This document shows positions 1-64,000 of a stretch of 64,000 nucleotides of DNA, piece by piece (position 1 is the first letter of the stretch; every line of letters begins with the position of its first letter). The translations under genes were made by a program, and so were the position numbers. The notes below the pieces were generated by a model that saw only the letters and a program-made list of their open reading frames with translations, had not been told where the DNA came from and searched no databases. The stretch is from Symbiodinium sp. CCMP2592 (taxonomy: Eukaryota; Sar; Dinophyceae; Suessiales; Symbiodiniaceae). Location: NCBI GenBank assembly GCA_905221615.1, contig CAJNDT010001225.1, positions 1 through 64,000 on the forward strand. Direction: 5' to 3'.

Positions 1-235
1 AGCCCAGACACGAACCAGACAACAACCCGGACACGAACCCGATCACGAACCCAGATACGAACCCGACACGAACCCAAACAATAATCCAGACACGAACCCG
101 GTCGCGAACCCAAACAATAACCAGACACGAATCCGGTCGCCAACCAGATGCGAACCCGGACACTAACCCAAACACGAACCCGCACACGAACCATGAACCC
201 GGACAAGAAACACGAACCGGACCGGAACAAGATAC
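1..235. repeat. ACGAACCC(G) minisatellite
   Basis: Imperfect tandem array of short units built on ACGAACCCG, with spacers such as gacac, gatc and aaacaat. It starts at the window edge, so the array probably continues to the left. No open frame of interest crosses it. Confidence 0.8.
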
Positions 236-1080
236 GTACTGGACAAGAACCCAGAAACAATAGCGATTGAACTGCCTCGCAACTTCCGACCGTTATCTCC
301 ATACTCTTATGCGGAGCTCATATAGGATTGTATAAATGCACCGATCTTACAATTCAATCGTCAGTTGAAAGAAGAGTCTGCATGATTTCCAGACGCTCAA
401 GTATTGAAAGCATTAGGATAGCAAGGTCCAGCCGGCGATTATCAGAGAAAGTGTCCGTTATAACGCCTGTAAGAAACCTTCAGAATATATTACGACGTCA
501 AATATTTTATTTTCTTTATTTCAGTGAAATAATCACAATAGATGTTGTATAGTATTTATGCAAACATAATGAATTCTTGCGTATCAGAACAGTATACCTT
601 CAAAAAAAGGAATTAGTAAGCTGGGTAGATATAACCGAGTCGAAGTATCGAAAATAACATCTTAGGTCTAGTTAAACTATAGGTTGGCAATATATTTTCA
701 TCGAAGTCCTCCCTGAGCACGCGGTCGCCGCACTTTGGGCTCGACTGCACAGAGCATGCTGTAGTGCGACAGTGCTGCGGGGAGTGCGGGTTAAGGGTTT
801 AAGGCTCGGGTCAGGGTGAAGGTCTGACAAGGGCTCTGAAAATAGACCCATCCTAAAGAGCACGCTTAAACCTCCAAAGTCCGAGCTTCTTCATGCAATA
901 TCATCCTTCCAACATGTGGTATTGGTTTCAGCGACAAGCGTACTTGGATGAACATGTTTTGCAGCAAAACTATGGTCTAGAACGGTAGGCTGCTAGCGGA
1001 GCGCCCAGATCCTTGAAGGAGAAGTGGCTCAGACTGGCAGCTTTCGCTTGGTGGCAGCCGCACCTGGGAAGGAGGTGGCT
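236..1080. other. No gene recognised
   Basis: Unique-looking sequence with AT-rich parts around 480-660. Only short open frames occur, none with recognisable domains. I see no clear repeat beyond single telomere-like words near 790. Confidence 0.5.
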
Positions 1081-1391
1081 TGGGGTTTGGGGTTTAGGGC
1101 TTGGGGCTTAAGGGTCTCGGAGAGCTTCGGAAAATTGTTTGGTTTTGGGGAAAAAGACTTGGGTTCAGGAGTTTAGGGTTTCGGCGTGGGGCTTGTTGTG
1201 TAAGCTTGGTAGTAGGGATTAGGGATGTTGAGGGCTTTAGGGTCCTGGGTTTTGGGTTTAGGGGCTTAGGGTTTGGGGTTTAGGGTCGAAGGTTGCGTCT
1301 TTTGCAGTTCAGGGCCTGGGGCCTTGAAGCAAATCCGAAATCCCTCTAAACCCTAAACCCCTAAACACGAAATCCCTCTAAACCCTAAACA
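1081..1391. repeat. Degenerate telomere-like tract, inverted halves
   Basis: Positions 1081-1290 carry many TTTAGGG variants (GTTTAGGG, GGTTTGGGG). Positions 1341-1391 carry CCCTAAA variants, so the two halves are in opposite orientation. Predicted peptides of the GFRVLGF type here are translations of the repeat and not genes. Confidence 0.8.
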
Positions 1392-1506
1392 GTACTTCCA
1401 CCCGGACTTGGAAGCAGCGCCCAAAGCCCGTGATGACAGGAGTCAGCCCAGGAGGGTTGATGTTGCCAGGGCTTCCAGGGTCGGAGGATGGCGAGTCCCT
1501 ACAATT

Positions 1507-1618
1507 CCATATGGAAGTATCCGAAAATAGGAGAAAGTACCCTAAATGGTAGGATCCTTACTATAAGGACCCAAAATAAGGTACCCCAATTTTCGGAAAT
1601 TCCCATATCAGAGTTTCT
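1507..1618. mobile_element. MITE-like element, family D
   Basis: A palindromic element of about 112 bp. Its arms are of the type ATGGGAGTTTCCGAAAAT and its reverse complement. The core holds GTAGGATCCTTA and GGTACC. Four further copies lie in the window (5441, 7586, 19425, 39573). No coding capacity. Confidence 0.8.
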
Positions 1619-2258
1619 ACTTGAGAGCAGGTTGCCGTGGGGGCTCTTCTTGCATTATACCAAGAACCTACAACAAAAAAAAGGGTTTGGTAGGCTGAGG
1701 TAACGCGCTTGTGAAGCCTATGTATGTAGCCTTCAGTTTAGGGTTTCTAGGAGTACAAGATTCGGGCTTCGGTGGTTTCAGGGCCTGGCGCGTCTTGGGT
1801 GCAGGATTTCCGCCTGTACCTGCCGTCTAAAGTAAGGTACCTTGCTGAGTTGTCCTTTAAGCCCGATTTAAGCCCTTTGAAAATTATTTACTATTATGGT
1901 TCTCTGCAAAATAGTAAGCGGAAATTCAAAAAGATCCCAAAGGACAACCCAGCTTGTTATTTCTGCAAAGTCCGTATCAAGCAGTAGAAGTTCGTAACCC
2001 TTGCACACGACACCCGGCCCACAAAGCCCAGTGTCGTCTTGGATGTGGAGAACCTCGCCGACTTGTGCAGACGAAGAGCTGTTAATCACCGGTTTCCATC
2101 CCACACAACAGTTCTTTCTGTTGGGGTTTACCAAGTTTTCATGCATTAAGGCTTAGGATTCTAGGGCCTTGGGTTTTACAGGTTTAAGGTTTCCAGGGTT
2201 GTGGGCTCCAGGGATTTGAACTTTCACAAGGCTCTGGAATCATATTCTCCCTTTCCTC
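1619..2258. other. No gene recognised
   Basis: Contains a few telomere-like words near 1740 and 2150-2200. Short open frames on both strands show no domain. It may hold the 3' end or flank of the minus-strand RCC1-repeat gene. Confidence 0.4.
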
Positions 2259-2531
2259 TCACTTGCTAGGCAACGCCCGTTGCACATTTCGCAGCTGATG
2301 GTGTACCGCACCACTGTCGCCACCACGGTCGGCATTGCCCCAGGTGACGACAGATCCATCACCCAGGATTGCAGCAAATGCACCACGAGAAGCTTGGATC
2401 TGCTGCACATCTCGCAGCTGATCCTGTACCGCACTGCTGTCGCCACCATGGCCGGCATCACCCCAGGTGACTACAGATCCATCCCCCAGGATTGCAGCAA
2501 ACGCGCAACGCGAAGCTTGGATATTCTGCAC
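2259..2531 (-). pseudogene. RCC1-like repeat gene, 3' segment
   Basis: Continuation of the RCC1-repeat gene that starts at 3918. It encodes two more 41-residue repeats with the core ILGDGSVVTWG, then ends in a truncated repeat (NVQRALPSK, stop). It is out of frame with the segment upstream because of a 14-nt partial duplication of TGCAGAAT near 2527-2545. It could be a real exon after an unusual intron, or decay of the gene. No in-frame ATG starts it, so it should not be read as a separate protein. Confidence 0.65.
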
Positions 2532-2973
2532 TGCAGATTCTGCACATTCTTCAGCCGCTCCTGGACGGCATTACTGTCGCCACCGAGGTCGGGACTGCCC
2601 CAGGTGACCACGGATCCATCACCGAGGATTGCAGCAAATGCAGCACATGAAGATTGGATCTGCTGCACATCTCGCAGCTGTACCGGACTGCTGAAACCAT
2701 AGGGCAAACCCCAAGTGACCACAGATCCATCACGCAGGATTGCAGCAAATACCCCAGCAGAAGCTTGGATCTTCTGCACGCCTCGCAGCTGATCCTGCAC
2801 CGCACTGCTGTCTCCACCATGGTGGACATCACCCCAGGTGACCACAGATCCATCGCCCAGGATTGCGACAAATGCCCGACTAGAAGCCTGGATCTGCTTC
2901 ACATTCTTCAGCCGCTCCTGGACGAGCCTGCTGTCGCCACCGTCGTCGGCATGACCCCAGGTGACAACAGATC
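2532..2973 (-). pseudogene. RCC1-like repeat gene, middle segment
   Basis: Three RCC1-like repeats in a frame shifted relative to the upstream segment. The shift comes from one missing C in the otherwise invariant word AGATCCATCACCC (read on the plus strand) at about 2973. One repeat here is shortened in frame (WGLPYGFSSPVQLRDVQ). After about 2545 the frame is lost again. Either this is a decaying copy or the frame changes are sequencing errors; reads across 2973 would decide. Confidence 0.65.
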
Positions 2974-3918
2974 ATCACCCAAGAATACAGCAAATGCAAA
3001 GGCATTTGCCTGGATCTGTTGTACATTCTTCAGCTGCTTCTGTCCGGAATGGTTGCCACCGGTCCACGCACCCCAGGTGAAAACGGATCCATCACCGAGG
3101 ATGGCAGCAAATGCACCATAATGAGAAGCTTGAATCTGTTGCACATCTCTCAGCTGATCCCGTACCGCACTGCAGTCGCCACCACATTCGGCATCACCCC
3201 AGGTGACCACAGATCCATCACCCAGGATTGCAGCAAATGCGCGATCAGAAGCTCGGATCTGCTGCACATCTCGCAGCTGATCCTGCACCGCAGTGCTGTC
3301 GCCACCATAGCCGGCATCACCCCAGGTGACTACAGATCCATCCCCCAGGATTGAAGCAAAGGCTTTCTCCGAAGCTTGGATCTGGCGCACATTCCTGTGC
3401 TGCTCCTGGACGGCACTGCTGTCGCCACCATGGTCGGCCCTACCCCAGGAGACCACAGATCCATCACCCAGGAGCGCGGCAAACGCAGAGAAGATACCGT
3501 GCCTGCTGGCTGTAAGCTGGACTTGGTTTACATGCAGGGTGAGCACGTCTCCACTCTTCAACTTCGCTTCTGTGACAGTTTGCGCGTCGCCAAGCACCTC
3601 TCCAGAAGAATTCAGCAGCCTTCCTCTACCCGCGGCCAGGGCACTCTGGGCACATTGCTTCAATGACTCAATGGATGCATCCGCCTCCACTTCCAAAGAC
3701 ACACTCTTGCCGCTGAGCAGATGCACATCCACGAAAATCGACGCGTCGCTGTCAAAGGTTATTTCGAGACGGGCGTCTGTTCCAGTTTGGTTCACGATCA
3801 CAAAGTAATCTGAGCAATCGCGAGGTTGAGCAAGTTCGAGACCACGTTCATCCAAGAAGATGAAGTCCGCTGCAGATGGACACTGCGTCTGCTGGCTGCC
3901 CCGGACGACTTCGGCCAT
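2908..3918 (-). CDS. Ubiquitin-like domain plus RCC1-like repeats
   Basis: The open frame runs from 3999, but the first ATG is at 3918, which I take as the start unless an upstream exon exists. Numbering from 3999, residues 88-160 look like a ubiquitin-like fold (IFVDVHLLSGKSVSLEVEAD, then a helix and ...DVLTLHV). From residue 172 there are 41-residue repeats with the core AFAAILGDGSVVTWGDA, matching the 'dG.vvtWG' signature of RCC1 propeller blades. About ten repeats occur when the two downstream shifted segments are counted. Genes of this architecture are often annotated in dinoflagellates as HERC-like E3 ligases, but no HECT domain is visible here, so enzymatic function is not supported. 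A role in protein-protein binding is an inference. CCCTAAA-type repeats lie directly upstream (4040 onward). Confidence 0.75.
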   Translation of the reverse strand: MAEVVRGSQQTQCPSAADFIFLDERGLELAQPRDCSDYFVIVNQTGTDARLEITFDSDASIFVDVHLLSGKSVSLEVEADASIESLKQCAQSALAAGRGRLLNSSGEVLGDAQTVTEAKLKSGDVLTLHVNQVQLTASRHGIFSAFAALLGDGSVVSWGRADHGGDSSAVQEQHRNVRQIQASEKAFASILGDGSVVTWGDAGYGGDSTAVQDQLRDVQQIRASDRAFAAILGDGSVVTWGDAECGGDCSAVRDQLRDVQQIQASHYGAFAAILGDGSVFTWGAWTGGNHSGQKQLKNVQQIQANAFAFAVFLGDDLLSPGVMPTTVATAGSSRSG

Positions 3919-4045
3919 CACACACCGTGTTGAGAGCGAGCATGCATGCTGAAGTCGTGAGAAAGAACCACGAGTATCTTGCAATTGCACGATGGCCACT
4001 AGTTATTGTTGCTACAAGTGGGAAGTTGTTAAGCTGACGTCTCAT

Positions 4046-5440
4046 GCTGAACCCTAAACCCCTAAAAACCCTGAACCCCTAAACCCCAAATCCAAAACCA
4101 CCGACAAACCCTACACATCCACAGAAATCGACATGATTCTTGGGGTGGCAGCTGAACCGCACAGCCCGCGGCCAAGCATGGCTCTTAGCCTTAAAACCCT
4201 AAACCCTGAAATAAAATCCCACAGGCCTAACCAAAAGGTTCTGCGAACCTCCTTGCAACAGGATCCTTAGCAGCGCTTAAGAATTGTAGGCGATGCGTCT
4301 TTGCGGTCTTATTATCCAGAGCCCTTAATCCTAAACCCTAAAGGAAGGTGTACTAGGAATTCTGAGTTTAGGGTGTAGTTTGGGGTTCCTTTTCTGGGAC
4401 CTAGCGGTTTTACGGTTTCGGCTTTAGGTAACTTCAGCTCTACCGGCCTGATCTCGTATTATGCAGGCCACAAAACCTCTTGATGCTAGGTGCACGATTT
4501 AGGCTTTGTTCGGGGTTTAGAGTTCGTAAAGGATCAGAGATCAGGGAGCATGGCAAATAGCTGATGATTAGGGTGAGGAATACCAGAAACGCTTCCGATA
4601 CTCATCACTCGAGCTGGACATAGGTACCCTAAGCCCTAAACCTCGAAACGCAAGGATTCAGCAAGCCCTGAACCGCAACTGCCTACCTCGAGAATGCTGA
4701 ATCCTACCCTATTCTTGGGACGCATCGGCCCCAGAAAAGCCAGGGGTTTTAGCCGCCCCCTATGTCGAATCACCCCTTCGTCTTAGGGCACTTAACGAAG
4801 CCCTAAACTTTCCTAAACCCTAGTTCTAAACAATGCAGGTACACTGCCAAAAGGGCCTGCGGGCGTCACGAGGGTCTCCTGCTGCATTGCATCCTGGCTC
4901 GCGTACGAGAGTTTTTATGTGAGCCTTTAGGTTTTTTTCAGCACATTTTTCCGCCTGCCTATACTGTCTAAGCCGACAGCTTTTAGGTTTAGGGTTGTGC
5001 ACTTCTGAAATGGGATTGCAATTTTTGAACGGGCCAAACAGCACTTCAACTGTGGTTGTCTATCAGACAATCATTGGAATTCAACGGGGTTCCAAAAAAA
5101 TTTAAGGCGAAAAGGCTAGCGGCCAGTGTTAGTATAAACCCTTGATTTAGATCCCGCCTATCAAGATAGCGATCTCAAAGTTAAGGAATTGAAATAACTC
5201 CATTTAGCTGACGATCTATTCGTCACGGGTTCACGATACTTTCTGTGCTATAATACACCCAACAACCCTATTCTGCTTGTCAAGGATACTCAACCCCTGT
5301 ATACCCCTCATAACCCCTAACTCTGGATTTCCCGCCATGACTCGCGGATAGTCTTAACCCACAAGGTATTAACCCCTTGAAACCCCCAATGCCCCCCAAT
5401 GTACGGGCCTTATCTAGTAACTAGTAGAATACGGTTGCCG
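4046..5440. other. Non-coding, scattered telomere-like words
   Basis: Short CCCTAAA/TTTAGGG clusters near 4050-4100, 4195-4210, 4330-4440, 4625-4680 and 4800-4830 are separated by unique sequence. No open frame with recognisable features. Confidence 0.5.
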
Positions 5441-5552
5441 GATATGGGAGTCTCCGACTATGGGGGGCCCTAATATAGTACCCTAAATAGTAGGATCCTT
5501 ATTTTGAGGGTCCCAAAATAAGGTACCCCTAATTTTCGGAAACTCCCATATG
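5441..5552. mobile_element. MITE-like element, family D
   Basis: Arms GATATGGGAGTCTCCGA and TCGGAAACTCCCATATG. Core with CCCTAAATAGTAGGATCC and GGTACC, as in the other family D copies. Confidence 0.85.
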
Positions 5553-5658
5553 TTGGAGTAGAAAGTTAACTTCAAATTCAGCCCCTCGGCCGGAATCGAC
5601 CGCTGCCGCAAACCCTGAGGCGACGGTGTACAGCCCTGACGGGCCAAACCTTAAACCC

Positions 5659-5774
5659 GTACTTCGAGGATCATGGGACTTAGTAAGTAAGGTTATAAGT
5701 ACCCTAATTGGGGTTATAAGTATAGTTACCCCAATTACAACTCTAGTTACTAAGTCCCATGATCCTTTAAGTAG
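5659..5774. mobile_element. MITE-like element, family C
   Basis: Terminal inverted repeats of the type GGATCATGGGACTTAGTAA and its complement end the element on both sides. The core is AT-rich with repeated GGGTTATAAGTA words. Related copies start at 23026, 28401, 25516, 34291 and 57052. Confidence 0.85.
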
Positions 5775-6515
5775 GCCTGAACCCCGACCACCCTAAACCC
5801 TAACCTTGCGCCCCAAAGCTGCCAAAGGTCATAGTCCCCGTCCAGCCCATGTAGCAGGATGCTAAGCAAAAGGGCCTAACTGGGATTTACAACAAGTCAC
5901 GAGTGTAGTTGTAGGATATACTTTTTGTGGTGGCTTTTATCTGAATGTTCTTAAAGGGGTGGGGCAAAGGTCTTTGAAAGGACGAGCCTATGTGGAAAAC
6001 GCCATCACCTAAGCAGATCCTACGCAAGAAGGGAACCTACCGAAGGGCTGGCGTAATACACAGGCCGGCAATAATTCGAACAAGGTTCGGTTTGTGGCTG
6101 GCGAGGGAGTGCGATGTGTGGTATAGTTTTGCTTAGAACCCAGGGATTTAGTATTAGTACTTATAGTGAACTCAGTATAGAGGCTTAATGATTAGAACTA
6201 TTTTTCAGGGATCAGAAATTGGTGGGGTGCGCTCTAGTATACTAGTATAGGGACTTGAAGCGGATACTTTTACAAGCTTCTGAGACAGCTGATTTGAACA
6301 AGTTGTTTTTTGCAAGCTAGGGGTGCCTGGAGATTCACTATTATACTCGAGCTTTAAGGCCCGTGACTTTAGGGCGAGCTTTTGTAATTACAGCTCAGAG
6401 TGTTCAGGGGCTGTTCGACACTAGGGTTTAAGGCATAAGGTTCAGGGCTGGAAAGGTTGGGGTTCTGGTTCAGGCTTTAAAGTGGCCCTCCTGTAGAATA
6501 CTAGTTTGAAACGAC
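5775..6515. other. No gene recognised
   Basis: Mostly unique sequence, AT-rich around 6120-6260, with a few telomere-like words after 6420. No supported gene. Confidence 0.45.
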
Positions 6516-6792
6516 CACCCTAAGCACTAAACCCCTAAACCCTAAATCCTAAATCCCTAAATCCCCAAATCTCTAAACCTTTCTAAACCCCTAAATCCCT
6601 AAATCCTCAAATCTCGAGACCCTAAATCCCTAAACCCCTAAACCCTAAATCCTCAAATCTCTAAACCCTGAATCCCTGAATCCTCAAATCTCTAAACCCT
6701 AAATCCCTAAATCCTCAAATCTCTAAACCCTATATCCCTAAATCCTCAAACCTCTAAACCCTAAATCCCTAAATCCTCAAATCTCTAAACTT
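6516..6792. repeat. Telomere-like array (CCCTAAA variants)
   Basis: Near-continuous tandem of CCCTAAA, CCCTAAAT and CCTCAAATCTCTAAA variants. The higher-order unit is roughly CTAAATCCTCAAATCTCTAAA, so it is a diverged, amplified interstitial telomeric array and not a chromosome end. Confidence 0.9.
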
Positions 6793-6887
6793 TAATACCC
6801 AACTGTTGCTATCTTACCGGAGTTGCCGCTACAGATACGATGAGAAAGGAAGGGTGTAGTGATTCGGTTGATGTTATAAATCCTAGG

Positions 6888-6955
6888 GTTCCTTTAAAGG
6901 GATCTATAAGGGTACCTTTAAGGGGTTCCTTTAAGGGATCTATAGGTTTTAGGTT
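6888..6955. repeat. Family L palindromic motif (CCTTTAAAGGGATCTATA)
   Basis: Tandem or inverted copies of GGTTCCTTTAAAGGGATCTATAA-type sequence with an internal TTTAAA palindrome. The same motif followed by a family B element recurs at 30953-31128, so the pair forms a composite unit. Confidence 0.8.
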
Positions 6956-6958
6956 TAG

Positions 6959-7058
6959 GGTTGATGATATAAATCCCGCATTACCCATAATAAGGAATAT
7001 ACCGTAATTCCCATAGTTTAGGGTCCTTAAGGTAATGCAGGATTTATATCATCCACCG
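6959..7058. mobile_element. MITE-like fold-back, family B
   Basis: Left arm GGTTGATGATATAAATCC and right arm GGATTTATATCATCCACCG. The core carries GGAATATACC and TAGTTTAGGGTCCTTAAGG. It lies directly after family L sequence. Confidence 0.9.
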
Positions 7059-7585
7059 CTAGGCCAGGGCTTTTGTTTGGGAAGGGGAGGGGCAATGCTG
7101 CAAATGCGACGAAGGACGAAGGACCCTAAGGCATACCAGTTCTAGTTGTTCTAGCCACGTCTTATGCAGGTCTTGGGTCCTGCAGGCTTCAATGGCACCC
7201 AGTCTGCCTGGAGTTTGCTGAAGAAGTCGTGGACCACGCCGGTCATACTAATCCTCGCAAAAGCAGAGACTCCAACACCTCCAAATCAAGGAATTGATCT
7301 GAAACCATAGCAAGGATCCGTGACGAGGGACTCTTAAGTACGGAGTCGTCGTGAGAGTCTATCATGGACCGTTCCATAGGGCCGTAGGAACCGACTCACC
7401 GTCAGAATGTTCTGATGTCTTAAGTCTTGTATAAACGTTGTACTACCGTAATGGAGCTTGGATTTGAAATCCATAAGTTCTACCTGCAGCCCCCCCCCCA
7501 AAAACCAACCCTTTTACGGAACCCCAGAAAATTAGGTTCTTGGGCTACCGGTAGCTTAAACTGGCCTTCGCTTTGGCAAGCTACA
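7059..7585. other. No gene recognised
   Basis: Unique sequence with a C tract near 7488-7500. No supported gene. Confidence 0.4.
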
Positions 7586-7701
7586 AATGGGAGTTTCCGA
7601 AAATAGGGGACTCTAATATGGTACCCTAAAAAAATAGTAGGATCCTTATTCTGACGACCCCAAAATGAGGTACCCCCTAAAAAACGGAAAATTCCACATG
7701 G
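7586..7701. mobile_element. MITE-like element, family D
   Basis: Left arm ATGGGAGTTTCCGAAAAT, right arm less well preserved (ACGGAAAATTCCACAT). An A tract expands the core relative to the copy at 5441. Confidence 0.85.
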
Positions 7702-7805
7702 AGAGGTCATATGGTTTAGGTTTCGAAGCCTTTTTGTCCCAGCTTGTTGAGGCATCGCTGAGTTGCAAGAAGCTAAGCTAGCGGTTTAGGGTTGCTAAGT
7801 CCATT

Positions 7806-7926
7806 CCGCAAGCCCCGAACCCTAAACCCTAAACCCCTAAACCCTAAACCCCTAAACCCTACACCCCTAAACCCGAAACCCCTAAACCCCTAAACCCAAA
7901 ACCCCTAAACCCTAAACCCAATGCCC
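7806..7926. repeat. Telomere-like array (CCCTAAA)
   Basis: About 15 tandem CCCTAAA/CCCCTAAA units, among the purer interstitial arrays in the first 10 kb. Confidence 0.92.
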
Positions 7927-8058
7927 CAAGGCCTGAACTCCACATGCAGGCAGAGTGCACGCGAGCACGAAGATCGTAGAAGGGTTGGCAGGACAGCACC
8001 TGCTAGATCTGAACAGTATGGGGCCTGCATAAAAAAACCAGCATCATTTGTAGGGTTC

Positions 8059-8108
8059 CACGGTTTTGAGTTTAGGGTTTAGGGTTTTAGGGGTTGAGGG
8101 TTTAGTCT
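8059..8108. repeat. Short telomere-like tract (TTTAGGG)
   Basis: Several TTTAGGG and TTTTAGGGG units in the orientation opposite to the array at 7806. Confidence 0.75.
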
Positions 8109-8256
8109 TATATGTAAACAGCCTGGAAATGGCTTTGCTAATTGTCCACGCTTCCATACACCTTCAAAGGCAGGGATTTAAGTACTGAGGAACCATTCAA
8201 CACCCCAAGCAACACATTTTTGGCTAAGGTTGATGATATTCACCCACACATACAAG

Positions 8257-8963
8257 TCAACGTAGGAAACCATGCAAGAGCGGCCGTGACGGGACTTTGA
8301 TGGTTAACATGGCGTTGTTCGGGACTCCCCCCTCACAAGAAAACATCAAGGGGACCCCCAAACTATCGCTTTTTAGGGCGAGAGCACAAAACTTGGAGTC
8401 TCCGCTTTGCTGGTACGCATACCCAGCCCCAAAATGCATCTCAGGTTCCACATGAGTGAAAAACTTCGCTGCTCCTTTGCTGAATTTCTTGCCTGGCCCA
8501 TACGGTATAGCACGCAACGCCGGTCTCAACACCAGCAAACTGTTGCCCAGGGTTTGGTAGGTATGTTACAGGCAAATTCCTGGGCCAATAACTTTGATCA
8601 GATTGTCCGGAGCACCAAGAACGATGTGCTTGCTTGATCCTTTTCAATCCCTGCAAAACGCACATCATAACCCCGGGTGAAAGTCTGCAAACCCCGGAAA
8701 GGCTCTAACCCCAACTCCCTGTCCTCTTGTGCTGCCTTAAACGAGCAAGCATGACTCCTTGTCTTGTAGATCCTCAAGCAAGCAGACAACTGCCAAAAAG
8801 GGAAACAACAAAACACAAACAACACCCAAGATCCTGAACCCACCTCCGTGAGCAAGTAAGACTCCCAGCGTGTATTCTCCTGCGCCGGATCCGTAAATTT
8901 AACGTACGGGCCTTCATGCATAGAAAAAGGTTGTCGGATTACATTGTAGACTGTGTAGTACAT
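8257..8963 (-). other. Repeat-poor, ORF-rich island, no recognised product
   Basis: Free of telomere-like repeats and with overlapping minus-strand open frames (8598-8963 with 121 codons, 8441-8668, 8257-8538). The peptides show no known domain, and no frame dominates. It could be decayed coding sequence or an old transposon. The word GTAAATTTAACGTACGGGCC near 8895 resembles one near 33653, which favours a dispersed repeat. Confidence 0.25.
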
Positions 8964-11900
8964 AAAGGTTGTACTATGTTCAAGCAGGATACAATGTATT
9001 CCGACCTATGTATTGAATGTTTGTTGGCTTCACACCTGTTGATTTTATAATTGATATTATTTCAAATGTTCATCTGCAGCATGCTTGTTTCTGTTGTTAA
9101 TAATCTTACTAGTTTCATTAACAGTACAGTAGCATTAGTATGGTTACCATAACTGTTCTTTTTGCCATTTCTGAGAACTCTGGCTTACGGAGTTTTGACC
9201 GGCTGTCTTGGCTCCAGCCGAAGCTTTGAGCACTTTGAAGCCTAAGGTTGAGGGGTTTAGGGTTTAAGGGTTTGTTACAGGGTTAGGGTTTGAGGTCCGC
9301 TACAACTGGAGATCCCTGTTAAGATCCCTATACAGCCGGCATTATTAATCAGTGGTCTGCAATACCAAAGTGCTTCGAGACACAACAATATGTCAACCAC
9401 ATAAGCCCCGTAAGCTCCTTAGCCAGGCAAACCTTGAAAACAACCTCTAAACCCAAACCCAAATCCAAAACCTTAAACCCAAACCCTAAACCCTAAGCCA
9501 AAACCCTAAACCCTAAATCCAAATCCCTGTCCAGGATGTCGCTGAGTCGTTCCAGTGTGCCTTCCAGTTGCGCCTGGCAGTCTGCTTAACGAATTCTTAA
9601 GGCCTCAGGGTTTGGGCCTTAGGGTTTAGGGTTTAAGCCTATAATATAGTACCCTTTTAGATCCTTTTTGAGGATCCCTTTAAAGGAACCCTTACTAATT
9701 ATTAAGGCCCCTATACTAACATAACTAGCATAACTGTCTGGTTCTTAGCAAGTAATGAGGCACTGGATCCCCTACGAGAGTGCCTTAAGGTCCCCCCTGT
9801 AGCAGTCCCAATAACCCACCCCCCATTCCCTACTAAGAACCAGGCAGTTAAAGGATCATGAGACTAAGTACCTGGAATTATCCATAAAGTAACTGTATAT
9901 ACTTGTAATTACGTATAAGCCCAACTAATGTCCCTGATCCTCCAAGTAGGGCTAGGGGTTTAGGGCCCATGGACTAGGGATGAGCTAAGTGCAAGGGTCT
10001 GCAACATAGGTGACTTTACCACGGCACTGCTCCGCAAAAACCCCGTCTATACACATGCAAATACAGTGATGCACCGAAGCTGGACTATTTCTAGATGGCA
10101 GCACGCTAGCCCTTAAGCCTTAAACCCTAAACCTTAAACCGCATATCCTAAACCCGTGACGGATGCCCGTTTTTGCCATGAAGGGCTGGGAGTGCCTACC
10201 TGATGGAATTCGAAAAGCTTTCGCTGGTCAGCGGCGTAGGTGGCGAAGAAGCCTTGCAAGCTTCAACTCCTTCTACTTACAAGGTTACGTAGGGGTTTAA
10301 GGCCCAAAGGTTTAGGGTGAAGGGTTTGGGGTTAAGGGTTCAAGGTTTAGGGTCCAGGGATCCGAAACCGTAAACCCGACTGGGGGTATTCTAAACCCGA
10401 CACCCTAAGGCTTGGGCTCGCTTTCTGTTAAGGGTCACCGTGGCCAGGGTTGATGCTCTTCTTCTTTGCCTCCGTGAATATATGAGTAGTGGTAACATAC
10501 AGAACCAGCAGGGAACAGTTTTCGGCCCCTCAAAAGTGGGACGCATGGTTTGGCTACAAGATTCTGGGGTGGAGAACTTTAAGGTTTGGGGTTTAGGGGT
10601 TTGGGGTCCAAGCTAGGCTCTCAACGAATAGGGTTTAGAGTTTGAGGGATTTGGGGTGCACAATAACCAGCAGGTGCGTAAAGATGCGTAAAGGGCACCA
10701 TGTTGAGATGGCCGCCAGCAGCCTATCCCTTCATGGGCTAGGAGGCTTATGCAACACGTGAATTTACCTGGGCCCTCTCGGTTTTGTATTGCGCAAATCT
10801 CTGTATGGGGTTCCATAGACCTGTCCGGAGAGCGCGCGGGAACTACGTACTACAATCTTAATGCCCGAAACCGACCGACAGCTACAGGGGCAAATCGCGG
10901 GTCATGCGACTGAGATGCTTGAAAGTTGGCGGCCAGAAGCATTTTCGAACAAAGTGCCTCAACATAGATCCCGCCTAGAATGGTCCTGGTATCAGGATCC
11001 CTGAACAAGATACGCCAAACTGTAGGATACACGCTAAACCCTGACGCTACAGTAAAACCCTTGAACCTCCTAATTAAACCCCTGAACCTTGGACCCTAAA
11101 CCTGAAACCGTGGTTCCTAAGCCTTGAACCCTAAACCCTAATCCTTAAACCCTTGAACCCCCGGACCCCAAACCACTCCTTCAGGAAATTTTGGGCCAAG
11201 CGACCGTAGGCGTATGTCCACTTGAGGAAGCGCCTCACCAAGTTGCATCTTTACTATAACACCCTTAGAACCGTGATAAAACAAATATTTTTCATAACAA
11301 GTATTTTTAATGCTCTCTTGGGCTTTATACGAACAAAAAGCAAAAACAATTCCAAAGGAGACTATAGTCTAGTGTAGGGGCCTTTGAACGTTAGGATTCA
11401 GAGGTTTAGAACAGGGTTTTGGGTCTGTTATATTATTCTCTAATTGGATTTGAGGAACCCTGAGGCATAGTATTGGCAATTATTCTGACCCGTATTTCAG
11501 GGTTTAGGGAGCTCCCTCTGCATGGAGCCGAGATCAGGGTCTACAGTAGGGTTTTAGGGGTTTCGATGGGCGTTTTCTGGGGTCTATGGTCGTATGGTTG
11601 ATTTCAACGGTTTCGGGGTTAAGGGCGGGGCTTAAGTACCCCATCCCTGCAATCGTAATGGTCCAAGTATATATTCAAAACACTGCATACGTGAGCACAA
11701 GGGCTTCCTTGATCGACGCTTCTAGAGAGCTGCAAACGCTTGCCTACTCCGACCCCGAATGTGCGGATTCATGCCTATTACGGGGCCGTAACAGTTGTAA
11801 TAGGGCTTGGGGGTATACTACATACGGTACAAATATAACACTGAACCGAAAGGAACAGTACTGCAGTAGAGTTCTTAGACCCCTACATCAAGGATCAGGA

Positions 11901-12080
11901 GAACTTAGCAAGTAGGCTAAGATTGGGGTGATGGTACCAAAACTGCAGGTATCCGACTGCGCCACTGCGTGTCGCCTTCCTGCCATATCCACAGGGTCCA
12001 ACTGGAATATCATGCCCAAGGTGAGGTCGCCCAGTACCTTAATGATTGGAATAGGGTTTTGGGCCCATTATAACGCTGCC
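8964..12080. other. No gene; decayed repeats
   Basis: Contains telomere-like clusters (9244-9300, 9440-9530, 9607-9635, 10100-10150, 10300-10385, 11035-11165), a family L remnant near 9655-9690 and a family C-like remnant around 9730-9960 (GGATCATGAGACTAAGTA and GATCCTCCAAGTAGG). Near 11428-11480 there is a family A right-half remnant. No coding region can be supported. Confidence 0.45.
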
Positions 12081-12371
12081 TCAGCTCAGGTCCTCAGAGC
12101 CCTCAGGGTTTTGTTCGGGTTCATCTGCAGCCGCCTGCTCTGCCTGTGTTTCCGCTTGATTATTCTTCAAGCGTTTGTAAGCTTCATCCAAACCAATCAC
12201 GTGCTCAATGGTTTCGGCGCCTTGCACCATGGATTGGAAGCTCTCCCAGGTATCCACCAAGCCGGGCTCCTCCTGAGCCTCGTCAGGACCCGCATCCACT
12301 GCAGCTGGCTCCTCAGCTGCACCACCGTCCCCCTGACGGGCTCCTTGGCCTGCAATCTGCTTCGCCCCGGC
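12081..12371 (-). CDS. Possible terminal exon of an unknown acidic protein
   Basis: On the minus strand an open stretch of about 96 codons begins after TTCTGTTTGCAG, a plausible 3' splice site, and ends at a stop near 12081. The peptide is rich in Ala, Glu, Gly and Gln, with a more ordered stretch (WESFQSMVQGAETIEHVIGL then DEAYKRLKNNQ) that could be helical. No family is recognised. The codons are GC-rich compared with flanking repeats. A family A element remnant lies just upstream. Transcript data would be needed to confirm it. Confidence 0.4.
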   Translation of the reverse strand, partial: AGAKQIAGQGARQGDGGAAEEPAAVDAGPDEAQEEPGLVDTWESFQSMVQGAETIEHVIGLDEAYKRLKNNQAETQAEQAAADEPEQNPEGSEDLS

Positions 12372-12380
12372 CTGCAAACA

Positions 12381-12437
12381 GAATTAGAATAAGGCACCCC
12401 CAACATAGTATTGGCAAATTATTTAAGCCCCTATAGT
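12381..12437. mobile_element. MITE-like family A, right half
   Basis: Carries GAATTAGAATAAGGCACCCC followed by the family A right end (TAGTATTGGCAAATTATTTA, AAGCCCCTATAGTA). The left arm is missing or internally deleted. Confidence 0.6.
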
Positions 12438-13436
12438 AAGCTGGGCCGACGGACATCGCGGTGGTGGGAGCTGGCCCATGCAGCCATCCCACCGTGTGTC
12501 TTGTCTTGGCACACGCTGTGGGAAACCTGTCCCCTCTCGTCCTCCCTCGAAGAACCGACGCGCCAAAAACGCCAGGCAACCTGTCTGCCGATTTGCGGTC
12601 CTTAGGCTTCGCCGCTAAACCCTCAACCCCAAACCGTGGAAGGCTTTTGAATGAGGATTTCGGGTTTTGGCTTCTGGTCCGTGATGGCCAAGCGGGTCCT
12701 TAAGACGGTAGGCTTTCTTCTGACGGTCCCTGCGAGGTAGGTTCGGGCGGAAGAGTCTTGTTCGAGGACCTGGACCATTAGCGCTATTTGTGGGCGGCAG
12801 GCAATATATCGACATCGATGAAATCATTTGTGTGGGAAAGAAAGAGAGCCAAATCGAAGTAGGTTGGTGCACGGTGAGTTCTCAAGCACTACTATGGACC
12901 GAAAACTGTTCAAATTCAGACCCTGCACGATAAAAGCAGCAGACAGCACTCCTCAACATCGAAAGGTGCTAATCCTAAGCTCCACAAGCCTAAGTGCGAC
13001 ACCGTCAAGCAGATCTCCCCCCTGACCCCTAAACCTTGAGAGTCCAAGCAATCTGACTCTTTCGGAAAACAGAAACCCCAGGGATTTAGGGTGGATTTGG
13101 GGTTTGAGGTGGTGTCGGGGCCTGCTGCTGACCACTTGTTCACATGCTGTCTTGAGGAAGGCCACGTCGTTGACCTCCACGGCGCCAGCACGTGAGGATG
13201 TTTTCCAAAGACTTCACAGTGCGGACGACTGGCAACAAACTTCCTCGCAGAAAACCCAACCAAAACAGGACCTGCCCTGCTATTTTTGGGGACAGGCCTT
13301 CACCCTAAACCCTAAAGCCCAAAACCCTAAACTGCCCTAAACCCCAGAACCTAGTCTTTCTGCACAACTACCATGAACCCTAAGCCCTCTTAGGAAGCTA
13401 GGGCTCGTCAGGTAGAGATTCCTGCTACAAGGACTT
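12438..13436. other. No confirmed gene; telomere-like words
   Basis: Overlapping open frames on both strands from 12440 to 13260 show no recognisable domain. CCCTAAA words occur at 12618, 13023 and 13300-13345. I cannot support a gene. Confidence 0.35.
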
Positions 13437-13530
13437 CAGGGTTTAGGGTTTCAGGAGTTAGGACTGGAGGTTTCAGGGTTTAGGGGTTTAGGGTTTAGGG
13501 TTTAGGGTTTAGGGTTTAGGGTTTAGGGGC
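13437..13530. repeat. Telomere-like array (TTTAGGG)
   Basis: Ends with about seven near-perfect consecutive TTTAGGG units (13475-13527), preceded by degenerate ones. Confidence 0.93.
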
Positions 13531-13739
13531 TGGAGCGCTTACGAAGGAAAAGGACAGATTGAGGACTAGTTTTTCTCGTATCTTAGGTCGGGGTGAACAG
13601 AACCTCTTCTTCATACAGTGAGGGTTCAGGGCCTCTGTTTGTGAATATCAACTCATGAAGGGCGAGTCACCAAGTTAAGACTCCGATCCCTCACGCAAAC
13701 CCAAATTACTGGCATCAGCGAGGTCACAAGAGATGCAGC

Positions 13740-14105
13740 TTAGTAAATCAGACAAATCTCCTCGCTCTGGTATCTTGAACTCAAGTTTCTGTACGATAGA
13801 AGAGTAATTACACGTAAGATTGTCAGGATTATCAACCTCATCCCATGTTCGTCTGCATCATCGCTGTCATCGTCGTCACCTTCTTGCACACCACCAACAT
13901 GACCTCGGTCAGCTGCTTGCGAGCACTTCTTGAGAGAGCCACCGTCACAACAAATGATAAAGAACGTGCCAAGGATGCTGAGCATGCTATTGCTACTTAT
14001 GACAAGTATGACCGCCATTGTGACGGCAGTGGAACCCGTGACTCTGACGTCTTCTTCCGCTGCAGCTCCGAAGCAAAGTCTTTCAAAGCCCTCTGGACCC
14101 TTCAC
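13740..14105 (-). CDS. Possible exon, unknown protein with a hydrophobic stretch
   Basis: Minus-strand open frame of 121 codons with a hydrophobic stretch (MAVILVISSNSMLSILGTFF) followed by an acidic run (EGDDDDSDDADEHG). The plus strand is also open here (13845-14189), and neither has a recognised domain, so the coding strand is uncertain. This is a weak call based only on openness and absence of telomere-like repeats. Confidence 0.2.
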   Translation of the reverse strand: MKGPEGFERLCFGAAAEEDVRVTGSTAVTMAVILVISSNSMLSILGTFFIICCDGGSLKKCSQAADRGHVGGVQEGDDDDSDDADEHGMRLIILTILRVITLLSYRNLSSRYQSEEICLIY

Positions 14106-14177
14106 CCTGCAACCGTGGTCCCACTTTCATCTCTCTATCAGAGAGGACGCCTTGATAACAGTGAAACTTCTACAATA

Positions 14178-14276
14178 CAGGGGCCTTAGTAATTAGAATA
14201 GGGTTCTGGGGCCCGTTCTACTATACTTATAATAAGGAACCCCCCAAAATATTAAGGTTCCTGTAGTAGCGTTGGC
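14178..14276. mobile_element. MITE-like element, family A
   Basis: Left end CAGGGGCCTTAGTAATTAGA, right end ATTAAGGTTCCTGTAG, core GGTTCTGGGGCCC and TATAATAAGGAACCCCC. Family A is the most abundant short element in the window. Confidence 0.8.
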
Positions 14277-14557
14277 AACACTTCGTTGTGTGCGAGAGGA
14301 AGGGGTTGTCGAGATTTCAGGTTTAGGGCTTTACGGGTCAAGGGCTTTTGCAGGATTTAGCACAGGACTGCCGGAAAGAGTCTTCACAAACCCGGATCAA
14401 CTCTTGTAAACAGCACGAAAGTGGTGGACTTCACAGCTGACAGGACTTGGTGCCGCCGGCCAACTTCGCGGCCCTCGCGGCGGTTCACAGTCATCGGCCG
14501 GATTTCCAGGAAAGGCTTACACAAACCCATTTCCGTTGTAAACAAGGCTTACCTTGA

Positions 14558-14636
14558 GGGCCCAAAATAGTTCCTTTTTTGGGTTCATATATAGAATCAT
14601 ATAAGGTAGTCCCAAAAAGGAACTACTTTGGGGCCT
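14558..14636. repeat. Inverted repeat, family J
   Basis: Arms GGGCCCAAAATAGTTCC and GGAACTACTTTGGGGCC enclose an AT-rich core that is itself palindromic (ATATATAGAATCATATA). Only one copy seen. Confidence 0.65.
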
Positions 14637-15124
14637 ATGAGTGCAACCTGGTTTAGGTTTTTAGGGTTTGGGGCAGTGCGAAAACTGGAATGGCAGAATA
14701 ATTTCTGGGCCCTGGCTAGGGCAGCTGAGCCGAGCGAAATTTAAATCCTTCAAAAGCTCCCAGACCCTAAATCCTTAACCTACCTTGTTAGCAAAAAGGG
14801 GCCTTAAAGGTTAGAACTCTGGGGGTTCGGGATTGGTGTTAATGGTTCGGATGTGAAAGACAGGGGTAGCCACAGAGCTCCATTACGGTTTAGGGTTTAG
14901 GGTGCGGCTTGGAAATATTAGCGTACGAAACCGCTCATAATCATAGTAAAGAAACCCTACGTAGTTTAAGGCTGGTGTATAGTCCATACGTATAGATGCA
15001 CACGTAGAGTTCTGATTATGTAGCATACAGTATATACTTAGGTATCTAACTATTGAACTCTTTCGGTAAAGTTGTATATATGTAACTTCCACGTCTAAAT
15101 AAGCCCTGAACAGAATGGGAATAG
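14637..15124. other. No gene recognised
   Basis: AT-rich sequence with telomere-like words near 14650, 14760 and 14890. No supported feature. Confidence 0.4.
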
Positions 15125-15172
15125 CGGCATATTCCTTATGATGGGTGTTGTAGGATTTATATTATCAACCAT
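15125..15172. mobile_element. MITE-like family B, right fragment
   Basis: Retains CATATTCCTTATGATGGGT and GTAGGATTTATATTATCAACC of family B. The left half is absent. Confidence 0.7.
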
Positions 15173-15418
15173 AGGAGCACCGGCCCAGATGGCATCATTT
15201 GGTGTGCGTTAAACGTTGTTCTCGCCGGTGGCACTCAGAGATCTGCGAGTATCTCAACAGTTAAAGGTTTAGGGTTTCGCGGGTTAGGGTTGAATTTTTT
15301 TTGAGACCCTTTTTCCCGAAGTCCCTAGCAGCAGCGACTCCAAGATTAGGGTTTAGGGTTTAAGGTCAACCCTCACGAAACGTGCTGAAATCTCGAAACC
15401 TTAAGTCCTAAATGCAAC

Positions 15419-15510
15419 ATGGGTAGTTCTCTAGACCAGGGTCCCCTTGTCGGTCCCCCTTATGGAAAACGGACCCTAAACGGGAGCGTAACTTAGAGAA
15501 CTACCCACAT
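15419..15510. repeat. Inverted repeat element, family I
   Basis: Arms ATGGGTAGTTCTCTAGA and TTAGAGAACTACCCACAT, about 92 bp overall. The core contains GGACCCTAAAC. Single copy seen, structurally like the other MITE families. Confidence 0.7.
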
Positions 15511-16635
15511 CTCAAACAGGGTGAAAGGTAAGTAAGAATAATTTGGGTGATATGTTAGGACCTTAATAGTAATAGTAGCCCCATTATAGACTGTCACTGT
15601 ATGGGGGTAGTACCCAAAGAATACTAGGGTCTGGGGCTTTTGGCATCGGGTTTGGGTCGGTTTAGGGTTTAGGGGTTTAGGGTTAAGGGTTCGGGGACTA
15701 TGCTTGGGAGTTGTAAGTGCCACCGGGGTTTGGGCCGCTTCTGCTCGTTGCACGCAGGGCCAACTGCGACGAATGAGGAAAGCTCGAAAAGCTCAGGCTG
15801 CGTTACTGTTCCTGGTTTAGAGTTTAGGGTTTCCGGGATGGGTTTCGGTTGTCCAGCTTTAGGGGTTCGGGCAGCCTTGTAGCTAAGCTCTCTGCCGCCG
15901 ATCTTGGGCCGCTTACTCCCGAAGCCCTGGACCGTTACTGTGAGCCCTGAATCATAAGTACGGCCTCTCCTGACTGAAAATCCTCAGTCCTGACCCGTAG
16001 ACCCTAGACCCCTATTACGCCCCTTCAGCCCAAATCCCTGAAGCCCGAAACCCAGACTAACCAGTGGTTTTGGGGTTCCCTGGGCTCTTTAGCTCCTTAT
16101 TCAATAGGGATTATCATCATCCCTGGCTCCTTAGCTCCTCCAATATCAAAGGTTAGCTAAACCCCAAGCAGCACTCTGAGCCCTACATCCTGTGCCTCTC
16201 TACACAGTGATCCAAGAAGACCTCGAACATTCCGAGCTTCTGGGGCGAGACGACTCGCCGTCTGCAGTCTGAGAAACCTTCTCCCCCTCAGGCTCCCATG
16301 ATCAGCAAAAACTCTGCCTTAGGGTTCCTACCTTCATGGACCTGGTTTTAGCCATAGTATGCGAACACCCGGGCTTTAGCAAACTGGAGTTTAAGGTCCA
16401 GACATCTGGGTTTAGGACATCAGAATTTGCACAATCCTTACTTCGACGTGACCTTACCCTCAAAGCCTCAACCGTTGAAGCCTAAGCTCGCGAAGATTTG
16501 CAGAGAGCCTGAGGGTTTGGCTTGGTTAAAACGTATTCTTTCAAAGCGTGCCGTGGTCGATCATCGACGCCCCACAGCTGCTCCGGGAATGTGGCTGCTT
16601 TTGCATGCTGCGACGCTGTCTCTGCTATAGTTAGT
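15511..16635. other. No gene recognised
   Basis: Telomere-like words cluster at 15655-15700 and 15815-15870. A short inverted repeat using GGCTCTTTAGCTCCTTA-type words lies near 16085-16160. No supported gene. Confidence 0.4.
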
Positions 16636-16725
16636 GCACCCTAACGGTTCCCTAAACCCTGAACCCCTAAACCCTTAGACCCAAAACCCTTAAACCCTAA
16701 ACCGTGCCTAAACCCTAAACCGAAC
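16636..16725. repeat. Telomere-like array (CCCTAAA)
   Basis: About ten CCCTAAA-type units with small variants. A shorter TTTAGGG tract in the opposite orientation follows at 16835-16865. Confidence 0.85.
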
Positions 16726-16860
16726 CAGGAGCCTCCTTTGGGATTAGCCCCAAAGGAAAGCCCCACAGGAGGAGGGAATCAGGGAATACAGGGACCTGAA
16801 TGATCAAAGCAGAGGGTTGGGGTATGGTTTCGGGTTTAGTTTAGGGTTTAGGGTTTAGGG

Positions 16861-16936
16861 TTCGGGGTATATGATACTATACCCCTAATAAGGAACCCCC
16901 AAAACAGTCCGGGGAATGATTTTTGGGCTCCTATAG
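16861..16936. mobile_element. MITE-like family A, left arm replaced
   Basis: Family A core and right end (GGGGTATATGATACTATA, CTAATAAGGAACCCCCAAAA, GGGCTCCTATAG). The place of the left arm is taken by a TTTAGGG tract. Confidence 0.6.
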
Positions 16937-16939
16937 CAG

Positions 16940-17033
16940 CCTGATTAGGTTCAGGGTATCAGCCGGTGTATGAGATCCTTATAGATCCCTTATACATCCC
17001 TTTAAAGGAACCCTATGGGTTTCTTAATCAGGA
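16940..17033. repeat. Inverted repeat with family H ends and family L core
   Basis: Ends CCTGATTAGG and TTTCTTAATCAGG, as in the family H element at 21124. The centre is a family L motif (ATCCTTATAGATCCC, CCCTTTAAAGGAACCC). Confidence 0.65.
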
Positions 17034-19250
17034 GGCTTTTTTCTCGAATCCCTGAAACCTTCCGCAGGCCCCATCTGGGCATCGTCAGCAGCAAGACTAG
17101 CAGCCATTTACACCAGGCTGCAGCACAGGAAAGGGCTTGGTGGCTAGCAAACCGTAGATTCCGAATTGGATGTCGTGTATCGGCGGGGTCTGGGAACGAG
17201 GGGTTGTGTGTTTCGGGCCTTAGGACTAGGATATTTGGGATGCCCATTAATACCACTCCTTCCTGAAGAATAGAAGTAAAAAATGCCGTCGGTCTGATCC
17301 TTTTCAGGGGAAGGTGCTTGCTGACTCAGGGGACTACAGTGTACCAACGCCGAAAACGCTGTCAAGCGCATGAGAAACCCCCGCTAAGCTTTGAACCTTC
17401 GACCTGCTGTAGTTAAACCGGTTTCAATCTCATAGACAAATAAAGCCTGAGCATGGGTTGAAGCTTGCCGGCCTCTACCTTTCAACGATGCCAATCGCAA
17501 ATATGATCTGCCAAAACATTGACTATGCTGGTTTACGGTTTAGGGTTTGCGTGCTGAGGATGTACGGGAAATCTACAGGGACTGCAGTCGGTGTAGTCTA
17601 GGAGCATGATGACAATGCAGCTCAGAAACGTGTCTAGCAGGACCCGGAATTGCAAAGCTTGCGCATAAGTGCACCGGTATGTGAATGACAGGACAAGCAA
17701 ACAAAAACGTATGCAGTCTCTCTCCCCTTCTCAGCCTGCAGGTATGTAAACTTAGCCGCTGTTTAAAACAAGACAAACCCTAAACCCTAAGCCCTGAAAC
17801 TGTAAACTCAGCATGAGCCCCGCTGTGTGCGACGTCCTGGTATGCCCGGGCCCCCGGGATAAGGGAGTTCTTCGCCATAAAAAATAGCGCAACTTATGCT
17901 TACGACTAGAATCTTCTTTCGGGAGAGTCACCTAAACCCTAAACGTTCCTGGGACTCTATACTTTACGCGTGTCTTTCTGGCAGACTAAAGGTTTAGGGT
18001 TTAGGGTGTTTTTTGGCCGAGTTGTAGGCCCCACTCCATTACCCTGAGCCCTCAACCCTGTTGCATCATGATTGTAAGGTCTTGGGACGCAAACTTCACA
18101 AACACCCTGGCGGGAAAGCTGAAAGTGTCACAAATCACGAACAAAACTTCTGCAACCGGAATCCACCCTGCCTCAAGAATCAAGGGACTTAATAAGCAGG
18201 GCTTTGAATCAGGTATCCTCAGTTATAACTACTTGTAACCCCAATTCAGGCATTCATGGCCTTACTTACAACGCCCCTTGATGCTGCAAGTAAATGCCAA
18301 ACTAGGAAACCACATTCTTGACAGCTTAGCTGCTTTCCTCAGCAAGTTGTGTCACTAGCATGGATGTGGGTGTGACTTCTGGGCCCTGTATGGCTCAGGG
18401 CCAGAGTGGCTTGTAAGCGCTGTTAGCTTTGTCCACGACTTGGTAGTCAAGGCGTGAGAGCTGCTATGAGGGGCTTAGCTGAAGGTTTTTCGGCTCTGGG
18501 CCTAAAGGCACCCTTCTGCACACCAAGCAGGTGGCAAGAACTCCCATCTATAACCACAAGCGGATTGGCGTCCATGTCCTGAACCGCCAAGAGAAATGCC
18601 ACTGCAAGCAGAAGGTGTGTTGGGCTTAAGCTTGACAGGAAACCACATGAAGCGGCTCGGTTGAAGCCAGTCGCCCCATCATCGTACATCATATAGCGGC
18701 CTTCATAGGTAGAATACGTACTATAGTAAATCATACGGCAGCTATGATAAGGAGTTTGCGGAAATGGTACTATCAAGTTTCAGGCGTGGACGAGTTCTCT
18801 GCATTTAAACTTTAGGGAAAGGGGGGTGACGGGCTAAGGGGGTCTAGGGCGGTTTGTATGGGGTCATGTTGAAGTAGACGGGTCTTTAGCTTGGCGCTGC
18901 ACCCCGCCCGAACTCGAAGATCGTCTCAGCCTGCCACATGCTTACCAATTCCTTTGCTATGCCTGATTAGGTGTCCATACCCTGCACAAAATCTTGAACT
19001 GTTAATCCAAGCTAGGCCGCAATCTCAGATCCTAAATGCAAAGTAAACCCCAAACCCGAGACCACGTCACAGTTAAGCCCAGGGCACTTCCTCTCTGCTT
19101 TTTCTTCATCTCATCTCTGAGACGGTGAAACTTTCTTCGTGCTCTTTCGGCTCTTTCCCGTACTAAAAAACTGCAGACAACCCGACAGTCCGTGCAGCGG
19201 AATCGCGCCACTTCGCCTGAAGCGGCGACGCAGGAGCATGGGATCTGGCT
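17034..19250. other. No gene recognised
   Basis: Mostly unique sequence, with telomere-like words near 17535, 17775, 17930 and 17990-18010. Minus-strand frames at 17144-17371 and 18447-18776 are open but show no domain. A family C-like remnant is visible near 18186-18300. Confidence 0.4.
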
Positions 19251-19368
19251 TTACAGTAGAAGCCAGAAAGTTGGAACATCATTACCCTCATGCCCTTAAG
19301 GTCAAGTAAAGGGATCCTAGCACTAATCCTCCTAAAGTCATGTTCCAACTTTCTGGCTTCTACTATAA
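19251..19368. mobile_element. MITE-like element, family G
   Basis: Nearly perfect 29-bp inverted termini (AGTAGAAGCCAGAAAGTTGG and complement). The outermost TTACA/TATAA may include a target duplication. A second copy is at 37869 and a half copy at 29082. Confidence 0.88.
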
Positions 19369-19424
19369 GCATGAGCATTTTATAGGGATATCCCTACCTT
19401 GCTGGGCTTCATTATACGTCTTGA

Positions 19425-19532
19425 AATGGGAGTTTCCGAGGATTAAGGCTACCTTAGTTTGGGGTCCTTACAATAAGGATCCTGCTATTTAGGGTACTAT
19501 ATTAGGGGTCCTCTAAGTTCGGAAACCCCCCC
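19425..19532. mobile_element. MITE-like element, family D
   Basis: Arms AATGGGAGTTTCCGAGG and AAGTTCGGAAACCCCC. The core is in the reverse direction relative to the copy at 5441 (TAAGGATCCTGCTATTTAGG). Confidence 0.8.
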
Positions 19533-20049
19533 TGAATATCTACAACTTGGTTTTGAGGTTTGGCCGCAGGTCCTACCTGTAGATCCATACTAGCAAAAGT
19601 CGACTTGAACGAACTTGCCTGAGGGTACCAGAACATTCCCAAATACTCCACAGTCAATTGACTGTCTGACGATTCCGTACCAAGAACCCATATTCCTAAA
19701 CCCGAAACCCCTAAACCCCAAGCCCCCAAACCCTCAAGGAATATGGCGAATACGGCTTGGGTTACTGGATTTCGTAATACCGATTCCTCTTGGGGATGCT
19801 CCAGGTGTGAATCCAAAAGCCGAAAACCCTAAACCTAAACCCTCGGCCATCCAGAACCCGAAACCCTGAACCCACAAAAACCCAAATCCTGAAAATCAGC
19901 AAGGTTTAAACATTAAAATCTTAATTTCTAAGTCCCAAGGTCCTAACCGCTCACAAAGAACCATGACACACTGGGAAATCCTGTCCAACATACATAAACG
20001 CCCTCAGAAGACCCGATGATGCCCCAAAGCCGAACCAAGAGCTCATGTA
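19533..20049. other. No gene; telomere-like words
   Basis: CCCTAAA/CCCGAAACCC words at 19695-19735 and 19825-19890. No supported gene. Confidence 0.4.
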
Positions 20050-20152
20050 GATGGTTGTCAAAATTAGAATCCCTTTTTGGGTACCCTAAATATTAGGTGC
20101 CGTACTATGAGAAGGACCCCAAAAGGGACCCTAATTTTGAAAACCACCCATG
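20050..20152. mobile_element. MITE-like element, family E
   Basis: Arms GATGGTTGTCAAAATTAGAA and CTAATTTTGAAAACCACCCA. Diagnostic core AAATATTAGGTGCCGTACTA. Other copies at 26891 (right arm missing) and 34474. Confidence 0.85.
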
Positions 20153-21123
20153 TACAATGTGGAAGCCTGCAGCATTAATAATGCAGTTCCTGCGAGTTCC
20201 TCAAACCCTGTTCCAAGCATCAAGGCTCTTATACAAAAAGAAGCCCTTTAAACCAACGCTGAAGGGAAACGTGACACATATAAACACAACATATCAAGCA
20301 GACTCATAAACACTCAAAGCAGGCTCAATGAAGCCGCGAATCGTAAACCAAGCCCCAAGAAAGTGCGCCTTGTGGAACCCTTCAACAGGATCCGTATTCT
20401 TTCCATTAAGGCCCCTGAAATGAGGTGCAGCCGCGCTGGCGCGCGGCGATCGCGCACCCCGTTGTCGGAGTCGATAGAAGAATCGGGACTTTTAGGCAGC
20501 TGCCACAAGTCCTTTGCGTTCAGCTTTCAATTTTGGGGGTTGAGGGTGTTGGGGTTTCAGGTTTGGCCTTGTGGGGGTTTAGTGTTTCGGGTTTTTGGGG
20601 TTTTGAGGCTTCAGGTTCTGGGGTTCTTAAGGTTTTGGATCAAGTTTCAAGACTTGGATCAGGTGTGTGTGTGTGTGTGTAACCTGCCACAAATCCTTGA
20701 CTGTAGCATTCAGTACCCGAAGTCTGGACCAGCTAGACATGTTGCCTCAATTAGGGCAGATCGAAGGCCAAGGTCAAAAGAGCGGTCCAGCACTGTCTGA
20801 CATTGCCCAAACTCTGTGTGCAGGCCTTGCCCCCCTGTTTGTACAAGGGTTTTGGGGGTTATAAGGGTTATAAAGTTATCAACCTTCCAAACCCAAGCCA
20901 AACCCCTAAATTTTAAAGGCTTATAAGGGTGCCTTTGCGGAATCCTGCAAGACTTTCTACGAGGGCTATTGGGAAGGCTTCTGTACGGGTTCCTACAAAA
21001 GTTCTTGTAATGGCTCCGTTAAAGACTCTTATGCGAAAGTTACATACTTGTTTCTTAAAAGCTTTAGGCTTTAGGCTCACGCGTTCAGGGGCCAAGGGTC
21101 TCACTGAGAACGTCAGTCATGTC
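20153..21123. other. No gene recognised
   Basis: Contains degenerate G-rich telomere-like sequence (20530-20640), a (GT)n microsatellite at 20663-20681 and unique sequence. Open frames from 20363 to 21126 have no recognisable domains. Confidence 0.4.
20663..20681. repeat. (GT)n microsatellite
   Basis: About nine GT dinucleotides in a row. Confidence 0.95.
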
Positions 21124-21234
21124 TAATGTAGGAACCTGATTAAGAAAGCTTGGGCCTTTATTAGGGTTCCTGAAATGAATCCTACTAGTTTGGGGGTTAT
21201 AAGCCCAGGGTTTCTTAATCAGCTTCCTACATTA
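21124..21234. mobile_element. MITE-like element, family H
   Basis: Inverted termini of 24 bp with one mismatch (TAATGTAGGAACCTGATTAA and complement). The core contains TTATTAGGGTTCC and GTTTGGGGGTTATAAG. Confidence 0.85.
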
Positions 21235-21406
21235 GGGGATGCGAATCAGGATCTCGATATCTCGAGGCCACATTTGACGAAACGTTTCCGATAAGATTCT
21301 TGCAGTACATAAGAACCCAGTTCACTGGCTCGCTTATCTTGGACTCAATCAAGCGCCAATAAAAAACAAAGCACTCTGATCCCAGCAGTGCTACGACACC
21401 GGTTAA

Positions 21407-21510
21407 TGTAGGGGCCTTATTAAATAGAATAGGGTTTCGGGGGTTCCTGAATTTGCTTATAGTATAATATATCCGCAAACCCTATTCGGATTATTAAGGC
21501 CCCTACTATA
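21407..21510. mobile_element. MITE-like element, family A
   Basis: Ends TGTAGGGGCCTTATTAAATA and TTATTAAGGCCCCTACTA. Core GAATAGGGTTTCGGGGGTTCC. Confidence 0.85.
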
Positions 21511-21519
21511 GGACCCTGC

Positions 21520-21626
21520 CATAGATCCTCTACAGACCCCTTTAAAGGGAGCCGTGTTCTAATTATTGAGGCCCCTATGCTAAACCCTTATAGTAACCCT
21601 TAAAGGGACCCTTTAAAGGAATCCTA
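21520..21626. repeat. Family L motif cluster
   Basis: Two blocks of ATAGATCC...CCCTTTAAAGGGA type around a family A right-end fragment (ATTATTGAGGCCCCTA). Confidence 0.65.
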
Positions 21627-21881
21627 TTCTATATTGAACCGGAGCTTAATGAACGGCCCCTACTTATAGTATCCTTAGGGGGGGCCGGATCCAAGGGGGG
21701 TAGATAACCCTAGTTCTCTCTAGTGCTCCCTAAGGGAAGGATCCCTCGCACCTCCCCCCTTGAACCACCCTCCCTTAAAGACCCTTTGAGCTGCATTGCA
21801 TGGCAGTGCAGCCAAGAGTCAGACAATTCGGCCTGCAGGCGGCTGTACAGAGGCTCGAACACCCAAAAATCAAGGAACATA

Positions 21882-21960
21882 CGGTTGATGATGTAAATCC
21901 TGCAGTAGCCATAATAAGGAATATACCATGCTTCCCATGGTTTAGATTTATTCCATCACA
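21882..21960. mobile_element. MITE-like family B, left part
   Basis: Starts CGGTTGATGATGTAAATCC, then GGAATATACC and CCCATGGTTTAG. The right arm is reduced to TTATTCCATCA. Confidence 0.75.
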
Positions 21961-22132
21961 TGTATCTTAGACAACAAGAGCCCCTTTAATTTAGAAATAT
22001 CGCTGAAGTTAGAAGTTAAGCCATCTTCTTTCATTACAGGCCCTGGGTGCTTCCATTCTTGGAGCAGGCTCGCAGGGTTTGGGGTCGGCTGGTTGGGAGT
22101 TTGCGCTTTGGGGTTGACTGGTTAGGGTTTAG

Positions 22133-22308
22133 GTATAGGGGCCTTAATCATTAGACTAGGGCCTAGGGTTCCTTTAAAGGCCGGTTCGCACGAAGCCTTC
22201 CACGACTTCTGGCAGGCCCAGAATGAATTCTTTGTGGAAACTTTTCTATATCTACAACAACAATAAGGAACCCCCAAGACCCTATTCTCACTAGTATTAA
22301 GGCCCACC
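22133..22308. mobile_element. MITE-like family A with insertion
   Basis: Left end TATAGGGGCCTTAATCATTA and right end TAGTATTAAGGCCC are family A. About 75 bp of unrelated sequence with partial family L character splits the middle. Confidence 0.7.
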
Positions 22309-22373
22309 ATGATCTGCCTCTAAGAGCACCACAACATAGCACGGGAGGTGGGGAATGACACCCGGAATGATTC

Positions 22374-22455
22374 CCCTAAACCCTAGGCCCTAAACCCTTA
22401 AACCCTTAAGCCCTAAACCCTTAAACCCTAAACCCTAAACCCCGAAACCCTTAAA
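22374..22455. repeat. Telomere-like array (CCCTAAA)
   Basis: About ten CCCTAAA/CCCTTAAA units. Confidence 0.88.
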
Positions 22456-23025
22456 ACAATGGCAAGCAAATGATAAACAAATGACAACGCCTGAGGAGAT
22501 GTGCGAAACTTCGTGCCCTGCCTCCCTCCGCGCCCCTCCCCTCCCCGCACCCCGGCGACCGCCCCTTCCACACTCTCGCCCGCAACCCAGAAATACGCAA
22601 AAAAGACAAGGACAAACCCAGGCCAGCTAAGACTGACAAGAAGAATGATAACGTTGACGGCAACCAAATTCAGAGCTACACAAACCGACAAAAGCATGGC
22701 TCCCAAAACGTGACAAGGGCAAATGACAAAAACAACACGTCACATAAATGACACAGCTATTTCTAAAGCCCACCCCAAGCTCTTCTGCAGAAGTTCGTAC
22801 AATCCTAGTAACTAAACCCTCAACCCTCAATTTAGCCGGCTGTGGCACAATGAAGCTGCTGTGAGGTTCCCATGACAAAACCTTGCTTTAAATTCAATCT
22901 TCTTTAATAGTATTGTTTATGATAAATATGCTAAATCGCTACTATTCATATAATATTGCGTAATATCTATAAACTTCCCTAACCCCTAACCTCTACCATA
23001 CCGCAGATCCTAGGACCATAGGTAG
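22456..23025. other. No gene recognised
   Basis: C-rich segment at 22515-22570, then AT-rich sequence to 22990. Overlapping open frames on both strands lack domains. Confidence 0.4.
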
Positions 23026-23242
23026 TACTTAAAGGATCATGGGACTTAGTAACTAGGGTTATAATTAGGGTAACTATACTTATAACCCCAATTAGGGTTC
23101 TTATAACCTTACTTACTAAGTCCCAGATCCCCATTATAGAACCCCTATAGATCCCTTTAAGGAACCCTATTATAGAACCCTATAGTACCCTTATTAAAAG
23201 GAGCCATAAACCTTACTTACCAAGTCCCATGATCCTTTAAGT
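23026..23242. mobile_element. MITE-like family C with nested family L
   Basis: Outer ends TACTTAAAGGATCATGGGAC and CCCATGATCCTTTAAGT. The right half is duplicated (two versions of CTTACTTACTAAGTCCC) around a family L block (23136-23206). Confidence 0.85.
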
Positions 23243-23324
23243 CGCCTCACAGAGCCCCTGCAAAACCCTGAAAAATGCTTGTCGAGCTCTTGTAAGGACC
23301 TCATGGAACCCTCCAGCGGCCTAT

Positions 23325-23495
23325 ACTAAACCCTAAACTCTGACCCCCTAAACCTTATAACCCTGAAGCCCTAAAACCCTAAATTCTAAACCCTACACTC
23401 TAAGCCCGTACACCTTAAAACTTGAACCCAAAACCCTGAACTCTAAACCCTGAAACCTCAAAGCCTGAACCCGAAAACCTTTGAGCCCTAAACCG
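23325..23495. repeat. Degenerate telomere-like array
   Basis: CCCTAAA variants such as CCCTAAACTCTGA and CCCTGAACTCTAAA. Confidence 0.75.
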
Positions 23496-23579
23496 TACGA
23501 ACCCCTGGACCGGCAGCCCCAAGCCGGACCTCCGCATTCAGCTTTTCCAAGTAGTCCAAAGCGTAGCTATGCGCTTGCT

Positions 23580-23800
23580 TCTGGAGATCCTCCGATGGTT
23601 TTGGGGTTTAGGGTCTGCTGGAGATCCTCTGATGGTTTTGGGTTTAGGGAGTCCTTAGGATTCCTTTCAGGGATCTATAGGGTTTGAGGGATCCTCTGAT
23701 GGGTTTGGGGTTCAGGGATTAAGGGATCCTCTGATAATTTAGGGGTCTAGGTTTAGGGTTTAAGGGATCCTCTGGGTTTGAGGGATCCTCTGATGGTTTA
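23580..23800. repeat. Minisatellite GATCCTCTGATGG plus telomere-like spacer
   Basis: About seven copies of GATCCTCTGATGG separated by TTTGGGGTTTAGGG-like spacers of variable length. Confidence 0.8.
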
Positions 23801-23940
23801 AGGGATTTCAGTATGAGGGCTGAGGGTTTCGGGTTTGGGGTGTAAGTGATTGTGGATGAAGCTCTAAGACTTTGGGGTTCAGGGTTTAGGGCTCCCTAAG
23901 CTCTAAGCCTTGTTCTGGGTTTTGTGGAAGACCTTTCGGG

Positions 23941-24053
23941 TCCCCAGAGACTCCAATATCCCTTAATGAAGGAATATACATTAAATTATAGTAGGATCCC
24001 TAATATGATTTAAGGTATATTCCTTAATTAAGGGATATTGGAGTCTCTGGGTC
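23941..24053. mobile_element. MITE-like fold-back, family F
   Basis: Arms CCCCAGAGACTCCAATATCC and its complement continue into palindromic TTAAGGAATATACCTTAA-type sequence, so almost the whole element can fold into one hairpin. Second copy at 36687. Confidence 0.9.
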
Positions 24054-24143
24054 GGGGTTGAGGCACTTAAGAGTTTCGTTTCGACGGTTGAGGGCGTAGC
24101 TCTTGAAGGCTGAACGAGTGAGGTGTTTGGGTCAAGGGCCTAT

Positions 24144-24253
24144 TTTAGGGGCCCTAATAATCTAATAATTAGAATAGGGTTGTGGGGCCCTTCTTTCTAT
24201 GAGTATAACCAGGAACCCCCACATACTATTGGCAATTATGTAGGCCCTTATGT
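24144..24253. mobile_element. MITE-like element, family A
   Basis: TTTTAGGGGCCCTAATAATC, TAATTAGAATAGGGTTGTGG, and the right end TATTGGCAATTATGTAGGCC. The left arm has a short internal duplication of TAATAAT. Confidence 0.75.
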
Positions 24254-24328
24254 AAGGGCCTCAACCAACGCTGGCTGAACCGTTCCACGGTTCAAAGCCC
24301 TCCAAACAGCCACGTCCGAAACCCTAAC

Positions 24329-24430
24329 ATAGGGGCCTTAATAATTAGAATAAGGCTTTGGTGTGAACTATGGTATAATTATAATAAGGACCTTCCCAAA
24401 GGTATAGGTAAATACTATAAGTCCCCTATA
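24329..24430. mobile_element. MITE-like element, family A
   Basis: Left end ATAGGGGCCTTAATAATTAG, right end ACTATAAGTCCCCTATAG. Confidence 0.8.
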
Positions 24431-25515
24431 GTAAACCACAAATCCATGGAGCCTTCAGACTAAGCTGTAAACCCATGGTGCCTGGACTGGAACGATGCAC
24501 TTGCAGAACCTCGGCTCATTGGGCTGTTTACCGGAGGGTTATCGAAGTTTAGGGTTAGGTTCTTTCTTGCTAAGGAACTGAATAATTTAAGTGAGCATCA
24601 TACGGATCTCTAATCAATGATATGGTTTCCTTATGATGGTAGCTTAGAGCCCAACCTGTGGATCCAACAACCTGCTGCTTAAGGGTTGCAAACTTCTGTG
24701 TATATTATTTCACATATATATATGGTTATGAAAACCTGTATGTCTATGTAATGCGTGGACTGACGTTTTTCTATAATACTGGAATGATAATTTTAGGGTT
24801 CCTTTTCTCTGAAACTCCCTGGCTCAGTTTATGTTTGGGATCTAACTTTTATTCCTGCGGATTTTTGGTCTTTGACTTTGCGAATACATCCTAACACCTG
24901 TATCGACATTCAATCCTGTTGGTCGCGAAGCGCGTAAGCGCCTTATCCCCAGCCTCGCGAAAATTGAACTTGAAGCGGTTTAGGGTTTAGGCTTTAGGGG
25001 TTTCGGGCTTAGGGGAATCTCGTCAGAGCTGTCTTCATGTTCCCCTACTCAGACCTCCAGGCCTTCCCCATGGGGGTAGTCATGTACGTAGAGGTTCAGG
25101 GAACTTTGTAAGTCATTAAGACAATATTCATACAGAACCATCGCAAAACTACTATTAATGATCATGAATAATCATTACTTTTTCCTGCAAGTAAACTTAG
25201 GAGAACTCCAGTGACAGGTGACGAAAACCGCCCAGGAGCCCCGAAACGTAAACCCTAAACCCCAAACTCTAAACACGAAGCCCGAGACCCAAAGCCCAAA
25301 CCGTAGATCCTAACACCCTCGTCCCTTTAGAAATAATAAACAGAGCCCTATACCTGTATCCCTTAGTAGGAGTTTTTTAAGAAGGTCTACTCGCCGGTCT
25401 GTGTTTACTCTTTTGGGGGAACCATGAAAAAGGACAAGGCTGGATCCTAAACCCCAAACCTCCTCAGCCCGAGGTCCTCAAACTCCTTAACCCGAAACCC
25501 CAGATCCTTCTCTAC
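24431..25515. other. No gene recognised
   Basis: AT-rich around 24580-24900 with an open frame lacking domains. Telomere-like words at 24978-25010 and 25245-25300. Confidence 0.4.
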
Positions 25516-25737
25516 CACTTGGAGGGTCGGGGGACCTAGGAAGTAGGGGCTCCTTTAAAGGGGATTCTAAGGGTTCCTTTAAAGGGCTCTATAGGGGTAC
25601 TATAGGATTTGGGGTTGAGGGGGTTTAGGGACTTTGTGTGTCGGACTTATATGTACCCTAAAAGGGATCCTAATTGGGGTTATGGTACTTATAAGTCCCT
25701 GAAATATCTAATTACTAAGTCCCCCGACCCTCCAAGC
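25516..25737. mobile_element. MITE-like family C variant with nested repeats
   Basis: Ends CACTTGGAGGGTCGGGGGAC and GTCCCCCGACCCTCCAAG. A family L block (25550-25602) and a degenerate TTTAGGG tract sit inside the left half. Confidence 0.85.
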
Positions 25738-26138
25738 AGCGCTGAGACCCCTGCGAATTTAGCCCCGAAGCAAAAACGTTTCGGGCGTCCGAAACCGACC
25801 AAGCCCGAAGAAGACAACCAGCCAGAAGGGGACATGCACCAACCTAACCTAAGAGACCTTTATAAACACCTTAGGCACCAAAATGCTGAAGTCCATACAT
25901 AGACCCTCTACAGCCTTCAACAAAGAAACCTTTATCAAACCGTTCACACCAAAGCTCCTAGACTCTATCCTAAAACTTCTACAGCTCGAAACACCCTTAA
26001 ATGCTTAAAGCCCTAAGCCCCAAACCCACACACGCATAAACTCTGAACCCTGAACTCTAAACCCCGAAACCCTAAACCCTATGTCAAAAGGGATTTACCC
26101 ATAAACCCAAAACCCTAAAGCCTAAATCCACACCGAAG
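25738..26138. other. No gene; telomere-like words at 26005-26130
   Basis: Unique sequence, then CCCTAAA-type words. No supported gene. Confidence 0.4.
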
Positions 26139-26233
26139 TGTAGAATAGTTTTTGGGGCCCCTTCTACGATAGCTATAAGAAGGAACACCCAAAATCGTAT
26201 TGGTAATTCTTTAGGCCCCTATTTGGGCCCCTA
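26139..26233. mobile_element. MITE-like family A, left end eroded
   Basis: Core GAATAGTTTTTGGGGCCCC and right end TATTGGTAATTCTTTAGGCC, followed by a second short GGGCCCCTATAT. Confidence 0.7.
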
Positions 26234-26320
26234 TATGAAATCCGCACCGAGGTGCTCCTCGGCCAAGATAGACACGAGCTTGCTGAAGCCATTCGACTGG
26301 AGGTCCCCTACGAAACTCCT

Positions 26321-26353
26321 GGGTTTTAGGGTTTTGGGTTTAGGGTTTGGGTT
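26321..26353. repeat. Short telomere-like tract (TTTAGGG)
   Basis: Three to four TTTAGGG-type units. Confidence 0.75.
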
Positions 26354-26477
26354 AGGTACTGCCCCCTTACAGTAAGAGTCCATAATAGGGCTACTATTAA
26401 GGTCCTGATGTATAACTATATTATGAATATAACTCAAGTAGTACTGAGTGGGGGCCGTACCCAAGGTTTGGGGTTCA

Positions 26478-26530
26478 GGAGGGCCTCGATAATTAAGACA
26501 GGGCTTTTCGGGGTATGTTATACTATACTT
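26478..26530. mobile_element. MITE-like family A, left fragment
   Basis: GAGGGCCTCGATAATTAAGA and GTATGTTATACTATACTT, cut off before the right arm. Confidence 0.6.
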
Positions 26531-26780
26531 GCCTTGCTGGCTTAGCTTTGCTTTTCGTTGAGGGTTTAGGGTTTTCGGGTTCAGGGTTCAAGGGGGTCCT
26601 CCTGGGTCAGCTTTGCTTCTGGTTGAGGGTTTAGGGTTAATAGTGTAGGAGCCTCAATAATTAGAATAGGTTCTTTTTGGGGACATATTATACTTTACAT
26701 ATACTGGGAACGCTGAGGAATAGTATTGGTAGTTATCTAGGCTTCTGTATTGGCTTCGCTTCTGGTTGAGGGTATAGGTT
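26531..26780. repeat. Three copies of TTGCTTCTGGTTGAGGGT-type repeat
   Basis: Related words CTTTGCTTTTCGTTGAGGG, CTTTGCTTCTGGTTGAGGG and CTTCGCTTCTGGTTGAGGG begin near 26547, 26613 and 26754, each leading into telomere-like sequence. A family A element lies between copies two and three. Confidence 0.7.
26644..26751. mobile_element. MITE-like element, family A
   Basis: Left end TGTAGGAGCCTCAATAATTA, right end TATTGGTAGTTATCTAGGC. Inserted inside the GGTTGAGGG repeat. Confidence 0.75.
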
Positions 26781-26890
26781 TGAGATCCAGGGTTCGTGGG
26801 CCTTTGTTTTGCAGTTGCTTCTCGTTCAGTCTTGGTTGGGGTGATTCCAGTAGTTTCAGCTTCTTTGATCTGGCCCTCCGACAGTCCGAC

Positions 26891-26964
26891 ATATGGGTGG
26901 TTGTCAAAACTATGGTCCCTTTTTGGCTACCCCAAATATTAGGTGCCGTACTATATTAGGGACC
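26891..26964. mobile_element. MITE-like family E, right arm missing
   Basis: Left arm GGGTGGTTGTCAAAACTATG and the diagnostic AAATATTAGGTGCCGTACTA, then ends at TTAGGGACC. Confidence 0.75.
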
Positions 26965-28400
26965 GGCTCGGGGTGTGAGGCTCAGCGTTTTTCAGGATGC
27001 CTAAGGGTGGAAGCCTTTAGAGGGTGGAGGAATTGAAGGTTCCACAGTAGCCCCTTCATAGCAAGGGTGCCCTTTTCCTACTAGTTGGCTACGAGGGCCC
27101 TAAACCCTTACTGGGGAACCTAGGACTGAAGGGTTTGAGGTTCAGGACTTCAAGTTAGGTCTTAGGATGCAAGGACTCGGCAGCCCATGGCAGGGTGTTC
27201 TAAATTAGGGCCTCTGTTCAAGTCCCTATCACAGCATACAGTTCAATCTGTAATCTCGGTGTCGATTTCAATAGTCCCAAAACGGGCTCTATATCAAACA
27301 ATGATTAAACCAAAAACACTCCTAAATCGATACTTAGTACTGGTTTCGGGTTAGAAGTTAGAAGCTTTTCGAATTTGGGTCCCTTTTGGCGGGACCATCG
27401 TTCGGAACGGCTATAGGCAATGCATGACGCCGGAATGCGAACTCGAGTATGCCCGTAGTATGCCCATTCGGCATGTGATATGTGATGGTACTCGGGAATG
27501 GCAATCCAAGCCCAACCCTCGCATTACCCCGAACGATCCGTCTTCAAACAAACCCTAACAAGTCCATGAGTGGTAAATTTGTATTTTATGTCGATCCGCT
27601 CAGATTCATTCTGAATCTTAAACCCTAAACTTATGAGTAGGCTATTATAAGTAAGGGTCCCAGGAGTATTTACGGTTTACGGTTTTGGTTAGGCCTCATT
27701 AGACCCAGGATAACTAACTTCAAACAGGGCACGTTTCGTAACAGCTGCAAGCTACGGACCCAAGGCCGTGGCTTCTTAAGTAAGCCCTACCTGAACCACC
27801 CCAAAATCCACTACCGTTTCAGGAGCCAAAAGCAGGAAATCTTAAGCAAGAACTCGAAACATGAAATATTTAACGGTTTAACGTTTAGGTCGATGGTCGA
27901 AATCTTAAACCCTAAGGAACCCTACGATTTTCCCTCACGATTCATCAGTAGCATAAACCCCTAAACCCTAACCCTAAACACCTTACGCTTTGAAAGTGCC
28001 CAAGTGTCCAGGGCGTCCATAGGCACATCTCAGCAATCAGCAGATCTGTTCCCACCGGCACTGCATTCCGCTCCATCTGCAAGTACCGAAGCTGTCCCTG
28101 CCAGGTCTAAGTGGTCAATGTAGGGCTTTGGGTTCTGGTCGTGGGTTTTGGGCTTGGCTTCTTCTTCAGATTTATGTCGGCGTGTCACGGCTTTGGCTAG
28201 TCTTCTTGGGGTTGGGGGAGATCAGCGGTGCGTTATGATTTTTAACTCGGGACCTCCATTTCAATCAAAGCGTCTGGCCTGGATGGTGAAGAAGCACGTC
28301 TCAGCAAGACGGTCTGCAACGAACACCAGGTCGTCCTCGCTAACAGACACACACGCACACTATCAACGGTAGAACTGTCTATGTAGCGCTAGGTCAGGAA
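26965..28400. other. No gene recognised
   Basis: Largely unique sequence, with short telomere-like clusters at 27618-27632 and 27950-27985. An open frame at 28148-28372 has no domain. Confidence 0.4.
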
Positions 28401-28525
28401 TACTTAAAGGATCATGGGACTTAGTAACTAGGGTTATAACTAGGGTAACTGCACTTATAACTACTTATAGCCCCAATTATGATCCTTATAACCTTACTAA
28501 CTAAGTCCCATGATCCTCCAAGTAC
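28401..28525. mobile_element. MITE-like element, family C
   Basis: Ends TACTTAAAGGATCATGGGAC and CCCATGATCCTCCAAGTA. Core with GGGTTATAACTAGGGTAAC. Confidence 0.88.
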
Positions 28526-28734
28526 TCATCTTGAGAAGCTAACGGAATACCCAAACAGCTGCTGAGAGGGACTGAACGGCACCTTGAAGGCCTGCTGGCA
28601 AGGTCACGGGTAGCAACCCAAGCCTGACATTGATGGGTCCCTTCCAGCTTGTTGGTTACGGTTTAGGGTGAAGGTATACTGCATCTGAACCGTCTGGCAC
28701 AAGAGCAACACCCCTGAAGAACTACAAGCCCCCT

Positions 28735-29020
28735 CCCATCCACGCCCTCCCCCGCGCACCTGACGCTTGTCCGTCCGCACCATCGCTCCCGCCCCTTGTC
28801 CGCGCCCTCCCCAGCGCTCCGTGCGCACCCGATATCGCGCTGCCCCTTGTGCACGCCCTCCCCCGTGCACCGTCCGCGCGCCCGATATCGCGCTGCCGCC
28901 TCTTGTCCACGCCCTGCACGCCCCGCCCCTTGTCCACCTCCTCCCCCGCGCACCGTCCGCCGATATCAAGGCCCGTCCACGTCTTCTAAAGCTCTTCCGT
29001 TAAGACACGGCCCGATATCA
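28735..29020. repeat. GC-rich 53-bp minisatellite with GATATC
   Basis: Units contain CTTGTCCACGCCCTCCCCC and CCCGATATCGCGCTGCC. GATATC falls at 28831, 28884, 28962 and again near 29012, giving a period of 53 bp between the first two. It is far more GC-rich than its surroundings. Open frames on both strands are by-products of the composition. Confidence 0.85.
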
Positions 29021-29081
29021 CGCACCTCGCGTTGGAGCACTAAACGAGAACCCAACCCCAGAGCAGCTTTCGGGAATAATC

Positions 29082-29111
29082 CATGCTCCAACTTTCTGGG
29101 ATCAACTATAA
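29082..29111. mobile_element. MITE-like family G, half element
   Basis: CATGCTCCAACTTTCTGGG followed by ATCAACTATAAA matches the right arm of the family G copies at 19251 and 37869. Confidence 0.65.
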
Positions 29112-29476
29112 ACTCACGGGCTTTCAGATCTAAACTCACCATAATCTCCAAACCCCGTGCAGCAACCATTCCTAGGTTCGGGGTTCGGGAATGAAGCCTT
29201 CAAGCCTAAACCAGGAATCAGCGATCCTACATTCAATAACTGACACCCAACCTAAATCTGATATTCTAAGCCTCAATGAGCTGACAAACATCCTCAACCT
29301 AAACAATCAGCCTAGGGTTCAGGGTTTAGGGTTTTGGACATCCTCAACTCTACATGCCTTGACGACCTTACATGTTTACGATGCCATAAACGTCCTCGGC
29401 TGCATCAAAAACCATAATGGCTTCTGTAGCAATCTTTTGCATCACCTGAGCATGTTGGCTGTCAGGGTTTATGAAA
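29112..29476. other. No gene recognised
   Basis: Telomere-like words at 29310-29332. The open frame at 29191-29490 shows no domain. Confidence 0.35.
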
Positions 29477-29578
29477 TACAGGGGCCTTAATAAGTAGAAA
29501 AGGGGTTTGGGGCCCATTATACTATAATTATAATAAGGAACCTCCAAAATAGTATAGGTAATTACTAAGGCCCCTATA
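29477..29578. mobile_element. MITE-like element, family A
   Basis: Close to the family consensus: TACAGGGGCCTTAATAAGTA, GGGGCCCATTATACTATAAT, ATTACTAAGGCCCCTATA. Confidence 0.9.
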
Positions 29579-29696
29579 TTAGGGTCATGTCTTAGGGACT
29601 AGGGCCCCGCCCGCGAAGACTGTTGTCCTAAATCCTTTAGCCCTCAACCACCAAAGCCCGGAAACGGCAAAAAACAAAACCTACAACCCTATCCAA

Positions 29697-29799
29697 TATA
29701 GGGGCCTGAATAATTACCTATACTATTTTGGGGGCTCCCTATTACAATTATAGTAGAATGAGCTCCAAAACCCTATTCTACTTATTAAGGCCCCTCTAT
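29697..29799. mobile_element. MITE-like family A, reverse orientation
   Basis: TATAGGGGCCTGAATAATTA at the left and AACCCTATTCTACTTATTAA, GGCCCCTCTATT at the right. The asymmetric core is inverted relative to 29477. Confidence 0.88.
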
Positions 29800-29879
29800 T
29801 ACAACCCTATCTAAGCCCTGCGCCCTGAGCCCTTTTCCTCGAACGCCCCCCGAGCCGAAAGCCCTAAACACCCGTGTGC

Positions 29880-30044
29880 GGGGCCCTCCTCCTCCTCCTC
29901 CTTTTGTGTTTTTTTTAAGGCCTTCTTCCGTCTACATGATCCAGCGAAAGTCTCTTTTGAGACAGGCTCTTTAACTACCCACACCATTGATCTGGCCCTC
30001 CTCCTTTAGGGTTTAGGGTTTAGGGTACAGTGAATGTGAGGGCC
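29880..30044. other. Spacer with short simple repeats
   Basis: (CCT)n near 29885-29902, a T tract at 29910-29918, and TTTAGGG units at 30006-30025. Confidence 0.6.
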
Positions 30045-30151
30045 CTACTGTTGATGATATAAATCCTGCACTACCCATGATAAGGAATATACCATAATTC
30101 CCATAGCTTCGGGTCCTTAAGGTAATGCAGGATTTATATCATCAACCGTAG
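30045..30151. mobile_element. MITE-like fold-back, family B
   Basis: Left arm CTGTTGATGATATAAATCC, right arm GGATTTATATCATCAACCGT. The core matches the copy at 6959. Confidence 0.92.
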
Positions 30152-30432
30152 TAGTTAGAACAGGTTCTGGAGGTTAGTGTACGAAGCAACAGATTACAGT
30201 TGTGAAAAGAGGGGAGAATGCTCTTGGAATCCAATTCGGGAGCCTACATACCCATTGATTGGCTTGGCAAAGATGACGAGTCTGATGGCGACATATACCA
30301 ATCTGAGAATTTTTATACGGACGACATATGACTGACATCATATAATATCCCTTTATGCGACCTTTCACAAAACGACACGAACCCGCAACCGCCAAGGTAA
30401 AGGGTTCAGGGTTTCTGAACCCTAGATCGGTA
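30152..30432. other. No gene recognised
   Basis: Unique sequence. A minus-strand open frame (30174-30395) has no domain. Confidence 0.35.
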
Positions 30433-30537
30433 ATAAGGGGGCCTGAAGAAATAGAAGAGGGTTTTGGGGCCCATTATACTATAAATATAATAAGAAATCC
30501 CCGAAATAGTATTGGCACTTATTAAGGCCCCTATGTT
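30433..30537. mobile_element. MITE-like element, family A
   Basis: TAAGGGGGCCTGAAGAAATA, GGGGCCCATTATACTATAAA, ACTTATTAAGGCCCCTATG. Confidence 0.88.
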
Positions 30538-30664
30538 ACTCCCGATAATCTCTCTTCTCGTCCAGGCACGTGCCCCTCGGTAAAGCTGAGGTCCAAGTTC
30601 GAACATATCTGATCCAAGAAAGGTATCTTCCTGAGGATCTTCACGGGCTTGAGGGTTCCAGGTT

Positions 30665-30771
30665 AATGTAGGGGCCTTAATAATTAGAATAGGGTTTTGG
30701 GACCCGTTATACTACACTTATAATAATGAACCAACCAAAATAGTATAGGTAATTATTAAGGCCCTTATATA
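30665..30771. mobile_element. MITE-like element, family A
   Basis: TGTAGGGGCCTTAATAATTA and AATTATTAAGGCCCTTATA. A complete, well-preserved copy. Confidence 0.92.
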
Positions 30772-30774
30772 TTA

Positions 30775-30815
30775 TAGTACCCTTATCGATCCCTTATAGA
30801 CTCCCCTTAAAGGGA
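30775..30815. repeat. Family L motif
   Basis: CCCTTATCGATCCCTTATAG and CCCCTTAAAGGGAACC, followed by a family A end fragment (ATTATTAAGGCCCTTATA). Confidence 0.7.
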
Positions 30816-30952
30816 ACCACAATTATTAAGGCCCTTATATTAAGGCCCTTCTATTGGGGGGTTGAAAAGGTTCGATGTTTCGGCCTTGTGGGCTTCGGGG
30901 TTCGGTGCTGGGATGAGGGACTGAAGGTTCAATTTGGGAGTTGGGCGATCGG

Positions 30953-31017
30953 GGGTTCCTTTAAAGGGATCTATAAGGGTACCTTTAAGGGGTTCCTTTA
31001 AGGGATCTATAGGTTTT
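30953..31017. repeat. Family L motif, same composite as at 6888
   Basis: GGTTCCTTTAAAGGGATCTA followed by GGGTACCTTTAAGGGGTTCC, almost identical to 6888-6955. Again followed by TTTAGG and a family B element. Confidence 0.8.
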
Positions 31018-31025
31018 AGGTTTAG

Positions 31026-31128
31026 GGTTGATGATATCAATCCTGCATTACCCATTATACGGAATCTACCATCATTTCCGTAGTTTGGGGTCCTTAAGGT
31101 AATGCAGGATCTATATATCATCAACAGT
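31026..31128. mobile_element. MITE-like fold-back, family B
   Basis: GGTTGATGATATCAATCC, TCCTTAAGGTAATGCAGGAT and ATATATCATCAACAGTA. Forms a composite with the preceding family L block. Confidence 0.88.
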
Positions 31129-31856
31129 ACTGTCGGGTTTACCTGGATTCGGGTTACACTCGAGCCTGGGTTGTCGTACCTTTCATGGATAGCCGACTTA
31201 TGACTCAATAGGGGCCCCCCCAATAGCATATAAGCAACCATAAGGAGAGGGACATCCCATATAAAAAAAACCCTCATAATGAAGCCCAATGAGGTAAGGG
31301 TATCCCCATAAAAACCTTATGCTTCTGCCCCTTTTGGGTCCCTAACTAAAGCCTGTTCACACGAGAACCGAAGAGCCAACAGACGTACTAGAATTCAGGG
31401 TCTGCGCCATCTTTGAAGACCAAGATCAGGGGTCCTTGCAGCATATCAGCATATCTGTGCCGCAACCCGAACCGCCTTAACCCCACTACAGCCCGAAACC
31501 CTAAACCCTTAGCGCCACTAGAACCCTAACTCACCGGTAAGCCCTAACCCCACCGACCCCGTTCTTCGAAAACCTTCTTGGTAGGATGCCCAATAAGCAT
31601 AATCTCACGAACAGGGTTTTGTTCATATGGGGTCATTACCATGTCATTACCCTACGTCACCCCCAGACCCTTGACGCCAACCGCTCAAGCCTGAACTCTA
31701 AACCTCAATCCTTGCAAGTCTAGAGGTGGTATCTCTAACCAAGTCGAATCTATAGAAGAAGCCGCCCTAAACCCTAAACCCCTAAACCAAATCCGAATCA
31801 GACTTTGAATGCCATCAACTCCGACCGGGCAACTAAACCCATAAGCCCACTGAAGG
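31129..31856. other. No gene recognised
   Basis: Telomere-like CCCTAAA words at 31495-31510 and 31768-31790. Otherwise unique sequence. Confidence 0.4.
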
Positions 31857-32217
31857 ACGGCCTGACACGATGACAGCAATGGTGGCGATGCTCAGGCGCA
31901 TGTGACGTTCTATGTGACCCAGTCGCTCATTGTAATCGAAGTCTCTTTCGACTGTGTGAGCGTCCGAGAAGAAAAATCTTGACAAATGCTCCGCTTGCAG
32001 TTTCTCTCGAAGTTCTTCGAAAGTCTTCTCTTGCAAGTTCTTCAGCGCAAACTTCGCTCTTTTGAGAGCGAGCTCGGCCATCCTGGCACAGCGGCATGAC
32101 AATTCTCTGCCTGCTTCCTGGTAGTCCCGAGTCATATGTATGATTGCAACCTGCAGACCGCGCGTCGTGACGTCGGATGATCTGAAAGTCGAGATGCTGC
32201 GCGTACAGCAGGTCAAC
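31857..32217 (-). CDS. Possible exon of an unknown helical protein
   Basis: The minus strand is open for about 120 codons, is free of telomere-like repeats and encodes a charged, helix-prone peptide (MAELALKRAKFALKNLQEKT, FEELREKLQAEHLSRFFFSD). It begins just after GGGGAG, a possible 3' splice site. Further upstream on the same strand (32295-32363) a second open stretch encodes LAVKKYAMLLSDGVEIRNG and is followed by GGTAAGGGC, a plausible 5' splice site. The two would join across an intron of about 80 bp. No family is recognised and no start codon is identified. Flanking telomere-like repeats read TTTAGGG in the sense of this strand. Confidence 0.42.
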
Positions 32218-32373
32218 TCCCCAATCTAGATCACGTTCACAGAGACAAAGCGTTGGTCAGGATGCTCCTGGGGATGCCCTTACCATTTCGGATTTCCACG
32301 CCGTCGGAGAGCAGCATGGCGTACTTCTTCACTGCGAGGCATACGACGTCCAGGATCGTTTGACGGAAGGACG

Positions 32374-32626
32374 AACCCAAAACCCAAAACCCGGAACCTT
32401 AAAAGAAACCTTAAAAGGAACCCTAAAAGAAGCCCTTAAAAGGAACCCTAAAAGAAACCTTAAAGGACACCTTAAAAGGAACCCTAAAACGAACCCTAAA
32501 AGGAACCCTAAAAAAGAAACCTTAAAAGGAACCCAAAAAGAAACCCTAAAAGGAACCCCAAAAGAAACCTTAAAAGAAACCCTAAAAGAAACCCTTAAAA
32601 GGAACCCTAAGAAAAACCTAGAAGGA
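32374..32626. repeat. Minisatellite AAAAGGAACCCTAAAAGAAACC
   Basis: About 16 tandem units of 11-12 bp alternating AAAAGGAACCCT and AAAAGAAACCTT. The plus-strand frame through it (Lys-Glu-Thr-Leu-Lys-Gly type) is a translation of the repeat. It looks like a purine-rich derivative of the CCCTAAA motif. Confidence 0.9.
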
Positions 32627-32690
32627 ACCCGTCCTTCTCCAGTTTTGCTTGGGGGCTAAAGGTCAAGCTCTGGGGTTCTATTAGCTTAAA

Positions 32691-32809
32691 GGTAAAAGGA
32701 GGGACCCGTAATAAGGACCCCTAGGTACATACCTTCAATACAGCTATTATAAACCCATTATATAGCCCATTATAGGGTAGGGGTCCCCATTAAGGGTCCC
32801 TCCTTTGCC
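32691..32809. repeat. Inverted repeat element, family N
   Basis: Arms GGTAAAAGGAGGGACCC and GGGTCCCTCCTTTGCCC enclose an AT-rich, itself partly palindromic core (CCCATTATATAGCCCATTAT). Single copy. Confidence 0.75.
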
Positions 32810-32856
32810 CTTTGATATTGGTTTAGGGGTTAACTCCTCTACTACTAAGAAGCCGG

Positions 32857-32966
32857 TAGTATAGGGGCCTTAATATTTATAATAGGGTTTTGGGGTATAT
32901 TCTACTGTAATCATAATAAAGAACCCTCGAAGCAGTGTAGGCAGTTGTTGTTGAGGCCCCTGTATT
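32857..32966. mobile_element. MITE-like element, family A
   Basis: AGTATAGGGGCCTTAATATT at the left, GTTGTTGAGGCCCCTGTATT at the right. An insertion next to TACTACTAAGA-type words that recur on both sides (32838 and 32965) may mark its target. Confidence 0.85.
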
Positions 32967-33205
32967 ACTACTAAGACGCCCGCAGCCCCGCGTTTCACAA
33001 ATCATGTGCACCCAGCGGCAGCAAGCAAGACTTGTAGCGATGGAACCTTTTGGAGGGACAGCAGCGGGGATCGTTGGGAGTTTACGGTTGGCCAGCGAGC
33101 CTACTATCTAAATAACACCACTACTATTGTGGGGGCTCCTTATTGCAACTATAGTATAAATGGCTTCAGGAGCATTGTGCTGTGCCACACAGCACAGGGC
33201 GTTGT

Positions 33206-33312
33206 GCCTGAATAATTCTATTGGCTAGGCTTCTGTCATATAGTTGGATTGTATTATAGTCAGTATTACACCCTAAAAACCCAATTCGAACGATTGAGGC
33301 CCTTTTATTACA
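33206..33312. mobile_element. MITE-like family A, old reverse copy
   Basis: GTGCCTGAATAATTCTATTG at the left, AACCCAATTCGAACGATTGA and GGCCCTTTTATTA at the right. A second core fragment (ACTATTGTGGGGGCTCC) lies at 33122-33158. Confidence 0.65.
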
Positions 33313-34130
33313 AGGAGATGCTTGGTTCAAAGGGAACCCCTCTCTGAACAACTAACTTAAACGAAATTCGTTTCTTGTAGGAACTTCGACCGAAACAAGG
33401 AGCCTGATCTCTTGTGCAATGTAGGTAGGTGAGTTTTGTTGTCCTAGATGGAAAAAACATACCTAGTTCATTGTTGGGCTAAGATTAGAAATGTACATTT
33501 TTATTCCTTCTTGGGTTTGAGTACCCATAAAAATCTAAAACGTTACCCAACTATGAAAAAGATACATACATACGTCTGCGTATGCATAAACTGTATATCA
33601 TCCGACCATAGTATTCAAACGGCAAAACCGGTTTTCGGCCAGGGATCTCAGTAAATTTGACGTGCAGGGCCTTTGGTTGTGCCTTCAACCTCTAACTCAA
33701 CACCCGTCACAAGGTCTCAAAAGAACAGTCCATGCAGAACTCATGATCAGTCCGAAGCACAACCGAGTCATATACCGTCAACCCTAACCTGCGAAGCTCT
33801 ATTCCGATTGCTGGGGCCACCTACAACACATCAGCATACTTTCCAGTTGTTTTTTTGGTGACGAGGCGCCACAAACCCTAAACCACAAACTCCAAACCCT
33901 AAACCTCGCCACGGGGTAACACCCTGTATGTAAAGCTGTACAATCCCTACGCCGTACAACAACCTACTTATTGAAGCTTACTGCCATAAAACCTGAGCAG
34001 CAAACTTCTCGATCTGAAAAAAAGGGAGCAGCACATCCTAAGAAGTCTCAAATAAGCCTGATGAGCCACTAAATGACAAACCCCCAAGCCCCTGAACTCG
34101 TACACCTTAGAAGCTGCCTCTACCCTGTAA
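33313..34130. other. No gene recognised
   Basis: Mostly unique, AT-rich at 33450-33600. CCCTAAA words at 33872-33905. Open frames have no domains. Confidence 0.4.
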
Positions 34131-34193
34131 TAGTGACTATAAGGATTATATTAGGGCCCTATTATATTCCTGCTATACCACTATTACAGGGTG
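34131..34193. repeat. Small inverted repeat, family P
   Basis: Arms ACCCTGTAATAGTG and CACTATTACAGGGT (14 bp, perfect) around the palindromic core ATTAGGGCCCTATTA. Confidence 0.75.
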
Positions 34194-34290
34194 GGGGCCC
34201 CTTCTAACGTACACCCGAAACCTTCCGCTGCCCAAGCGGCTGAAGCTCCGCGTGTAGAGGCTTCGAGAGCAAGTCCAATATCACCCTGAG

Positions 34291-34439
34291 CACTTGGAGG
34301 GTCGGGGGACTTAGTAACTCGTTAATTTAGGGTTTAGGGTTTAGGGACTTATAAATACCATAACCCCAATTAGGGTCCCTGTTAGGGTACTTATAAGTCT
34401 ACTTACTACCTACTTACTACGTCCCCCGACCCTCCAAGC
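34291..34439. mobile_element. MITE-like family C with telomeric insert
   Basis: Ends CACTTGGAGGGTCGGGGGAC and GTCCCCCGACCCTCCAAG. Three tandem TTTAGGG units (34326-34346) interrupt the left half after GACTTAGTAACTCGTTAA. Confidence 0.88.
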
Positions 34440-34473
34440 AGGCAGGGGTTCCCAAACACTAAGCCCTTAACAT

Positions 34474-34578
34474 AGGGGTAGTTGTCAAAATTATGGTCCC
34501 TTTTTTGGGTACACTAAATATTAGGTGCCGTATTATAATAAGGACCCCAAAGAGGAACCTAGTTTTGACAGCCACATC
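34474..34578. mobile_element. MITE-like element, family E
   Basis: AGGGGTAGTTGTCAAAATTA at the left, CCTAGTTTTGACAGCCAC at the right, diagnostic AAATATTAGGTGCCGTATTA. It abuts a family A element. Confidence 0.88.
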
Positions 34579-34676
34579 TAGGGGCCTTAATAATTAGAAT
34601 AGGGTTTTGCGGGCCATTGTACTAGAATTGTAATATACTATAATTGTAACAAGGAATCCCCAAAATAGGAAACCCT
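34578..34676. mobile_element. MITE-like family A, right end lost
   Basis: CTAGGGGCCTTAATAATTAG at the left. The core ACTATAATTGTAA is duplicated and the right arm ends early at CCCCAAAATAGGAAACC. Confidence 0.75.
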
Positions 34677-34790
34677 TAATATAGGGGCCTCACTAATTCC
34701 AAAATTTTATTTTGGGGGTTCCATATGATGATAATTATTGTATCACATACCTCAAAACCCTAATCTAACTTTTAGGGCCCTGATATATTA
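34677..34790. mobile_element. MITE-like family A, diverged reverse copy
   Basis: ATATAGGGGCCTCACTAATT, ATTTTGGGGGTTCC, CAAAACCCTAATCTAAC, and the right end AGGGCCCTGATATA. Confidence 0.7.
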
Positions 34791-35011
34791 GTTGCCCAGT
34801 ATCATAGGGGAAGTCAAAGTTAACCTTTGGGATTGTTTTTGGGATTATAACGCCACCAAAAGGGTAAAGGTTACCCACTCTACTACTAACAACCCACATG
34901 AAGCCCGTCCAAGGGTATGGAATAAGGTCTCAACGACACCGTAGCCTTGCAGGATCTCTTTTTCAAATCGTAAGTTCTGGCGGGCTGTAAAATTCAGTTC
35001 GGATGTTGATG
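34791..35011. other. No gene recognised
   Basis: Weak inverted words GTTAACCTTTGGG and AAAGGTTACCC around 34815-34880. Otherwise unique. Confidence 0.4.
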
Positions 35012-35113
35012 TGGTTGATGATATAAATCCTGCATTACCTTAAGGACCCTAAACTGTGGGAATAATGGTATATTCTTTATCACGGGTAATGCAGGATTTA
35101 TATCATCAACCGT
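35012..35113. mobile_element. MITE-like fold-back, family B
   Basis: TGGTTGATGATATAAATCC at the left, GGATTTATATCATCAACCGT at the right. The core (TTAAGGACCCTAAACTGTGG) is in the reverse direction relative to 30045. Confidence 0.93.
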
Positions 35114-35414
35114 ATGTCGGCTTGGGTAATGAGAGGGGGGACGCGCCCAGAGGGTGTGTAGGATGAAGTTCGGGAGGGGAGGGGGTGGTAGCTTGTGCAG
35201 TTGGAACTGTGCTTTAATAGGGGCTGTACAGGGGTTTACCAGGCTTCAGTAGGGTCTTTTACTGTATTGATTTGGGGGCCAACGTAAATGTACAATCTCG
35301 CGAGGACCTTATTACGAGGGTCACTCGTTACTCAGACCTCTATATTCACGAAACTAATTACGACTCTAACACATACACACCAACTCCGGAAAAAAAACCT
35401 TACCAGACCCCACC

Positions 35415-35433
35415 CGCACACACACACACACAT
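35415..35433. repeat. (CA)n microsatellite
   Basis: About nine CA units. Confidence 0.9.
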
Positions 35434-35573
35434 ACAAATAAAACTGCAACCTCTCGGCAGAAATCTGCTGAGGAGTCAAGCAAATCCTAAACCCATCAGC
35501 TGTGCTCTGGGCTCCCGCTGCATTCCCCGGCCAACTGAGACCTCTATGTGTCAATGCGAAAATGCTGCATCCC

Positions 35574-35679
35574 TACGGTTGATGGTATAAATCCTGCAAA
35601 ACCATAACAAGGAATATACCGTTATTCCCTTAGTTTAGGGTCCTTAGGGTAATGCAGGAGTTTTAGATCATTAACAGTA
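35574..35679. mobile_element. MITE-like fold-back, family B, diverged
   Basis: TACGGTTGATGGTATAAATC at the left and TTTTAGATCATTAACAGTAG at the right. Confidence 0.85.
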
Positions 35680-35977
35680 GTCCGCCAACGGTGCGAAATG
35701 TTGAAGCCTGACGTAAAACACACTCTCATCTGTGGATATGGAAACAGCTGCCCTTAATCTTACACTGGTGCCTCATCCTTACATGAGCTTCGAAAAGACA
35801 AAATGTTAAACACATTCTTGGCAAGCGACGGCTGCTCATGCGCAAATCTTCTCTTCTGGTGGTACGTGTACCTGCAGCACGTTAGGGTTTGATGCAGGGG
35901 CCTGCATGCTTTGTGCAACAACTTGGGGGAACCCCTGGCAGAAAGTAGTAGTACCACTAATTATTCAGATGTTATTA

Positions 35978-36080
35978 ATATAGGGGCTTAATCATCAGAA
36001 CGGGGCTTTGGGGGGCCAATTATACTATAATCACAATAAGGAATCCCAAGGCAGTATAAGTAATTATTCAGGCCCCTCGT
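35978..36080. mobile_element. MITE-like element, family A
   Basis: ATATAGGGGCTTAATCATCA, GCCAATTATACTATAATCAC, AATTATTCAGGCCCCTC. Confidence 0.85.
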
Positions 36081-36090
36081 CCATTATAGT

Positions 36091-36152
36091 ACCCTTATAG
36101 ATCCCTTATAGACTCCCCTTTAAAGGGATCCCTTTAAAGGGACCCCTAGACC
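36091..36152. repeat. Family L motif
   Basis: CCCTTATAGATCCCTTATAG then two TTTAAAGGGA palindromic words. A family A right-end fragment (AATTCTTAAGGCCCCC) follows. Confidence 0.75.
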
Positions 36153-36350
36153 CCTAGGTAATTCTTAAGGCCCCCGAACATTACGATTTTTTAGCCCACA
36201 GGTTCCTGGTCAGGAGCTTAGTGTAGGAGCCTGAAGAGTCGGGAACTGAAGAAATCTTGCCCGGGAGGCCTAGGGCTCCCTTTAAAGGGAGTCTATAAGG
36301 GATCTATAAGCGTACCTACAGTAGATGATGATTCTAGTATAGTGTTACGG

Positions 36351-36480
36351 TAGGGGCCCTCATTAAGGTTTAGGGTTTACGGTTTAGGGTGCCCTAATTA
36401 TCAGAACAAGGTTTTGGGGCATATTCTGACATAAGGATTGTAGAGGAATACTACGTAGTACGCAGTATGCGGCTCTTGTA
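36351..36480. mobile_element. MITE-like family A split by telomeric insert
   Basis: The left arm TAGGGGCCCTCATTAAG is followed at about 36368-36390 by TTTAGGG-type sequence. Part of the same arm then appears again (GCCCTAATTATCAGAAC), followed by the family A core (AAGGTTTTGGGGCATATTCT). The right arm is eroded. Confidence 0.75.
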
Positions 36481-36686
36481 GTAACCCCCAAGCTGCTCGT
36501 AGAAGGGGATTAGGGTTTTAGGTTCCGGGCGTTGAAGTAACCAGGGAGAAAAAAAGTATGGACGTTTTTCATAATGGTTCCTTAAGGAACAGGTACCCAA
36601 AAAAGTATTCACGTATGGTACTCCAAACCCAGAAATCTAACAGTTTCCGGATGGGGGTGGTCTAGGGGTCTACGTTTGTTTCAGGA

Positions 36687-36802
36687 CCTACCCCGAGACT
36701 CCAATATCCCTTAATTAAGGAATATACCTTAAATTATAGTAGGATCCCTAATCTGAATTAAGGTATATTGCTTGATTAAGGGATATTGGAGTCTCGGGGT
36801 AG
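36687..36802. mobile_element. MITE-like fold-back, family F
   Basis: CCTACCCCGAGACTCCAATA at the left and its complement at the right. It is a near-complete hairpin like the copy at 23941. Confidence 0.92.
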
Positions 36803-36860
36803 GATTGCGGGGATTTCGGGTTTAAGAGAATGCCTTAAGCAGGCATCCTGAAGCTGACAC

Positions 36861-36986
36861 GGTTTAGGATTTAGGATTTAGGGTTTAGGGGTTTAGGGTT
36901 TAGGGGTTTAGGGTTTAGGGGTTTAGGGGTTTAGGGTTTAGGGGTTTAGGGTTTAGGGGTTTAGGGGTTTAGGGTTTAGGGTTTAC
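36861..36986. repeat. Telomere-like array (TTTAGGG)
   Basis: About 17 units, mainly alternating GTTTAGGG and GTTTAGGGG, with little decay. Confidence 0.95.
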
Positions 36987-37173
36987 AGCGGATGCCTAAA
37001 TCGGCGCATGCAAAAGCCCCCAATCGCTACCCCCAGATCCCCGAGCCCTTGCGTCGAAAGCCCCAACAAACCTTAAGCGGAAGCCTGTGCATCTCAAACC
37101 CGAAACCCCAACACCCCAACACCTGAACCCTAAACCTTTAACCCCCATAACCCCAAACCCTTACATTCCATCC

Positions 37174-37320
37174 CCCCTAAACCCTAAACCCCTAAACCCT
37201 AAACCCTAAATCCTAAATCCTAAACCCCTAAACCCTAAATCCCTAAACCCTAAATCCCTAAACCCTAAATCCCTAAACCCTAAATCCCTAAACCCTAAAT
37301 CCCTAAACCCTAAATCCTGA
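37174..37320. repeat. Telomere-like array (CCCTAAA), opposite orientation
   Basis: Tandem CCCTAAACCCTAAATC units with a homogenised 15-bp higher-order repeat (CCCTAAACCCTAAAT). It faces the TTTAGGG array at 36861 across a 190-bp spacer. Confidence 0.94.
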
Positions 37321-37321
37321 A

Positions 37322-37379
37322 CCCCGCGACCGAAGACCGATCCCTAAGCACCCCGCGACCGAAGACCGATCCCTAAGAA
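37322..37379. repeat. 29-bp direct duplication
   Basis: Two adjacent copies of a 29-bp unit starting CCCCGCGACCGAAGACCGAT, identical except the final bases. It sits directly after the telomere-like array. Confidence 0.9.
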
Positions 37380-37696
37380 GCAGATCCGAAAGCTCTGAAA
37401 AGCCGCCCAGGGGCTGTAAGAAACGAGTAATCCGCTGTCTGAGGTTGTTGCACTCCTCATCCGTGATCCCCTGGGCTATACCAGGGTTTTCCGGATCTCG
37501 GCTGAATTTAGGGGCCTTGACAACTACTTAGAAGAATACATGTTTATAGCATAACTACAATCAAGAACTGTAAGGAAAAAGATGAGTCATTACTCAGGCT
37601 ACTCAAAGAATTAAAGGTTAGGACTGTCTTGGGATTCATGGTTTAGGGCTCTGGGTTGTTTTCTTCGCCCTGCGGTGCTGTACTACTCACTGCCGG

Positions 37697-37736
37697 GTTA
37701 GGGTTTAGGGGGTTAGGGTTTAGGGTTTAGGGTTTT
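37697..37736. repeat. Short telomere-like tract (TTTAGGG)
   Basis: Four to five TTTAGGG units. Confidence 0.85.
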
Positions 37737-37868
37737 TGATCTCTTCTATTTCAACTGTAGTTCCTCCTCTTTTACCTTGGCAGAGACACTCCAAGTATGC
37801 ATCATACCTGGCAGACCGGAACATTTTCTTGAGGAAGGGCAATGTGGATTCGTTGTCACCTGGCAGAG

Positions 37869-37985
37869 TACAGTAGAAGCCAGAAAGTTGCAACATGGGT
37901 TTAGGAAAATTCGTGCTAGGATCCCTTATCCTTTACCTTAAAGGCATGAGGATACTAATGTTCCAACTTTCTGGCATCTACCATA
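37869..37985. mobile_element. MITE-like element, family G
   Basis: TACAGTAGAAGCCAGAAAGT at the left, CCAACTTTCTGGCATCTACC at the right. The core shares GGATCC and CATGAGG words with 19251. Confidence 0.88.
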
Positions 37986-38070
37986 GGGGTTGCCGGTGCC
38001 GGAAGCTTCTGGCTCCTGGGAGCCCATGGGATCGGCACCTGCGCTGACCTTCAAATCGCCAGAGTCGGTA

Positions 38071-38235
38071 CGGTTTAGGGTTTAGGGATTTAGGGTTTAG
38101 GGATTAGGGTTTAGGGATTTAGGGTTTAGGGATTTAAGGTTTAAGGATTTAGGGTTTAGGGATTTAGGGTTTAGGGATTTAGGGTTTAGGGATTTAGGGT
38201 TTAGGGATTTAGGGTTTAAGGTTTAGGGTTTAGGG
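38071..38235. repeat. Telomere-like array with 15-bp unit
   Basis: About ten copies of TTTAGGGTTTAGGGA. This is the reverse complement of the 15-bp unit type seen at 37174. Confidence 0.95.
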
Positions 38236-38355
38236 CCGTCCTGGTGTTCCCCCTGCTCTTTGTTCTCGGGGTCCACTCTGGTAGCTCTTGCCTTGGGGAC
38301 TTCGTCCGCTGGTGGCTTCTCTGCCTGCTACTTCTTTGCTGGTGGCGTCATGACG
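38236..38355. other. Unique spacer
   Basis: No feature recognised. Confidence 0.3.
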
Positions 38356-38463
38356 CTACGGTTGATGATATAAGTCCTGCATTACCTTAAGGACCCTAAA
38401 CTATGGGAAATATGGTATATTCCTTATTATGGGTAATGCAGGATTTATATCATCAACCGTAGG
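38356..38463. mobile_element. MITE-like fold-back, family B (best copy)
   Basis: Starts CTACGGTTGATGATATAA and ends TTATATCATCAACCGTAG. The inverted termini extend about 31 bp with one mismatch. The core contains CCTTAAGGACCCTAAAC. Confidence 0.95.
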
Positions 38464-39572
38464 AACCCAGAGACCGGTCTTACTCTGGCCTGTGCCTTCA
38501 GATCTGCATGGCAGCGTCTGGACGGTCTGGCAACAGTCACAGGGAACACTGCACCACAGTTTAGGCTTTAGGGTCGGTTTAGGGTTTGGGGTGTATGGTC
38601 AGTTTGGAATGTAAGAGTTCGGGATTTCCGCCGGGTTCTGCTTACCTTCTGTCACGATTGATAAGGCTTTGCAGCCTGCGAGTTCATCGAAATCTGGGAT
38701 TTCAATCAAGATAGGAACATAATATAAGTATGGAGCATGGATGCACATCTTGCTCTAGAAATGCTCCTCATGCACGGGCCTAAATAACTACCAATGCAAT
38801 TAAGGGGTTCCAACTTATAGCTGCAGTATAAGATACCCCGCAACCCTATCCCAATTAGACAAGGGCCTTCAAGATGTCACGTGAAATACTAAGGAAAACA
38901 CGCAGACAGCAGCACGCAACCCGCATTTGATGCGGCTTGAACCAAGATTCCGTAGCATATTTCCAAGTAGTACTGGATGACGTCGCGCTGCTGGTTCGCT
39001 TGTGCATTTCATCCGTATGGCGTGTGTGCGGACATGCCAAGAGTCGAATTCACAACTGAAGCAAGAGTTGTGGCCTAGCACTTAAAGGCCCTGCGGCAAT
39101 CTCATTCTTCGTAAAACTCTACACCCGTGCAACCTGCTGCTTGCAGATCAGAATGAGTGCTTGTTCTTGGGGCACGGACATACTTTTCCCGGTGAAGAAA
39201 GTACTGCACCTTGCAATGTAGAGGTCTGAGAGACGACTAAAACCATTCCTCAGGCTCAAAACGCTTAACCCTAAACCCCCAAACCCCACCAGGGCGAGCG
39301 ACATTCTGTTTCAGGAAACGCCGTAAGAGACTCAGCTGCTTTGTCTCCTGGCTTCTCGGAATTGGTGGAGTTTAGGGCATCGGTTTAAGGTTTAGGGTTT
39401 AGACTTTAGGGCATAGGACTTCGGGCTTGACGGTTTAAGTGTTGGGCGTGGGCTCAGATAGTTTAGGATTTTGGAACTAAGGCTTAGGGGACCAGGACTT
39501 GGAGGGCTTTTGGGCTTTCGGATCTTAGGGACTTGTTGAGTTTTGGAGGGAGGGTTCCCATTTTTTCGGTTT
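38464..39572. other. No gene recognised
   Basis: Telomere-like words near 38560-38600 and 39375-39420. Minus-strand frames at 38855-39304 are open but show no domains. A diverged family A remnant lies near 38780-38870. Confidence 0.4.
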
Positions 39573-39684
39573 CATGAGGGAGTTTCCGAAAATTACGGGT
39601 ACCTTCTTTTGGGGTCCTTTTTTAAAAGGATGCTTCTAGTTAGGGTACCATGTTAGGGTCCCCTATGTTCGGAAACTCCTATGG
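39573..39684. mobile_element. MITE-like element, family D
   Basis: CATGAGGGAGTTTCCGAAAA at the left, ATGTTCGGAAACTCCTATGG at the right. The core is in reverse direction (TTTGGGGTCC, then AGGGTACCAT). Confidence 0.87.
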
Positions 39685-39776
39685 GGACTGGGTTAAGGGT
39701 TCGGGGCCTGGGGTTCGCAGACCGCATGATGAGGACTGACTGACGCGTTTCGCAAAGAAGACAAGCTCATCATCGC

Positions 39777-39832
39777 TTTAGGGTTTGAGGTTTAGGGTTT
39801 AGGGGTTTAGGGTTTAGGGGTTTAGGGTTGAG
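39777..39832. repeat. Telomere-like array (TTTAGGG)
   Basis: Six to seven units. Confidence 0.88.
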
Positions 39833-40266
39833 GCTTTGGATTCAGGGTTGAAGACTTGGCCATTTGGGGCCAAGGATGCTGGACAGTGTAGGATCGAAGT
39901 TTCGGCGTTCGTGTGGATCCCTGATGAATAAGCCCCCACCCTTACTAGGGATTCTCAGGGATGATTCATTATAGGGATCTACTTACAGCACCCTTGCAGG
40001 AACCCCTATGAAACCTTCATCTTGGACCTACCGAGATGACAGCTGTCGCCGCGCGCGGCTACACCCTCAGCTTCGGACCGGCGAAAACAGCGAGCCGTCT
40101 CAGACAAAGATCGCTCAAGAGCTCGCTCTTGACCCTTGCTTGAGAGAAGCTGACTTCAAAAAGCAAAGCCGAACAACAAAAAACGACTCAACTCTATCAT
40201 AAACCAACCTTGCCAACGCCGGACCCATAAACGATACAAGCAGCTTCCCGACAAAAAGCTTCGTTG
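39833..40266. other. No gene recognised
   Basis: A weak inverted repeat (GATCCCTGATGAAT and ATTCATTATAGGGATC) at 39917-39980. The short open frame at 40008-40202 has no domain. Confidence 0.4.
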
Positions 40267-40711
40267 TCGCAGCTAAAACCCTAAACCCAAGACCCCTAAG
40301 GTTCTAAGCTCCTAAACGGCCCCAAACCCTAAACCCTAAACTCCGACACCCTACACCCCTAAACCCACGAACCCCCAACCCTTAACCCTTAACCCTTAAA
40401 CCCTAAACCCCAAGCCAAAAACCCTGAACTCCTAAACCCCTAGACCCCAAACCCGTACACTCCTAAGCCCCTAACCCCAAAACCCGTAAACTCCTAAACC
40501 CCTAACTCTAAACCCCTACAGCCTAAACCCTAAACCCCTCAACCCTAAACCCCGTAAACCCCTAAACCCCTAAACCCCAAACCCTAAACCCTAGACTCCT
40601 AAACCCTTAACCCTAAATCCCTAGCCCTTAAACCCCTAAACTCTAGACCCCTAAACCCCTAAACCCCTAAACCCCTAGCCCTTACACCCCTAAACCCTTA
40701 ACCCTAAACCC
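40267..40711. repeat. Long degenerate telomere-like array (CCCTAAA)
   Basis: About 55 units of CCCTAAA and variants (CCCGTAAACTCCTAAA, CCCCTAGACC). The longest uninterrupted array outside the 76-bp satellite. Confidence 0.93.
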
Positions 40712-40808
40712 CTACGGTTGATGATCTAAATCCCATAATAAGGGATATACCATAACTCCCCGAGTTTAGGGTCCTTAAGGAAATGCAGGATTTATATCAT
40801 CCACCGTA
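40712..40808. mobile_element. MITE-like fold-back, family B
   Basis: CTACGGTTGATGATCTAAAT at the left, GGATTTATATCATCCACCGT at the right. It sits between telomere-like sequence on both sides, with CCCCTAC before and CCCTTAAACCCC after. Confidence 0.9.
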
Positions 40809-40854
40809 ACACTTTCAACTAAGCCCTTAAACCCCTATACCCCTAAACCCCTAC

Positions 40855-41275
40855 CTCTACACGGATCTCCCCTGCTTCCTCTGCAGGACTGGTTGGGGTA
40901 CCTACCTCCATAGGGAGGGTTGCCTGAGGCGCGGAGGTGGTAGCAGGCAGGGAAGTTGGCGCAGGAGGGCTGTGTGTCCCCAATGCCTCGGAGTGTGCTG
41001 CAGGAGGTGTGGAGACCACCACCTCAGCATCAGTTGTGCCCCCCAAGTTCTGGAGAGCCGTAGCTTCCAGGGTAGCCGTGGCAGAGGGCGACGAAGGTTC
41101 GGTTGCCGGGGCCACCGTGCAGCCTTGAAGCTGCTCTGCCAGGCCCTCATCCATCGCCTGCCCCGTGCCAGGGGGGGCTTCAGAAGCCTCCGTGATCGAA
41201 GACTGGGCAGGGGAGCGCTGGGCAGGCTGTTCGGCATCTTCACCTGGAGGGGTGCTAGCAGAGTTGGGGCTAGCT
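40855..41275 (-). CDS. Possible internal exon, Pro/Ala/Thr/Ser-rich protein
   Basis: Minus-strand open stretch of about 140 codons, GC-rich and free of telomere-like repeats, between two CCCTAAA arrays. Its 5' edge follows TTTATGGGTTTAG (AG acceptor) and its 3' edge is GTAGAG followed by GTAGGGG (plausible donor). The peptide is low-complexity (SPNSASTPPGEDAEQ, then alternating Pro, Ala, Thr, Glu) and would be disordered. No function can be named. If real, both adjacent introns consist largely of telomere-like repeat. Confidence 0.45.
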
Positions 41276-42668
41276 AAACCCATAAACTCCTAAACCCCCA
41301 GCACTTTAAACTAAAAGCCCTAGACCTCTGAACCCCAAACCCTAGACCCCTAAACCCATAAACTCCTAAACCCCCAGCACTTTAAACTAAAAGCCCTAGA
41401 CCTCTGAACCCCAAACCCTAGGCCCCTAAACCCATAAACTCCTAAACCCCCAGCACTTTAAACTAAAAGCCCTAGACCTCTGAACCCCAAACCCTAGGCC
41501 CCTAAACCCATAAACTCCTAAACCCCCAGCACTTTAAACTAAAAGCCCTAGACCTCTGAACCCCAAACCCTAAACCCCTAAACCCATAAACTCCTAAACC
41601 CCCAGCACTTTAAACTAAAAGCCCTAGACCTCTGAACCCCAAACCCTAGCCCCTAAACCCATAAACTCCTAAACCCCCAGCACTTTAAACTAAAACCCTA
41701 GACCTCTGAACCCCAAACCCACCCCTAAACCCATAAACTCCTAAACCCCCAGCACTTTAAACTAAAAGCCCTAGACCTCTGAACCCCAAACCCTAGACCC
41801 CTAAACCCATAAACTCCTAAACCCACAGCACTTTAAACTAAAAGCCCTAGACCTCTGAACCCCAAACCCTAGGCCCCTAAACCCATAAACTCCTAAACCC
41901 CCAGCACTTTAAACTAAAAGCCCTAGACCTCTGAACCCCAAACCCTAGACCCCTAAACCCATAAACTCCTAAACCCCCAGCACTTTAAACTAAAAGCCCT
42001 AGACCTCTGAACCCCAAACCCTAAACCCCTAAACCCATAAACTCCTAAACCCCCAGCACTTTAAACTAAAAGCCCTAGACCTCTGAACCCCAAACCCTAG
42101 ACCCCTAAACCCATAAACTCCTAAACCCCCAGCACTTTAAACTAAAAGCCCTAGACCTCTGAACCCCAAACCCTAGGCCCCTAAACCCATAAACTCCTAA
42201 ACCCCCAGCACTTTAAACTAAAAGCCCTAGACCTCTGAACCCCAAACCCTAAACCCCTAAACCCATAAACTCCTAAACCCCCAGCACTTTAAACTAAAAG
42301 CCCTAGACCTCTGAACCCCAAACCCTAAACCCCTAAACCCATAAACTCCTAAACCCCCAAACCTAAAAGCCCTAGCCACTAAAAGCCCTAGACCTCTGAA
42401 CCCCAAACCCTAACCCCTAAACCCATAAACTCCTAAACCCCCAGCACTTTAAACTAAAAGCCCTAGACCTCTGAACCCCAAACCCTAGACCCCTAAACCC
42501 ATAAACTCCTACCCCAAACCCTAAACCCCTAAACCCATAAACTCCTAAACCCCCAGCACTTTAAACTAAAAGCCCTAGACCTCTGAACCCCAAACCCTAA
42601 ACCCCTAAACCCATAAACTCCTAAACACCCAGCACTTTAAACTAAAAGCCCTAGACCTCTGAACCCCA
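41276..42668. repeat. 76-bp satellite, left array
   Basis: About 18 head-to-tail copies of a 76-bp unit (spacing measured 41281, 41357, 41433). It comprises CCCTAAACCCCTAAACCCAT, AAACTCCTAAACCCCCAGC, ACTTTAAACTAAAAGCCC and TAGACCTCTGAACCCCAAA. Half of each unit is telomere-like. One unit is scrambled near 42355-42385 and one is truncated at 42505-42511. Confidence 0.96.
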
Positions 42669-42790
42669 TGTGAACAGACATACCCCTCCGCTCATTCGCA
42701 CTATCCATTAACAGGTCGTGATCGGAAGGCCTTTTTTCGCTCGAGACAAAGAAGCAGGCGCAGATTGCATTAACCTTTTGTGGATTCGGA
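42669..42790 (+). repeat. 5' LTR
   Basis: 122 bp, starts TGTGAACAGACATACCCC and ends TTTTGTGGATTCGGA. It is very short for an LTR. It contains no obvious TATA box, in line with the general lack of TATA boxes in dinoflagellate promoters. The end is fixed by the match to the 3' LTR and by the adjoining primer-binding site. Confidence 0.95.
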
Positions 42791-42808
42791 GGTTATGAGC
42801 CCAAGTGG
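42791..42808 (+). promoter_or_regulatory. Primer-binding site, initiator tRNA-Met anticodon region
   Basis: GGTTATGAGCCCAAGTGG begins at the first base after the LTR. GGTTATGAGCCC is complementary to GGGCUCAUAACC, the anticodon stem-loop (CAU) of an initiator tRNA-Met. It is not complementary to a tRNA 3' end. Drosophila copia uses the same internal region (half-tRNA priming). Confidence 0.8.
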
Positions 42809-42832
42809 CCAATAACTTTCCACCACTGCGCC

Positions 42833-45800
42833 ATGGAAGATGTGAACATGCGGAGGAGGCTGGGCAAGAAGCCTAGTAATCCATCTGGAGCTGTGAGCAG
42901 CCAATCGGCAGATGATCCGTCGGAGCCCCGACCGAGAGTCCAGGATGATACTGCAGAGGAGACGACGATGCCTGATCAGCGAGGTGTTGCAAGAGGATCT
43001 GCGGAGAAAGTTTCTGGGAAAGGTCGGGGAGGGACGACGGCGTCTGTGGATGAAGGTGCGCCGACAGCTGCGGGAGCCGCGGTGAATCCTTTCTGGTCGG
43101 ATCGCGCTCGGGCAGAGGCTCAACTGATAGCAGCACGCCCAGATTTCCTGGGAGAGGTGACTGGGCAGAACTCTCGTGGCCCATCTTCTACATCTACGGA
43201 AATGAGGCCTTCGGAAGAGACATCGGTTGTGCCTAGCGGTGCGGTGGAAGAGAACCGGGTTGTGGCTGAACACCCTGTGGGAGAGCCGATTAGTTTTGGC
43301 CCGCCTGCTGCGGTGCACACCACTACTCGTGGACAAGCTGCTGCAACGGAAGCTCAGCCTGGAGAGCCGGGGTTGAGGCCCGGAGAGCGCCAGGTTCTGA
43401 CTGAGATGAAAGGTATCCTCGAGATGTTGGTGGCTCAAAACACTGAGCTGCGCGATCAGAATGAGAGTCTGCAATCTCGCCTGGAGAAGCTGGAGGAAGA
43501 TCGTTCTGCTGCATGGCGTTCGGTGGCCTCTGGGGGAGCTCAGGAAGGTGCAGACCAGACAGGTTCGGGGTTAGAGGGCATTGAGGGTCAGGGACTGAGT
43601 CAGTTGGGATACTTTGTTCCACCGGATAAGCTCTTTGAGAGCCCCAATCAGTTTGAGCACACTCAATCTCCTAGCCCTAAAGACCCTAAGGAAACGTGTG
43701 AGTATCAGCAAGGGTTTGAAGAAGGATACCTGGCAGCCCGAGAGGCTTGGAGTGCGGAGAGAGAGGACTTGAACATGTCGCCGCCCTCTGTACAAGATTG
43801 GAGGGTGCAATCAGAGGTTGGATTGAGGGATAGTCGTTTGCGCGAGCGAACTCCTGAACCATCCGTGAATCCCGAAGTTCGCGAGAGTAGGATCAATGTG
43901 ACCCCTAAGGGAACTCCTATTCCGCCCAGTCCTCCGCCGCCACCTCCTCCAGATGCGAATCGCTTTGAATCGTCATCGGAACGGCTGTCAGCTCCTAGTG
44001 TACATCGGGACAAGTCGGGAGGCTTCTTTGAGCGCGCTGCAGAGTTAGGTAGAAGGTCGGACTTGACAGGGATGTTTGAGGGCACACCGGTCGCACCTAG
44101 CATGATTCGGGCCAGTCATTTGGGAGTGGGTTTCAGCGGGATTACACCTGTGCAGGACACCGCCGTCCCGGGATGGGAGAGTGGGGTTCCGGGGAGTAGG
44201 TCTGATGCTCATGATGATCTCGTGGATCCGTGGCAAGGTCTTGACATTGCTAGTCTGGGAGTAGGTCCAGGTCGGGACCCATTCGTGCCAGGAGATCGGA
44301 CGTATTGGAATCTGCCCACTTTAGAGGATCCGTCACATCCGTCGCCTGCCACGCGGGCATCGGACTGGCTTGTCCAGATAAGGCCGATGCTGTATGATCT
44401 TTCAGACATGTCCCAATGCTGGTGGCAGAGAGTAGAGTACGAGAGCCAAGTGTGGTATCAACGGTGGTGCCGGGCGTCAGCTCTAGAGAGAGGGTTGATT
44501 GTGCCGAAGATGAGTTCCGAATTGAGTCACATGCGCTTTCGGAGGTTGGAGTCAAGAGCATACGGGATGCTTCAGACGGCAGTGCCGGCTATCATCAGGG
44601 ATGAGCTTCTGGCTTCGAGATCGCTGAATTGCATGAGTCTCCTTTTCCAGATCTTCAAGGTGTATGCTCCAGGGGGTCTGCAGGAGCGGACTCAAATCCT
44701 TGGTGACCTTACCAACTTAGGGGTGGCTCGCAGTGCATCGGAAGCGGTGCAATCGCTGAGGAGCTGGAGCAGGACTTATGCCAGAGCCCGTACCATGGGT
44801 GTGTCGGTTCCAGACCCTGCATTGGTTCTTCGTGGGTTGGACACACTTACGGAGGGATTGCTTCGGAAGGCGGTGCATTCCCAGGTATCCTTTCGAGTGT
44901 CCACGGCCAGGAACCATTTGCGACTGGACCATAATCCCACCATGGGAGCGGTTATGGAGTTCTTGAAGGTCCTTCAGAGTGAATGGGAACAGGTCTCGGT
45001 TTCTGGTCAGGATGAAGCCCCAAAGCCTCCAAAGGCTGCACGGATGGAAGCTGATCCAAAAGGGGATACGAAGGGAGATAAGGGCAACAATGACAAAGGC
45101 GGGAATCAGAAGGGGAAGGATCGGGAAGGAAAGGGGAACAGTGGGGGTGGGAAAACTCCAGACGCCCAGCCCAACGCAGGTGGTAAGGGTTGGAAGGGAC
45201 CTTGCTCGTTTTACATGACGTCACAGGGTTGTAGTAAGGGTCGGGATTGCTTGCATTACCACGATTTTTCCGCTGCCAAAGGACAGAGCCGATGCTACAA
45301 CTGTGGCTCAGATCAACATAGGCAACAAGACTGCTCAAGACCGAAAGGCAAGGGGAAAGGCAAGCCTTTGGGGGAGTCCCGAGGTAATTCGACGACGACT
45401 TCGATGACGACAGCTCGTGTCCCTAATAATTCCCCAGTCCCAAATCCTGCTGACTCACAGGAAACTCCCAAACCTTCTGAGTCCGCCGCTTCGGCCAGTG
45501 CCAACAAGGCGGGAAGTACATTGAATGCTGCCGGGACTCAGGGAGCTGCGGCCGGAGGACCGCCACGATCGTCCGCCAATCAGGTGTCGCAAACTCAAGT
45601 CCTGGAGGAAGCTCAGAAGTTGCTAAAGTCATTACGTATTGCCGCGCTGCGTGTGAATCCCGAAACTGGCGAATCTACTCATGAAGTGACTGATGCGGAT
45701 GCATCTGGCTTGCATGTTCATGAGAAAGAGAAAGCGTTTTGTGAGAGTGAGAGACAGAAGGGAGACACCGAAAGTTTGGTTCAAGGACACGACGTTTCCA

Positions 45801-48800
45801 AGGTGACGGTGAGAAAGATCAAGGGGCCTACGGGGCTCCTAGATGGGGGTGCTACGCATGCGCTCCGAAGCGCTGGTCCGGGGGAGTGGAGCGTTGCCAC
45901 TCCCACCAGGGTAGATCTTGCCGTAGGCTCGCAGGAATTGAGGATCTCATCGCTGGGAACTGTGCTGTCACAGAAGGCCATCTCTCCAATTTGCCCTCTC
46001 GGTGCCTTAGTCTCGGAGCTGGGGTGTAGGGTAAGATGGGATGCGGGTCAATGCATAATTCACCATCCTGTGCGAGGAGTACTTGACACGGAGCTGGTAA
46101 GTGGTTGTCCTACTGTCACCGAGTCGCTCTGCATTCAGCTTATTGGTGAACTGGAACAGTGTAGGGCTCAGAAGATTCAAAAGGCTCTGAACTTGAGGGC
46201 TTTGGCTCTGGGTAGTCCTTGCGAGGAGTCCGAACAGCCTTGTGCCTGGGGGTCTGAACTTGATGTTTTGAAGGTACTTCGGGAGATCTGTCCTGAGGAA
46301 TCTGAGGGAGTCCTAGCCAGGGCTGTGCCAATCCAGTGTGGGGACTATCCTGTAGGTGCTAGTGTTTTCCTGGGTCTTAATCGGAGGGCTCGGAAGGCAA
46401 TTCAACATGCCAAGCACGTGGTGCTGAACCTGTGTCCGGGCAAGCCCAAAGTATCTTGGCGAAATCTGTTTGGGGCGCAGACTGTGGTTCTCACTGTTGC
46501 TACGAGTCGCAATCCAGGTGTGTTCGACGAACGAACGTTCTCATGGCTGGCTACTCTGTGTGCGTCCGGGAAGGTTGCGGCAGTAGTAGGTAGCCAATCC
46601 AGGGTTGTGTCTAACTCCAGAGATGAGGGAGAAAGTCGAGAGGGAATTGAGATAGCGCATGAGAATCAGCTGATCCAGGTGCTGCGAACGTTGGTGTTAC
46701 ACAGGGTTGCTGAGCGCAACCGGGAAGGAGGGAGTGTGTTGGTGCTAGAGGGCTCTGATCGGGCTGGGTTCTGGAATAAGTTATCCTTGCCTGTGTGGAG
46801 CCGCAACGAGCTTTCAGTGCCGCTGGAGCCTCAGCACATTGGTGAGCTAAGGGGTAAGTGGTACCGTGCTGAGTTCGAGCAAGCTTTCTTCGGGGGTCTG
46901 GAGCCACGAAGGTCGATTATCCTCACCAATAGCTGGGATTTGTTTACACTCACTCATGCCCGTGGTGGCGAAGCGGGCTTCCGAGGGTTTCGACACCTCC
47001 GTGGCTGTCATCCATTCTGCGGATTGGGGGCTGTAGATGGGCGGACAGGTGGTGACTACGAAAACCAGCCCGCTGATTGGCCGGACGAGTTGGTGAGGGT
47101 AGTGACTCGATCACTTCAGCGATGGATCACAGAGAAAGAAGAGAAGAGAGAGGAGAGGCAGAAAGAAGAAAGAGTGACGCTGAATGCCTTAACCAAGGAA
47201 GAGGCAGAGTTCAAACGGCACTGCGAACAAGACCACGTCGTCTTCCGTAGAGACTGTAAGGTATGCCTTCAAGCCGCCATGCGTGGACCGAGACACTTTA
47301 GGCAACGACATCGGCACACCAACGCGCTGACGCTCAATCTCGACTTGATCGGACCGTGGACGGCTGGAGAAGACCATGCCTTAGCAGGGCCCGTGCGTCA
47401 CATCCTGGTGGCGACTCTTGGAGTCCCCATCCTCAGGGATGGAAAGCCACTTCCTCTTGAAAAGGAGAAAGAAAGAGAAGAGGGAGAGAAAGTCGATTCT
47501 GTTGAAGATGACGGTAGAGGGGTAGGACACGTTGATGCGGGAGAAGAAGAACCGAGGCTTGTGCTTGAAGATCCGGAGAGCAGGGGAGAGAGTGAAGAGC
47601 CAGAGTTATCACCAGAGGAATACAAGGCACTCTACGAAAAGCAAGAAGCCAAGTGGCGAGAGATCGCCAAAGATCTTCAAGAGCCGGTTCAGGTTCACGA
47701 AGTGCTGTTTGCTGAGCCTCTGAGGTCCAAACGGTCCGAGGAAGTGCTGCGAGGAATCCAGCGCATCTACTCAAAAATCACTGTGATGAACCTTTCCGTA
47801 CGTAGGACCCATAGCGATGGAGGTAGGGAGTTCACCAATCGGAGTTTCAAAACCTGGTGTGCGGCCCGTGACATTCATCCTACGTATTCCCCTCCTGGAG
47901 ACCCCAAGGCCAACGGTAGGATCGAGAATGCAGTCGGACGTGTGAAAGCAGGAATTCGCTCGTTGCTGCTCTCTGCCCCTGACCTTAAGAAAAGTTCCTG
48001 GCCGTCGGCGCTTCGTCAATTCGTAGAACAGAAGTTTCGGGCAAGCCTGGAGGTGTTGGGGGGTGAAAGGCCCAAGCGGGCTCTGCCACCTTTCGGGGCT
48101 AGGGTTATGGTTCAAAGTAGGTCATGGAGTAAGAAAACACCATATGCTCCGCGGGCAATAGAAGGCACTGCTCTGTGCCCTGCTTCCAACATTAGTGGCT
48201 GCACGGTTGTTCTGCTGCCTGAGCAAGAAGGAGACAAGCAACCAAGATTTCATGTTGCGCCAGTGGCTTACACGGGGGTGAAGGATTCGATCAAGTTTGA
48301 TGCTGAGACTGAGGGTGATGATCCTCCTTTGCCTCCGCCAAGTGATCCACCTGTTGTCAGAAAGCGAGTTTCCTCAAAAAGACCTGTTGTTGCCCACGCT
48401 TGCGTGGGGGGGGAGTATGGGTCAGAAAGCGGTTTTGAGTGCACGGTGCATCAAATGCCTCGTGAGAAAGAAGAGGAGAGCCGAGAGGAGCGCATGACAT
48501 GCCGTGTGTGTGAGGAACCCGTCAGTGAGCATGAGTCCATGAAGTGTAGTCTTTGTGGCTTGCGTGCTTCGGATAAGCTGTCGGTTGTAGAAAGTGAAGC
48601 TCGAGCTGAGCAACTTCTGACTGCTGCTCCTGTGCTCCGGAGAGAAGATGTGGACCAGTTGATCGCCGATTCTTTGTGGAGCTGGACTCCCAAAACTCGG
48701 AAGGTTGATCAGGGTTGTCAGGGATCAGGCGCACTGGGTTTTACTCTAGGTTTCTATCGTTACGGGCCTAAGATTGGGGTCACCAAGGAAACCCACCGCA

Positions 48801-51800
48801 GACCTTGCCTGACACAAGTTGTCAATCGCTACATGAAACAAGAAGGGGATCGCATCGGAAAGCCTGGGCACTGGTGCTCGGTTCGCGTGACTAGCAACTT
48901 CACTTCGGAGATACATCAAGATCGGAATGAGCCGGGTTCATTGAACTTTGTGGTTCCTGTTAGTACATTCGGGGGAGGGCGAATTTGGATTGAGGAAGGG
49001 TCTAGCCATTCTGCTGAACCCTCGGGTGCTACTGTCTGTGGGGCACGGGAAGAGGCGATAGGCAAAGGTGTTGGAAAGTATGTAGGCGGCGAGTTGCAGC
49101 CGATCTGGTTTGATGCTTCCCGCAAACATGCTGTTGAGGCCTCACAGGGAACCCGTAGAGTTCTGGTAGGATACACCCCAAAGGAATTTGGTAGGCTGCC
49201 TATCGATCTTAAAGATTTCCTTGTGGGACTGTCCTTTCCGTTGCCCTCGCCTGAGTCCCAAAGGCCCGTAGGAGAACATACGTCCGGAACCGCTGAGCAT
49301 GAAAGCCCAGAACTGCAGGAAGATGTGCTGTCTGAGTCGGAAGTCCACCAATTGCGTTGCGAACATACCATGCTTAGGCACCTCTTGATAGAGCAGCACA
49401 AGTGCTATGATGAAGAAGTTGCAACTGCCGCCATCGAGGGTTGGGTTGCTCCTAACCTTCATCTGCATGATCTGTGCACATGGATTGAGGAGTGTGAGCA
49501 GGGTTTGGTGTGGCAGGACTCCTGTGATCTTCTGAAGAGCGGTGCAGTAGGAGAAGCTGAGGCTGCTGTCCTAGGTGCTAGGTTGGCGCGCTTGGGGGTT
49601 TCTTACGATCCAGGTGAGGGTGAGGAAGTTCCATTGTACAACGACGAAACTCCCGGCGACATGAAGGATAGTGGGATAGTTGTACCCGGGGCTTGGGATG
49701 CCGAACCAGTTCAGCCTTTGCAGACTGTAACTGTATCGCATCAGGAAGTTCTGAAGAAGATTGAGGATTGGAAGGGTTCGATAGTTGATGAGTTGTCGAA
49801 TGTTTTCGATATACATGAGGCCATGCGTAGGCGAGGTGAGGCTGACCTTCAGGCTTGGAAGGATGCTGGAGAGCAGGTTGAAATCCTGCCTGCCAAGGCG
49901 ATCTTTCAAAAGAAGGGCGGCTCAGGGCGGCATAAATGCCGCGTTGTCGCATGCGGAAACTTTTCGGAGGGCGCTAAGAATAAGAGCCGTGACCAGAAAC
50001 TTCAGTGTTACGCTGGTGGTGCTGACTCGCTGAGCCTTCGCTGTCACCTTCGAGCTGCAGGTCATCGTGCGTGTAGCCAGGGATGGCGCACATCGGGGGC
50101 AGACATCCGCACAGCCTTCCTTCTGGCCCCGCTCCGAAAGCAGAGCAAGCGCATTGTCATGCGCCCACCATCTGTACTTGTGCAGGCGGGCTTCGCCGCC
50201 CCGAACGAGTACTGGGAGGTCACTGGTGCCTTGTACGGCTTGCAGGAGAGCCCTGCAGACTGGGCGGCGTACAGGGACGAGACGCTGCCTACCATTGATA
50301 TCTGCTACATGGATCAGAAGGTCAACTTGCAGAGATCTAAGAATGATCAGAATCTATGGCTTCTTTACTGTCCCACCACTGCAAAGCTGATCGCTGCTTT
50401 GACGATTTATGTTGATGATTTGTTGCTGTCAGGAACCCCGGAGGCTTCTGAGGCAGTGTGGGCAGCCATCAAGGCGAAGTGGAGGATCAGCGAGCCGGAG
50501 TATGCGGATCAGGGCAAAGTACTCACTTTTTGTGGGTTTGAGATCCGGCAGGAGCGCGACGGAATCCATGTTGGGCAGGCCAAGTATGTTCAGTCGTTGT
50601 TGGACAAGTACCCCGAGGTTCAAGGAACTGCGAGTTGCCCATATGCACGCGAGAGCGAGGTAATCGAATCGAAGCCTCAGGACTCGATCGAGAAACTTCG
50701 ACGAGCACAGGCGCTGGTGGGAGAGATGCTGTGGTTGGCGACGCGCACAAGGGCAGACCTTGCTTTTGGCGTGAGTCGTATCGGCCAGCTCATCACGCGA
50801 GACGTTGATCAGGCTCTGCGCCGAGGGGAGGAAATGCTCAAGTACCTGCGGGCTACCAAGGGCCAGGAGTTGATCTACGGAGACCCTGGCAAGGGACATG
50901 GTACAGCTAATCAGCTTCCCATCGAGAGAGACTTCAACCTCATCGAAGTGTTCGCTGATGCTAGTTTTTGTCCGGGCAGTGATCGAAGCCAGAGTGGAAT
51001 TATCCTCATGTGGGGAAATGCTCCCATTGGCTGGATGTCTATGCGCCAACCTTGTGCTAGTCTCAGCACGGCGGAAGCGGAACTGCAATCGTCATTGGAT
51101 GGGATGACTCTTGCGGAAGGACTACATGGACTGCTTGCAGAACTGGCAGAGGCCCCTCAGCAAACTTTCTTGTATAATGATAATGTTGGCGCATGTACGG
51201 TATTGACTTTACCGCAGGGGGCATGGAGGACCAGACATTTACGGTTGAAGGCGGCATGGTTTCTGGAACAATTGGAATACTCAAGATTCCGCGTATACCA
51301 TGTGCCGGGCCAATTCATGTTGGGTGACCTCTGTACGAAGTCTCTTGTGGGGGCACGCGTCAAGGAACTCCTCAAGATGATGAACGTGCGTGTCGGGCCA
51401 TCAAACGTTGATGGGGGGGAGTCGTCTTCGTCTTCATCACCTTCGGTGTCTTCGGTGAAGCTTGTGGCGCAAAAGGTTGTTGCAGGGTGTGCTGGGTCCG
51501 GGGGAGAACTTCAAAGTACACCTGCTTGGTCCTCGGGGACCGGGGGAGCACCTGATGCAGCGAGAGCCTTGCGTGTGTTGGCTGTTGCTTCGGCATTGCA
51601 GACAGTGACTGCGAAGTTGGTGCATGTGTCGGTTGATGTTGAAGATCGTCAATCCCAGGAGCTTGCCGAGTTGAAGACCGTCCTACAGCTTGTATGTTGC
51701 GTGTTGACCATTGTCGGCGTGCTTGCACTTGCCTGTTGGTGTCGTGGACAGTCTGAGGAAGTCCCGAGGATCCAAGCGTTGAGCTCAAGGGTGAGGGACG

Positions 51801-52894
51801 ATGAGAATTCTGAGATCACTGATGAAGGCGAGTGGTCGATGATTGAAGAGTCGAGAAGCGACGATGTGACTTCGAGCCTAGAGCTTGAAGGGGTGACGAC
51901 TGGACCGACGACCGGGGTAGGGTTGCGTAGGCGGTTGGGTTCCAGGTCCTTGGCCGTCCCGGCCTCCGATGACCCTAGAGGTTCCCTAACCCGACGAGAC
52001 CACAGTTGTGACGACGAGGGTTCCGCAGGAGCTACTCGGGTGTATGGTTCCAGGTCTTTGGCCGTCCCGGCCCTTGATGACCCTAAGGGTTCCTTATCCC
52101 GACGCGACGACTGGGTTGAAGGTGTAAGTGGGTCTAGCGGTTCTACGGTCTTTGCCAGCCTAGCCCCTGAGCTTGTGAGCGGTTCCTCTACCCTAAACCC
52201 TTGTGAAGGGAGGAGGTCGGAAGCTGGAGGTGGACTGCTGGGTCTGACTGGGAGAAGCTCCACTGAGAGCGGCGTGTTTGAAGTTCGCGGAGATGGACGA
52301 GTTCGAGGACTCCTCGCTGTACATGTTGATGATGCTGCTTATGTTGGCACCGCTGAAGGCGCGCCGGGTGTTGAACCTGCAAACGCAGAGAGTGCTTCTG
52401 CTTCTGGTGACTTTGACGGCGTTGCTGAAGACATTCCGGATGAGCATGACATTGCCGACGATTTGCAGGAGGACCAAAGGCGAGAGACTGAACGGGAACG
52501 CCTGGAAGTCTATCCAGGTTGGCCGCTTCGTGTACCTCCTCGCTTTGCTTGGGACCCGAAGCCTGAGTGGGGGTCTTGGGAGTCGCTGTTCTACCAGAAC
52601 ATCCCTACAACTGTCAGGCGAGATTTCTACTACCATGATCGCTTGAGAGGTGTGTTGGTGAGATTTCACGCCCTAGACAGGAAGCAGATGTTTGTGCCTT
52701 CGCCTGGAGGGTTACCCGAGTCCGTAAGCTGGGAAGCCTTGACTGGCCGCCGCAGAACTTTCCACCGAGGAGTGTCAACAAGCATGATTGGAGTCCTGGA
52801 AGACGTGTGGAATGTTCCACATCCGAAGCCTGCTAGACAAGTCTCGACAGAGAAGTGGGTCGGACGGACTGAGTTCGAGCTGCGCAGTCTGTGA
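42833..52894 (+). CDS. Copia-type Gag-Pol polyprotein with extra domains
   Basis: 3353 codons, starting at GCCATGG 42 bp after the LTR, ending TGA. Gag: coiled coil about 184-232, Pro run about 365, a Trp-rich capsid-like region 500-720, a Lys/Gly-rich stretch, CCCH finger C791/C800/C806/H810 and zinc knuckle C821/C824/H829/C834. Protease: LLDGGATHAL with D1004. About 1190-1380: degenerate cytosine-methyltransferase-like region. Integrase: H1463, H1468, C1475, C1478, then D1504, D1662 and E1698 (last pair D-x35-E), with a long acidic insert between the first two catalytic Asp. Zinc ribbon C1890/C1893/C1905/C1908. 2OG-Fe(II)-oxygenase-like region about 1920-2140 with H2028, D2030, H2099, R2108/R2109. 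Reverse transcriptase about 2345-2610 with YVDD at 2526-2529. RNase H with D2709, E2748/E2750, D2783. The last 500 or so residues are an extension with a membrane helix (about 2949-2972). No frameshift or stop is present, so it is probably functional. The methyltransferase and oxygenase calls are inferences from motif order. Confidence 0.95.
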   Translation: MEDVNMRRRLGKKPSNPSGAVSSQSADDPSEPRPRVQDDTAEETTMPDQRGVARGSAEKVSGKGRGGTTASVDEGAPTAAGAAVNPFWSDRARAEAQLIAARPDFLGEVTGQNSRGPSSTSTEMRPSEETSVVPSGAVEENRVVAEHPVGEPISFGPPAAVHTTTRGQAAATEAQPGEPGLRPGERQVLTEMKGILEMLVAQNTELRDQNESLQSRLEKLEEDRSAAWRSVASGGAQEGADQTGSGLEGIEGQGLSQLGYFVPPDKLFESPNQFEHTQSPSPKDPKETCEYQQGFEEGYLAAREAWSAEREDLNMSPPSVQDWRVQSEVGLRDSRLRERTPEPSVNPEVRESRINVTPKGTPIPPSPPPPPPPDANRFESSSERLSAPSVHRDKSGGFFERAAELGRRSDLTGMFEGTPVAPSMIRASHLGVGFSGITPVQDTAVPGWESGVPGSRSDAHDDLVDPWQGLDIASLGVGPGRDPFVPGDRTYWNLPTLEDPSHPSPATRASDWLVQIRPMLYDLSDMSQCWWQRVEYESQVWYQRWCRASALERGLIVPKMSSELSHMRFRRLESRAYGMLQTAVPAIIRDELLASRSLNCMSLLFQIFKVYAPGGLQERTQILGDLTNLGVARSASEAVQSLRSWSRTYARARTMGVSVPDPALVLRGLDTLTEGLLRKAVHSQVSFRVSTARNHLRLDHNPTMGAVMEFLKVLQSEWEQVSVSGQDEAPKPPKAARMEADPKGDTKGDKGNNDKGGNQKGKDREGKGNSGGGKTPDAQPNAGGKGWKGPCSFYMTSQGCSKGRDCLHYHDFSAAKGQSRCYNCGSDQHRQQDCSRPKGKGKGKPLGESRGNSTTTSMTTARVPNNSPVPNPADSQETPKPSESAASASANKAGSTLNAAGTQGAAAGGPPRSSANQVSQTQVLEEAQKLLKSLRIAALRVNPETGESTHEVTDADASGLHVHEKEKAFCESERQKGDTESLVQGHDVSKVTVRKIKGPTGLLDGGATHALRSAGPGEWSVATPTRVDLAVGSQELRISSLGTVLSQKAISPICPLGALVSELGCRVRWDAGQCIIHHPVRGVLDTELVSGCPTVTESLCIQLIGELEQCRAQKIQKALNLRALALGSPCEESEQPCAWGSELDVLKVLREICPEESEGVLARAVPIQCGDYPVGASVFLGLNRRARKAIQHAKHVVLNLCPGKPKVSWRNLFGAQTVVLTVATSRNPGVFDERTFSWLATLCASGKVAAVVGSQSRVVSNSRDEGESREGIEIAHENQLIQVLRTLVLHRVAERNREGGSVLVLEGSDRAGFWNKLSLPVWSRNELSVPLEPQHIGELRGKWYRAEFEQAFFGGLEPRRSIILTNSWDLFTLTHARGGEAGFRGFRHLRGCHPFCGLGAVDGRTGGDYENQPADWPDELVRVVTRSLQRWITEKEEKREERQKEERVTLNALTKEEAEFKRHCEQDHVVFRRDCKVCLQAAMRGPRHFRQRHRHTNALTLNLDLIGPWTAGEDHALAGPVRHILVATLGVPILRDGKPLPLEKEKEREEGEKVDSVEDDGRGVGHVDAGEEEPRLVLEDPESRGESEEPELSPEEYKALYEKQEAKWREIAKDLQEPVQVHEVLFAEPLRSKRSEEVLRGIQRIYSKITVMNLSVRRTHSDGGREFTNRSFKTWCAARDIHPTYSPPGDPKANGRIENAVGRVKAGIRSLLLSAPDLKKSSWPSALRQFVEQKFRASLEVLGGERPKRALPPFGARVMVQSRSWSKKTPYAPRAIEGTALCPASNISGCTVVLLPEQEGDKQPRFHVAPVAYTGVKDSIKFDAETEGDDPPLPPPSDPPVVRKRVSSKRPVVAHACVGGEYGSESGFECTVHQMPREKEEESREERMTCRVCEEPVSEHESMKCSLCGLRASDKLSVVESEARAEQLLTAAPVLRREDVDQLIADSLWSWTPKTRKVDQGCQGSGALGFTLGFYRYGPKIGVTKETHRRPCLTQVVNRYMKQEGDRIGKPGHWCSVRVTSNFTSEIHQDRNEPGSLNFVVPVSTFGGGRIWIEEGSSHSAEPSGATVCGAREEAIGKGVGKYVGGELQPIWFDASRKHAVEASQGTRRVLVGYTPKEFGRLPIDLKDFLVGLSFPLPSPESQRPVGEHTSGTAEHESPELQEDVLSESEVHQLRCEHTMLRHLLIEQHKCYDEEVATAAIEGWVAPNLHLHDLCTWIEECEQGLVWQDSCDLLKSGAVGEAEAAVLGARLARLGVSYDPGEGEEVPLYNDETPGDMKDSGIVVPGAWDAEPVQPLQTVTVSHQEVLKKIEDWKGSIVDELSNVFDIHEAMRRRGEADLQAWKDAGEQVEILPAKAIFQKKGGSGRHKCRVVACGNFSEGAKNKSRDQKLQCYAGGADSLSLRCHLRAAGHRACSQGWRTSGADIRTAFLLAPLRKQSKRIVMRPPSVLVQAGFAAPNEYWEVTGALYGLQESPADWAAYRDETLPTIDICYMDQKVNLQRSKNDQNLWLLYCPTTAKLIAALTIYVDDLLLSGTPEASEAVWAAIKAKWRISEPEYADQGKVLTFCGFEIRQERDGIHVGQAKYVQSLLDKYPEVQGTASCPYARESEVIESKPQDSIEKLRRAQALVGEMLWLATRTRADLAFGVSRIGQLITRDVDQALRRGEEMLKYLRATKGQELIYGDPGKGHGTANQLPIERDFNLIEVFADASFCPGSDRSQSGIILMWGNAPIGWMSMRQPCASLSTAEAELQSSLDGMTLAEGLHGLLAELAEAPQQTFLYNDNVGACTVLTLPQGAWRTRHLRLKAAWFLEQLEYSRFRVYHVPGQFMLGDLCTKSLVGARVKELLKMMNVRVGPSNVDGGESSSSSSPSVSSVKLVAQKVVAGCAGSGGELQSTPAWSSGTGGAPDAARALRVLAVASALQTVTAKLVHVSVDVEDRQSQELAELKTVLQLVCCVLTIVGVLALACWCRGQSEEVPRIQALSSRVRDDENSEITDEGEWSMIEESRSDDVTSSLELEGVTTGPTTGVGLRRRLGSRSLAVPASDDPRGSLTRRDHSCDDEGSAGATRVYGSRSLAVPALDDPKGSLSRRDDWVEGVSGSSGSTVFASLAPELVSGSSTLNPCEGRRSEAGGGLLGLTGRSSTESGVFEVRGDGRVRGLLAVHVDDAAYVGTAEGAPGVEPANAESASASGDFDGVAEDIPDEHDIADDLQEDQRRETERERLEVYPGWPLRVPPRFAWDPKPEWGSWESLFYQNIPTTVRRDFYYHDRLRGVLVRFHALDRKQMFVPSPGGLPESVSWEALTGRRRTFHRGVSTSMIGVLEDVWNVPHPKPARQVSTEKWVGRTEFELRSL

Positions 52895-53021
52895 AGAAGG
52901 ATCCGCCGGTGCTGAAGCCGGACAGCTTGATCCTAGTTTTGTTGACCGGTGACTTTTGAAAAGGCCTTGAGCTTACTCAATCAATTCTTTAACTGATCTT
53001 TTCCATCTGAGCTCTGTGAAG

Positions 53022-53045
53022 TGTGTACCATGGCGATGGTACACA
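53022..53045 (+). other. Perfect hairpin next to the polypurine tract
   Basis: TGTGTACCAT, loop GGCG, ATGGTACACA: a 10-bp perfect stem with a 4-nt loop. Its last base overlaps the start of the polypurine tract. Confidence 0.9.
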
Positions 53046-53052
53046 GGGGGAG
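53045..53052 (+). promoter_or_regulatory. Polypurine tract
   Basis: AGGGGGAG directly before the 3' LTR, the expected primer for plus-strand DNA synthesis. Confidence 0.9.
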
Positions 53053-53174
53053 TGTGAACAGACATACCCCTCCGCTCATTCGCACTATCCATTAACAGGT
53101 CGTGATCGGAAGGCCTTTTTTCGCTCGAGACAAAGAAGCAGGCGCAGATTGCATTAACCTTTTGTGGATTCGGA
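53053..53174 (+). repeat. 3' LTR
   Basis: 122 bp, identical by eye to the 5' LTR. Followed by the target repeat CCCCA. Confidence 0.95.
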
Positions 53175-53331
53175 CCCCAAACCCTAAACCCCTAAACCCA
53201 TAAACTCCTAAACCCCCAGCACTTTAAACTAAAAGCCCTAGACCTCTGAACCCCAAACCCTAAACCCCTAAACCCATAAACTCCTAAACACCCAGCACTT
53301 TAAACTAAAAGCCCTAGACCTCTGAACCCCA
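53175..53331. repeat. 157-bp satellite block duplicated from 5' flank
   Basis: Two 76-bp satellite units plus CCCCA. It reads identically to 42512-42668, including the rare variant CTAAACACCCAGC in place of CTAAACCCCCAGC. Confidence 0.93.
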
Positions 53332-53452
53332 TGTGAACAGACATACCCCCCGCTCATTCGCACTATCCATTAACAGGTCGTGATCGGAAGGCCTTTTTTC
53401 GCTCGAGACAAAGAAGCAGGCGCAGATTGCATTAACCTTTTGTGGATTCGGA
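53332..53452 (+). repeat. Solo LTR
   Basis: 121 bp, same as the other LTRs except for loss of one T (TACCCCCCGCTC versus TACCCCTCCGCTC). Flanked by CCCCA on both sides. Confidence 0.95.
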
Positions 53453-54495
53453 CCCCAAACCCTAAACCCCTAAACCCATAAACTCCTAAACCCCCAGCAC
53501 TTTAAACTAAAAGCCCTAGACCTCTGAACCCCAAACCCTAAACCCCTAAACCCATAAACTCCTAAACCCCCAGCACTTTAAACTAAAAGCCCTAGACCTC
53601 TGAACCCCAAACCCTAACCCCTAAACCCATAAACTCCTAAAAAGCACTTTAAACTAAAAGCCCTAGACCTCTGAACCCCAAACCCTAAACCCCTAAACCC
53701 ATAAACTCCTAAACCCCCAGCACTTTAAACTAAAAGCCCTAGACCCTAAACCCATAAACTCCTAAACCCCCAGCACTTTAAACTAAAAGCCTTTAAACTA
53801 AAAGCCCTAGACCTCTGAACCCCAAACCCTAGGCCCCTAAACCCATAAACTCCTAAACCCCCAGCACTTTAAACTAAAAGCCCTAGACCTCTGAACCCCA
53901 AACCCTAAACCCCTAAACCCATAAACTCCTAAACCCCCAGCACTTTAAACTAAAAGCCCTAGACCTCTGAACCCCAAACCCTAAACCCCCTAAACCCATA
54001 AACTCTTAAACCCCCAGCACTTTAAACTAAAAGCCCTAGACCTCTGAGACCCCTAAACCCATAAACTCTGACCCCTAAACCCATAAACTCTTAAACCCCC
54101 AGCACTTTAAACTAAAAGCCCTAGACCTCTGAACCCCAAACCCTAGACCCCTAAACCCATAAACTCTAAACCCCCAGCACTTTAAACTAAAAGCCCTAGA
54201 CCTCTGAACCCCAAACCCTAGACCCCTAAACCCATAAACTCTTAAACCCCCAGCACTTTAAACTAAAAGCCCTAGACCTCTGAACCCCAAACCCTAGACC
54301 CCTAAACCCATAAACTCTTAAACCCCCAGCACTTTAAACTAAAAGCCCTAGACCTCTGAACCCCAAACCCTAAACCCCTAAACCCATAAACTCCTAAACC
54401 CCCAGCACTTTAAACTAAAAGCCCTAGACCTCTGAACCCCAAACCCTAGACCCCTAAACCCATAAACTCCTAAACCCCCAGCACTTTAAACTGAA
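53453..54495. repeat. 76-bp satellite, right array
   Basis: About 14 copies of the same unit, with more rearrangement than the left array: a partial unit at 53635-53650, a duplicated TTTAAACTAAAAGCC near 53778-53800 and truncated units at 54040-54085. The variant AAACTCTTAAACCCCC is confined to this side. The array ends within a unit at GCACTTTAAACTGAAAGC. Confidence 0.95.
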
Positions 54496-54591
54496 AGCTT
54501 CGCACACCCAGGAGGGCTCCTCGGACCTTCGGCCGTTTAAAGCTGAGACCAGGGATGTCATTGAACTGATGACCTCGAATGGTTTAAGGGG

Positions 54592-54664
54592 GTTTAGGGT
54601 TTAGGGGTTGAGGCTTTTAACTCTAAACCCTCAACCCCTAAACCCTAAACTCTAGGGTTTAGGG
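54592..54664. repeat. Telomere-like palindrome
   Basis: A perfect 22-bp inverted repeat of telomere-like sequence (arms 54592-54613 and 54629-54650, 15-nt loop) overlaps a second one (54635-54646 and 54653-54664, CCCCTAAACCCT and AGGGTTTAGGGG). Confidence 0.9.
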
Positions 54665-54795
54665 GTTTGGGGCTTTCGGCTTCAGAGGATTGGGGGTTCA
54701 GGGGTTTAGGGTTTAGAGTTTAGGGCCTAGGGGTTTATTTAGGGCCTAGGGTTCCTGTAAGGGCCCTGAAAAGAAGCCATGAGGGTTTAGGGCTT
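54665..54795. repeat. Degenerate telomere-like tract (TTTAGGG)
   Basis: Scattered TTTAGGG variants (GTTTAGAGTTTAGGG and similar). Confidence 0.75.
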
Positions 54796-55518
54796 TGAGC
54801 GGTTACGGCTTTCAAGAAGAGGCCAGTGTTCCTTTACAGGTTGCTATAAGAAGGGTTATGTAACAAGTTACCGTAAGGGGGTCCCTTTGGGGCCTTGATT
54901 GCATGAAGGAGGCTTCGGGCTTAGGGTTAGAATAGGATGGCTTTTCAGGGGTTCCTCTCAGAGATACGATAAGACCCACAAGGGACGAGCCAACATGGCG
55001 CACCAGACTAAAGCCCTAACTCCTAAACACCGTATGAGGTCCACACACGATCCTTGGAAAAACTCTTACCAACACGTTTTGAACGTCACTAGTAAACAAC
55101 CACGCAAAGCCCTGTACCATAATTAGAAAGCCCAGCTAGAATCATCATAAAATCCTGAACGAACCCCAAAGAGCCTTTATGCAACACTTACATGTCCTGG
55201 GCGTGGAAGCAACCAGGAAGACAATTCCGAAGAGCTCCTACCAAAGTCTTACATCATGGTTCTCCAGAACCCCCCAAACCCTAAACTCTCTTGCGGTCGG
55301 AGAACTGATGCGGAGGTTACCAAAGACACGAAGCCCACGACGGCAGAGTACGTGCCCTGTCCGGTCTTGCTGGGGTTCTGCTGTAGCGTAGGGTTCGAGG
55401 GTTTAGGGTTTGGACAGTTTCGGCCCGACAGGTTCTGCAGAAAGGCAATTTACCACCAGACAGGGTTTAGGGTTTCCTTAGTTGCTGAGTTCAGAGGCCT
55501 CCCAACAGTGTGCAAGTT
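54796..55518. other. No gene recognised
   Basis: Telomere-like words near 55277 and 55395-55410. Open frames at 55179-55555 contain these words and have no domains. Confidence 0.4.
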
Positions 55519-55578
55519 TAGTTTACAGTGGCTAATATTATCCCAAAAAGTGTAAAGTGTATCCACTCAGCTACTAAA
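55519..55578. mobile_element. MITE-like family K, right part
   Basis: TATTATCCCAAAAAGTGTAA and AGTGTATCCACTCAGCTACT match the family K copies at 56541 and 62227. The left arm is missing. Confidence 0.8.
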
Positions 55579-56540
55579 GAATGTCAGGTTCGCAAAAATC
55601 CTGGGCATGGGCTGCCAGGCAACCTCTTGCCATCATCGGGATCTAGGCCGAATGTCGAACGAGATCGACCGCTTTGGGTTTAGGGCTTGGGGAATGGGGG
55701 GGTCCAGTCGAAGGCTGGGCCAGGGTTGAACTGTAAACACTAAGCTCTTGCAGTTGAGGGCCACATAAGGGTTTACTGTAGGGGCCTTGATACTTAGAAT
55801 GCATAGGGTTTCGGGGAGAAGTTGCACGTCTTGACGTGCATGTTGCCGCATTGTTGTTGTACTGCTTGGTTCGAGTATGTGACGGACAGTGTAACTGAAA
55901 ATCGAAAGCTCCGGAAACCAAGGTGTTCTGGCGGCGCCTAGAAGCATAAAAGCGAAGATTCAGATTCAATCTTGCTTCGGCGGTGGTTTCAGCCTACCCG
56001 TGCCTGTGTTGCCAAAAATATGTGTGCCGGCTTGTTTCCGGAGCGGGGTCGTGTAAACCAGCATGCCGAACGGTCAAAACACACAAAAACAGGCAACTCG
56101 AAAGCAAAAGAAGCCACTCGGACAAAACCCGGGACCCGAACCCTATGCAGTTTCTGTAAACCCCCAGATGTCGGGATCAAGAGTAACAAGAGGGAAGGGA
56201 TCCTCTCTGACACTGAACCCTTGAACTCCGAATCCCTAAACCCGAAACCACCCGGATCTCTAAATCCTGAGCCAAAAACCCTAAACCCTAACCCCCTAAA
56301 CCCTAAAAGTCTTCAACCCTGAACCCCAGTACAGGGGCCTTAATAACTAGGCGGGGGCCTTGGGTCAGAGTTTTCGATGATTCTGATAAGGAGCCCTAAA
56401 GAGTAGCACAATAAACAATTTCAGGCTTCCATATCCTAGCGGAGCCACAAAACTGTCTACTAAGAGCCTACTACTCTCTTAGTGCACAGCAACGCGACCT
56501 GCAACATGCTCATATAGACAATACTGAGCCAAATCCTAAC
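55579..56540. other. No gene; repeat fragments
   Basis: Contains a family A left fragment (55774-55812, TGTAGGGGCCTTGATACTTA), telomere-like words at 55675 and 56215-56325, and a diverged family A copy (56332-56430, CAGGGGCCTTAATAACTAGG). Open frames at 55633-56322 show no domain. Confidence 0.45.
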
Positions 56541-56644
56541 CCCAGTGGCTGAGTTGATAAACCCCCAAAACGTGTACACTTTTAGTTTTATAGTGAGTCA
56601 TATTATCCCCAAAAGTGTAAAGTGTATCCACTCAGCTACTAAGT
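56541..56644. mobile_element. MITE-like element, family K
   Basis: Inverted ends AGTGGCTGAGTTGATA and TATCCACTCAGCTACTAAG. Core GTGTACACTTTTAGTTTTAT and CATATTATCCCCAAAAGTGT. Confidence 0.9.
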
Positions 56645-57051
56645 AACCCTAAGCCAACTTATTTAAAGTTCAGGTTTTCCTATTGGGGGCATGGAGGCAA
56701 AACCTTCACCAGGACCCAGAGCTCTGAAACTCTGCCCGAGCAACCCCCTACTCGTGTAGACCGAGTAATCGACACTGCAGGGCGTGTAGTATTCGGATCC
56801 CAACTATCATCCCGATGAAGGGTACCGGGGTTGTGAATCAACGGCCTACGTTAAGCTAAACCCCCCCCCCACACACCCTTAAGCCTAAATCCGGCAACGC
56901 CTAGGTAAGTACAGTCGAGGTTTTGAGACATCCATAAACACCTTAACACCTTACTCAAAGGCACCCGTGTGCCTCAAGTTCGGTGACAGCCTCGATATGA
57001 GTGGCTCCGAACCCGAGCTGTGCAAGTGACCACCGCATGCACGCCCAATAC
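56645..57051. other. No gene recognised
   Basis: C tract near 56861-56870. Unique sequence. Confidence 0.35.
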
Positions 57052-57271
57052 CTGCTTGGAGGGTCATGGCACTGCGCAAGCAAAGCCTATATGAAGTTAG
57101 AAGTAGATATCATAACCCCCAATGAGGATCCCTAGAACTCTACTTATGATCTACTATCATAACCCCAATTAGGATCCCTATAACTCTACTTATGATAGAT
57201 ATCATAACCCCAATTAGGATCCCTAGAACTCTACTTATGATCTACTTACTAAGTCACCCGACCCTCCAAGT
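57052..57271. mobile_element. MITE-like family C with internal triplication
   Basis: Ends CTGCTTGGAGGGTCATGG and CACCCGACCCTCCAAG. Inside, a unit of about 60 bp (ATCATAACCCCAATTAGGAT, CCCTAGAACTCTACTTATGA) is repeated three times (57110-57245). Confidence 0.85.
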
Positions 57272-58002
57272 GTTGGATCAAAGCCCATGGGGCTTCATCG
57301 TTTGGGGTCAAGGGTGCGAGCTCTGGGATTCGGGTTTAGGGTAGGTCCCAAGGCGAAATCCTAAGCCCATGGCTAGTAGTGGATAACTTATGCCGAACCT
57401 GAATGAAAATTGCAAAGGGTCGGAATATCCAGTAGTAATACTATCCCCTAGGTTTCCGTATTGTACTTCTACATAGCATCATATGCCCCAAAACATATGA
57501 CCCTTACATTCGGGTTGTTGACAGGGGAACGCGAAGACGCACTTGAACATCTACGTCTTTTCCGCTAATCTCCCTGCGCAAGAAGGCAGACCTCAAGTGT
57601 ACGGGTGCTTTGGGTTCGTGGTCCCTAGAAGGTGGCGACAGACGATTACGAGGCTGCCACAAAGACCCCAAAAAAACAACTGTCGTAAGGAATGGAATTG
57701 GAGTTAGATGGGGACTACAACGGGGTACAGTTCGGACCTGTGCATCACTCTACATTTGGCGGCCTGCATGCACACTATGCAACAACTTCTTGTTAAACCA
57801 CAGAGTTTCGGCAATCACAAGGCCCATCCCAACAAACACACACCATAGAACATGTAACATTTCCCACCAAAATCCTAAATCGATAAGCCAACCCTCTAAA
57901 CCCCCAAAGAACATCTGCTGTTGCTGCCCAGGCACCGTGTCATCAGAGGCTGGTTCGAGACCGCCGAGTTCGATAGCCAGGTGGCCTTACAAGTCTGGCT
58001 AT
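57272..58002. other. No gene recognised
   Basis: Unique sequence. The open frame at 57610-58026 has a Cys run (ICCCCPG-like) but no known domain. Confidence 0.35.
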
Positions 58003-58126
58003 GAGGGTTTAGGGCTTGGGGTTTAGTGTTTAGGGTTTTAGGGGTTGGGTTTAGGGTTTAGGGTTTGGGGTTTAGGGGTTTAGGGTTGTAGGGATTTAGG
58101 GGTTTAGGGTTTGGAGTTTAGGGAGC
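58003..58126. repeat. Telomere-like array (TTTAGGG)
   Basis: About 14 units with variants (TTTAGTGTTTAGGG, TTGTAGGGATTTAGGG). A smaller tract follows at 58225-58260. Confidence 0.9.
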
Positions 58127-59450
58127 TTAAGCAAAACGTATCAACCAAGGAGCTTCAACTTGGGAAGTCAAGCTGATTACATTCCACCAGGCCTTAGAAT
58201 GAGTTCAAAATACCATAACAGGGTTTGGGTTTAGGGTCTGGGGGTTTAGGGTGCAGGGTTTAATAACAAGGTGCATCAGGTGACGTGCTTTCAGTACTAC
58301 ATGGAAATTTCACAGGTTTAAGGTCAAGATGAAAAGCTACTATTTGCTATATTCCTTATAGGGGTAATATAGGGATTATCATTTTTCATTTTTTTGGGGG
58401 TTCTTAAGCAACTAGTAGAAAGCCAGGGTGATCTGACGACCGCCTGACAGCCGTTTCCCTGAAGAGTCTCGGGGCGAGGCACTGAGACCCCTGCACCCCT
58501 AAACCCAAACCCTAAACCCCTAGACAAACAGGGAAGGTAGGGGTCCCCCTCCCCTCAGAACTCCTAGACCCTTATTCCCAAGAACACCCGCCTCGTCGGT
58601 TGACATGGTTCCCATGCCAAGCCTCGGAACATTGGAATCTTCTATCCGGGCTTGTATTTAGGGCGTACGGCTTGAGGTTTAGGGTTTAGGGCGTGGGGTT
58701 TAGGGTTTCTGACTAGCCGGCTAGGAAATCGTTGCTAGAAAAGCTGACTGCTTCTATTTAGGGCTTTCGGTTTAGAGTGTACGACTAGCCCAGCTAAAAA
58801 ATCATTTGTGAGTATATAGCGCTGACTGCTTCGAGTTCGAACAATTGCCGACCCACCCTGACAATACCATAACATGTTTTAGTCTTACAGTTTACATGGG
58901 GGTTTAGGGTCTTCAACCCCTTGCGGCTAAACCCAAACCCTAACACCCTTTGTGTTTTAAGGCTTAAGGCTTGGAGTCAGGGTTCCCAAAACCACAAGCA
59001 CCAAAACTGTAATTGAGGAAGAAACCTGGAGCTCATGGATGATTGCAGAGTGTCTTTGGGCCAAGGGTGCTTGGGCGCTTTGGGTTTGGCTTGTGCTGTT
59101 CGATCGGAAACCGGGGTTCAAGCTTTATCGTTTGCTCCCTACACCCATACCACACCCCCAAACTCTAGACCCCTGAAAGATAAACCCTCACCGCTAAACC
59201 ACCAAATCCTCAAGTCCCTACACCCTAGACCGCTAGGCCCCATTCCTCAAAATCCTGCACGCCTTCTGTGGGATTGACAATGTGCTTCTTCTAGGTTAGC
59301 CCTTGAAGAGGTCTGTAAGGGTACCCTCAGGGCATCTGTAAGGGATCCTTTTGAGGCTCTGAAAATCATACTCGTAAGTAAGACCCTCTTAAGCCCAAGA
59401 ACGGAAAGTAGAACATATCCCGAAGGCCTACCTAATCTTTCCTGTGTCTA
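58127..59450. other. No gene; telomere-like clusters
   Basis: TTTAGGG words at 58225-58260, 58673-58708 and 58900. CCCTAAA words at 58497-58520 and 58930. A duplicated phrase (GACTAGCC...GCTGACTGCTTC) occurs at 58711-58755 and 58780-58835. No supported gene. Confidence 0.4.
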
Positions 59451-61703
59451 CATATTCGGTGTCCTGAAAGGTAACCCTAAACCGTAAACCTGAACCCTAA
59501 CGCTTCAACTAGAAACCCCTAAGCCCTATTCCAGAACCCTGCAACCTGAACTCAGACCCGAACACTGCATCGGGTCAAACACACAAGTTCTGCTAACAAT
59601 TACATATACAATCTACAAGTATCCGTTGCAGGATCAGGGCATGAGGTCCAGGCTTTAACATGTCGGGTTTAGGGTGTTCAAGCGTGAAGGTGTTGAAGGC
59701 AGCACTGCCGGTGATGAGACTCAGCCATCTTTGGACAGTTTTGTTGACATTTTAAAATGGTCTCAGGTTTTTTTCGAGGAATTTTTCGAGTCGGGGTTGG
59801 AGTGTAGTGTAAGGGGCCGCAATAATCACAGTCATAGCCGCAACAAGAGTAGTAGTATGCTCATAATCAACAGCCCGAACCCCTAAACCCTACAGACTAT
59901 GTCCACTGCACGAAGCAGGTGCTGCGAAGTTACTTTCCAGCCAACCTACAGCGACTTCCGCCCTCCAGGATACGCAACACAATGTAAGACCTACTAGTAC
60001 CTGTCAAGCTGGCATACATTCTCAGTGAACCCCCAAAATGGAGGTTAGGACTGTGGAAACAAGGCCTTAGCATCTGGCTTTACGCGGGTTGAAGCCTACC
60101 CCATGACTAATGCCGAGGTTCTGCGTGCGAGACTTTGGCGACCATCCAAAACTATATGGGGGGATCCGACGGAGACACTAGATAGTAGGAACCTTGGCGA
60201 AACGTCGATTTCTGCAGCCTTCAACATTTTTTTTTTATAGTTAGTGCTCTACATATTTGGATGGTTCCAATGTCGTAAACAACTTAAACCTAGTAGCCAT
60301 CTTATCAACAGGTATCCAATATGTATTTGACTGAAAACTCCCTAAACCCTAAACCGCAAATCCTTTCCTGTGCTGGCGGGGTTTTTGGGTTTGGGGGTTT
60401 CGGGCTTAGGGCCGAGGGTCTAAGGCTTCTCAGGGTTGAGGGGATTATTCCCAGAAGCAGATCGTGATGTGGATTTGAATTTCGGCCTCAACGTCGAATT
60501 TCATGGCGATTTGGGCTAGGGCTGGAGTGCAGATCCTGCAGACTGAGCCCTAAACCCTAAACCCTGAATCCCCAAACCCTGCAGCCACACCCCCTTTGCC
60601 ACCAAGGCAACCAGATACAGGAAGTGACGTGCTGGATAAGGACGATGCATAGCCTGAGCGGAAGGTGTAAGGACACTAGAACTAAACCCAAAATTGCTGA
60701 ACTCTGGTTGGTTTGAACTGTAGGGTTCTGAGCAGAAGACATAAGTAGGAGGGAAGGAGTGCGAAACTACTTGGGCGATCTGATGCGGTGACTTCTCTCT
60801 CGCATCGTACTGCAACAGAGTATCTCCCAGCGCCATCCCCACCAGTGCCCGACCATCCCACTGCTTGTCGTGGTGATACCCTAAACCCTAAACCCTATTT
60901 GGCTTAACAGGAGGTCCCATGCTCTCTTCAGCTCTCGGTAGCTCGAATAAGCATAGCCGCCAGTGTGCTCCGGATATCTGTGTCTGCAGACCGCTAGCCG
61001 CTAGAGTATAATGTCCAGAGTAAATGGGAAGGAGTGTAGCTTGTGTAGTTTTGACGCTAAAGCTTATGAGCTGCGAAGGCGCCGTGCTGCAACCTACAAC
61101 GTAATGCTACTGCTGGAGCAGCAATCCCGTTCCTCACAGTCTCTTATGGTTGGGGTTGCGAAGCCGAAATCTCAAAGTCCCAACTCAGACTGCCCAAACT
61201 CAGCATCTTTACATGTGAAACATGCACCACAATCCTCAGCCCTGAACCGAGACGCGAACCTCCAACCTCCAAAAACCTCAGAACCCCAGACCCGGAATCC
61301 CGACCAGATCTACAACCAAGAGCCAAAAACCCAATAAACATGCCAAAAGCAGAGCCCAGCCCAAATCGATAATTCACAAAACCCGGAATCCTCATAAAGC
61401 AACCTATCAACCCCTACACGCCTTATCAGCCTCGAACCTTCTAGAAGCCAAACAAGAGGGGGCACGAGAAGGAAAAGGTTCAACTCTTTCCCCTATATTC
61501 TACGATTGATCTCCCGCTTTGTAGCAGCTTTCCGGAACTCCAACCCCTATACCCTCGACCCTAAACCCTATACCCTAAACACCATACCCTAGATCCGAAG
61601 CCCTGCCAGGAGGAACCTAAACCGTAGAAAGACCATAACAGCCCTTGTCAGCAGACCCTCACAGAATGTAGTACGATAACATACGAAGAACCCTATGAAC
61701 CCC
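59451..61703. other. No gene recognised
   Basis: Mostly unique sequence. CCCTAAA words at 59473, 59878, 60338, 60548-60565 and 60880-60895. A T tract at 60228-60236. Open frames at 59674, 60516 and 61011-61410 show no domains. Confidence 0.4.
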
Positions 61704-61813
61704 AATATAGGGGCCTTCATACTTAGAATAGGGTTTTGGGGCCCATTCTACTATAGTTTTTTTAATAAGGAGCCCCCCCACAATAGTATTGGTAATTAAT
61801 TAGGCACCTGCAG
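61704..61813. mobile_element. MITE-like element, family A
   Basis: AATATAGGGGCCTTCATACT, TTTGGGGCCCATTCTACTAT, and the right end GGTAATTAATTAGGCACC. Confidence 0.88.
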
Positions 61814-61882
61814 TAAACTCCAAAAATCCTCAACCCCAGCCCGAAATCCTGAACCGCTGAGCAAGCAAAAAACCCACAACTC

Positions 61883-62004
61883 CCAACCCTAAACCCTAAA
61901 TTCGAAGCCTCCATCCCTAAACCCGAGGCCCTAAACCCCAAACCCTCAACCCCAAATCCCTAAGGCCTAAACCCTCCATCCCAAACCCCACACCCTAAAC
62001 CCTA
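61883..62004. repeat. Telomere-like array (CCCTAAA variants)
   Basis: About 14 units, including CCCTAAACCCCAAACCCTCA. Confidence 0.85.
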
Positions 62005-62058
62005 TGGTACCCTCATAGATCCCTTATAGGAACCCTTGTAGTTCCGTTAAAGGAACCC
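62005..62058. repeat. Family L motif
   Basis: GGTACCCTCATAGATCCC, TTATAGGAACCC and CCGTTAAAGGAACCCC. Confidence 0.7.
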
Positions 62059-62226
62059 CAAAGCCTACCCTAAACCTTCAGAGCCGGCCGAAGGGCATCA
62101 GAAGAAAAAGGTTCAGCTGGATCGCGGCGACTTCGGACTCGAATTTCTCCTGTTCTTTTCTTCTTGTCTTTAGGTTCTAAGGGGTTTAAGATACTTCGGA
62201 CTCGAACTTCTCCTGTTTTTCCTTGT

Positions 62227-62328
62227 CTTAGTGGCTGCGTTGATAAACCCAAAAAAGTGTACACTTTTAGTTTTGTAGTGAGTCATATTATCCCCAAAAG
62301 TGTAAAGTGTATCCACTCAGCTACTAAG
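62227..62328. mobile_element. MITE-like element, family K
   Basis: CTTAGTGGCTGCGTTGATAA at the left, TATCCACTCAGCTACTAAG at the right. Flanked by copies of a TTGTCTTTAGGTT...AAGGGGTTTAAGATA phrase (62165-62200 and 62330-62358), so the element interrupts or joins a local duplication. Confidence 0.9.
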
Positions 62329-62612
62329 TTGTCTTTAGGTTGTAAGGGGTTTAAGATAGGTGTTTAAGTCTTCTCCTCGTTTGAAGGTTTGGGGTTTAGG
62401 GTGTAGGGTTTAGGATTCTTTTGTTTAGGGCTTCGGGTTTGGGGTTCAGGGTGGTGTAGGGCTTAGCCATCAGACCAGACGTGTTTAGGGTTCGTGGTTT
62501 CGGGTTGGGGGCTTGAGGGAGCGAGGGTTTGGGCTGCATGGTTGCCCTGATGCTTGACATTCAAATTAGGCGGTGCCTTAGGTTTTGGAGGTGAAGCTCC
62601 GCAGGTTACATG
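62329..62612. other. No gene; telomere-like words
   Basis: GGTTTGGGGTTTAGGGTGTA-type words at 62385-62460. No supported gene. Confidence 0.45.
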
Positions 62613-62716
62613 TGTGTGTGTATATATATATATATATATGTCTTAAATAAATGCATGGTCACCATCACCATCACCATCATCATCACCAGCATCATCATCA
62701 TCATATCCACTTATAC

Positions 62717-62747
<31 letters not shown>

Positions 62748-62770
62748 CATATACATATATATGTCTAAAT
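62613..62770. repeat. Cluster of microsatellites
   Basis: (GT)n then (TA)n at 62611-62640, CACCAT/CAT repeats at 62659-62704, and TATGTA repeats at 62713-62763. The polyhistidine frame over the CAT repeats is a by-product. Confidence 0.95.
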
Positions 62771-63278
62771 CCATATCACTCTACATCTATATCCATGTCG
62801 GAATCTACAATATCTTATGCCATCTCTTATGCCTAAATCTATATCTATAAATGTCTATCTTGACAATGTCTTTTTAGGCAGGACACGATTTGGGTCCACG
62901 GCTCAGATAGTAGTTTTGAGTCTAGAATAGTACTGTGTGCGGCATGACACTTTGTGAGCTTTTTGCATCCTACTAACAACCTACATGGTTAGACTCCTAA
63001 TCCTGGAAAGAATGCCTGAAGGCGTGAGAGCTTGGCGTCTAGGGTTCGAAGCTACAGAAGTCAGGGTTGTGGTTGTGGGTCCAGTGCATAAGAATCTGGA
63101 GGCTGATGGCTTCGTGAAACAAGATCCTAAACTCTAAACCCTACACCCTAAACCCGAAAACCCGAGCCTGCGTTTTATGGTGAGGCCAGGCCCGACCCGG
63201 GTAACCCAAGCCCAAAAACCCTAAATCCCCAGGGTTCCTTTAAAGGGGTCTATATGTGCCCGCGTTCCGCGTTCTCGA
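62771..63278. other. No gene recognised
   Basis: AT-rich (TATATC words to 62850), then unique sequence. CCCTAAA words at 63128-63155 and a family L fragment at 63232-63254 (GGTTCCTTTAAAGGGGTC). Confidence 0.4.
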
Positions 63279-63605
63279 CCCCCCCCCCCCCCCAATGGTA
63301 TCCCCCCCCCCCCCGGCACGCCCCATGCAGGAAGCGGAGGAAGCACAAACCACGGACAAAAGGAGAGCAGCAAGGAAAGCAGAGGAAGCAGACACGACGG
63401 ACAAAAGGAGAGAAGCAGAGGAAGCACAGGTACCACAGGGGGGGGGGCGAGAAGCAGGCAGAAAAGGAGACAAGCAGAGGAAGCAGAGGTACCACAGGGG
63501 GGGGGGGGAGAAAGGAGACAAGCAGAGGAACCACAGGTACCACAGGGGGGGGGGGGGGGGGAAGCAGAGGGGGATACGATGGGGGGGGGTGGGGGGGGGG
63601 GTGCG
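63279..63605. repeat. Poly-C, AGCAGAGGAAGCA minisatellite and poly-G tracts
   Basis: C tracts at 63279-63293 and 63303-63314, then purine-rich units (GAAGCAGAGGAAGCA, ACAAAAGGAGA) interleaved with G tracts of 8-18 bases up to 63601. Strong strand asymmetry. All open frames here are repeat translations. Confidence 0.92.
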
Positions 63606-63654
63606 CAGATGCTGGCACATATATGGGTTACTATAAGGGCTGTTATAAGGATTC

Positions 63655-63690
63655 AGTGTAGGGGCCTTCATAATTAGAATAGGTTTTTTG
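63655..63690. mobile_element. MITE-like family A, left fragment
   Basis: GTGTAGGGGCCTTCATAATT and AGAATAGG, then unrelated sequence. Confidence 0.7.
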
Positions 63691-63758
63691 CCCCAACAAC
63701 AACCCTGAACCCTCGACAATAACCCGGGTAACCCCTCTAAACCTACGGCCCGAATTCC

Positions 63759-63970
63759 TTGACCCGCAACCCTAAACCCCAGAACCCGAAATTTTTGACC
63801 CTAAACCCTACAAAACCCTAAACCCCTAAACCTCTAACCCTAAATCAATCTAAACCCTAAACACTAACTCCGTCTAAACCCTAACCCCCAAACATCTCCA
63901 AACCCCTAAACCCCAAACCCTAAATCAGTCTAAACCCTAAACACAAACTCCCTCTAAACCCTAACCCCCG
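63759..63970. repeat. Telomere-like array (CCCTAAA) with higher-order unit
   Basis: CCCTAAA units with a recurring longer word AAATCARTCTAAACCCTAAA and ACTCCSTCTAAACCCTAAC (two rounds, 63840-63970). Confidence 0.88.
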
Positions 63971-64000
63971 AAACCCGGCTTAAGATCTCCTGCAGGAAGG

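Follow-up and report, generated by a model that had tools for sequence, protein, structure and literature searches.

The broad class of iron-dependent oxygenases includes enzymes that erase chemical marks on DNA and RNA. Ty3/Gypsy elements of Phalaenopsis carry an open reading frame for AlkB (2-ODD) in which the HxD...H and Arg motifs are kept, and this orchid AlkB demethylates m6A RNA in vitro (PMC9289625). The enzyme is described there as a recent acquisition, and the authors of that work observed no domain gain in the plant Copia elements that they report on (PMC9289625). In fungi, DNA transposons carry TET/JBP enzymes, which are 2OG-Fe(II) oxygenases mostly with an HxD motif, and as far as the account given by that study goes no retrotransposon with TET/JBP was found (PMC12730594). 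Symbiodinium harbours LINE and DIRS retrotransposons with DNMT, and its abundant Copia elements are described in that report as being without any DNMT domain (PMC5890265).

The element analysed here lies in a 64-kb window (the whole stretch of DNA under analysis), where it occupies 10.5 kb (42669-53174). Like the orchid element, it is an LTR retrotransposon with an apparently captured 2OG-Fe(II) oxygenase that has the HxD...H and Arg residues; the orchid element, however, is a Gypsy with a recognisable AlkB in an ORF2 expressed apart from Gag-Pol, whereas ours is a Copia with the domain inside Gag-Pol (PMC9289625). The fungal TET/JBP carriers are DNA transposons and Helitrons, in contrast to the Copia retrotransposon described here (PMC12730594), and the DNMT elements of Symbiodinium likewise combine a retrotransposon with a captured nucleic-acid-modifying enzyme, but a methyltransferase instead of an oxygenase (PMC5890265). 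The features of the element are the following.

42669..42790, + strand: 5' LTR of 122 bp with 0 mismatches to the 3' LTR; CCCCA (42664-42668) directly upstream
42791..42808, + strand: primer-binding-site-like sequence GGTTATGAGCCCAAGTGG, immediately 3' of the 5' LTR, which we take to match the anticodon arm of tRNA-Met
42833..52894, + strand: single stop-free Gag-Pol open reading frame of 3353 amino acids, from the list of open reading frames, with Pfam rve and RVT_2
45293..45334, + strand: zinc-knuckle-like C821-x2-C824-x4-H829-x4-C834, presumably that of Gag judging by the motif; its four residues are invariant in 4/4 polyproteins
45839..45859, + strand: protease-like motif LDGGATH (residues 1003-1009), putatively that of the protease judging by the motif; invariant in 4/4 polyproteins
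46379..46852, + strand: degenerate methyltransferase-like stretch (residues about 1183-1340), from the alignment and motif resemblance
47711..47905, + strand: integrase core rve (residues 1627-1691), Pfam E 3.1e-5, below the cutoff
48500..48556, + strand: zinc ribbon C1890-x2-C1893-x11-C1905-x2-C1908
48578..49258, + strand: 2OG-Fe(II) oxygenase-like domain (residues 1916-2142), from the predicted fold of relative P0003, its fold matches and the PHROG 274 match of relative P0002
48914..48922, + strand: H2028-Q-D2030, proposed iron ligands
49127..49129, + strand: H2099, proposed distal iron ligand
49154..49159, + strand: R2108-R2109, proposed 2-oxoglutarate anchor
49883..50611, + strand: Copia reverse transcriptase RVT_2 (residues 2351-2593), Pfam E 5.7e-13, above the cutoff
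53044..53052, + strand: polypurine-tract-like sequence CAGGGGGAG, immediately 5' of the 3' LTR
53053..53174, + strand: 3' LTR of 122 bp; CCCCA (53175-53179) directly downstream

The identical LTRs and the open reading frame together point to a young, apparently intact element, recently inserted by a working copy. CCCCA on both outer sides of the LTRs forms a target-site duplication, to be read with the fact that the flanking satellite itself contains CCCCA. This satellite, which continues on either side of the element, is telomere-like and built of 76-nt units; telomere-like repeats of such a kind are known in many algae and plants. A relic of the dinoflagellate spliced leader was sought across the window with up to three mismatches allowed, and gave no match.

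The single polyprotein has the Ty1/Copia order, rve (below the cutoff) preceding RVT_2 (above it), and the preliminary description had placed extra sequence amid the two enzymes; 659 residues indeed separate them. This region holds the zinc ribbon proposed from C1890 to C1908, whose four cysteines are kept in 7/7 rows of the alignment that reach it, with 10 or 11 residues separating the pairs, followed by the proposed iron and 2-oxoglutarate residues at exactly the positions given for them (48494 is the start of residue 1888, HQDRN runs from 2028, RKHAVEAS from 2097 and GTRRVLVGYT from 2106). Three protein searches yielded nine relatives, so that the alignment has ten rows including the window: the polyproteins P0001, P0002 and P0003, which share 73, 43 and 43% identity with the query across an aligned part that covers 100, 100 and 89% of it, and six shorter unnamed open reading frames of 134-436 residues (P0004-P0009). 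H2028, D2030 and N2032 are kept in 8/8 of the rows that reach them, as are H2099, R2108 and R2109, at identities down to about 40%. By our judgement the ten rows fall into about four groups, and the eight rows should therefore not be counted as eight independent cases.

Within the domain, 79 of 255 positions are invariant among the four full-length polyproteins. Only two of the six histidines (2028 and 2099) and two of the ten aspartates (1959 and 2030) belong to this set; the arginines are less telling, seven of 19 being invariant with R2108 and R2109 included. Averaged over 100-residue blocks, invariance amounts to 26-32% from 1901 to 2200 and 24% in the block on either side, compared with 31-60% from 2301 to 2900 and 7-13% from 2901 on; given such similar values, it is the residue pattern and not the block average that sets the domain apart from the neighbouring linkers. 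The motif layout by itself was rejected as evidence, since it occurs at chance level: shuffling the domain 5000 times yields H-x-D...H...R in 914 cases, and the polyprotein contains six such layouts where shuffling gives a mean of 4.4. That these specific residues stand beyond chance follows from their conservation, not from their layout.

For the fold we relied on relative P0003, predicted as N-terminal helices and a double-stranded beta-helix (pLDDT 70.2), in which the equivalent of H2099 opens a strand and those of R2108 and R2109 lie at the start of the last strand. AlphaFold on the window's own sequence, with a four-row alignment, reached pLDDT 50, and this model was not taken into the fold search. 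Among the 50 Foldseek matches listed for the P0003 model, 48 are 2OG oxygenases; the fold matches include PHD2, P4H, LH3 and AspH. The beta-helix dioxygenase fold put forward in the preliminary description is accordingly upheld as a prediction on a relative, but its proposed affinity to TET/JBP is one candidate among several: Naegleria NgTET1 (5cg9, 4lt5, 5cg8; 11% identity) comes first by Z, and SnoN, PiuC, PHD2, LH3 and FTO tie with it within 1 Z.

Sequence-level searches place the domain less readily. No significant 2OG family was obtained from Pfam (eight members searched) or NCBIfam (ten members searched), nor any significant oxygenase match from PDB by sequence; neither Tet_JBP nor any other 2OG family is listed in the Pfam output, in which HMMER filtering leaves few of the matches with E above 0.1. 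Matches to DUF746 (two of eight members, Pfam) and YqbG (one of ten, NCBIfam), with E down to 0.005, concern unrelated families and were taken as noise. The sole family-level sequence match is that of the P0002 domain to PHROG 274 (E 5.4e-4, residues 59-216), to which the window's domain aligns weakly (E 0.32); this family was matched by two of eight members in one search and two of ten in another (best E 3.8e-4). PHROG 274 is labelled 'DNA endonuclease V', and two P-HM1 proteins carrying this annotation belong to its matches (E 3e-30 and 2e-40); the same two match Pfam 2OG-FeII_Oxy_3, one above the cutoff and one just below. An H-x-D and a later F-x-G/A...H...R are present in 12/12 aligned phage proteins of PHROG 274 (three of the H-x-D in shifted MAFFT columns), so that H-x-D and the later H...R are common to the phage proteins and the Copia domain, although the cyanophage proteins are stand-alone and the domain here sits inside a Copia Pol. 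The match is not to be over-read, because a home-made HMM of these 12 proteins gave six Copia domains -1.5 to 0.9 bits, values equalled or exceeded by 7, 5, 4, 6, 1 and 13 of 201 controls, with 71 to 125 of the 201 receiving any score. Profile-profile alignments between the Copia domain and phage 2OG oxygenases were insignificant; two of three fell on the strand of the distal His and Arg, but came from overlapping phage sets. With P0007 and the P0002 piece as queries, tblastn against phages returned chance matches only (best E 3 and 0.8), and the genome contigs of IMG/VR and GTDB, queried with the domain and with the reverse transcriptase part, gave no relatives; the window's own genome may be missing from that collection.

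Taken together, we consider it probable that an old Copia lineage captured a 2OG-Fe(II) oxygenase and kept it in Pol between integrase and reverse transcriptase, beside a zinc ribbon. The domain would bind Fe(II) and 2OG and be active, and probably acts on nucleic acid. It could be cut out by the protease of the element or stay joined to integrase or reverse transcriptase, and by either route it would be carried along in the particle that contains the genomic RNA and cDNA. Its target might be a mark on RNA or cDNA of the element or on the DNA of the integration site, and removing or altering this mark would allow escape from host control. RNA or DNA demethylation would be the likeliest chemistry; by analogy, the orchid Gypsy AlkB offers the closest published parallel for RNA demethylation, and fungal DNA transposons provide one for DNA base oxidation. 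The fold matches are compatible with either of these and also with a protein hydroxylase. As distant relatives keep the domain, it may help the element to spread. We put forward more tentatively, as a reading somewhat short of even confidence, that this Copia lineage has its own TET- or AlkB-like eraser in Gag-Pol, which is packaged and strips or rewrites marks on RNA, cDNA or the landing site.

A true TET/JBP enzyme oxidising 5-methylcytosine or thymine in DNA, as originally proposed for this domain, appears somewhat unlikely to us. It is also unlikely that the domain is a prolyl or aspartyl/asparaginyl hydroxylase whose substrate would be Gag, Pol or a chromatin protein of the host. PHD2, P4H, LH3 and AspH among the fold matches would suit such an enzyme, as would the one family-level sequence match, since those PHROG members that were tested match 2OG-FeII_Oxy_3, a Pfam family that includes prolyl hydroxylases; no protein substrate is apparent, however, and a nucleic-acid substrate would seem to agree better with the adjacent zinc ribbon and with a place between integrase and reverse transcriptase. 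Accessory domains in mobile elements can be binding modules, and catalysis is here a prediction, both of which would fit a beta-helix that has kept its fold and lost its chemistry to become a scaffold or an RNA- or DNA-binding module. We regard this as quite improbable, as no row that extends to any of the five iron and 2OG residues has lost it while the other histidines vary among the four full-length proteins. That the region is not a beta-helix oxygenase at all, with a coincidental motif in a lineage-specific linker, would agree with the frequency of the layout by chance, the lack of a 2OG family in the curated profile libraries and a block conservation resembling that of the neighbouring linkers, but is very improbable in view of the conservation of individual residues, the fold prediction and the fold matches, which point consistently to one superfamily.

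That an LTR retrotransposon can capture a 2OG oxygenase is already known; what differs here is the Copia setting, the location within Gag-Pol and the divergence of the lineage, which goes down to about 43% identity. In the titles and abstract beginnings listed by searches of open-access literature, we recognised no case of a 2OG oxygenase carried in Pol by a Copia element. If the captured enzyme does act as supposed, a retrotransposon packaging a mark-changing oxygenase would constitute a direct countermeasure to epigenetic or epitranscriptomic silencing. The heat-activated element ONSEN is a Copia. According to a preprint cited in PMC9289625, m6A restrains its RNA and the host demethylase ALKBH9B frees it; an element with its own enzyme of this type in Pol would follow naturally from that case. 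In Breviolum, most classes of repeats show enrichment of 5-hydroxymethyluracil (Marinov et al., PMC11071213), and in a dinoflagellate host the element would bear on which enzymes shape this base.

Upstream of the integrase, the methyltransferase-like stretch is described by motif resemblance only, since Pfam matched it in none of P0001-P0003 and a PDB search with the P0002 piece found nothing. The alignment shows IGGPPC and ENP in relative P0002 opposite gaps in the window, and from this decayed stretch the lineage may once have had both a writer and an eraser.

Cyanophage proteins considered here under PHROG 274, a phage family matched by the oxygenase domain of the polyprotein relative P0002, and at loci L010 and L013-L022 carry the annotation 'DNA endonuclease V' or denV. 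Both such proteins tested (n = 2) matched the Pfam family 2OG-FeII_Oxy_3, and an H-x-D motif followed by a later H...R is present in all 12 of the 12 aligned PHROG 274 phage proteins. By these sequence features, the proteins look like 2OG-Fe(II) oxygenases. Together with the repeated appearance of the same annotation in further listings, the domain matches and shared residues mean that the name 'DNA endonuclease V'/denV is probably wrong.

Within the linker between the oxygenase domain and the reverse transcriptase, P0003, another full-length relative, carries the short unit VTAEIPVTSESSH in tandem copies; the shorter relatives P0005, P0007 and P0009 have different short repeats at the matching position.

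In the window itself, the following features were recorded:

46379-46852 (residues about 1183-1340), methyltransferase-like stretch between protease and integrase, based on equivalents in P0002 and P0003
53332-53452, solo LTR of 121 bp, same family as the LTRs of the Copia element
41274-42668 and 53174-54498, 76-nt telomere-like satellite of CCCTAAAC type on both flanks of the Copia element
2908-3999, minus strand, ORF of 363 aa with repeats VVTWGDA..GGDS.AV

In the alignment of relatives, the protease-integrase interval contains IGGPPC and additionally ENP in P0002 and ACPPC in P0003, motifs that resemble those of cytosine methyltransferases; the window element and the full-length relative P0001 have gaps there. 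Pfam and PDB searches with the methyltransferase-like stretch returned no match.

The solo LTR, one base shorter than the element's LTRs and likewise flanked by CCCCA, lies within a 278-bp tandem duplication adjoining the element. Further CCCTAAA/TTTAGGG-type arrays are spread through the window, and a 123-bp tandem repeat array overlaps the 363-aa ORF, whose repeats we take to be RCC1-like.
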